This document shows, piece after piece, positions 1 through 37,261 of a stretch of DNA of 37,261 nucleotides. The stretch is from Candidatus Methylomirabilota bacterium (GTDB lineage Bacteria > Methylomirabilota > Methylomirabilia > Rokubacteriales > CSP1-6), in contig DASYVT010000059.1 in the NCBI GenBank assembly GCA_035936835.1, forward strand, positions 1-37,261, in the 5' to 3' direction. The translations under genes and the position numbers were made by a program. Every line of letters begins with the position of its first letter. Position 1 is the first letter of the stretch. The notes beneath the pieces were generated by a model that saw only the letters and a list, made by a program, of their open reading frames with translations, made no database searches and was not told the DNA's origin.

Positions 1-23
1 AGCCACAATGACGTGTCGTACAT
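1..23 (-). CDS. thiG: ThiG (thiazole synthase), first codons only
   Basis: An ATG at 23-21 lies just after the thiS stop. A GGAGG in the last thiS codons stands about 8 bases before it. Only seven codons (MYDTSLW) are in the window. ThiG commonly follows ThiS and its N-terminus often has a similar short polar-hydrophobic opening, so the assignment rests on context rather than on sequence. ThiG would form the thiazole phosphate of thiamine using sulfur delivered by ThiS thiocarboxylate. It could be another thi gene. Confidence 0.45.
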
Positions 24-25
24 GG

Positions 26-226
26 CTAGCCTCCACCCATGGGTCTAACGATCTCGACCCTGTCTCCGTCCTTGAGATGCGTGTCGGCGTACTGCGCCTT
101 CGGCGTGATCTCGCGGTTGAGCGCGACGGCCGTGTACTCGCGCTTCACCTTTAAATGCTCGAGCAGGCCATCCACGCTCACGCCCTCGGGCACTTCCATC
201 GCCTCGCCGTTCACCAGTACACGCAT
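26..226 (-). CDS. thiS: Sulfur carrier protein ThiS
   Basis: A 66-residue ubiquitin-like protein that starts MRVLVNGEAMEV and ends in GGG, the C-terminal glycines whose last residue is adenylated by ThiF and converted to a thiocarboxylate. It supplies sulfur for the thiazole ring of thiamine in the cytoplasm. Internal family features include the TAVALNREI stretch and the DGDRVEIVRPMGGG tail; length is normal for ThiS. The start ATG has a GAGGTG ribosome site about 8 bases upstream. A perfect TATAAT lies 27 bases before the start. The next gene downstream is probably thiG. No THI-box riboswitch is visible, and there is little room for one because the preceding gene ends at 254. Confidence 0.93.
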   Translation of the reverse strand: MRVLVNGEAMEVPEGVSVDGLLEHLKVKREYTAVALNREITPKAQYADTHLKDGDRVEIVRPMGGG

Positions 227-252
227 GAATTCTGCACCTCGGCCGGATGCGA

Positions 253-258
253 ATTATA
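253..258 (-). promoter_or_regulatory. -10 box (TATAAT) for thiS
   Basis: On the minus strand the sequence GGTATAATTC contains a consensus TATAAT that overlaps the TAA stop of the preceding gene. It predicts a transcript start near 246 and a 5' leader of about 20 bases before the thiS ATG at 226. No good -35 hexamer is present at 16-18 bp spacing, so the strength of the promoter is uncertain. Confidence 0.5.
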
Positions 259-2320
259 CCCCAGCGTCGAGCTGGGCGACGAGCGCGGCTGGGTCGGTCA
301 CGGGGAGCTGGCAGACGCTCCGCCGGCAGACATAGGCCGTGGGCTTGCCGTCCACGGCCCCGCGCTCGGCAAGGAGCGGCAGCCCCGCCCGGGCGGGCGA
401 GCCCGCTGGCGCGCCAACGACGAGACGATTCGGCATATACCGGCGGAACGCCGTCTCGACGAGCGGCCCCGGGCCGGAACCGTCGGGCCAGACGAGAGCG
501 ACCTCGGCCACGGGCCCCAGCTGGAAGTCGAGCGCCCCGAGGTAGCGCCCGAAGCCGGACGGATAGCGGGTCATGAGGTCGGCCATGGGCCGGAGCGCTT
601 TCAGCGCGAGCGCCTCGTAGCGTTCCTCGCCGAACAGGATGGCCAGCCTGAGCAGCCACTCGATGGCCACCGAGGTGCCCGAGGGCACGGCATTGTCGAA
701 GAGGTTGCGGGGCCTCACGACCAGCGCTTCCTGATCCTCGCCCGTGTCGAAGAACATCTCCTCCCGCTCGTCCCAGAAGAGCGCCAAGGCCTGCTCCGCC
801 AGGCGCCGCGACTCGTCGAGCCACCGCCGGTCGAAAGTCGCCTCGTAGAGCGCGAGCAGACCCGCCCCGACCATGGCGTAATCCTCGAGGTAGCCCTTGA
901 TCTTGGCCTGGCCGTCCTTCCAGGAGCGGAGCAGCCGGTCGCCGTCCTTCATCCGCGTCGTGACGAACTCGGCGTTCTTCACGCCCGCGGCGATGTAGTC
1001 GGCGCGGCCCAGCGCGCGGCCGGCCTCGGCGAACGCCGCGAGCGCCAAGCCATTCCACGAGGCCAGTATCTTGTCGTCGAGCCCGGGATGGACGCGGTTC
1101 TCTCTCGCGTCGTAGAGGCGCGTGCGCGCGGCGGCGACCAGCCCGGCCAGCCGCTCGACCGACATGTCCAGATCCTGTGCAACCTGCGACGGCGCGCGAG
1201 GAACGAAGAGAATGCTATGCCCCTCGAAGTTGGGCTCCTCGTCGGCGCCCCAGTAGACGAGCGCCGCCTGGGCCATTCCGGCGTCAGGCAGCGCGGCGCG
1301 GATCTCGTCCTCGGACCAGACGAAGAACTTGCCCTCGACGCCCTCCGAGTCGGCATCCTGCGCCGAAAAGAATCCGCCCGAGGCATGCGTCATCTCGCGC
1401 AGTATGTAGCCGAGCGTCTCCTCGCAGACGCGCCGGTACTCGGGGTCCCCCGTGGCGAGCCAGCCGTGCAGGTACAGAGATGCCAGCTGGGCATTGTCGT
1501 AGAGCATCTTCTCGAAGTGGGGCACGAGCCACTGCCCGTCCACCGAGTAGCGATGAAAGCCCCCGCCGAGCTGGTCGTACATCCCGCCCCGCGCCATCTT
1601 GGTCAGCGTGAGCCGCGCCATCTCCAGCGCGCGTGGATTGCCCGTCCGCTTCCAGAAGCGCAGGAGGAATTCCCAGTTCATGGGCTGGGGGAACTTGGGC
1701 GCCCGCCCCATGCCGCCTTCGCGGGCGTCGAACTCTCCCGAGAGCGCCTGGTAGGCCGAGAAGAGGATCGTGTCAGTGAGTAAAGTGTTGGAGCTCCTCA
1801 GCCGCTCGCCCTGCTGCATCTGCTCGAGCAGCTGCTTGCCCGCCTCGACCACTTCGCTCCGCCGCCCGCGATAGGCCTCGGCCACGCCCTGAATCAGCCG
1901 CGGGAACGCGGGCATGCCGTGGCGGTCCACGGGCGGGAAGTAGGTGCCACCGTAAAAGGGCACGCCATCGGGCGTGAGGAAGACCGTCATGGGCCAGCCG
2001 CCGTGGCCCGTCATCGACTGGACGGCCTGCATGTAGATCTGATCCACGTCGGGCCGCTCTTCGCGGTCCACCTTGATGTTCACGAAGAGCCGGTTCATGA
2101 GCGCGGCAATCTCTTCGTTCTCGAAAGACTCGCGCTCCATGACGTGACACCAGTGGCAGGCGGAGTAGCCAACGGAGAGCAGCAGGGGCTTGTCGTCGGC
2201 GCGCGCGCGCTCGAACGCCTCCGGGCTCCACGGGTACCAGTCGACCGGGTTGTGCCGGTGCTGGAGGAGGTACGGGCTCGTCTCCTGCGCGAGGCGGTTG
2301 GTGTGCGTGTGCTCTGTCAC
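254..2320 (-). CDS. YyaL/DUF255 thioredoxin-domain protein
   Basis: A 688-residue protein of the YyaL (SPATA20-like) family. The N-terminal third is a thioredoxin-like DUF255 domain with the family signature NPVDWYPW near residue 24 and a CHWC redox motif (Cys55, Cys58) inside [11 protein letters not shown]. Further family stretches are [10 protein letters not shown] and [13 protein letters not shown]. The remaining two thirds match the six-hairpin glycosidase-like fold of the family, with [12 protein letters not shown] and [11 protein letters not shown]. Length is normal. The true substrate of this widespread family is not established; a role in protein or nucleotide-sugar handling would be a guess. 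The start is GTG, 16 bp after the end of the upstream YgfZ-like gene, so the two are probably co-transcribed. Confidence 0.93.
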
Positions 2321-2336
2321 GGGATCCCGGGCGGCC

Positions 2337-3350
2337 TCAGGCAGGCTTGACGAAGGGCAGCTCGGCCACGCGCGCGCTCACGAGAGTGTCGCCGATCCTA
2401 ACCGACAGCGCGCTTCCGGGCTCGAAATGCTCGCGGCGGACATAACCAAGCGCGACGGGCTTGCCAAGCGCCAGCGACAGCACGGCCGAGGTGACGCGGC
2501 CGACTTCCGTGTCCACGGCGACGATCGGGTCGCCGTGGGACGGCACCCGCTCGCCCTCGAGCACCAGGCCCGATAGACCACGGTTGATGTGGCCGCGGTA
2601 CTTGACGCGCGCCACGGTCTCCTGGCCGATATAGCAGCCCTTCGTGTAGGACCAGAAGGCATCGAGCCGCGTCTCGGGCAGGATGACGCCCTCGTCGACG
2701 TCGAGGCCGTACACCGGGATGCCGGCCTCGACCCGGAGCACCTCGGCCGCAGCGGCGCCAACGGCCACGGCTCCAGCTTCCCGCAGGGCCTTCAAGAGAA
2801 TCGGGGCGTGCTCCGCGGCGATCCAGCAGTGAAAGCCGGGCGTCGCGGCATCGCTCCGCCGCGCTACGCGCACCGGCACGCCGGCGATCGACATCTCGGC
2901 GTGGGCGTAGGGCTCGAGATCGACCTTGGCCCCCGCGACTTGCGCCAGAGTCTCCCCGGCCTTCGGGCCCTGCACCGACAGGATGGCATACGCGTCGTCA
3001 GCGGCCTCAAAGTAGGCCTTCTCGGAGATCAAGAACTTGTCGATGGCCTGGAGAAACTTCTCCGTGGACGCGGCCGGCAGCTCGAGCAGGATGCGGGCCT
3101 CGAGGACGTACACCGTTAGGAGCGAGACGACCTTGCCGACGGCGTCGAGAAAGGCGGCGGGGCAACCATGCCCCGGCTGGAGGGCCTTGACGTCGTTCGA
3201 CAGCATGCCCTGGAGAAACGCCACGCGGTCGCGGCCGGTGACCGTCACCTTGCCGAGCATCGAGCGGTCCATGAGGCCGACGCCTGTCATCACGGCACGG
3301 TGCTCGGCGACGGGATCATGGGCCTCGTTGAGCGGCGGTTCGTTTTGCAC
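2337..3350 (-). CDS. ygfZ: YgfZ/GcvT-like folate-binding protein
   Basis: About 337 residues, related to the glycine cleavage T protein and to YgfZ/CAF17, which bind tetrahydrofolate and help assemble or repair Fe-S clusters. The diagnostic KGCYIGQET motif lies two thirds along; the N-terminus has the GcvT-type stretch GLMDRS followed by [15 protein letters not shown] place the start at the GTG at 3350. A TTG at 3368 is in frame and would add six residues, but it would overlap the divergent mutY start codon. Neither start has a well-spaced ribosome site. The ATG at 3290 is too late because conserved sequence begins before it. The gene heads a minus-strand pair with the YyaL-type gene and is divergent from mutY, whose MutY product carries an Fe-S cluster. 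Confidence 0.88.
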
Positions 3351-3354
3351 GGCT

Positions 3355-3371
3355 CCATTGTGACACAATGG
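3355..3371. promoter_or_regulatory. 17-bp perfect palindrome over the divergent ygfZ/mutY starts
   Basis: CCATTGTG-A-CACAATGG is a perfect 8+1+8 palindrome. Its right arm contains the mutY ATG (3368-3370), and it sits 5 bp upstream of the proposed ygfZ GTG. The position suggests an operator that could control both genes, or a translation-start hairpin. No regulator is encoded next to it. Confidence 0.45.
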
Positions 3372-4042
3372 CCGTCGTGACGCTTCCCGACGCCCGCGCG
3401 GGCCGCCGCTTCCAGCGACGCCTCCTCGATTGGTACGCGCGCCACGGCCGCGACCTGCCCTGGCGCCGCACGCGCGAGCCGTACCGCGTCCTGGTCTCCG
3501 AGATCATGCTCCAGCAGACGCAGGTCGACCGCGTCATCCCGAAGTACCACGAGTTCATTGCCCGCTATCCGACCTTCGAGGATCTGGCCCGGGCCCGCGC
3601 GCCCGAAGTCCGGAAGACGTGGCGGCCGCTCGGCTACTACCGCCGCGCGACCGATCTCCATGGTATCGCCCGCGAAACCGTGGCCCGCTACGACGGGCGG
3701 CTTCCCGACGACGGCGCGCGCCTCCGGCGCATGCGCGGGATCGGCCGCTACACGGCCGGGGCCATCCTCGCCTTCGCCCACAGCCAGGACGCCGCGCTCG
3801 TGGACACCAACGTCCGCCGCGTTCTCGGCAGGGTCTTCCTCGGGAGCCGAGGGATCAAGCGGCTGCGCGGCCAGAAGGCGATGTGGGACCTCGCTGAATC
3901 TCTCGTACCCGCGGGGCGCGCCTACGACTACAATCAGGCCCTCATGGACTTCGGCGCCACGTGGTGCACGGCGCGCAAGCCCAAGTGTCCACGCTGTCCC
4001 ATGAAGGCCTTTTGCAGGAGTTACGACAATGGCAACGCTTGA
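3368..4042 (+). CDS. mutY: MutY-type A/G DNA glycosylase, catalytic domain only
   Basis: A 224-residue helix-hairpin-helix DNA glycosylase that would remove adenine mispaired with 8-oxoguanine. Seen: catalytic Glu45 in SEIMLQQTQV, hairpin motif RGIGRYTAGAI at about 123-133, catalytic Asp146 in VDTNVRR, and four cluster cysteines C200-x6-C207-x2-C210-x5-C216 for a [4Fe-4S] cluster. Typical bacterial MutY is about 350 residues and ends in a Nudix-like domain that recognises 8-oxoG; here the protein stops right after the Fe-S loop. The SDR gene overlaps its end by 14 bp, and a stand-alone Nudix protein follows. The hairpin reads RGIG rather than the usual PGIG/PGVG. An alternative is an archaeal-type mismatch glycosylase, because the Tyr after GR fits both groups. 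Confidence 0.88.
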   Translation: MAVVTLPDARAGRRFQRRLLDWYARHGRDLPWRRTREPYRVLVSEIMLQQTQVDRVIPKYHEFIARYPTFEDLARARAPEVRKTWRPLGYYRRATDLHGIARETVARYDGRLPDDGARLRRMRGIGRYTAGAILAFAHSQDAALVDTNVRRVLGRVFLGSRGIKRLRGQKAMWDLAESLVPAGRAYDYNQALMDFGATWCTARKPKCPRCPMKAFCRSYDNGNA

Positions 4043-4775
4043 CGGCAAGGTCGCGATCGTCGCGGGCGGCGGCACGGGTGTCGGCCGCGCCACCGCCATC
4101 CTCTTCGCCAGCGAGGGCGCGCGCGTGGTCGTCTTTGGCCGCAGGCCCGAGCCGCTGGCGGACGTGGTGGACACCATCGTCAAGGCCGGCGGGCAGGCTT
4201 CCGCTGTCAGCGGCGATGTCGCCAGCGAAGCGGACGTCGAACGATTGGCGGCTGCGGCGGCGCGGGACCACGGCGGCGTGGACATTCTGGTCAACTCGGC
4301 GGCGGTGCGGCTGCGCTCCCCGCTCGTCGAGATCAGCGCCGCGGATTTCGCCGAGGTGCTCCGCATCAACCTGGTCGGCGCCTTCGTGCTCACCAAGTCC
4401 GTCGTCGCCGCGATGCGCCAGCGCGGCGGCGGCAGCATCGTCCACCTCGGCTCGGCGCTCGGCACGGTGGCGGCGCCCGACTTCTCCCCGTATGTCGCCT
4501 CCAAGGGCGGTCTCCACCAGTTCGCGCGCGCCGCCGCCGTCGAGCTCGTCCAAGACGAGATCCGCGTCAACGTCGTCGCCCCGGGCACCATCGACACCGC
4601 CATCGGCATGGGCGTGCCTGAGTTCCGCCGTCACCTCCTCAAGCATCGGATCCCCATCGGCCGCGCGGGTCACGTGGACGACATCGCCCAGGCCTGCCTC
4701 TACCTCGCCTCCGACGCCTCGCGCTACGTCACAGGCTCCATCCTCGCGGTCGACGGCGGCTGGACCGCGTCCTAA
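4029..4775 (+). CDS. SDR-family NAD(P)-dependent oxidoreductase
   Basis: A 248-residue classical short-chain dehydrogenase/reductase. The cofactor motif GGGTGVG is at residues 13-19, Asp63 in SGDV contacts adenine, NSAA replaces the usual NNAG, and the catalytic triad is Ser142, Tyr155 and Lys159 in YVASK. The C-terminus ends DGGWTAS, typical of the family. Arg38-Arg39 after the second strand favour NADP. The substrate cannot be told; FabG-like, glucose dehydrogenase-like and sorbitol dehydrogenase-like proteins all look like this. The start ATG lies inside the last codons of mutY (14-bp overlap), so translation is probably coupled. Its link to DNA repair is likely only operonic. Confidence 0.9.
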   Translation: MATLDGKVAIVAGGGTGVGRATAILFASEGARVVVFGRRPEPLADVVDTIVKAGGQASAVSGDVASEADVERLAAAAARDHGGVDILVNSAAVRLRSPLVEISAADFAEVLRINLVGAFVLTKSVVAAMRQRGGGSIVHLGSALGTVAAPDFSPYVASKGGLHQFARAAAVELVQDEIRVNVVAPGTIDTAIGMGVPEFRRHLLKHRIPIGRAGHVDDIAQACLYLASDASRYVTGSILAVDGGWTAS

Positions 4776-4782
4776 CGATCCG

Positions 4783-4820
4783 CTCTCCCCCACTGGGGAA
4801 GAGGGAAGGCTGAGGGGGAG
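4783..4820. repeat. REP-like intergenic palindrome
   Basis: CTCTCCCC-CACT-GGGGAAGAG followed by GGAAGGCTGAGGGGGAG resembles the short GC-rich intergenic palindromes found scattered in many proteobacterial and related genomes. The hairpin fills most of the 50 bp between the SDR and Nudix genes. The GGGGGAG at its end also supplies the ribosome site for the Nudix GTG start. Only one copy is in the window, so repeat status is inferred from resemblance. Confidence 0.35.
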
Positions 4821-4825
4821 ATCGA

Positions 4826-5212
4826 GTGGCCGATCCAGTCCACGTCGCCGCCGCCGTCATCGAGCGCGAGGGGTGCTACCTCATCACGCGCAGGCTCGAA
4901 GGGACTCACCTGGCCGGGCTCTGGGAGTTCCCAGGTGGCCAGATCCTCCCAGGGGAAAAGCCGGAGGACGCGCTCAGGCGGGAGTTAAAAGAGGAGCTGG
5001 GAGTCGAGGCGGCGGTGGGGGAGCTGATCGAGGCCGTCACCTGGACCTATCCGGAGAAGACGGTGCGGATCCTTTTCTTTCGCTGCGCCGTGCAGGGAGA
5101 GCCCTGCCCGCAGGAGAGGCAGGAGATGCTCTGGGTCGAGGCAGCGGAGCTTCCGACGTACCGGTTCCCAGCGGCCGATCTCCGGCTCGTCGAGCGCCTC
5201 GCCCGCACGTGA
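4826..5212 (+). CDS. MutT-like Nudix hydrolase
   Basis: A 128-residue Nudix protein with a complete Nudix box from Gly38 to Val60 (G-x5-E-x7-REL-x-EELGV) that binds the catalytic metal. The stretches ITRRLEGTHLAGLWEFPGG and the size match 8-oxo-dGTP diphosphatases of the MutT group, which hydrolyse oxidised nucleotide triphosphates in the cytoplasm. It starts at GTG after GGGGGAG. It lies in the same operon as a MutY that lacks its own Nudix-like domain, so the block encodes two GO-system functions. It could also be a (di)nucleoside polyphosphate or dCTP pyrophosphohydrolase; the family box does not fix the substrate. Confidence 0.88.
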   Translation: MADPVHVAAAVIEREGCYLITRRLEGTHLAGLWEFPGGQILPGEKPEDALRRELKEELGVEAAVGELIEAVTWTYPEKTVRILFFRCAVQGEPCPQERQEMLWVEAAELPTYRFPAADLRLVERLART

Positions 5213-5219
5213 TAGCAGC

Positions 5220-5249
5220 TTGACGGCGACGAGCCCTCCCGCATACGAT
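5220..5249 (+). promoter_or_regulatory. Sigma-70-type promoter for the Liv binding-protein gene
   Basis: TTGACG (5220-5225), an 18-bp spacer and TACGAT (5244-5249) stand about 45 bp before the ATG of the substrate-binding protein. The -35 overlaps the end of the Nudix gene region, and a GGAGG ribosome site follows at 5281. Confidence 0.5.
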
Positions 5250-5294
5250 GCGGATCCAGTGAGTCCGACGATCCCCAACTGGAGGACAGTCACC

Positions 5295-6503
5295 ATGCTC
5301 AACGCTCTCAGAACCTGCTTGCTAGTCGCCACCGCGGCGGCCTCGCTCGCCACGCCCGCCTTCGCCCAGGCGCCAGTCAAGATCGGCGTCCTCACGCCGC
5401 TCTCGCCTCCGGGCGACGCGACCGCGGGGCAGTTCATCGCCCGCGGCGCCAAGATGGCCGCCGAAGAGATCAACAGCCAGGGCGGCGTCCTCGGGGGCCG
5501 CAAGATCGAGCTCATCGTCGAAGACGACGCGGGCACGCCGGAGAAGGGCGCAGCCGGCCTGCGAAAGATCGTCAGCCAGGATCGTGTGGTAGCTGTCGTC
5601 GGACAGTTCCACAGCTCTGTGACGGAGGCCGTTCAAGACCTGGCCGAGCAGCTCAAGGTGCCGGTGTTCTTGACGCAGTCCTCGGCCAAGAAGCTCACCG
5701 AGAAACACCTGACCTATACCTTCCGCACCCACGTCATCGATCCCGACCGCGTCACTCTGTGGAACAAGTGGATACAGCAACAGGGATTCAAACGCGTCGC
5801 CATCCTGGCGGAGAACACGGACTACGGCGTGGGCCTCATCGAGGAAACCAAGAAGCAGTTCGCCTCGATGAACGTCAAGGCGGAGCTCAAGACCATCATC
5901 TTCGACCGGGCAGTCGTCGATCTGACGCCACAGCTCCTCGAGATCAAGAACTGGAAGCCCGACCTGTTCATCAATATCGGAATCGGCACGCCGATGTACC
6001 TGATCACCAAGCAGGCGTACGACGTGGGCCTGATCCCGGCGACGCCCATGCTGATTTCCTACGACGCCCCCGCCCGGCCGGAGTACTGGAAGAACCTTGG
6101 CGAGAAGGGGACGTATGCCACGTTCATCGTCTACTACCACCCGACTATGAAGCTGACGCCGCGGGGTGAGGCCTTCCGGACACGTTACCTCGAGCAGTTC
6201 AAGGAGCAGCCCGTCTACGGCGGCCTTAACGCGTACGCCCAGGTGATGCTGCTGGCAGACGCTATCAACGCCGCGAAGAGCGACAAGCCCGATGATATCG
6301 TGAAGGCACTCCTCGGCACCAAGTTCACCGGCTGGAACGGCACAATCTCCTTCACGCGGGGCGAGGGTCCCTACTGGCAGCAGTGGACGCCGCCGATGCT
6401 CTTCCTGCAGTACACCAAGCTGGAGCAGCCCTTCACCGAGGCCAAGATCGTCTACCCGCCGGAGCTCAAGACCGGCGATCTGATGATGGCGCCCAAGCGC
6501 TGA
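5295..6503 (+). CDS. Liv-type ABC transporter substrate-binding protein
   Basis: A 402-residue periplasmic binding protein of the type I (Leu/Ile/Val, Peripla_BP_6) fold. I chose the ATG at 5295 because it has GGAGG nine bases upstream and gives a clean signal peptide: MLNALRT, a hydrophobic stretch, then PAFAQ with cleavage near residue 24. The mature protein begins APVKIGVLTPLSPPGD and contains family stretches GGVLGGRKIELIVEDD and VVAVVGQFHSSVTEAVQDLA. It would capture the substrate outside the membrane and hand it to LivH/LivM. The family takes branched amino acids, but also aromatic acids, amides and urea; nearby enolase and racemase genes hint at a non-standard acid or amino acid. Confidence 0.92.
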   Translation: MLNALRTCLLVATAAASLATPAFAQAPVKIGVLTPLSPPGDATAGQFIARGAKMAAEEINSQGGVLGGRKIELIVEDDAGTPEKGAAGLRKIVSQDRVVAVVGQFHSSVTEAVQDLAEQLKVPVFLTQSSAKKLTEKHLTYTFRTHVIDPDRVTLWNKWIQQQGFKRVAILAENTDYGVGLIEETKKQFASMNVKAELKTIIFDRAVVDLTPQLLEIKNWKPDLFINIGIGTPMYLITKQAYDVGLIPATPMLISYDAPARPEYWKNLGEKGTYATFIVYYHPTMKLTPRGEAFRTRYLEQFKEQPVYGGLNAYAQVMLLADAINAAKSDKPDDIVKALLGTKFTGWNGTISFTRGEGPYWQQWTPPMLFLQYTKLEQPFTEAKIVYPPELKTGDLMMAPKR

Positions 6504-6550
6504 GCGCCCAGGCGACGAGAGCCGATGGCGGGGCCGGCTGACAGGGCGCG

Positions 6551-7441
6551 GTGGACGCGTATCTGCTGTCCCAGTACGTCTTGTCCGGCCTCGTCATCGG
6601 GCTGATCTACAGCCTGATGGCCCTCGGGATCACCTTCATCTACGGCATCATGAAGATGATCAACTGGTCCATGGGCGAGTTCTACATGATCGGCAGCTAT
6701 GTCCAGTACGCTCTCCTCGCCACTTTCCTCGGTTGGGATCTCTGGTACCTGGCTCTCCCGCTCGCCATGGCCTCGGTCTTCCTGCTGGGCCTGGCGGTCC
6801 AGCGATTCCTCCTGCGGCCCATGTACCTGGGCGGCATCGAGCGCCGGGACGAGTACGCGACCATCATCACCATCGCGCTCATGGTCCTGTTCAGGAACCT
6901 CGCGATCGTGCTCGGCGGGCCGAATCAGTTCGCCCCGAAGGACTACGCGCGCGCCACCTCCCTCTTGACGCTGCCGATCTCCGGCAACCGGATGGTCGCG
7001 CTGGTGAGCACGGTCCTGCTCCTCCTGCTCTTCTACGTGCTGACCAGGAAGACCTGGCTGGGGCGAGCCTTCCGCGGCGCCGCGCAGAACCGCGTGGGCA
7101 TACAAACGGCCGGCGTGGACGTCCTGCGGCTGGACATGCTGGCCTTCGGCGTCGGCGTGGCGCTCGCGGCGGCGGCCGGCGCGCTCCTGGCCCCGGACTT
7201 CCTCGTCTACCCCGAGAACGGCGCGATCTCCACCTTCAAGGGATTCGAGATCATCGTCATCGGCGGGCTGGGCTCGCTCATGGGCAGCGTCGTGGGCGGG
7301 CTCCTGCTGGGTCTCATCGAGGCGCTGGGCTCGGTCTTCCTCTCCCCCGGCTACAAGGACCTCTACGGCTTCGTGCTCCTGCTCGCGCTTCTCGCCTTCC
7401 GGCCCACGGGGCTCTTCGGCGAGCGCGAGCGAACGGTCTGA
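6551..7441 (+). CDS. livH: LivH-type ABC permease
   Basis: A 296-residue inner-membrane permease of the branched-chain amino acid ABC family, with about eight hydrophobic segments. The N-terminal LVIGLIYSLMALGITFIYGI and the coupling-loop region GRAFRGAAQNRVGIQTAGVD are typical LivH features, as is the IGGLGSLMGSVVGGLLLGL stretch near the C-terminus. It starts at GTG 47 bp after the binding-protein gene. Together with LivM it would form the channel. Its operon stops here: LivM, LivF and LivG are on the opposite strand and converge on it, with only 9 bp between stop codons. Confidence 0.93.
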   Translation: MDAYLLSQYVLSGLVIGLIYSLMALGITFIYGIMKMINWSMGEFYMIGSYVQYALLATFLGWDLWYLALPLAMASVFLLGLAVQRFLLRPMYLGGIERRDEYATIITIALMVLFRNLAIVLGGPNQFAPKDYARATSLLTLPISGNRMVALVSTVLLLLLFYVLTRKTWLGRAFRGAAQNRVGIQTAGVDVLRLDMLAFGVGVALAAAAGALLAPDFLVYPENGAISTFKGFEIIVIGGLGSLMGSVVGGLLLGLIEALGSVFLSPGYKDLYGFVLLLALLAFRPTGLFGERERTV

Positions 7442-7454
7442 GCCGGCCGCTCAG
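7438..7454. terminator. Hairpin spanning both convergent stop codons
   Basis: CTGAGC-CGGCC-GCTCAG is a perfect 6-bp stem with a 5-base loop. It contains the livH TGA (7439-7441) and the livM TGA (7453-7451). It could slow or stop transcription from both sides, but there is no T-run on either strand, so a true intrinsic terminator is doubtful. Confidence 0.35.
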
Positions 7455-8425
7455 TCCTCCGGCCGTCGGGCCGCGAGAAGCGGCGCGAGCCCGGGGGCGA
7501 GACGCGACAGCCTCTGTCCCGCCGCCACGCAGACGCCGACCAGACCCGCCGGGTAGGCGCGCGCCACGACAATCACCAGGATGGCGAACAACACCATCCG
7601 GATCTCTCCCCAGGCGCGAAGCTCCTCTGATAGGATCTCGATGAACACGGCACCGAGGACGGGGCCGCTGAACGTTCTGAAGCCGCCCGCGATGACCATG
7701 ATGATGATGATCGCCATCTCGTTGAACTTCATCGGCGTCGGCGAGAGAAGGCCGATGTAGTGGCCCTGGAAGCCGCCGGCGACGGCGGCGAAGGCCGCCG
7801 AGATCACGAACGCCGCGCGCTTCCATTTGAAGGTGTCGAGGCCCATGACGGTTGCGGCTTCCTCGTCGTCGCGGATGGCCCGCAGGTACGCCCCGACCCG
7901 CGAGTGGAGGATTTGCCAGATCACGAGGAGCGAGACCAGAGTCAGCGCGAGGAACAGATAGTAGTACAGCATCGGCTGCACGGTGCCGAAGAGCAACACC
8001 GTCTTGAGCCCCAGATCGCCCCGCGTGATCGGGTACTCGACGGCGACCAGCAGTCTCACCGACTCGGCGAAGGCCCAGGTCGCCAGCGCGAGGTAGATGG
8101 CCCGCATGCGGAGGCAGAGCGTGCCCAGCCCGTATCCCACGATCGCCGCCGCCACCACACCCGCGCCGATGCCAACCAGGATCGGGACACCCGCGTAGAG
8201 GCTGAGGAGGGCTGAGGTGTACGCTCCGATGCCGGCGAACGTGTGATGAGCCAGGGAGAACTGCCCCGCGTACCCGGCGAGGAGGTTCCAGCTTGCGGCA
8301 AGGATGACGTAGTAGAGGCTGATGATGAACACGTGCGTGTGGTACTCCGAGAACCACAGGGGCAGCCAGGACAAGGCGACAAAGGCCAGGAGCGACCAGG
8401 CGATGCGGCGCGCCAGCGGCGGCAT
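7451..8425 (-). CDS. livM: LivM-type ABC permease
   Basis: A 324-residue inner-membrane permease, partner of LivH. The LivM-specific block YVILAASWNLLAGYAGQFSLAHHTFAGIG is present (residues about 39-67), as is the coupling loop VGAYLRAIRDDEEAATVMGLD and the GGFQGHYIGLLSPT and AGGFRTFSGPVLGA stretches. About eight to ten membrane segments can be counted. It lies 5 bp after livF in the order livG, livF, livM on the minus strand, consistent with a single mRNA. Confidence 0.93.
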   Translation of the reverse strand: MPPLARRIAWSLLAFVALSWLPLWFSEYHTHVFIISLYYVILAASWNLLAGYAGQFSLAHHTFAGIGAYTSALLSLYAGVPILVGIGAGVVAAAIVGYGLGTLCLRMRAIYLALATWAFAESVRLLVAVEYPITRGDLGLKTVLLFGTVQPMLYYYLFLALTLVSLLVIWQILHSRVGAYLRAIRDDEEAATVMGLDTFKWKRAAFVISAAFAAVAGGFQGHYIGLLSPTPMKFNEMAIIIIMVIAGGFRTFSGPVLGAVFIEILSEELRAWGEIRMVLFAILVIVVARAYPAGLVGVCVAAGQRLSRLAPGLAPLLAARRPED

Positions 8426-8430
8426 CCCGC

Positions 8431-9153
8431 TCAGGCGCCCAGGAGCGAGTCGCGCACGATGGCGTGGAGCTGATCGGCGAAATCTCGGCGCGGTCCCTCG
8501 CGCCGGACGTCCCCGCGCTCGATCATGTAGAGGTAGTCGGACACCTGGACCGCCTTGTTGATGTTCTGGTCCACGAGCAGGATGGTCACACCCTGCTGCC
8601 GCACTGCCAGGAGCTGGGCATAGACCTGCTCGACGATGCGCGGCGCGAGCCCCGCCGAGGGCTCGTCCACGAGGAGCAGCGCCGGCTCGGTCACGAGCTC
8701 CTTGGCGAGGGAAAGCATCTTCGCCTCACCACCGGAGAGCGTTGTCGCTCGGCGGCGACGCTTCTCCCGCAGGCGGGGAAAGGCCGTATAGGCGCTTTCG
8801 AGCCTGCCCGCCACGCGCGCGCGGTCCTGCCTGATCACCCATGCGCCGAGCTGGAGGTTCTCCTCGACCGTGAGCTGGGGAAAGATATTGGCGCCTTGCG
8901 GCACATAGCTGATCCCCAGCCGCTTGATCTCGTGGGGCGCGAGGGTGCTGATATCGCGGCCGTCGAGCGCGATGCGGCCGCGCCGAGGGTGGAGGAAACC
9001 GAATATCGTCTTGAGGAGCGTGGACTTTCCCGCCCCGTTCGGTCCGATGACGCCGGTGATGGAGCCGGGCTCCACACGGAGGGTGATGTCGCCGAGGATG
9101 TCTATCCCGTCAACGTACCCTGCAGCGATGCCCTCGAGCTCGAGGCGCGCCAT
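8431..9153 (-). CDS. livF: LivF-type ABC transporter ATPase
   Basis: A 240-residue cytoplasmic ABC ATPase. Walker A GPNGAGKST is at residues 37-45, the Q-loop at YVPQ about 84-87, the signature is LSGGEAKM (139-146), and Walker B ends LVDEPSAGLAP (161-171), followed by the H-loop region ILLVDQN. The signature has Glu where most ABC proteins have Gln (LSGGQ). The usual switch His after ILLV is replaced by Asp-Gln (LVDQN), a common LivF trait. It is adjacent to livG with no gap. Confidence 0.93.
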   Translation of the reverse strand: MARLELEGIAAGYVDGIDILGDITLRVEPGSITGVIGPNGAGKSTLLKTIFGFLHPRRGRIALDGRDISTLAPHEIKRLGISYVPQGANIFPQLTVEENLQLGAWVIRQDRARVAGRLESAYTAFPRLREKRRRRATTLSGGEAKMLSLAKELVTEPALLLVDEPSAGLAPRIVEQVYAQLLAVRQQGVTILLVDQNINKAVQVSDYLYMIERGDVRREGPRRDFADQLHAIVRDSLLGA

Positions 9154-9921
9154 CTATCCTCCGAGGTATGCCTCGAGGACAACCGGGTCATTCGCCACCT
9201 CGTCGAACGTGCCCTCGGCGATGCGCCGGCCGTCGTCCATCACCGTCACCCGCTGGCAGAGCCGCCGAAGCTCGGCCATCTCGTGAGAGACGATGAGAAA
9301 GGTCACGCCTTCGTCGCGATTCATCCGGATGATGGCCTCCATGATGATGTCGCGAATGGTGGGATGCACGCCGGCGAAGGGCTCGTCCATCAGGATCAGA
9401 TGGAGCGGCTGGACCATCAGGGCTCGGGCGATCTGGACCAACATGCTCTGGCCGCCCGAGAGCTCCCGGGCCTGATCGTGGCGCATCCGGTCAAGCGTCA
9501 CGAAGTCGAGGAGCTGACGTCCCCGGTCACGGATCTCGGCCATGGGCCGGTTGCTCCCGCGGTCGAGCGCGGCCAGGGCCGGCAGGAGCACGTTCTCGAG
9601 GACGGTCATGTTCGGGAAGAGCTTCGATATCTGAAAGGTCCGCGCCACTCCGCAGGCCGTGATCTGGTGGGGCCGGAGTCGGTCCGTTCGCTTGCCGCAG
9701 AGATGGATCTCGCCCCCGTCGGGACGGTAGAGACCCGAGAGCGCGTTGACCGTCGTGGTCTTGCCCGAGCCGTTGGGGCCGATGAGCCCGCGGATCTGGC
9801 CGCGGGGCACCGCCATCGAGAGCCCGTCCACGGCCACCAGCCCGCCGAAGCGTTTGGTCAGGCCCCGCGTCTCCAGCGCCAGGTCCTCCGCTGCCGCCGC
9901 GGTCACGGCTTCCGCGTCCAT
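9154..9921 (-). CDS. livG: LivG-type ABC transporter ATPase
   Basis: A 255-residue cytoplasmic ABC ATPase. Walker A GPNGSGKTT is at residues 48-56, the LivG-type VARTFQISKLFPNMTVLENV stretch follows, then signature LSGGQSM and Walker B LILMDEPFAGVHP, and an H-loop in FLIVSHEMAEL. It pairs with LivF to power LivHM. The N-terminus has about 14 extra residues compared with many LivG proteins. Its first 19 bp overlap the end of the enolase-superfamily gene, indicating translational coupling. Confidence 0.93.
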   Translation of the reverse strand: MDAEAVTAAAAEDLALETRGLTKRFGGLVAVDGLSMAVPRGQIRGLIGPNGSGKTTTVNALSGLYRPDGGEIHLCGKRTDRLRPHQITACGVARTFQISKLFPNMTVLENVLLPALAALDRGSNRPMAEIRDRGRQLLDFVTLDRMRHDQARELSGGQSMLVQIARALMVQPLHLILMDEPFAGVHPTIRDIIMEAIIRMNRDEGVTFLIVSHEMAELRRLCQRVTVMDDGRRIAEGTFDEVANDPVVLEAYLGG

Positions 9922-11015
9922 TCCTCGAGCGCGACCTCGTCCACCTCGACGCCGAGCCCAGGACCGTCGAGGGCGAGGATGGCGCCATCGGCATAGCGGA
10001 CGGGCCGGCGGACCACGTCACCCTTGAGCAGGAGCGGGCCGAACAGCTCGCAGCCCCACGTGACCGGCGCCGCCGCGAGCGCGACGTGCAGATAGGCCGC
10101 GGTACCCAGCGAGGTCTCGATCATGCAGCCGACATAGCAGCCCATGCCCGCCGCTTCGGCGATGCGGGCGATGGCCATGCTTCCGATGAGCCCGGCCGAC
10201 TTCGTCAGCTTGAGGCCGAGAATGCTCACGCCCCCGAGGCGGGCTATCGCGAGGGCATCCTGGGGAGAGAAGCACGACTCGTCAGCCATGATGGGCACAT
10301 CGACGCGCCGGCCGATCTCGGCCATCCCCTCGAAGTCCCAGCGCGGGACGGGCTGCTCGACGAAGTCCACACCGTAGGGCTCGAGCGCCCGGATCGCCCT
10401 GAGCGCCGTCGGCCGATCCCAGCCCTGATTGGCGTCCACGCGGAGGGAAATGTTTGGGCCGAGCGCTTCCCGGAGCCGACGCACGCGCTCGACATCCTCC
10501 GCGACGGGGCGCGCCGCCGTCTTGATCTTGAAGATGCGATGCCCGCGCGCGACCTTAGCCAGCGCCTCCTCGATCTCCGCGCCGGGGTCGGCCACGGCCA
10601 GCGACCAGGACAGGGGCACGCGGTCACGTACGCGGCCACCAAGCAGGCGGTGCACGGGGACACCGAGCGCGCGCCCGTTGAGGTCCCAGAGCGCGATCTC
10701 CACGGCAGCGCGCGCGAAGGGATTGCCCTGCACCCGTCGCGCCATCTCGCGGACCAGGACCTCGATCCCGGCCGCGTCGCGCCCGACCAGCCACGGCACG
10801 ATGTAGCGGTCGATGGTGGCCGCGATGGACTCGGAGGACTCCTCGCTCCAGGTCGGGCCGCCGAGACATGCCGCCTCGCCCCAGCCCACCAAGCCCTCAG
10901 CCGTCTCGAGCCGCACAAAGACGAAGTTCACCGCCTCGAGAGTCGTGAAGGACATCTTGTGAGGGCGCTCGACCGGGATATCGGCCTGGATCACCCGCAC
11001 GCCGGCGATCTTCAT
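9903..11015 (-). CDS. Enolase-superfamily enzyme, muconate cycloisomerase/dipeptide epimerase type
   Basis: A 370-residue mandelate racemase/muconate-lactonizing-type protein. The ATG at 11015 begins MKIAGVRVIQADIPV, the usual first strand, and has GGAGG upstream. Active-site residues are visible: KxK at Lys163-Lys165, metal ligands Asp194 (VDANQGW), Glu220 (VEQPV) and Asp245 (ADES), and a base Lys269 in GLKLTKSAG. This KxK...K arrangement is that of the MLE subgroup (muconate cycloisomerase, o-succinylbenzoate synthase, dipeptide epimerase, N-acyl amino acid racemase). The reaction starts with removal of a proton alpha to a carboxylate. It is cotranscribed with an Asp/Glu-type racemase and a Liv transporter, which suggests catabolism of an imported amino acid or acid derivative. 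Confidence 0.9.
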   Translation of the reverse strand: MKIAGVRVIQADIPVERPHKMSFTTLEAVNFVFVRLETAEGLVGWGEAACLGGPTWSEESSESIAATIDRYIVPWLVGRDAAGIEVLVREMARRVQGNPFARAAVEIALWDLNGRALGVPVHRLLGGRVRDRVPLSWSLAVADPGAEIEEALAKVARGHRIFKIKTAARPVAEDVERVRRLREALGPNISLRVDANQGWDRPTALRAIRALEPYGVDFVEQPVPRWDFEGMAEIGRRVDVPIMADESCFSPQDALAIARLGGVSILGLKLTKSAGLIGSMAIARIAEAAGMGCYVGCMIETSLGTAAYLHVALAAAPVTWGCELFGPLLLKGDVVRRPVRYADGAILALDGPGLGVEVDEVALEEWTRKP

Positions 11016-11049
11016 GCGGCCGCCTCCTTGAGAATCGCTCTGCCCCCGT

Positions 11050-11175
11050 CTAGAACATGTGCGCTTCGGCGTGAATGCGCCCGGCCCGGAACCGGGCCAG
11101 GGACAATGGGTCAATATCCATGCTGGTCGCGCGCCCGTCAAGCACGATCTCGGCCAGCGGTACGCGCCTGGCCGC
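11050..11175 (-). pseudogene. C-terminal remnant of an FAD-dependent amino acid oxidase (DAO type)
   Basis: In the gap between the racemase and the enolase-type gene, one minus-strand frame reads VPLAEIVLDGRATS then DPLSLARFRAGR and ends at a TAG (11052-11050). This is the usual C-terminus of glycine/D-amino-acid oxidase-like FAD proteins (an ...LAE-hydrophobic-DGR...DL-SP-x-RF... ending). No start or FAD-binding GxGxxG region precedes it; upstream lies the racemase. I infer that a full oxidase gene once stood here and was deleted from its 5' side. The similarity is recalled from the family and was not computed. Confidence 0.55.
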
Positions 11176-11191
11176 CGCAGGGCCGCGGCCC

Positions 11192-11920
11192 TCAGGCGGG
11201 TCGGGGCGGGAGCCCCTGGCTCACGGCGTCGTGGACCATCCGGACGAGGGTCGTGATGTCGAACACCGGCAGGCCCGTCGCGGCCTGAATGTCCGCGCGG
11301 TACGGCGGCATGTTGGTGCACTCGAGCACGATGGCGCCGATCTCCGGGTGGGCCTTGACCATGCGCCGGACCACCGTCAGGTGCTCCTGCCGGGCCGCCT
11401 CCACGTCGAGCTCCAACTGATCGTCGAGCATCACGCGGGTGAACTCCTTCTCCGTCTCCATGCCGGCCACCACAGTCGGGATGTCCTTGCCGATCCCGAC
11501 GCCGGTGAAGTGCTCGGGACGAAGCGAGGACGCATCGACGGTCATGATGCCCACGGCCTTGCCCGGCGGCAACATCCGGTGCACGAGAGGCACCAGCATG
11601 AGGCTCGAGGTGAACACGGGGATGGAGACCGACGCCGCCACCTCGGCCTGGAACTTGGCGAGGAAGCCGCAGTTGGTGGTGACGGCGCGGACCCCCTCGC
11701 GCTCGAGAGCCCGGGCGCCCTCGATGAACGCCGGGAGCAGCGCCTGCTGGCCGTGGCGCACGACCCGGTCGGGCGATGCGCCGGTCACGCGGTGGTAGAG
11801 GACGGGAAAACCGAAGGTCGCGGCATTGCCCATATCGCCCGGGATCCTCGGGAACTGCGTGTCCAGCATGAGGATGCCGACGGAGAAGCCGAAGAAGTTA
11901 TGCCCGCCTCTGACCCTCAC
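11192..11920 (-). CDS. Asp/Glu/hydantoin racemase-superfamily protein
   Basis: A 242-residue protein with the two-cysteine active site of the Asp/Glu racemase superfamily: Cys84 in TTNCGFL and Cys201 in LECTNMPP. The N-terminal GILMLDTQFPRIPGD and the HFTGVGI stretch are found in a subgroup usually annotated only as aspartate/glutamate racemase family. It would interconvert stereoisomers or isomerise a maleate-like acid by two-base chemistry. Next to a remnant amino acid oxidase, an enolase-superfamily enzyme and a Liv transporter, it fits an amino acid salvage locus. The exact substrate is not shown by the sequence. Confidence 0.82.
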   Translation of the reverse strand: MRVRGGHNFFGFSVGILMLDTQFPRIPGDMGNAATFGFPVLYHRVTGASPDRVVRHGQQALLPAFIEGARALEREGVRAVTTNCGFLAKFQAEVAASVSIPVFTSSLMLVPLVHRMLPPGKAVGIMTVDASSLRPEHFTGVGIGKDIPTVVAGMETEKEFTRVMLDDQLELDVEAARQEHLTVVRRMVKAHPEIGAIVLECTNMPPYRADIQAATGLPVFDITTLVRMVHDAVSQGLPPRPA

Positions 11921-11922
11921 GG

Positions 11923-12756
11923 CTAGTTCAACTGGGCGAGCTTCTGGCGCACCTTCCGCAGATGGCCTTTCACGGCCTCGTGGTCCGCAGCGTTGGGAAA
12001 CTCCGTCAGGTAGCGCTCCCAGTCCACGAGCCCGCGCCGGATCTCACCCAGGTTGGTCCACGCGAGACCGCGGTCGCGCCACTCTCCCGCCGCCTTGGGG
12101 TCGAGCACGAGGAGCCGGTCGATGACGCCGACGACGCGGTCCCACGCCTGACGCTGCCAGTAGATGCCCTTGAGGTTGGCGAGCATGCGCGCGAGGAATT
12201 GTCGCCGAGTCACCGCCGTAAAGTTCTCGCGCTTTAGCGTCACCTTGCGCCCCAGGGCGCGCCCCACCAGCGCTTCGCAGGTCTCGGGCGTCAAGAGCGC
12301 GCCCGCGTTGAAGGGGTCGAGAAGGATCTGCGAGTCACCGAACCGCGCCCCCGCGATGAAGTGGCCCGGCAGCCCTATGCCTTCGACGGCGAGCCCGAGA
12401 CGCTTGCCGACTTCGATCAGCACGAGGCTCAGCGTGATCGGGATGCCTTGCCGCCGGTCGAGGATATCGTTGAGGAAGCTGTTGCGAGGGTCGTAGAAGT
12501 CCTCGCAGTTGCCCGCGAACCCCTGCTCCACGAAGAGATACTCGCGCAGCCGGTGGAGCCGCCCGACGGGATCGGCCGAGCGGCGCTCCCCATCCACGCC
12601 GCGCGCGAGCGCGTCCAGCCGCTCCAGATACGCATCCACCTCCAGCGTGGGGTACTCCCAGCGGGCGATGGCCAGCGCCGCCCTCGCCAGATCGACGCGG
12701 TCGTCGGGCCCCCCGGTGAGCTCGGCGAACTCGCGAAGGGGCGGATCGGCGATCAT
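11923..12756 (-). CDS. SirB1-family transglutaminase-like/TPR protein
   Basis: A 277-residue protein of the SirB1 family. The N-terminal two thirds resemble a transglutaminase-like fold with GNCEDFYDPRNSFLNDILDRR and GIPITLSLVLIEVGKRLGL, then GLPGHFIAGA; the GNCEDFYDP Cys and the GHF His would correspond to the ancestral catalytic pair. The C-terminal part (RRQFLARMLANLKGIY, then IDRLLVLDPKAAGEWRDRG) is TPR-like. The true function is unknown. The ATG at 12756 overlaps the stop of the preceding gene (TGATG), so it is coupled to the receiver-ferritin gene. Its stop is 2 bp before the racemase start. Confidence 0.88.
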   Translation of the reverse strand: MIADPPLREFAELTGGPDDRVDLARAALAIARWEYPTLEVDAYLERLDALARGVDGERRSADPVGRLHRLREYLFVEQGFAGNCEDFYDPRNSFLNDILDRRQGIPITLSLVLIEVGKRLGLAVEGIGLPGHFIAGARFGDSQILLDPFNAGALLTPETCEALVGRALGRKVTLKRENFTAVTRRQFLARMLANLKGIYWQRQAWDRVVGVIDRLLVLDPKAAGEWRDRGLAWTNLGEIRRGLVDWERYLTEFPNAADHEAVKGHLRKVRQKLAQLN

Positions 12757-13778
12757 CAGCAGCCCGGAGCGTGGTGGATGCCGGCGGTCTTGAGCGCCGC
12801 CTGCTGGAGCTCTTCGGCCAGCGACAGCGTCCGCGCGGCCGCCCGACGGGCCTGCTCCTGTGCGTCGGGCGTGGCGGCAAAGCGGAGCAGGAGCGAGCGG
12901 CCCAGCTGGTGGTGGAAGTATTCGTCGGGCTCGATGACGTCGCGGTAGAGGGTCGCCGTGACCTTGTCCCCCGCCCGCTCGCAGAACTCGATGAACTGGC
13001 GGTTCTTCACCACGGCGATGGCCTCGCGGGTGAACTGCCCGGCTGCCACGCGCTCGACCGTCGTCGTCAGCGTGTCGAGATACTGGAAGAGCGGGCCGTA
13101 GCCCTTGACGATCGGGTTGAAGCCGTAGGCGGCGAAGCCCAGCTCGCGGAGGCGGTCGGCGATCATGCGGTAGTGCTTGGCCTCGTCGCCTGCCTGGCGG
13201 GCGAAGGCCATCTTCACCTCGACGTCGTCCGTGGTCACGAGCCAGCGCGCCGCGATCTCGGTCGCCTCGATCTCGTTCTTGAGCGCGACCTTGAGGAGAT
13301 TCAGGACCGTCAAGTCGCCCGCGACTTCCGGCTTGAGCGTGGAATCGGGATCCAGCCGCTTCAGGATCGTCTGGTTCCGCCCATCCAGATCGTTGACGAA
13401 CTCTTCGGCCGTCATGCCGCCACGCCGGTCTTGAGCCACGCCGGTTTTGAGAAAGTCCTGGAGCTCCTGCGTCAGCGTTTCCTTCGTAACGACGCGCGTG
13501 CACCGGGCGTGGAGCGGCTGCGTATCGCGGGCAAGGACGTGGGTCGTGAAGCCCAGCACCGACGGGCGAGGCGCCGCGCCGTCGAGCGCGGCGAAGAAGC
13601 GATCGTAGTCCCAGCCACCGGTTGTCAGGTCGAGGATGACCAGGTCCGGGGCGTCGGCGAGCGCTGCCGTCAGCTCCTCCGGGGTTCGGGCGAAAGCAAG
13701 CGGGGTACCGACCATGCGGGCCGTTTCCTTGATGCGCGCGACGAAGAACAGATCCTTGACGACCGCGACAGCCTTAAT
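12756..13778 (-). CDS. Receiver-like/ferritin-like fusion protein, probable ATT start
   Basis: A predicted 340-residue fusion. Residues 1-115 look like a CheY-type fold: first strand KAVAVVKDLFFVARI, an Asp in LVILDLTT at the usual phosphorylation site, and a late Lys (VVTKETL). The usual acidic pair after strand 1 is reduced to one Asp. Residues about 125-340 form a ferritin-like helical bundle with NEIEATEIAA, DEAKHY, FIEFCE and EPDEYFHH supplying a two-iron E/ExxH set. The first ATG in frame (13715) would delete strand 1. The only plausible upstream start is an ATT at 13778-13776 that overlaps the def stop (ATTAA) and has AGGAG seven bases before it. Function unknown; an iron or redox-linked role is inference. 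Confidence 0.7.
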   Translation of the reverse strand: MKAVAVVKDLFFVARIKETARMVGTPLAFARTPEELTAALADAPDLVILDLTTGGWDYDRFFAALDGAAPRPSVLGFTTHVLARDTQPLHARCTRVVTKETLTQELQDFLKTGVAQDRRGGMTAEEFVNDLDGRNQTILKRLDPDSTLKPEVAGDLTVLNLLKVALKNEIEATEIAARWLVTTDDVEVKMAFARQAGDEAKHYRMIADRLRELGFAAYGFNPIVKGYGPLFQYLDTLTTTVERVAAGQFTREAIAVVKNRQFIEFCERAGDKVTATLYRDVIEPDEYFHHQLGRSLLLRFAATPDAQEQARRAAARTLSLAEELQQAALKTAGIHHAPGC

Positions 13779-14322
13779 CGTCCTGCTCCTGTACGCCCAG
13801 CCAGTGCTTGTTCCACTCGGCGAGATGGGTCAGCGTCGAGAGGTCGCGCATGCGGTCAAGGTAGACCATGCCGTGGAGGTGGTCGGTCTCGTGCTGGACG
13901 ACCCGCGCAAAGAACTCCTTCGCCTCGCCCTCGATGCGGCGTCCCTCGCGGTCATAGGCGTCGAGCCGCGTCGCGGTGTACCGCGGCACCATCCCGCGCA
14001 TGTCGGGCACGGAGAGGCAGCCTTCCCACCCGTCCTCCATCTCCTCGGACAAGGGGCTCAGGATTGGATTGATGAGGACGGTCAGCGGGATGCTCGGGGC
14101 TTCCGGATAGCGCGGGTTCTCGTTGACCTCGATCACGCAGATCTGCTTGAGGACATGCACCTGCGGGGCGGCGAGGCCGGCGCCGTTGTACTCACGCATG
14201 GTCTCGATCATGTCGTCGATGAGCCGCTGAGTCTCGGGCGACCGGACCTCGCCGACGGGCACCGGCAGCGCCTTCCGCCTCAGTACGGGGTGCCCCAGAC
14301 GCGCAACCTTCAGGATGGCCAT
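13774..14322 (-). CDS. def: Peptide deformylase
   Basis: A 182-residue deformylase that removes the formyl group from new proteins at the ribosome. All three family motifs are present: GAGLAAPQ (residues 47-54), EGCLS (100-104, with metal-binding Cys102) and QHETDH (143-148, His144, Glu145, His148). The C-terminus is slightly extended (TLTHLAEWNKHWLGVQEQDD). It starts at ATG after GAGGATCC; a second ATG five bases upstream is out of frame. No fmt gene follows; instead the gene leads into the receiver-ferritin protein with a one-base overlap. Confidence 0.96.
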   Translation of the reverse strand: MAILKVARLGHPVLRRKALPVPVGEVRSPETQRLIDDMIETMREYNGAGLAAPQVHVLKQICVIEVNENPRYPEAPSIPLTVLINPILSPLSEEMEDGWEGCLSVPDMRGMVPRYTATRLDAYDREGRRIEGEAKEFFARVVQHETDHLHGMVYLDRMRDLSTLTHLAEWNKHWLGVQEQDD

Positions 14323-14361
14323 GTCATGGATCCTCTGCCACAGAAGTGTAACACGGCCCCG

Positions 14362-15474
14362 CTACCCCGCCCGGAGAGCCAGGACATTGAAGCCGGAGAC
14401 CGGCTTGGCGAAGCCCTTGAGCACGAGCTCGCCCACCGGCTCCGCCGTGACGAGCGCTTCGACGGTCGACAGCAGGGCGCGGGAGATGAGGATCTGGCCG
14501 GGCTTGGCCTCCGAGCAGAGCCGCGCCGCCAGGTTCGACACGGAGCCGATGGCGCCATAGTCCCAGCGCCCCTCGAAGCCGATGGCGCCCAGCGTCGCCG
14601 GCCCGTGCGCGATGCCCATGCCGTAATGGAGGTCGTAGCCGCGCTGCCGCCACCGGGGCACCAGCGCCTCCACGCGCTCCCGCATGGCGAGCGCCATGCG
14701 AATGGCCCGCTCGGTCGCGTCCGGCACCTCCACTGGGTCGTTGAAGAAGACCATCAGCCCGTCGCCCGCGAAGTGCTCGAGCGTGCCCTCGCGTTCCATG
14801 ATGAGCCGCCCCATCTCGCCGTGATACTCGTGGAGGACGCCCATGACTTCCTCGGGAGGAGCCGTCTCGGCGAAGGCCGTGAAGCCGCGGAGGTCCACGA
14901 AGACCACGGTGATCTCCCGCCGGTGGCTCTTGAGCGGGTCCTCGGCGCCGCCGGTGACGATCGCCTCGGCCAGCTGAGGCGAGAAGAAGCGCTTGAGCCT
15001 GCCGAGGCGCTCGAGCTGGGCAACCTGGGCCTGGACGCGCTGCTCGAGGTTGGCGTTGAGGTCCGCGAGCTCGGCGGCCTGCGCCTGGACGGTCGTGTAG
15101 AGGTCCTTGATCCTGAGCAGCGAGCGCACCCGCGCGACCAACTCGGCCATGTTGACCGGCTTGGTGAGGAAGTCGTCGGCCCCCGCCTCGAGGCCCTTGA
15201 TGCGCTCGCGGGCCGGGTCGAGCGCCGTCACCATCACCACGGGCAGGATGCCGTACTCGGGGTTGGCGCGGATCCGCCGGCAGACCTCGTAGCCGTCCAT
15301 GCCGGGCATCATGACGTCGAGCAGCACCAGGTCCGGGCGTTCCGCCTCCACCTGTTCGAGCCCCTCCTGGCCGGACGCCGCGGTCACGGTGGCGTATCCC
15401 TTGGCCGAGAGGAGATCGACGAGCATCTTCACGTTGTGCGGGGTGTCGTCGACGATGAGGATCTTCGGAGGCAT
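14362..15474 (-). CDS. Receiver domain-class III adenylate/guanylate cyclase
   Basis: A 370-residue soluble signalling protein. Residues 1-120 form a receiver with Asp9-Asp10, phospho-acceptor Asp53 (LLDVMMPGMDG) and Lys105. A coiled-coil linker with heptads (about 125-160) follows, then a class III cyclase domain. The two metal aspartates are Asp194 (FVDLRGF) and Asp238 (AGDGLMVFFND), and DYGAIGSVSNLAARL carries the Asn and Arg of the catalytic set. The base-recognising Lys expected before the second Asp is His/Phe here (LEHFAGD), as in many receiver-cyclases, so cAMP versus cGMP is uncertain. It is divergent from the histidine kinase, its possible partner. Confidence 0.92.
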   Translation of the reverse strand: MPPKILIVDDTPHNVKMLVDLLSAKGYATVTAASGQEGLEQVEAERPDLVLLDVMMPGMDGYEVCRRIRANPEYGILPVVMVTALDPARERIKGLEAGADDFLTKPVNMAELVARVRSLLRIKDLYTTVQAQAAELADLNANLEQRVQAQVAQLERLGRLKRFFSPQLAEAIVTGGAEDPLKSHRREITVVFVDLRGFTAFAETAPPEEVMGVLHEYHGEMGRLIMEREGTLEHFAGDGLMVFFNDPVEVPDATERAIRMALAMRERVEALVPRWRQRGYDLHYGMGIAHGPATLGAIGFEGRWDYGAIGSVSNLAARLCSEAKPGQILISRALLSTVEALVTAEPVGELVLKGFAKPVSGFNVLALRAG

Positions 15475-15481
15475 TGAAGCG

Positions 15482-15511
15482 ACGCTAAGCCCCGGCCGCC
15501 TCGCGTGTCAA
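15482..15511 (-). promoter_or_regulatory. Promoter of the receiver-cyclase gene, apparently leaderless
   Basis: Minus strand: consensus TTGACA (15511-15506), an 18-bp spacer and TAGCGT (15487-15482). The -10 box ends 7 bases before the cyclase ATG at 15474, so transcription should begin at or next to the start codon. It is back to back with the histidine kinase promoter. Confidence 0.5.
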
Positions 15512-15535
15512 GCGCCCCGCCGTGCGCCGCCGTCC

Positions 15536-15564
15536 TTGACTCCCCTCCCCGCGGTTGCTAGCAT
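15536..15564 (+). promoter_or_regulatory. Promoter of the histidine kinase operon
   Basis: TTGACT (15536-15541), a 17-bp spacer and TAGCAT (15559-15564). The predicted transcript start is near 15571, 12 bases before the ATG at 15583 and 3 bases before an in-frame TTG at 15574. No Shine-Dalgarno sequence is seen for either start. Confidence 0.5.
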
Positions 15565-15582
15565 GCCGTTGCGTTGCCCTCC

Positions 15583-17250
15583 ATGCCACTCCACGAGGCC
15601 GGACTCGCCGGCGACTCAGCCGCATCCGCCCCGGCTGTCGCACCGGGGTGGAGCGAGCGCGCGGCTCGCCTGCTCCTCTCCCACACGCCCCTTGGCCAGC
15701 TCGTGCGCGCGGTCGCGCGGCTGCGCTTGTCGGTCCATTTCAAGCTCCTGGCCGCCTTCATGCTGGTCGCCGTCCTTGTCGCGGTCATGGGCGCGATGAG
15801 CCTCGAGATCATCAGCACCATGTCGAAGCAGAGCGAAGCGATGCACCACGCCCACCACCGGGTCACCGCGTCCCGGCAGGCCCAGCACGCGCTCGCCATG
15901 CAGATGAGCTACACGGCCATGGCCCTGCTTCTCCGCGACGAGGCGACCATCGGGAGCATCCTCCGCGAGAACAACCGGCTGAACAGCGGGCTGGCCGAGA
16001 TCGAGAACGCGGCGCCCCCCGAGGAGCTCGAGATCATCCAGCGGATCCGGACGGCCCAGGGCGAGGTCATGGCCACGGTCGCCGACGTCGCCAACCTCGT
16101 CCGCGACGGCAAGATCGACGAGGCGATGCGCCTCCAGCTGAAAGAGGGTTATCCGCTCTTCCAGCAGGTCGAGGGCCTCGTCGAGCAGGTCGTACGGATC
16201 GAGGAGGACGGCATGGCCCGCCAGCGCGAGGCGACCGCCCGCGCGAACCGTCACGCTCTCTACCTGATGGGCAGCTTCGTCCTCGCGTCGCTCCTGCTCG
16301 CGTTGCTCCTGGGCTTCGTCATCTCGTGGTCGTTCATCCTGCCGGTGCGGGAGGCCCAGGGCTTCCTCGGCCGCATCGCCAAGGGCGACTTCAGCACGAC
16401 CGTCACCGTCGACAATCGGGACGAGTTCGGGGCGCTGGCGGCGCGCATGAACAACATGAGCGCCGAGCTCCACCGGCTCTACGAGGAGGAGCGCGAGGCC
16501 GCCCGCCAGCTCGAGGCGCTCAACAGCCAGCTCGCGCGGGCGAGCCAGGCCAAGTCCGAGTTCCTGGCGAACATGAGCCACGAGCTCCGCACGCCGATGA
16601 ACGCCATCCTGGGCTTCACCGAGATGATCCTGGACGACATCTACGGCGACGTGTCCCCGGAGGTGCGCGGCCCCATTCAGGATGTCCGCACCTGCGGGCA
16701 GCAGCTGCTCCGGCTGATCAACGATGTCCTCGACCTCTCCAAGATCGAGGCCGGCCGGATGGAGCTCTCCTTGACCGACTACTCCGTGCAGGAGGTGGTG
16801 GAGACGGCGCGCACGTCGCTCCGCTCGCTCGCCGCCGAGAAAGGGCTCGAGTTCGCGGCGGTGGTGCAGGCCGATATCCCGCTCGCCTACGGCGACGGCA
16901 AGCGCATCACCCAGTGCCTGACCAACCTCGTCGGCAACGCGCTCAAGTTCACCAAGCAGGGCGGCGTGACGATCCGTGCCCGCCTCGAGGGCGACCGAGT
17001 GGTCTACAGCGTCAGCGACACCGGCATCGGCATCCCCAACGACCAGCTCGACCACATCTTCGGCGAGTTCCGCCAGGTGGACTCGAGCATCAGCCGGGAG
17101 TTCGGCGGTACCGGACTGGGGTTGAGCATCACCAAGACGTTCGTCGAACTCCACGGAGGCCGCATCTGGGTCGAGAGCGAGCCGGGCCGCGGCTCGACGT
17201 TCCACTTCGCGATTCCCCTGCGGATCGCAGAGGCTACGGAGGCAGTATGA
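15583..17250 (+). CDS. Membrane sensor histidine kinase with HAMP
   Basis: About 555 residues. Two membrane segments (about 51-75 and 226-252) enclose a periplasmic four-helix-bundle-like sensor with EAMHHAHHRVTASRQAQHAL. HAMP (about 250-300), a short coiled coil, then a HisKA domain with phospho-acceptor His333 (MSHELRTPMN) and a HATPase_c domain (N box NLVGNALKFT, G boxes DTGIGIP and GGTGLGL) follow. The kinase would pass phosphate to the receiver encoded next. The ATG start is chosen; a TTG three codons upstream is possible. Its stop overlaps the next start (ATGA). The histidine-rich sensor patch could bind metal, which would fit the metal-site exported proteins downstream, but that is conjecture. 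Confidence 0.93.
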   Translation: MPLHEAGLAGDSAASAPAVAPGWSERAARLLLSHTPLGQLVRAVARLRLSVHFKLLAAFMLVAVLVAVMGAMSLEIISTMSKQSEAMHHAHHRVTASRQAQHALAMQMSYTAMALLLRDEATIGSILRENNRLNSGLAEIENAAPPEELEIIQRIRTAQGEVMATVADVANLVRDGKIDEAMRLQLKEGYPLFQQVEGLVEQVVRIEEDGMARQREATARANRHALYLMGSFVLASLLLALLLGFVISWSFILPVREAQGFLGRIAKGDFSTTVTVDNRDEFGALAARMNNMSAELHRLYEEEREAARQLEALNSQLARASQAKSEFLANMSHELRTPMNAILGFTEMILDDIYGDVSPEVRGPIQDVRTCGQQLLRLINDVLDLSKIEAGRMELSLTDYSVQEVVETARTSLRSLAAEKGLEFAAVVQADIPLAYGDGKRITQCLTNLVGNALKFTKQGGVTIRARLEGDRVVYSVSDTGIGIPNDQLDHIFGEFRQVDSSISREFGGTGLGLSITKTFVELHGGRIWVESEPGRGSTFHFAIPLRIAEATEAV

Positions 17251-17621
17251 GTCAGAAGAAGATCCTGCTCGTTGAGGACAACGAGTTCAACCGGAAGATC
17301 GTCCACGACCTGCTCGCCCGCCAGCCCTACGACCTCATGGAGGCCCACGACGGCGAGGCGGGCGTTGAAGCGGCGCGCCGGGAGAAGCCGAACCTGATCA
17401 TCATGGACGTCCAGCTACCGAAGTTGTCGGGCCTCGAGGCGACCCGGCAGATCCGGGCCGAGCCCGAAACGGCCAAGATCCCGATCATCGTCGTCACCTC
17501 GTTCGCGCTCAGCGGCGACGACAAGAAGGCCATGGACGCGGGCGCCTCGGCGTACCTCGCCAAGCCGTACAGCCCGCGGCAGTTGCTGGAGACCATCCGC
17601 AAGTGGTTGGGCGACGCGTGA
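17247..17621 (+). CDS. Single-domain response regulator (DivK/CheY-like)
   Basis: A 124-residue receiver alone: acidic pair Glu10-Asp11, phospho-acceptor Asp54 (IIMDVQLP), conserved Thr in VVTSFAL and Lys106 (AKPYSP). The EDNEFNRKIVHDLL start is typical of receivers that work in phosphorelays with hybrid-type kinases, such as DivK. There is no output domain. Its ATG overlaps the kinase stop (ATGA), and a ribosome-like GGAGG lies upstream, so the pair is translationally coupled. The likely partner is the preceding kinase. Confidence 0.93.
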   Translation: MSQKKILLVEDNEFNRKIVHDLLARQPYDLMEAHDGEAGVEAARREKPNLIIMDVQLPKLSGLEATRQIRAEPETAKIPIIVVTSFALSGDDKKAMDAGASAYLAKPYSPRQLLETIRKWLGDA

Positions 17622-17646
17622 GCATCGACACAAGGAGGCAGGAGCC

Positions 17647-18081
17647 ATGAGCACGACCAGCAGATGGATAGCCGTGTGGGCCGCCGTCACCGCGGCCGCC
17701 GTCCTCGCCGCCCCGCCCGCCAGGGCCGGGCAGGAGGAGCAGTTCACCCCGGAGTACAAGGAAGTCCGGAGCGCGCCCGATCCCAAGCACACGCCGAAGA
17801 TCGTGGCGCCGGATGCCGTCAAGCGCGGGCAGTGGTTCGACGTGACCGTCAGCGTGGGCTCGGCCAGCGACCACCCGTCGCTCGGGGAGCACTTCGTGCG
17901 CTACATCGCGCTCTACATCAACGGCGCGGAGATCTCACGGGCGTACCTGCACCCGGTCTTCTCGTTCCCCAAGGTCACCTTCACGATCGCCCTCGATGAG
18001 GGTGGCGTGCTCAAGGCCCTCGAGGAGCCTACCCACTCGGCGGCTTGGGAGGCCTCCAAGCCGATCAAGGTCACGCCCTGA
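17647..18081 (+). CDS. Exported class II superoxide reductase-like (SORL) protein lacking the ligand Cys
   Basis: A 144-residue protein with a signal peptide (MSTTSRWIAVWA..., cleavage near ARAGQ, residue 28). The mature part has the desulfoferrodoxin Fe-binding fold: KHTP with His48, HPSLGEHF with His76 and His82, and the RYIALYINGAEI strand. In active superoxide reductases the iron has four His and one Cys from a late CNxH motif. Here that region reads EPTHSAAWEASKP with no Cys anywhere, so superoxide reduction is doubtful. It could bind metal in another way or be a sulfur-oxidation SoxZ-like carrier. The ribosome site is GGAGG. It follows the response regulator by 25 bp, so may share its operon. 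Confidence 0.75.
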   Translation: MSTTSRWIAVWAAVTAAAVLAAPPARAGQEEQFTPEYKEVRSAPDPKHTPKIVAPDAVKRGQWFDVTVSVGSASDHPSLGEHFVRYIALYINGAEISRAYLHPVFSFPKVTFTIALDEGGVLKALEEPTHSAAWEASKPIKVTP

Positions 18082-18109
18082 GTACTGGGCCAAGTTACGA
18101 GCCAGTACT
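18081..18109. terminator. Inverted repeat between convergent genes
   Basis: AGTACTGG (18081-18088) and CCAGTACT (18102-18109) are perfect complements separated by 13 bases. The repeat begins at the last base of the SORL stop and ends 8 bp before the end of the convergent cupredoxin gene. It may serve as a two-way terminator or mRNA end protector. There is no T-run. Confidence 0.4.
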
Positions 18110-18117
18110 GAGGCGGG

Positions 18118-18819
18118 CTACTTCTTCCCCATCTCCACGGTGACACCGGTGGTGTCCTTGTCGCCGACCGTCACCTCGCGGGTGACAGTGCCGAGCTGCT
18201 CCTGCCAGACCTTGAGCGTGTACTTGCCTGGCGGCACGTTGTCGAGCGCGAACTCGCCGTTGGGGCCCGTCACCGCGTAGAAGGCGTGCTCCGCGACCAC
18301 CACGTACGCCCGCATCCAGGTGTGGAGATCGCAGTCGATCCTGACGGTCTCGGGCTTCTTGAACACCATCGGGATCGTCCGCCCTTTCGGCTGGGTCCGG
18401 TTGAACGTCGGGTTCTCCGTGCTGACGCTGTGAAGGTTGTGGAGGAGCCGGTCGGTGTTGAGGAATTCGACCGTACCCCCAACCGGCACGATCACGACCC
18501 TCGGCACGTAGAGACACTGCTGCTGGTCCATCTGGACGGGCTTGGACGACGGCTCCCACTTGGCCGCAGGCGGCGGCTGGATCGACACGACCGCCCAGCG
18601 GATGCCCCGGTTCGGCCCGACGATCAGCTCGTCGCTCTCATGGCTCTTGCCGCACACGTACTGGTCGATGTTGATGGGGATCGCCTTCTTCTCGAGCGCG
18701 GGGCCGGCGTAGAGGACTGCACCCTTGATGGACGCCGCCGGCGCGGGCTCGGCGACCAGCAGGCAGCCGACCACGGCAAGTACAACGATGCGGGCCAAGC
18801 GGCCAGCGTGACTCCTCAT
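18118..18819 (-). CDS. Exported cupredoxin-like protein with carboxypeptidase-regulatory-like tail
   Basis: A 233-residue exported protein. The ATG at 18819 has GGAGA six bases upstream and gives a signal peptide ending near PAPAAS (residue 30). Residues about 100-175 form a cupredoxin-like domain with a possible type 1 copper set: His127 or His130 (LLHNLHS), Cys163, His166 and Met169 in CDLHTWM. Residues 178-233 match carboxypeptidase-regulatory-like/transthyretin folds (AVTGPNGEFALDNVPPGKYTLKVW). Two further Cys (56 and 102) may form a disulfide. Such proteins are often called methylamine utilization proteins without proof. A periplasmic electron carrier or copper protein is the likeliest role. 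Confidence 0.78.
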   Translation of the reverse strand: MRSHAGRLARIVVLAVVGCLLVAEPAPAASIKGAVLYAGPALEKKAIPINIDQYVCGKSHESDELIVGPNRGIRWAVVSIQPPPAAKWEPSSKPVQMDQQQCLYVPRVVIVPVGGTVEFLNTDRLLHNLHSVSTENPTFNRTQPKGRTIPMVFKKPETVRIDCDLHTWMRAYVVVAEHAFYAVTGPNGEFALDNVPPGKYTLKVWQEQLGTVTREVTVGDKDTTGVTVEMGKK

Positions 18820-18842
18820 GAGCGATCTCCCTGTGAGAAGGA

Positions 18843-19418
18843 TTACTGCGTCCACTTGAGTCCGTACCGGCGCGGCTCGTAGCCTTCGAGGTACCGGAGC
18901 AGCGCGTCCACGTCAGGAGCAGGATACCAGAGGTCGAGAAATTCCGGCTTGATGAAGCCCTCGTCTATTCCCCGCTGGAACTGTGCCCACAGCGGGTCGA
19001 AGAAGCCGTCGAGGTCCAGCACGGCCACGGCCTTGTCATGGTAGCCGAGCTGCTTGAGCGTGAGGGCCTCCAGCACCTCCTCCATCGTGCCGAGCCCTCC
19101 GGGCAGCGCCACGAAGGCATCCCCCCGCTCGTCCATGATCGCCTTCCGGTCTCTCAACCCGTCCGTGACGACCAGCTCGCTGACCTGCGTCTCACCCACG
19201 CCCAGGTCGAGCAGGGCGCGCGGAATCACGCCGGTGACGTGGCCGCCGTGGCCGAGCACCGCGCGCGCCAGCGCGCCCATGAGCCCGACGCCCCCGCCGC
19301 CGTAGATGAGCCGCCACTTCCGCTTCGCGAGCTTCTCGCCCAGCTCCACCGCGGCGGCGAAGTATTTCGGATCCACCGCGTCGCTCGAGCCGCAGAACAC
19401 CGTGACGGAGCCGATCAT
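18843..19418 (-). CDS. LOG-family (TIGR00730) nucleotide phosphoribohydrolase
   Basis: A 191-residue Rossmann-fold protein of the LOG family, which includes cytokinin-activating enzymes and AMP nucleosidase-like hydrolases. The signature LPGGLGTMEE (105-114) and the upstream GGGGVGLMG (about 40-48) and GLRDRKAIMDER stretches are present. It would release a base from a nucleoside 5'-monophosphate. The ATG at 19418 overlaps the chrA stop (ATGA), so it is the last gene of the metH operon. A plant-hormone role should not be assumed for a free-living bacterium. Confidence 0.93.
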   Translation of the reverse strand: MIGSVTVFCGSSDAVDPKYFAAAVELGEKLAKRKWRLIYGGGGVGLMGALARAVLGHGGHVTGVIPRALLDLGVGETQVSELVVTDGLRDRKAIMDERGDAFVALPGGLGTMEEVLEALTLKQLGYHDKAVAVLDLDGFFDPLWAQFQRGIDEGFIKPEFLDLWYPAPDVDALLRYLEGYEPRRYGLKWTQ

Positions 19419-20533
19419 CCACGAAGGCTCCAGAGCCAGCCGGCCGCGCCCGCCCCCAGCACCAGCCACACCGTGTCGACCTTGAAGCGCCACAGGATGC
19501 CGACCGACGCGAGCCCGACGACGGCCGTGAACGGCGAGACCACCGCGCTGCGGACCAGCGGGATGGTCGCCGCCACGATGGCGCCGACGACTGACGCGTT
19601 CACACCGGCCAGGAAGTTCTTCATCCACGACAGGTGCTTGAAGCGGTTCATGAGCGGCACGGCGACCAGGACCACGGCGAAGGCCGGCGCGAAGACGCCG
19701 AGCGCCGCCACGATCGAGCCGAGCAGGCCGCCCGCCTGGTAGCCGACGAAGACCGAGAGGTTGACGATGGGGCCCGGCGTCATCTGACCGAGGGCCAGCC
19801 CGTCGAGGAAGACGCGGTCCGACATCCAGCCGAAGTGCCGGACGGCTTCGCCGCGCACCACCGGGATGATGACGTAGCCGCCGCCGTAGACGAGCGCGCC
19901 CATCTTGATCCAGAGCCAGGCCAGGCGCGCGTAGACCTCGGGCGCCGCCGTCACGAGCGCGGGCATGGCCCACACCCGCGCCGTGGCCGCCCCTGCGGTC
20001 AGCCGTCTCAGGACGGCCGCCGCCGCGCCGCAGAGGATCAGCGTGAGCGCCGTGTCGAGGCGGAGCCACGCGGTCATTGCGAATCCCGCCCCGAAGACCA
20101 GGGCCACATCTAGCCGCGTCACCGCGGAGCGCCCGAGACGCCAGGCCGAGAAGAGGATGACCGCGACGACGGCGGGCGCGATGCCGGCGAAGACCGGCCC
20201 AAGTGCCGGCAGCGCGCCCCAGCGCTCGTAGAGGAGCGTGAAGGCCAGCATCACGCAGAAGCCGGGCAGGATGAAGGCCGTGCCGCCGATAAGCGCCCCG
20301 GGCAGCCCGCCGCGGGCATGGCAGATGAGCACGCCCAGCTGGGTCGAGGCCGGACCCGGCAGCATCTGGCACAGCGCCAGGCCGTCGAGAAACTCCTGCT
20401 TGGAGAGCCAGCGCCGGCGCTCGACCACCTCGGTCTCCATCATGGCGATGTGGACGAGCGGGCCGCCGAACCCGCCGAAGCCCAGACGCAGAAAAAGACG
20501 CACGAGGGCGCCCAGAGAACTTGGGCCGCTCAC
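19415..20533 (-). CDS. chrA: ChrA-type chromate efflux transporter, two-domain
   Basis: A 372-residue membrane protein made of two homologous CHR domains. Each half has the family motif set: GGFGGPLVHIAMME and LDGLALCQMLPGPASTQL in the first, YGGGYVIIPVVR and LDGLALGQMTPGPIV in the second. About ten membrane segments are visible. The family exports chromate, although many members are untested. The GTG start at 20533 overlaps the queG stop (GTGA). Conserved sequence starts at LGALVRLFLRLGFGGFGG, right after it. The operon partners (metH, queG, LOG) give no metal-resistance context. Confidence 0.92.
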   Translation of the reverse strand: MSGPSSLGALVRLFLRLGFGGFGGPLVHIAMMETEVVERRRWLSKQEFLDGLALCQMLPGPASTQLGVLICHARGGLPGALIGGTAFILPGFCVMLAFTLLYERWGALPALGPVFAGIAPAVVAVILFSAWRLGRSAVTRLDVALVFGAGFAMTAWLRLDTALTLILCGAAAAVLRRLTAGAATARVWAMPALVTAAPEVYARLAWLWIKMGALVYGGGYVIIPVVRGEAVRHFGWMSDRVFLDGLALGQMTPGPIVNLSVFVGYQAGGLLGSIVAALGVFAPAFAVVLVAVPLMNRFKHLSWMKNFLAGVNASVVGAIVAATIPLVRSAVVSPFTAVVGLASVGILWRFKVDTVWLVLGAGAAGWLWSLRG

Positions 20534-21477
20534 GCGGAGGCGCGGCCGGGCCGCGCGGCATTCTCTCGGGCGATCGCGGCATTGCGGCGGAGCCCCGCGG
20601 GCTTGGGGCGCAGCAGCGCCGTGCCGGCAAAGCGCGCGCGGAGCTCCTCGTCGCTCATGGCGGCGATGCGCTCGGCGCCCGGATACGGCGCCGACGGCAG
20701 GAAGGCGCCCTCGCGAGTCACGGGCGACTTCCGGTTCCACGGGCAGACGTCCTGGCAGACGTCGCAGCCGAACTCCCACGGGCCGAGCTCGCCCTCGAGC
20801 GCCGGGTCGAGAGGCCCGCGGTGCTCGATCGTGAGATACGAAATGCAGCGCCGCGCATCGAGGACATACGGAGCCGCGAACGCCCCAGTCGGGCAGGCGT
20901 CGAGGCAGGCGCGGCAGGTGCCGCACCGGTCGGGGAGCGGCTCGTCGAAGTCGAGCGCGGCCGTCGTCAGCAGCACGCCGATCAGGAACCATGAGCCCAG
21001 GTCCGGGTGGAGCAGCATGGTGTTCTTGCCGACCCAGCCCAGCCCCGCCCGCGCGGCAAGATCACGCTCGAGGATGGGGCCCGTGTCGACGTATCCCTTG
21101 CTGACGGCGCCGCAGGCCTCCGCCAGGTGCGCGGCGAGCGCGGCGAGCCGGGGCGTCATCACGTCGTGGTAGTCGCGCCCCCGCGCGTAGCGCGCCACGG
21201 GCGCCCACGACGGATCGCCCGCGGGCTCGCCCTGGTAGTAGTTGAGCGCCACGCAGACGACCGAGCGGGCGCCGGGCAGGACGCGCGCGGGCTCCAGGCG
21301 CTCGCCGAGGCGGCGCTCGAGGTAGCCCATCGTGCCGGCATAGCCGGCCTCGAGCCAGCGCCGAAGCGCGTCGCCGTGCTCCGGCGCCGAGGCAGGCCCT
21401 ATCGAGACGCGATCGAAGCCCAGCTCGAGGGCGCGCGCCTTGACCAGCTCGGTCAGCGTGACGGCCGCGAGCGTCAC
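20530..21477 (-). CDS. queG: Epoxyqueuosine reductase QueG
   Basis: A 315-residue cobalamin- and Fe-S-dependent enzyme that makes the last step of queuosine in tRNA. Seen: the YVDTGPILERD motif with catalytic Asp131, GLGWVGKNTMLLHP, cluster one cysteines C185-x2-C188-x2-C191-x3-C195, and cluster two Cys211, Cys238, Cys241 and Cys245 (CDVCQDVCPWN). Length is slightly below the E. coli protein. I chose the GTG at 21477, which overlaps the methyltransferase stop (GTGA); the longer frame upstream belongs to that gene. Its presence beside metH places two cobalamin-dependent enzymes in one operon. Confidence 0.95.
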   Translation of the reverse strand: MTLAAVTLTELVKARALELGFDRVSIGPASAPEHGDALRRWLEAGYAGTMGYLERRLGERLEPARVLPGARSVVCVALNYYQGEPAGDPSWAPVARYARGRDYHDVMTPRLAALAAHLAEACGAVSKGYVDTGPILERDLAARAGLGWVGKNTMLLHPDLGSWFLIGVLLTTAALDFDEPLPDRCGTCRACLDACPTGAFAAPYVLDARRCISYLTIEHRGPLDPALEGELGPWEFGCDVCQDVCPWNRKSPVTREGAFLPSAPYPGAERIAAMSDEELRARFAGTALLRPKPAGLRRNAAIARENAARPGRASA

Positions 21478-22103
21478 GACCTGCGGGCCTTGACGATCAG
21501 ATGCGCGCGCGTCAGGGTGCGGCCGCCCTCTTCGAGGAACGCGACGTAGCGGAACCAGCGCCCGTCCACCCGCCACTTGTCCTCGAGCCCGACGGCCGCG
21601 GCGAGCCCTTCCTCGAGCGAGGTGAAGCGCGTCACCTCGCGCTCGACCTCGATCACCTCCGGGGCGAAACCGTGGAAGCGGAGCGCCCGCTCGATCCGCG
21701 CCTCGTCATAGGCAAAGCGCGAGACCTTGCCGGTTTCCTTCCACTGCTCGACGTGGAACGCCACCATCGCGAGGCACTGCCCCGGCGCCAGCGCCCGCCC
21801 CGCGCGCTCGATGATGGCGTCGGAAGCGCAGAGATACGCCGTCACCAGGTCGGGCTGCCAGCGGTCGTACTCCTCCCGCTCGACGTCCGCCTCGTGGAAC
21901 TCGACATTGGACAGGCGCGCGGCCCCGGCAAGCCGCCGGGCGTCCCGGATAGCGGCGGGGTCTCGGTCGAGGCCACTTACGTGCTTGGCCCGAGGGGCGA
22001 GCCACAGCGTGAGGCGCCCGGCCCCGCAGCCGACGTCGAGCACCCGAAGTGCCTCGAGCTCCTCAGCGGCCAGCGCCGCCAGGAACCGCGGCGAGAAGGA
22101 CAC
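21474..22103 (-). CDS. Class I SAM-dependent methyltransferase
   Basis: A 209-residue Rossmann-fold methyltransferase. Motif I is VLDVGCGAGRLT (residues about 20-31), followed by the acidic end of strand 2 in SGLDRD, then EADVEREEY and PDLVTAYLCASDAII. The C-terminal third has no recognised substrate-binding signature. The GTG at 22103 begins one base after the metH stop, a typical operon junction; the open frame before it is metH sequence. Its substrate is unknown. Being between metH and queG, it may act on a small molecule or tRNA, but nothing proves that. Confidence 0.87.
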   Translation of the reverse strand: MSFSPRFLAALAAEELEALRVLDVGCGAGRLTLWLAPRAKHVSGLDRDPAAIRDARRLAGAARLSNVEFHEADVEREEYDRWQPDLVTAYLCASDAIIERAGRALAPGQCLAMVAFHVEQWKETGKVSRFAYDEARIERALRFHGFAPEVIEVEREVTRFTSLEEGLAAAVGLEDKWRVDGRWFRYVAFLEEGGRTLTRAHLIVKARRS

Positions 22104-22104
22104 G

Positions 22105-25557
<3,453 letters not shown>

Positions 25558-25563
25558 GCGCTC

Positions 25564-25569
25564 ATTCTA
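25564..25569 (-). promoter_or_regulatory. -10 box directly before the metH start
   Basis: TAGAAT on the minus strand ends six bases before the metH ATG (25557), which predicts transcription from the A of the start codon. No convincing -35 hexamer is seen at 16-18 bp, and there is no Shine-Dalgarno sequence. Confidence 0.45.
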
Positions 25570-25640
25570 GCGCAGCGGCGCCGAAACCCGCAGGGAGGCG
25601 CTCAGCCTGTGATCGCGCCTTCCATGGCTGCGCCGCGAGC

Positions 25641-25877
25641 CGAGGAGCCAGCGCTCCTCTTCGGGACCCTGTAGGGGTGTCGCGGGCCCCGCGGCCCAGG
25701 GCAGCCGTCTGCCCGGACCCAGACTCGCGCCCCGATGAACGGCCCCCTCCTCCGGTTGGACGATCCCGTTTGACCTCTCCCACGCGCTCTGGCATGCTCG
25801 GCGCACGATACCGGGCGGTTCATCCGCGCTGTGCGCAGTTGACTGGCCAAGGCCCACGCCGGCCGTGACTGAGAATA
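25641..25877 (+). repeat. Repeat copy R1: diverged terminal region of an IS91-like element
   Basis: This stretch aligns along its length with the two closer copies (26841-27065 and 30278-30502). The best shared pieces are a reading-frame tail AEEPALLFGTL plus TAG (compare AEQRALPYVTR plus TAG), GTTTGACCT followed at the same distance by CGCGCTCTGGCA, and TGACTGAGAATAGGCTT near the end. R1 has many substitutions and small length changes, so it is an older or more distant copy. It lies between the metH start and the DUF4337 gene. After 25877 it keeps about 20 bp of weaker similarity with R3. Nothing else is recognisable from there to the DUF4337 gene at 26069. Confidence 0.6.
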
Positions 25878-26068
25878 GGCTTTATGTCATCGACGCTCTC
25901 CGCCGCATCTTCGAAAGCTGTTTCCCCGTTTCGACGGCGGCTTCCGCCACTTCATTTGTGTTCATTGTCTCCGGGGGCCGGGGCCGGAGATACTCTTTCG
26001 CAGCCGGATCCCCGTGGAAGGCTCCGGGGTGAATCTCGACGAGACGCTTCTTCGAAGAAGGAGTCCCC

Positions 26069-26650
26069 ATGCCCGAAGGCCCGGAAGTCGAAACCGAAAA
26101 ACTGCACGAGACGATTCACGAGGAGCTGGAGCACGGGGGCGGCTCGTTCCTGAAACGGATCGCGCTGACGACGGCGATCCTCGCGGCGTTCGCGGCCATC
26201 GCCTCGCTCCGCGCCGGCGCCACCGTGAACGTGGCGCTGGTCCTGAAGACCGAGGCCACGCGCCTGCAGGCGGAAGCCTCCGACCAGTGGGCCTACTACC
26301 AGGCGAAGGGCCTGAAGGCGGCGGTCCAGGAAGCTTCCGCTACGTCGTGGCTCGCCATGGGCAAGGAGCCGCCCGCGAAGTACCTGGACGACCAGAAGCG
26401 CTACAAGGACGAGCAGGCCGAGATCCGGAAGAAGGCCGAGGAAAAGGAGCATCAGCGCGACGAGAAATCGAAGGAGGCAGACGAGCTCATCCACCACCAC
26501 CATGGCTTCGCGAGCGCGGTGGCCCTGTTTCAGGTCTCCATCGCGCTCGGCGCCGTGGCCGCCCTCACCCGCAACCGCCTCGTCTGGTTCGGCTCCATGG
26601 GTGTGGGCCTCGTGGGCATCGTCCTCTTCGCGAAGACGCTGTTCGGCTAG
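26069..26650 (+). CDS. DUF4337-type membrane protein with coiled coil
   Basis: A 193-residue protein of the DUF4337 type. One membrane segment near residues 28-45 (LTTAILAAFAAIASLRAGA) is followed by a long charged coiled coil (about 60-145, rich in Lys, Glu and Gln, with KRYKDEQAEIRKKAEEKEHQ) and two C-terminal membrane segments (about 147-167 and 172-192). A His patch (HHHHG) precedes them. The coiled coil is likely on the outer face of the membrane. The function of the family is not known. AAGGAG five to six bases before the ATG supports the start. It is isolated between two mobile-element remnants, so may have travelled with them. Confidence 0.82.
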   Translation: MPEGPEVETEKLHETIHEELEHGGGSFLKRIALTTAILAAFAAIASLRAGATVNVALVLKTEATRLQAEASDQWAYYQAKGLKAAVQEASATSWLAMGKEPPAKYLDDQKRYKDEQAEIRKKAEEKEHQRDEKSKEADELIHHHHGFASAVALFQVSIALGAVAALTRNRLVWFGSMGVGLVGIVLFAKTLFG

Positions 26651-26725
26651 CTGTCAGCCTTTCTTCGGAGCGATCCGCCGTCTCATGGCCGCCGCGTGAG
26701 CGTGGCGCGCGAGCGGATCGCTTCA

Positions 26726-26884
26726 GGGCGGATGCATCTCATCGCCACGATCGACGCCCCGGCCGTCATTCAGCGGATCCTCGCCCATCTCGGGCTCCCA
26801 GGTGTGCGGGACGGCCCGCCGTCCCCGGCCGCCGTGTCGGCGGCGGAAGCTGAGCAGCGGGCACTCCCCTACGTGACGAGGTAG
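26726..26884 (+). pseudogene. C-terminal remnant of an IS91-type transposase
   Basis: The frame reads GRMHLIATIDAPAVIQRILAHLGLPG and ends AEQRALPYVTR plus TAG at 26884. The pattern GGRM-hydrophobic-A-x-I-x-x-P-x-V-x-x-RIL-x-HLGL is the familiar C-terminus of IS91/IS801-type (Y2, zinc-ribbon) transposases, where it follows a CPxCGG motif. Everything before about residue GGRM is missing; upstream is unrelated sequence after the DUF4337 gene. The family call is from memory, with no search behind it. The last 44 bases lie inside repeat copy R2. Confidence 0.6.
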
Positions 26885-27065
26885 GCGGTGCCACGGGCCC
26901 GACCAGCTGCGCACGTCTGCCCTGCGGCTGCCTGGGGCCCAGGTGGAGAACTCCCGCCCCCAGCGTCGAGGCTCCGGTTTGACCTTTCCGGTGCGCTGTG
27001 GCAACATCGGAGGAACCTGGGAGGGGCACTTATCCCCGTTGTGCCAAGGCGATGACTGAGAATAG
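26841..27065 (+). repeat. Repeat copy R2: 225-bp terminal region of an IS91-like element
   Basis: It aligns without any gap to 30278-30502 with 12 mismatches in 225 bp (94.7 percent identity), in the same orientation. It begins in the transposase tail and continues through about 180 bp of noncoding DNA. That DNA includes the near-palindrome CCTGGGGCCCAGG (26931-26943) and TTTGACC, and the copy ends at GATGACTGAGAATAG. Similarity ends sharply after 27065. Confidence 0.8.
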
Positions 27066-27250
27066 CTCGCGCGCTAACGAATCCGTCCCGGGAGCAGCAC
27101 CACCGGGCGACGGCAAGTGGGACCATCCATCCTCCTGACTCTCCAAAATCCGTCGGGGATGTGACGACAAGCGTCATACAGAAGCGTGGCCGTAGCCTTG
27201 AGTGCTCCACAAGTAGCTGATTTTGTCGCGTGTCCATCATCCGGCAACGA
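27066..27250. other. Intergenic DNA with a short inverted repeat
   Basis: This stretch carries no gene. The only structure I see is TGACG-ACAAG-CGTCA at 27162-27176, 75-89 bp upstream of the -24 box of the next promoter. The position would suit an activator site, but it does not match the inverted repeat shared by the other two sigma-54 promoters. Confidence 0.3.
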
Positions 27251-27267
27251 CGGTACGTCGCTTGCAG
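27251..27267 (+). promoter_or_regulatory. Sigma-54 promoter P1, upstream of the PilZ-receiver gene
   Basis: CGGTACGTCGCTTGCAG: -24 GG (27252-27253), exactly ten bases, then -12 GC (27264-27265) inside TTGCA. This is the obligate sigma-54 spacing. The first base is C rather than the usual T. The start of transcription should be near 27277, 15 bases before the ATG at 27292. Confidence 0.6.
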
Positions 27268-27291
27268 CAGATTCACAGCCGGGGGACTATC

Positions 27292-28044
27292 ATGCCCGTC
27301 AAATTGCGGCGGCCGGAGTCGCGTCAACGCCCACGGACCAAGGTCAACTGGCCGGTGGTCGTGGAGCTGGACGATCGGGTGCTTCACGGCGAGGCGATTG
27401 ACGTGAGTCAACTCGCCGTCAAGGTGCGCCTCGGGGAGCGGCTGGAAGACGCTTCGCTTGTGACGCTGCATCTCAACCCGCCCCAGGGATGCCCCGTCGA
27501 CGCCCGAGCGATCGTATGGCGAACGGATGACGACGGTCCAGTCTTCCTCTTCCTCAAGAAGACGCCCGCCGTCCTTCTCGCAGGCAATGACAAGCACTCG
27601 CCGGCGCCGCGTGTTCTCACGATCCTGGTTGTCGACGATGATCCCAGCGTAGGCACTTTGGCGCGGGACATTCTCGGGTCCGCGGAATATCTCGTCCTCT
27701 TCACTCAGGATCCGGTCGAAGCGATCCAGCTGGCCAAGCAACGGCCAGGTGACATTGATCTCCTGCTCGTGGACGAGGTCATGCCATTGATGGACGGTCG
27801 AGAGCTCGCTCGACGTGTGCTCGACCTTCGCCCCAAGGTGAAGGTCTTGCTCATGTCGGGATTCGAGATGTCCAGTCTCCGGGACACGGGATGGCCGGTC
27901 ATCGCGAAGCCCTTCGGCATCACGGAGCTCATCGAGAAGATCGAGGAATGCACCACCGCAAAGAGACGATCATCGGTATTCGCGGCTCCGACGCGATCCG
28001 CTCGACGGCCGACGGACCGGACAACCCGCTCGGACACCCCTTGA
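27292..28044 (+). CDS. PilZ domain-receiver domain protein
   Basis: A 250-residue protein. Residues 1-105 resemble a PilZ domain: RQRPR matches RxxxR, and DVSQLAV stands where (D/N)xSxxG is expected, with Ala in place of Gly, so cyclic-di-GMP binding may be weak. Residues about 108-228 are a receiver with VVDDDPS, phospho-acceptor Asp in LLVDEVMP, Ser in LMSG, and Lys in AKPF. The Arg/Ser/Thr-rich tail of about 25 residues looks disordered. GGGGGA before the ATG is the ribosome site; a longer open frame upstream lacks conservation. It sits behind sigma-54 promoter P1 and is followed by the GspE-like ATPase after 16 bp. No kinase is adjacent. Confidence 0.85.
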   Translation: MPVKLRRPESRQRPRTKVNWPVVVELDDRVLHGEAIDVSQLAVKVRLGERLEDASLVTLHLNPPQGCPVDARAIVWRTDDDGPVFLFLKKTPAVLLAGNDKHSPAPRVLTILVVDDDPSVGTLARDILGSAEYLVLFTQDPVEAIQLAKQRPGDIDLLLVDEVMPLMDGRELARRVLDLRPKVKVLLMSGFEMSSLRDTGWPVIAKPFGITELIEKIEECTTAKRRSSVFAAPTRSARRPTDRTTRSDTP

Positions 28045-28060
28045 CGTCCCCACTCTCGGC

Positions 28061-29878
28061 ATGGCCTTCGCAGACGTAGGGCCGAGGACCGCGTGGAGCC
28101 CCAAGCGGGCGCCTGAAGCCGCGCTCGGGGCTCCGACCGAGCGTTGCCGGTTGGGCGAGATTCTTCTCGCCAACCAGGCGATCAACGAGCAGCAGCTCGA
28201 GGATGCCCTGGCCCAACAGGGGAGCCTGAACCTTCCCCTCGGCGCGGTACTGGTCAAGCTCAACTACGTCACGGACGACACCATGCGGCAGGCGCTGAGC
28301 AAGCAGCTCAACGTGCCCTTTATCGACCTCGAGAACGTGACGATCGATCGCCGGCTTGCCCGCGTGATCAACCGGAGCTACGCGCGGCGCCATTCGGTGC
28401 TGCCGATCGCCCAAGTCGGCCGGACGCTGACCGTCGCCATGGACGATCCGACGGACGGAGCCGTGATCGATGAGCTGATGCGGCTCACGAGCTTCGGCAT
28501 CACCGTCGTCACATCCTCGAGCCGGGCGATCCAGCGGGCGTTCCGTCGCCTCTATGAAGAGGCGCCGGAAGCGCCCGGGACACTTGACGCCCAGCTGATT
28601 ACGCCGATGGACCCTCCTTCCGACGTGGGCCAGGGTTCGTCGGCCATCGGCGACGAGCAGGCGGCCCGGCGCGCGGATGAGCTCTTTCGGCAGATCCTCT
28701 TTCGCGCGCTCGAAAGCCGCTGCAGTGACATCCATCTGGAGACGTTGCCGTTGGGGCTGCACGTGCGTTACCGGGTCGACGGTGTCCTGCGTAAGGCGCA
28801 CTTTGGGACGCTGCAGGACAATCTCGATCAGAACATGCGCGAGATCACGTCGCGAATCAGGATTCTCTCCAAGCTCGACATCACCGAGCGGCGTCGCCCG
28901 CAAGACGGCAGCTTCCGGGTGTCGGTCATCCGCGGCGCGAGCAAGGTCACGATCGACCTGCGCGTCTCGGTCATCCCGAGCTACTCGGGCGAGAGCGTCG
29001 TCATCCGGATTCTGGATCGAGCGCAGGCGCCGCGCTCCATTGCCGCGCTCGATCTGTCGCCCGTCGTCTTATCCCGTCTCGAAGGGCTGCTCCAGCGCAC
29101 CACCGGCATCTTCCTGGTCACCGGGCCCACCGGGTCCGGCAAATCGACGACACTCTACGCCTGTTTGATGACGCTTCACCGCCCGGAGATCCGCATCCTC
29201 ACCGCGGAGGACCCGGTGGAGTACGTCTACGACGAACTGAGCCAATCGCAAGTCAACGACGAGATCGGCAACACGTTCGCTGGGTATCTCCGGGCGTTTC
29301 TCCGGCATGACCCGGAAATCATCATGGTTGGCGAGATTCGCGACCAGGAAACCGCGGAGATGGCCTTCCGCGCCGCCCAGACCGGGCACCTCCTCCTCAG
29401 CACGCTGCACACCAACAGCGCGATTGCCGCGCTCCCGCGTCTGCTCGATCTCAAGATCGAGTCTTCGCTCATCGGCTCGTCGCTCATCGGAGTCATGTCG
29501 CAGCGACTCGTTCGCCGGATCTGCCCATCCTGCCGGCAAGAATACGTGCCATCGCCTGAAGTGCTCAACGTGTTCTTCGAGACCGTGTCGGCCCACGTGA
29601 AGCTCTTCCGAGGGGTGGGGTGCGCCGACTGCGGCTTCAGCGGCTACAAAGGCCGGATGATGGTCGCCGATCTCTGGATGCCCGACGAGCAAGACGCGGG
29701 GCTCATCACCAGGCAGGCACACTTCGACGAAATATGTGCGAGCGCACAGCGCACTACGTCCAGCATGGCTCAGGATGCCCACGAGCGGCTGGTGGCGGGC
29801 ACCACGACCGCCGAGGAACTGCTACGCGTGCTGCCGTACGGCGCCATCGTCGAGCATCGCCGACGATTTTCTCGCTGA
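28061..29878 (+). CDS. GspE/PilB-like secretion ATPase with MshEN cyclic-di-GMP module
   Basis: A 605-residue hexameric-type ATPase of type II secretion/type IV pilus systems. The N-terminus has the MshEN pattern: 24 residues starting RLGEILL (30-53), a 5-residue spacer and 24 more starting PLGAVLV (59-82), each ending LxxQ or LSKQ, which is the known cyclic-di-GMP-binding layout, although the central Gly of each motif is replaced. Next: Walker A GPTGSGKST (355-363), Asp box TAEDPVEYV, Walker B IIMVGEIRD (420-428), His box GHLLLSTLH, and a zinc site C488-C491/C521-C524. No pilin, GspF/PilC, secretin or other pilus gene is in the window, so it is an orphan here. It probably shares the P1 transcript. 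Confidence 0.92.
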   Translation: MAFADVGPRTAWSPKRAPEAALGAPTERCRLGEILLANQAINEQQLEDALAQQGSLNLPLGAVLVKLNYVTDDTMRQALSKQLNVPFIDLENVTIDRRLARVINRSYARRHSVLPIAQVGRTLTVAMDDPTDGAVIDELMRLTSFGITVVTSSSRAIQRAFRRLYEEAPEAPGTLDAQLITPMDPPSDVGQGSSAIGDEQAARRADELFRQILFRALESRCSDIHLETLPLGLHVRYRVDGVLRKAHFGTLQDNLDQNMREITSRIRILSKLDITERRRPQDGSFRVSVIRGASKVTIDLRVSVIPSYSGESVVIRILDRAQAPRSIAALDLSPVVLSRLEGLLQRTTGIFLVTGPTGSGKSTTLYACLMTLHRPEIRILTAEDPVEYVYDELSQSQVNDEIGNTFAGYLRAFLRHDPEIIMVGEIRDQETAEMAFRAAQTGHLLLSTLHTNSAIAALPRLLDLKIESSLIGSSLIGVMSQRLVRRICPSCRQEYVPSPEVLNVFFETVSAHVKLFRGVGCADCGFSGYKGRMMVADLWMPDEQDAGLITRQAHFDEICASAQRTTSSMAQDAHERLVAGTTTAEELLRVLPYGAIVEHRRRFSR

Positions 29879-30140
29879 GGCGGCGTCGGGCTTCGGGGGA
29901 GTCCGGTGCCTCCATGCCGCCTCCGTCCCGAGGACGAGGGAGCAGGGCGAATCTCGCCGTTGCACCTCGCCGGGCCGGAGTATACAGGAAGGGATGCGAG
30001 ACCCCTTTGATGGCGCCACCGCCGTCGCGATGGGGAAGACCCGCTTGGCTCGAATAGGCGCAGGTTTACAGGCATCCAGGGCGATAGAGTAGGATGCACG
30101 TAGATGGCCGGGAAGAGCTCTCAACGGCTGCGTACTCAGT
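29879..30140. other. Gene-free stretch after the ATPase gene
   Basis: No supported gene, repeat or promoter is seen in these 262 bases. The open frames that cross it have no recognisable motifs. Confidence 0.4.
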
Positions 30141-30145
30141 AGGTC

Positions 30146-30173
30146 GCGGGTTCAACTCCCGCCCCCAGCTCCA
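30146..30173 (+). other. tRNA/tmRNA-like 3' fragment (T-arm plus CCA), candidate attachment site
   Basis: GCGGG-TTCAACT-CCCGC forms a standard T-stem and loop, followed by CCCCAGC, T and CCA, exactly where an acceptor strand and CCA end should be. TTCAACTCCCGCC and CAGCTCCA also occur at the 3' end of typical tmRNA. No anticodon arm, D-arm, tmRNA tag or matching 5' acceptor strand lies upstream, so the gene is not complete. Sixteen bases of it (30154-30169) recur exactly in repeat R2 at 26949-26964. Such 3' fragments often mark where an integrating element recombined, which is inference here. Confidence 0.4.
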
Positions 30174-30277
30174 CTTAACGGTATCTGAAGATCGCCGGCC
30201 GCTGGGCGGATCACGAGCGATGGGCACTGCTCGTCGAAGACTGGCGGCCCTCTCTCCGCCTTATGATGACTCCTCGA

Positions 30278-30502
30278 CGGCGGGAGCTGAGCAGCGGGCA
30301 CTCCTCTACGTGACGAGGTAGGCGGTGCCACGGGCCCGAGCCGCTGCGCACGTCTGCCCTGCGGCTGCCTGGGGCCCAGGTGGAGAACTCCCGCCCCCTG
30401 CGTCGAGGCTCCGGTTTGACCTTTCCGGCGCGCTCTGGCAGCACCGGCGGAACATGGGAGGGGCATTTATCCCCGTTGTGCCAAGGCGATGACTGAGAAT
30501 AG
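30278..30502 (+). repeat. Repeat copy R3: 225-bp terminal region of an IS91-like element
   Basis: The near twin of R2 (213 of 225 identical, no gaps, same orientation). Only the last dozen transposase codons remain (AEQRALLYVTR plus TAG at 30319-30321). Unrelated DNA lies before 30278. After 30502 a further 20 bp or so resemble R1 rather than R2. Confidence 0.8.
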
Positions 30503-30750
30503 GCTTCATGTCATTTACGCCCACACCCAGATCGCGCTCGCTGGTGAGCGCGATGCCGAACTGGATGAGCTCCTTCAACAGGTGTGTGAGCGGCGGTTTT
30601 TGGGTTGCCATCGCGATTGTCATCGTTGCCACAGGGAGCGGCAAGGTGTGTGTCACGCCTTTTGGTAAGAACGTAAACCGCCGTAATTGGTCGTGTTTCC
30701 GCGTTGCCCCGGCAGGTGGTGCCGTGTCAGCCTGGGTAATTTCATTGCAG
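30503..30750. other. Intergenic region with a short open frame after R3
   Basis: An ATG inside R3 (30490-30492) opens a frame of about 60 codons, beginning MTENRLHVIYAHTQ and rich in Cys and His (RDCHRCHRERQ), that ends at TAA near 30666. R1 has the same first codons from a GTG, and R2 has MTEN only. I do not recognise a protein. No other feature is seen before the promoter at 30751. Confidence 0.3.
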
Positions 30751-30779
30751 TTGGTCGTTTTCCTAACGGCTGCTAGAAT
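30751..30779 (+). promoter_or_regulatory. Sigma-70-type promoter of the NtrC-type regulator, apparently leaderless
   Basis: TTGGTC (30751-30756), a 17-bp spacer and TAGAAT (30774-30779). The -10 ends nine bases before the ATG at 30789, so the mRNA would start two or three bases before it or at it. No ribosome site is visible. Confidence 0.5.
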
Positions 30780-30788
30780 CGTCGCACG

Positions 30789-32135
<1,347 letters not shown>

Positions 32136-32149
32136 GCCTGCGCTGGGCA

Positions 32150-32197
32150 TTTTCTGACCGGTGGACGCAAACCCGGCCGTCGGCACCGGTCAGAAAA
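32150..32197. promoter_or_regulatory. Perfect 14-bp inverted repeat: putative activator site for P2
   Basis: TTTTCTGACCGGTG (32150-32163) and CACCGGTCAGAAAA (32184-32197) are exact complements 20 bases apart, with an inner GACG/CGTC pair. The right half-site ACCGGTCAGAAA ends 82 bp before the -24 element of P2. That is the usual distance for NtrC-type enhancer sites. The T-run precedes and the A-run follows the stem, which is wrong for an intrinsic terminator on either strand. Confidence 0.6.
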
Positions 32198-32277
32198 CAG
32201 CCACGCGCGGCCTGAGGTCCCGCCGCAGCGGGTATAAAAACTTTTGTTCACAGGCACTTATCCCGGATCATCGAGAT

Positions 32278-32294
32278 TGGTACTGGGCTTGCTC
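32278..32294 (+). promoter_or_regulatory. Sigma-54 promoter P2, upstream of the HD-GYP operon
   Basis: TGGTACTGGGCTTGCTC, preceded by T: -24 GG (32279-32280), ten bases, then -12 GC (32291-32292) in TTGCT. This is a near-consensus sigma-54 promoter. The predicted start is near 32303, about 64 bases before the GTG of the receiver-HD-GYP gene. Confidence 0.7.
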
Positions 32295-32366
32295 ATTAGC
32301 AGCCCGGCTGGCGCCCGACCCCGCACCCAGGCATAAGGGAGTTCCGATGAAATTGGAGGCCACGAA

Positions 32367-33932
32367 GTGAGCGCGCACGCCGTGAGCGTGGAAAAGGAGC
32401 CCTCGGTGGAATCTCTGCATGTCCTCGTGGTGGATGACAACGCATCACTGCTCCGCTTCCTCGTTTCCGCCTTCACGGCCAATGGCTGCGACGTGGCGCA
32501 GGCCTCCGACGCCGAGCAGGCGCTCGAGCTCATCGCGGCGACGAGCTTCGATCTCGTCGTCTCCGACATCAAGATGCCGGGGCTGACCGGGCTCGACGTC
32601 CTTCGCGCCGTGAAGGGCGCGCAGCCCAGCACGCCGGTGGTGCTCATCACGGGCGCGCCCTCGGTCACGTCGGCGGTGTTCGGACTTCGTCACGGCGCGT
32701 ACGACTACCTCGCGAAGCCGTTCTCGATCAAGGAGATCCAGGACCTGCTGGCGCGCATCCGCGACGACCGCAAGAAGTGGAACGGGCAGGTTCCCCTTCC
32801 CGCCGGCCTCGCGGAGGAGCTGTCGCGACGCCAGTCGGGCGTGGAGACGCTCTTCCACATCGGCGGGCTCGCGCTGCAGGGGTTGGAGCCGGCCGCTTTC
32901 GTCGACAAGGTGCTCGAGCACACGGTGCGAAGCCTTCGCTGCGACGCCGCCCTCCTGCTCATGCGCGACGAGGAGGGACAGTTCACGTCGAGCCGCCACG
33001 GCGAGCCTGCGCTCGTGAACTTCGTGCTTGCCGCCCTGCAGAAGTCCTTCGAGCAGGTGGTGAAGACCGGGGCCCGCGCGGTGGTGACGATCACCCAGAC
33101 GGGGCAGCCCGTCGACGCCATCGCCACCGCCATCCCGGGCGTGGGCCGCTCCGTGGGCCTGCTGTGCCTGGCGCGGGAGGCGAAGAGCGGCGGCTTCCTT
33201 CCCGACGAGCGGGAGATGCTCCTCGGCTACGCGCAGACGACGGCGGTCGCGCTGCAGAAGCTGATCCTGCGCGACAACATCGAGCGCAACCTCGTCGACA
33301 CCATCACCGCCTTCGTCAACGCCATCGAGTCGAAGGACCCCTACCTGAAGGGGCATTCCGCGCGCGTGGCGCTGTACGCGGGAGAGCTCGCGGTCACCAT
33401 GGGGCTGCCAGCGGAGACGGTGGACGTCGTGCGGCGCGGCGCCATGCTGCACGACCTCGGCAAGCTCGCCATCATGGACACCATTCTGCGGAAGCCGGGG
33501 CCGCTCACGGAGGAGGAGTTCACGCTCATCAAGGCCCATCCCGTGGCGGGGGCCAAGATCCTCGAGCCGCTGCGCTTCCTCGCGCGCGAGGTGTGCGCCG
33601 TGCGCTATCACCACGAGCGCTTCAACGGCTCCGGCTATCCGGACGGCCTTGCCGGTGAGGACATTCCGCTCGTGGCGCGCATCACGACGGTCGCCGACGT
33701 CTTCGACGCCATCACCTCCAACCGGGCCTATCGGACGGCGATGACGGTGGAGGAGGCGCGCGAGGAGATCGCGCGCGGGCGCAACAGCCACTTCGATCCG
33801 CGCATCGCCGACGCCTTCGCGCGCATTCCGGTGGAGCGCCTCGTGGAGTTCAACCGCCACTACGAGAGCCTCGTCAGCCCGGCCATGCCCATCGATCTCG
33901 CCGCCGCCGCGGCGCTGGTGAGGGCGCAATGA
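32367..33932 (+). CDS. Receiver-GAF-HD-GYP protein, predicted cyclic-di-GMP phosphodiesterase
   Basis: A 521-residue cytoplasmic protein. Receiver (18-135): Asp23-Asp24, phospho-acceptor Asp67, Lys117. A GAF-like region (about 160-300) ends in a helix leading to the HD-GYP domain (305-500). HD-GYP residues seen: HSARV with His330, HDLGK (362-366), His391 in HPVAG, YHHERFNGSGYPDG with His415-His416 and GYP at 423-425, then DVFDAITSNRAYR. The family degrades cyclic-di-GMP to pGpG or GMP, and all catalytic residues are present. GTG start with GGAGG seven bases upstream. It follows sigma-54 promoter P2 and overlaps the next receiver gene (ATGA). Confidence 0.94.
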   Translation: MSAHAVSVEKEPSVESLHVLVVDDNASLLRFLVSAFTANGCDVAQASDAEQALELIAATSFDLVVSDIKMPGLTGLDVLRAVKGAQPSTPVVLITGAPSVTSAVFGLRHGAYDYLAKPFSIKEIQDLLARIRDDRKKWNGQVPLPAGLAEELSRRQSGVETLFHIGGLALQGLEPAAFVDKVLEHTVRSLRCDAALLLMRDEEGQFTSSRHGEPALVNFVLAALQKSFEQVVKTGARAVVTITQTGQPVDAIATAIPGVGRSVGLLCLAREAKSGGFLPDEREMLLGYAQTTAVALQKLILRDNIERNLVDTITAFVNAIESKDPYLKGHSARVALYAGELAVTMGLPAETVDVVRRGAMLHDLGKLAIMDTILRKPGPLTEEEFTLIKAHPVAGAKILEPLRFLAREVCAVRYHHERFNGSGYPDGLAGEDIPLVARITTVADVFDAITSNRAYRTAMTVEEAREEIARGRNSHFDPRIADAFARIPVERLVEFNRHYESLVSPAMPIDLAAAAALVRAQ

Positions 33933-34306
33933 GCCAGCCACGCACCCGAATCCTGATCGTCGACGACGCCGGCTCGGTGGTGGTGCTGTGCGTGAACGTG
34001 CTGCAGGCGCTCGGCTACGCGGTGAAGGGCGCCAATCGCGGTGAGGCCGCGATAGAGATGCTCCGCAAGGAGAGCTTCGATCTCATGGTGCTGGACTACA
34101 AGATGCCCGGCATGTCGGGATTCGAGGTCTTCGAGCAGGCCCGCCCGCTGCACCCGAACATGGCCGTCGTGCTCGTCACCGGACACGGCACACCGGACAT
34201 TGTGAACGAGGCCAACCGCCTCGGCTTCAACGCGATTCTCCTCAAGCCCTTCACGTCGGACGAGCTGCGGGCGACCGTTGAGAAAGTCCTCGCCGACCGG
34301 GCGTAG
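33929..34306 (+). CDS. Single-domain response regulator
   Basis: A 125-residue receiver: VDDAGS with Asp12-Asp13, phospho-acceptor Asp56 (VLDYKMPGMSG), Thr in LVTGHG and Lys106 in LKPF. There is no output domain. The ATG overlaps the stop of the HD-GYP gene, so the two are made together. It may act as a phosphate sink or phosphorelay step for the receivers of this island (PilZ-receiver, NtrC type, HD-GYP). The kinase must be encoded elsewhere. Confidence 0.92.
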   Translation: MSQPRTRILIVDDAGSVVVLCVNVLQALGYAVKGANRGEAAIEMLRKESFDLMVLDYKMPGMSGFEVFEQARPLHPNMAVVLVTGHGTPDIVNEANRLGFNAILLKPFTSDELRATVEKVLADRA

Positions 34307-34309
34307 CCG

Positions 34310-35095
34310 GTGGCGGCTTCTGCGGTGACGTCGGTGCTGGGCAGCCTGAAGTGGGGCGTCGACCGCATGCTGGCCGTGGGCTACGGTGTCGTCTACGACT
34401 ACATCTTCGAGCACTTCGACCCCTACCGGCGGCTGCAGCGCGAAGTGCTCGCCGCGGTGGAGGCGGAGGCGGGCGCCGAGCGCGCGGCTGTGCGCATCCT
34501 CGACATCGGCTGCGGGCCGGGCAACTTCTCGCTCATGCTGGCCGAGGCCGGCTTCACCGTGGTCGGCCTGGACGCGTACGACCCTCTGATCAGCCTCGCA
34601 CAGGAGAAACGCCGGACGCAGCGGCTGTCGAACCTGGCCTTCAAGCACGGCGATCTCGTGAAGGACAGTCCGTTCCGCTCCGAGCACTTCGACCAAGTCA
34701 TCAACGTCCACTTCCTGTACGCGCACCCCGACCCGATATCGGTGCTGCGGGCGGCGTACCGTGTCCTCAAGCCCGGCGGCCACGCCGTCTTCGTCAACCT
34801 CACCCGCCGCGTGCCCATGTGGGCGACGATCCGCGAGTTGTCGGCGCGCGAAGGCATCGTCCCCGTGCTCAGGAGCCTCGTGTGGGTGCTGCCGAACACG
34901 ATCTTCGAGACGGTGCGGCGGCGGAGCGGGCCCCATTACTGGGACGAGGAACGCATGGCCCGCCATCTGCGGGAGGCAGGCTTCGAGCTCCTCACGCTGC
35001 GCCGCACGTTTTTCGATGGCGCCAGCCTTCTGGCCTCCGTTCGCAAGCCGCAGACCGCCGCAGGGGCCTCCGCCCAGCCGGAGCCGGTGCCATGA
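34310..35095 (+). CDS. Class I SAM-dependent methyltransferase (UbiE/Methyltransf_11-like)
   Basis: A 261-residue methyltransferase starting at GTG three bases after the preceding stop. Motif I ILDIGCGPGNFSLML is at about 63-77, then VVGLDAYDP, HGDLVKDSPF and the post-motif VLKPGGHAVFVNLTRR. The C-terminal part, with tryptophan and arginine-rich stretches (WVLPNTIFETVRRRSG, HYWDEERMARHLREAGF), resembles small-molecule or quinone-type methyltransferases. Its substrate is unknown. As the third gene behind sigma-54 promoter P2, it may modify something made or sensed by the island. Confidence 0.87.
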   Translation: MAASAVTSVLGSLKWGVDRMLAVGYGVVYDYIFEHFDPYRRLQREVLAAVEAEAGAERAAVRILDIGCGPGNFSLMLAEAGFTVVGLDAYDPLISLAQEKRRTQRLSNLAFKHGDLVKDSPFRSEHFDQVINVHFLYAHPDPISVLRAAYRVLKPGGHAVFVNLTRRVPMWATIRELSAREGIVPVLRSLVWVLPNTIFETVRRRSGPHYWDEERMARHLREAGFELLTLRRTFFDGASLLASVRKPQTAAGASAQPEPVP

Positions 35096-35127
35096 GCTCG
35101 CGCGCCAGCCTCGTGGCCCCTGGTCAG

Positions 35128-35172
35128 TTTCTCGCCGAAAGCCGTGGACGAAGTGGTGCGACCGATCAGGAA
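35128..35172. promoter_or_regulatory. Imperfect inverted repeat: putative activator site for P3
   Basis: TTTCTCGCCG (35128-35137) matches the left half of the P2 site at 8 of 10 bases, and ACCGATCAGGAA (35161-35172) matches the right half at 10 of 12. The right half ends 82 bp before the -24 element of P3, the same distance as at P2; the gap between halves differs by one base. Confidence 0.5.
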
Positions 35173-35253
35173 TCACCCATGACGCAGGCGGCCAGAGCGC
35201 AGCTCATAGAAAGTGGATCAGTAGAATCAATAACTTATATCAATTCATCGGTC

Positions 35254-35270
35254 TGGTACCTCTCTTGCAA
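35254..35270 (+). promoter_or_regulatory. Sigma-54 promoter P3, upstream of the exported protein gene
   Basis: TGGTACCTCTCTTGCAA: -24 GG (35255-35256), ten bases, then -12 GC (35267-35268) in TTGCA. The predicted start is near 35280, leaving a leader of about 120 bases. The rest of the 300-bp gap before the next gene holds no other supported feature. Confidence 0.65.
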
Positions 35271-35398
35271 CGTCAGTGTCGTGCAGTTGGAGCCGTCGAG
35301 ATCACATGACAATCGGGTCACGTGGGGTTCAGGGGACTACAACCATCATCTTTGGTCGACTTGGGGCTCGCCGGAATACACTGGCGAGAGGTGAGGAG

Positions 35399-36145
35399 AT
35401 GACAATGCAGAGCAAGGCTCGATCGATTTTGCGGAAGGTAGGTTTCATGTTCGGGATTGCGCTCGCGGCGCTGCCGCTCGTGCTTGCCCCCGCAGTCGCG
35501 CAGGCGCAGAGGGGATTCCAGACGTTCGACGCCCATGGCCCATTCGTGATCAGCCTGGGCAAGGACATTCACGCCGCCGGCAACAGCGGCCGATTCGTGG
35601 TGCCCGTGCGCCACGTGTACGGACTGCTCGTTGGCTCGCCCACCAGCACCAACTGGCTACCGTTCGTACCCTTTGTGATCGAGTTCGCTACGAACGTGCC
35701 GATTGCGACGCAGTCCGGTAACGTGCATGGCACACTCTCGATCTGCGAGGCGGCGGTCCCGACATTACTACCGCCGCTGTTCTGGTGCGTCGAAGACACG
35801 AGTATTAACTTCAGCGTTCCTTCGGGTCTGGATAACCCTGTGTTCCAGCCGGGCGCGGTCACGCGACAGGCCCACGTAGCTCTCCAGACGCAAATCGGGG
35901 TGACGCCGGTGTTGTGCAGTGCTCTGAACGACCCCGATGTCCGTTGCACCGCTCCCGACGGGTTCGCGATTGGGCTTCTCGTCACCGGATCGTTCACCTT
36001 TACTGGTGGGACGGCGCAGGGCCACGGGGACGTCAACGGCTACCTCGTGCTTCAACTGGATAGCGCCGGTCACATCATCGGCATCGCGATGTCGAACGGG
36101 GGCCCCGCGAGCAATGTCAACTTCACAGGTGTGTGGAAACCCTAG
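35399..36145 (+). CDS. Exported protein of unknown function, sigma-54 controlled
   Basis: A 248-residue exported protein. The N-terminus has basic residues, a hydrophobic segment (GIALAALPLVLAPAV) and a probable cleavage after AQA near residue 36. Two ATG codons (35399 and 35405) could start it; GGAG suits the second best. The mature part looks beta-rich, has two Cys pairs (CEAAVPTLLPPLFWC; LCSALNDPDVRC) that could form disulfides, and repeats of Thr/Gly-rich strands such as GSFTFTGGTAQGHGDVNGYL. I do not recognise the family. A broken paralogue of its C-terminus lies at 36463-36648. It is preceded by sigma-54 promoter P3, which suggests it is the secreted output of the signalling island. Confidence 0.75.
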   Translation: MTMQSKARSILRKVGFMFGIALAALPLVLAPAVAQAQRGFQTFDAHGPFVISLGKDIHAAGNSGRFVVPVRHVYGLLVGSPTSTNWLPFVPFVIEFATNVPIATQSGNVHGTLSICEAAVPTLLPPLFWCVEDTSINFSVPSGLDNPVFQPGAVTRQAHVALQTQIGVTPVLCSALNDPDVRCTAPDGFAIGLLVTGSFTFTGGTAQGHGDVNGYLVLQLDSAGHIIGIAMSNGGPASNVNFTGVWKP

Positions 36146-36200
36146 ACTGATGGTCCAGGACGGTATCGCGGAAGCATACCCACGGGCCGCAGTCGGTGGA

Positions 36201-36219
36201 CGGGCAGTGAAGCTGCCCG
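36201..36219 (+). terminator. Hairpin after the exported protein gene
   Basis: CGGGCAG-TGAAG-CTGCCCG is a perfect 7-bp stem 55 bp after the stop codon. There is no strong T-run (CCTTTGG follows 15 bases later), so its terminator role is uncertain. Confidence 0.35.
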
Positions 36220-36263
36220 GAGCCGTCTGCGGCCTTTGGTCGAACAACCTACTGGATGACACA

Positions 36264-36463
36264 ATGGTCGCGACGGTCGTACGCAGGACAAAGATCACGC
36301 ACGTGAAGCCGATCACGCGAGAGCCCGAGTCAGACGAGGGCCGGGCGACGGCCTCGCAGGGGGCCATCGTCTTCCGGAACAAGTACATCTTCCTCCGGAC
36401 GCTGGTCCCGAGCGACCTCGCGTACCTCTCGGAGTGGGCCAACGATCCCCACTTAAAAGGAGA
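36264..36463 (+). pseudogene. N-terminal fragment of a GNAT-type acetyltransferase
   Basis: The frame from ATG 36264 contains GAIVFRNKYIFLRTL, then VPSDLAYLSEWANDPH, which parallels GIVISRGHRVYLRTLTVRDL and LLTEWVDDPF of the intact gene at 37019. The match stops just after NDPH, where the DNA changes to a fragment of the exported protein's paralogue in another reading frame. About 65 codons survive out of a normal gene of 170 or more, so this is a truncated duplicate. Confidence 0.7.
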
Positions 36464-36648
36464 TCGACCTCGAGACGTCGCCGGGCGTCTTCTTCTTCCC
36501 CGGGCTGCTCATCAACGGCACGGTGACGTTCACGGATGGCGCCCAGGGCCACGGCACGGTCGACGCCTGGGTCATTCCCATCATCGACCACAACTCGGGC
36601 CATATCGTTGGCGTGTTCGCCGGTGCTCTCCTCCTGCAGGGCAACTAG
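36463..36648 (+). pseudogene. C-terminal fragment of a second copy of the exported protein
   Basis: The frame ending at TAG 36648 reads LLINGTVTFTDGAQGHGTV, then DHNSGHIVGVFAGALLLQGN. This parallels LLVTGSFTFTGGTAQGHGDV and DSAGHIIGIAMSNGG of the exported protein at 35399. It has no start codon or signal peptide and follows the acetyltransferase fragment in a different frame, so only the last quarter of the gene remains. Confidence 0.7.
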
Positions 36649-36669
36649 GTAAGAATCAGGAGACCCGTC

Positions 36670-37014
36670 ATGCTCAGTACCGCGGTCGTTGAACGATTCG
36701 ACGGCCAGCCGCAGCCGGAGGCCCCGATGCCGGGGCTGACCCGGCTGCGGCTGGCCGGGCCCATCACCGCGGCCACCTCCGCGGGCGCGCGGGAAGCGCT
36801 CCTGGAGTCCGCGCGCCGCTCCGACTTCAGGCTGCTGGTCGATCTGCACGACGTTACCGCCCTCGACGCTTCCGGCGTGGCCGCACTCCTCGAGGGCCGG
36901 CGCCAGATCGACGGACACGAACAGGGTGTCATGGTGCTCCGCGCCAACGAAATCGTGATTCGCGCCCTCAAGGAGTCGGGAACGATGGCCGCGTTCAAGG
37001 TCTGGAAGGGTTAG
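36670..37014 (+). CDS. STAS-domain protein (anti-sigma-factor-antagonist-like)
   Basis: A 114-residue STAS domain with VDLHDVTALDASGVAALLEGRR, where Ser68 of DASG is the residue phosphorylated in SpoIIAA-type proteins. It ends in the usual alpha-helical segment (IRALKESGTMAAF). Such proteins bind and release kinase-type anti-sigma factors or act in stressosomes. No anti-sigma gene is in view. A ribosome-like AGGAG lies about 7 bases before the ATG. It precedes an acetyltransferase by 4 bp, probably in one operon. Confidence 0.88.
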   Translation: MLSTAVVERFDGQPQPEAPMPGLTRLRLAGPITAATSAGAREALLESARRSDFRLLVDLHDVTALDASGVAALLEGRRQIDGHEQGVMVLRANEIVIRALKESGTMAAFKVWKG

Positions 37015-37018
37015 AAAT

Positions 37019-37261
37019 GTGATCTCCGTCGAGGACCTCTCGCAGAACACGCCGCTCGCGCGCGCTTCCACCCCGGCCGCGGGGATCGTCATCTCGCGCG
37101 GGCACCGCGTCTATCTGCGCACGCTGACGGTCCGGGACCTGGATCTCCTCACGGAATGGGTGGACGACCCCTTCATCGAGCGCATGGTCGGAAGTGAGTT
37201 CTTGCAGTCCTACAAGCACGTGTATGACAAGTCGCCCGACTTCTTCGGCGCGATCCTCAAC
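37019..37261 (+). CDS. GNAT-family acetyltransferase, truncated by window end
   Basis: The first 81 codons of an open frame from GTG 37019; it continues past the window. Segments GHRVYLRTLTVRDLDLLTEW and DDPFIERMVGSEFL fit the first strand and helices of GNAT (RimJ/RimL-like) acetyltransferases, which move an acetyl group from acetyl-CoA to an amine. The acetyl-CoA binding loop is beyond the window. The ATG two bases upstream (37017) runs straight into TGA, so GTG is the start. A broken relative lies at 36264-36463. Confidence 0.65.
   Translation, partial: MISVEDLSQNTPLARASTPAAGIVISRGHRVYLRTLTVRDLDLLTEWVDDPFIERMVGSEFLQSYKHVYDKSPDFFGAILN

Follow-up and report, generated by a model that had tools for sequence, protein, structure and literature searches.

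The window (the whole stretch of DNA analysed here, 37,261 nucleotides long, from the genome of a soil bacterium of the Rokubacteria) carries a gene for an NtrC-type response regulator at 30789 and, downstream of it, two predicted sigma-54 promoters, P2 and P3, each with a pair of operators and its own genes. The features are listed below in the order of their coordinates. Held-out scores and ranks were obtained by scoring the window with a motif trained on other Rokubacteria only and ranking 37,243 positions.

30789..32135, forward strand: NtrC-type response regulator with receiver, AAA+ sigma-54 activator and Fis-type HTH; predicted binder of the four operators
32143..32161 (15-bp core 32145-32159), forward strand: P2 distal operator, 19-mer CTGGGCATTTTCTGACCGG; held-out score 10.5, rank 9 of 37,243
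32150..32197, no strand assigned: inverted repeat at P2 noted in a sequence-only reading; perfect 13-bp arms 32150-32162 and 32185-32197
32186..32204 (core 32188-32202), forward strand: P2 proximal operator CCGGTCAGAAAACAGCCAC; held-out score 12.8, rank 3 of 37,243
32233..32260, forward strand: A/T-rich stretch with a degenerate IHF-like sequence TTCACAGGCACTTA (32247-32260); best consensus match has 2 mismatches, not significant
32278..32293, forward strand: P2 sigma-54 promoter TGGTACTGGGCTTGCT; among 10 strict-consensus matches genome-wide
32347..32370, forward strand: 7-codon frame, MKLEATK and stop; what is left of the beginning of a gene (300-600 aa) located behind P2 in relatives
32367..33932, forward strand: response regulator with GAF and HD-GYP domains, predicted c-di-GMP phosphodiesterase (Pfam HD_5 1.3e-39, Response_reg 6.2e-27)
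33929..34306, forward strand: single-domain response regulator of the P2 operon (Pfam Response_reg 2e-26)
34310..35095, forward strand: SAM-dependent methyltransferase of the P2 operon (Pfam Methyltransf_23 7.9e-21)
35120..35138 (core 35122-35136), forward strand: P3 distal operator CTGGTCAGTTTCTCGCCGA; held-out score 17.4, rank 1 of 37,243
35162..35180 (core 35164-35178), forward strand: P3 proximal operator CCGATCAGGAATCACCCAT; held-out score 5.4, rank 51 of 37,243
35225..35237, forward strand: IHF-consensus site AATCAATAACTTA; WATCAR-N4-TTR without mismatch, 29 bp before the P3 -24 element
35254..35269, forward strand: P3 sigma-54 promoter TGGTACCTCTCTTGCA; among 10 strict-consensus matches genome-wide
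35405..36145, forward strand: first gene behind P3, encoding a small predicted exported protein whose N terminus resembles a signal peptide; start at 35399 or 35405

The protein encoded at 30789 has Pfam matches to Response_reg (3.9e-28), Sigma54_activat (8.2e-68) and HTH_8 (2.5e-13), with AAA_lid also present, and thus has both the sigma-54-contacting AAA+ domain and the DNA-binding domain of an activator. Its sigma-54-contacting loop reads GAFTDA, a variant of GAFTGA. Orthologs that are 67-80% identical occur in many metagenome-assembled genomes of Rokubacteria (73-80% in group I), nearly all of them with a sigma-54 promoter just downstream. The recognition helix, RQTLRKKL, is invariant among the motif-bearing orthologs and differs in remote homologs. 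No close ortholog of the regulator was found in same-genus genomes, which counts against the explanation preferred here; the locus may therefore have been lost from those genomes, gained by this one, or binned wrongly.

The probable kinase of this system is a 7TM-GAF histidine kinase that relatives encode at the far end of the cluster (L092 12742-14886). In L092 and L097 its gene comes after the GNAT acetyltransferase gene, and in L115 the ntrC ortholog is directly followed by a gene resembling it. A close ortholog of the kinase was not found in this genome, another point against the preferred explanation. The contig ends at position 37261, inside an acetyltransferase gene, which is perhaps why the expected kinase is not seen.

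The first full gene behind P2 encodes the HD-GYP protein, and its GTG start is overlapped by the stop codon of the 7-codon MKLEATK frame. The counterpart of the P2-following gene in L019 begins MRLEVKK, and a search of this genome, run without a positive control, detected no full-length homolog of that 300-600-codon gene. The exported protein behind P3 has no Pfam or NCBIfam match. It stands where relatives have an exported-protein family to which it is not clearly homologous; a search of 57 genomes of the family for its homologs returned only the window's own protein. The exported protein of one relative (L096 10883-11653) is likewise without an NCBIfam match.

P2 and P3 both have a -24 GG and a -12 GC at the correct spacing (TGGTAC-N5-TTGCW), and their -24 elements, TGGTAC, begin at 32278 and 35254, respectively; the -12 elements are TTGCT, ending at 32293, and TTGCA, ending at 35269. 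Promoters and operators were checked genome-wide by pattern searches. The pattern TGGYAC-N5-TTGCW has 10 matches in the 4.1-Mb genome, compared with 2 for a reversed control pattern, and 2 of the 10 are P2 and P3, which lie 3 kb apart and point in the same direction. The genome has one RpoN gene (PF04552, E 5e-62). Paired operators were absent from the other strict or relaxed sigma-54 sites examined in the genome and are found only at P2 and P3. The sigma-54 site at G000:C69:89480 has a single operator-like site and no pair.

The sequence-only reading had proposed that matching enhancer-like inverted repeats lie at the same distance from P2 and P3. Its half-site positions are exact: the right half-sites, ACCGGTCAGAAA (32185-32196) and ACCGATCAGGAA (35161-35172), both end 82 bp before the -24 element, and the left half-sites are one base apart, with TTTCTGACCG (32151-32160) starting at -127 and TTTCTCGCCG (35128-35137) at -126. 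With the P2 half-sites held fixed, none of about 37,000 other window positions matches both halves at the P2 places with the observed similarity; the right half alone is matched at 5 and the left half alone at 11. The binding unit, however, has to be redrawn, from one 46-bp inverted repeat to two near-palindromes of 15-19 bp per promoter. These are separate operators with the consensus TGGYCA-N5-TGRCCA, their cores 43 bp apart at P2 and 42 bp apart at P3, and both proximal cores start 90 bp before the respective -24 element.

The operators are slightly asymmetric, in that the middle part tends to AGTTYCTC in the distal ones and to AGGAATCA in the proximal ones. A single inverted repeat was seen because the distal and proximal operators are oppositely oriented. 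What looks like one repeat consists of the right half of the distal operator and the left half of the proximal one, and the arms at P2 are the inner halves of the two P2 operators. The proximal operator at P3 is weak by the motif (GATCA...CACCC), which counts against the explanation that we prefer. The pattern GGYCA-N5-TGRCC alone occurs at 48 places in the genome, too many to inform by itself.

The consensus comes from a de novo search for palindromic motifs in the region between the stop codon of the ntrC ortholog and the downstream sigma-54 promoter. With the window excluded, this search converged on TGGYCA-N5-TGRCCA, with 71 sites in 28 loci of other Rokubacteria. Phylogenetic footprinting, which had been put forward as a check of the half-sites and was run here, bore them out: the operators are kept beside the NtrC-type ortholog in 28 loci and at a P3-type promoter in 14. 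The P2-type arrangement is found downstream of the orthologous NtrC-type gene in about 28 relatives. In the nearest group (L001, L002, L004 and L019, less clearly L003), both operators are at P2-like places, and in group I the 19-mers start 136-137 and 93-95 bp before the -24 element (135 and 92 bp at P2 of the window). In a second group of relatives the proximal operator lies at 84-98 bp and the distal ones are shifted to about 184-218 bp. Operator spacing differs in more distant relatives, and this also counts against our preferred explanation. The conserved helical phase that had been claimed holds for the window and its nearest relatives, where 42-43 bp correspond to about four turns, but not for other relatives, in which the distance is 37, about 90-100 or about 118 bp.

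In 14 other loci, none of which was in the motif training set, the same cluster ends with an exported-protein gene that has a P3-type promoter in front of it. In these loci the proximal site occupies the same place, at -90 to -95, mostly with the same AATCA core; the combined p of 3.6e-14 (held-out, 14 loci) overstates the evidence, since the genomes are related and so do not count as independent. When the opposite strand of the loci was scanned as a control, two chance matches turned up in about 26 loci. Dyad operators that are repeated about 80-200 bp upstream of the promoter and conserved in relatives, as they are here, are expected of sigma-54 enhancers.

IHF sites are common but not obligatory in sigma-54 enhancer systems. 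At P3, a perfect match to the published consensus WATCAR-N4-TTR (PMC3897727) lies between the operators and the promoter. This site is conserved in P3-type relatives, most of which have it at -27 to -33 relative to the -24 element (for IHF at P3-type promoters the Fisher p is 5e-8, 14 tested with the window included; the caution about relatedness applies). The corresponding stretch at P2 of the window is degenerate. In five group I relatives the IHF-like match there is better, with one mismatch at -30/-31, and for the P2-type promoter set the Fisher p is 0.01. The genome has four genes of the HU/IHF family, one of them an IHF-beta gene above the NCBIfam cut-off and one an IHF-alpha-like gene slightly under its cut-off.

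The paired sites might be sigma-54 enhancers of another NtrC-type activator encoded elsewhere in the genome. With the 30789 protein as query, 63 candidate places were found in the genome, which makes further activators of this type probable; these could share the sites, and linkage is not the same as binding. Against this, the operators stay beside the 30789 ortholog in 28 other loci despite changes in spacing and in the number of sites, the recognition helix is constant across the motif-bearing orthologs, and within this genome P2 and P3 are the only paired cases among the sigma-54 sites examined. We regard control by a different activator as unlikely. A different kind of explanation is suggested by the position of the P2 repeat, which starts 15 bp past the stop codon and lies in a region that folds at -42 kcal/mol (z = -5.3). 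It could form an RNA hairpin that closes the ntrC-type gene as a terminator or 3' stabiliser, with its likeness to P3 incidental. However, the stem has no following U-tract, P3 is not at the end of an ntrC-type gene, and the P3 and L001 equivalents fold no better than shuffles (z 0.1 and -0.1), whereas the operators are conserved. We rejected the hairpin as the main role of the P2 repeat and think this explanation very improbable; a secondary hairpin role may exist at P2 alone.

The likeness of P2 and P3 could also be functionally uninformative, left over after the promoter region was recently duplicated; tandem duplicated, decayed gene pieces do occur in this part of the contig (36265-36652). 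Ungapped identity between P2 and P3 is 14/19 for the proximal site, 14/19 for the distal site (with a 1-base shift) and 11/16 for the promoter, whereas outside the sites it is at chance level (13/73 in the spacer and 4/22 between the operators). Given that the two regions are unlike outside the operators and promoter, the likeness does not stem from a recent duplication, and the chance-level spacers indicate that the sites themselves have been kept. In addition, other genera have operator-bearing P3-type promoters at the equivalent place. A recent duplication of P2 into P3 is refuted by the flanks, and we give it next to no credence; an ancient duplication followed by selection would be compatible with the main explanation.

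We consider it highly likely, on the basis of these sequence comparisons, that P2 and P3 form one regulon, in which the paired operators are predicted enhancers for dimers of the 30789 protein acting together with RpoN and IHF. The proposal that the sites belong to a shared sigma-54 activator, most simply the one encoded at 30789, is supported by the conservation of the operators beside the regulator ortholog, the single RpoN gene and the invariant recognition helix. It is amended in that the operators are paired dimer sites, an IHF-like site completes P3, and strict helical phasing is not general. Since they are found next to this regulator gene in about 28 related genomes as well, the operators are very probably where the regulator docks to switch the cluster on. 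From this conserved linkage we infer that the 30789 protein is the binder.

The steps that would follow are modelled on established sigma-54 systems as far as ring formation, looping and IHF are concerned (PMC7057263, PMC3897727). A sensor kinase, in relatives the 7TM-GAF histidine kinase, would phosphorylate the 30789 regulator, whose dimers, bound at both the distal and the proximal operator, could then form an AAA+ ring. A bend may be introduced by IHF, or by a protein like it, at the site close upstream of the -24 element, and the ring could contact the sigma-54 RNA polymerase via looping, leading to promoter opening. The output of P2 would be the HD-GYP regulator, the single receiver and the methyltransferase, and that of P3 the small exported protein.

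In the literature searched, no account of sigma-54 control in Rokubacteria was found, and this regulon, the operator it uses and the family of exported proteins seem to be new; the mechanism is a textbook one. An uncultured lineage thereby gains one of its few concrete regulons: an operator, a bending site and targets, together with the probable activator and the probable kinase. Sigma-54 control is here tied to a c-di-GMP enzyme and to an exported-protein family without known relatives.

In enteric NtrC enhancers of the glnA type, a -24/-12 promoter is preceded by two dimer operators, each about 17 bp long, which act via looping. The paired dimer operators upstream of -24/-12 elements at P2 and P3 resemble this arrangement. 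However, the NtrC operator is TGCACY-N5-RGTGCA, whereas the operator here is TGGYCA-N5-TGRCCA. NtrC proper was rejected as an identity for the 30789 protein, which scores 430.8 bits with TIGR01818 (cut-off 558.6), as was AtoC, the best-scoring NCBIfam model (NF008469, 465.7 bits, cut-off 714).

In Desulfovibrio vulgaris, orp1/orp2 with DVU2106 and IHF likewise form one local regulon with two sigma-54 promoters; the enhancer-binding protein, encoded nearby, has palindromic operators, and IHF sites (WATCARxxxxTTR) lie between these and the promoter (PMC3897727). Unlike P2 and P3, which point in the same direction about 3 kb apart, the orp promoters are divergent, and their dependence on IHF and activator is experimental, whereas the P2/P3 system is predicted throughout.

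The PrsK/PrsR system of PEP-CTERM genes in Proteobacteria also combines an NtrC-type regulator with a membrane histidine kinase, and a conserved 17-nt upstream motif, sometimes repeated, is followed by a sigma-54 site ahead of exported-protein genes (PMC1569441). In contrast to the operator found here, its Motif 1 ends in TTTACA. The 30789 protein was rejected as PrsR (TIGR02915, 378.2 bits, cut-off 502.6). No PEP-CTERM anchor was found in the P3 protein or in the L096 protein; for the P3 protein this follows from its having no NCBIfam match at all. Because the cut-offs for PrsR, NtrC and AtoC were missed and the operator differs, we did not assign the system to orp or PrsK/PrsR. An even chance may be given to the broader proposal that this is a two-component system largely confined to Rokubacteria, with a sigma-54 operator of its own, whose two promoters would drive a c-di-GMP phosphodiesterase operon and small exported proteins without known relatives, as a counterpart of PrsK/PrsR built from different parts.

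Downstream of the P3 exported-protein gene lie decayed gene pieces:

36265-36652: acetyltransferase-like fragment, reading out of frame into an exported-protein-like piece

Judging from the compared sequences (TFTDGAQGHGTVDAWV... beside TFTGGTAQGHGDVNGYL...), the latter appears to repeat the C-terminal portion of the P3 exported protein as a second copy. This apparent copy and the out-of-frame fragment together suggest a tandem duplication that was followed by decay. Across Rokubacteria, the same cluster carries a predicted exported-protein family of ~240-270 residues, with LYELTEN near the mature start. Some genomes have two copies of the gene, and the members tested have no Pfam or NCBIfam match. 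Besides ~20 others, members are found at:

L092, 10917-11717
L093, 7242-7970, minus strand
L094, 11841-12551
L096, 10883-11653

Behind P2, the window has a very short reading frame:

32347-32370: seven codons (MKLEATK) and a stop

The stop codon overlaps the GTG start of the HD-GYP gene. The nearest relatives (group I) have a 300-600-codon gene at this place, of which the short frame is apparently a remnant.

L007-L020 share a second conserved inverted element, which precedes the P2-type promoter by ~100-170 bp (L013 7350-7580, for example). In group II genomes, where distal operators lie farther upstream, this element (roughly TTCCGGAA...TTGAAATTCA...TTTCCGGAA) sits between the distal and proximal operators, and TTTCCGGA-like pieces are present in the P3-type promoters of these genomes too. 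The inverted element is absent from the window, and is possibly a site for another regulator.

One further promoter in the genome (G000) may belong to the regulon:

G000:C69:89480 (L055 1501): strict sigma-54 promoter

A single operator-like site, TTGGTCATTCAGCAGCCAC, is located 103 bp upstream, and the promoter is a possible target of the regulator or of a related activator.

The regulator has close orthologs in many of the family's other genera, but none was found in G022-G025, the four other genomes from the same genus as G000. This patchy distribution could reflect loss, transfer, or mis-binning of the window's contig.

Just upstream of the regulator, and neighboring the regulon's HD-GYP gene, are two genes:

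27223-29878: PilZ-receiver protein and GspE-type ATPase with an MshEN domain

Both families are tied to c-di-GMP and pili.
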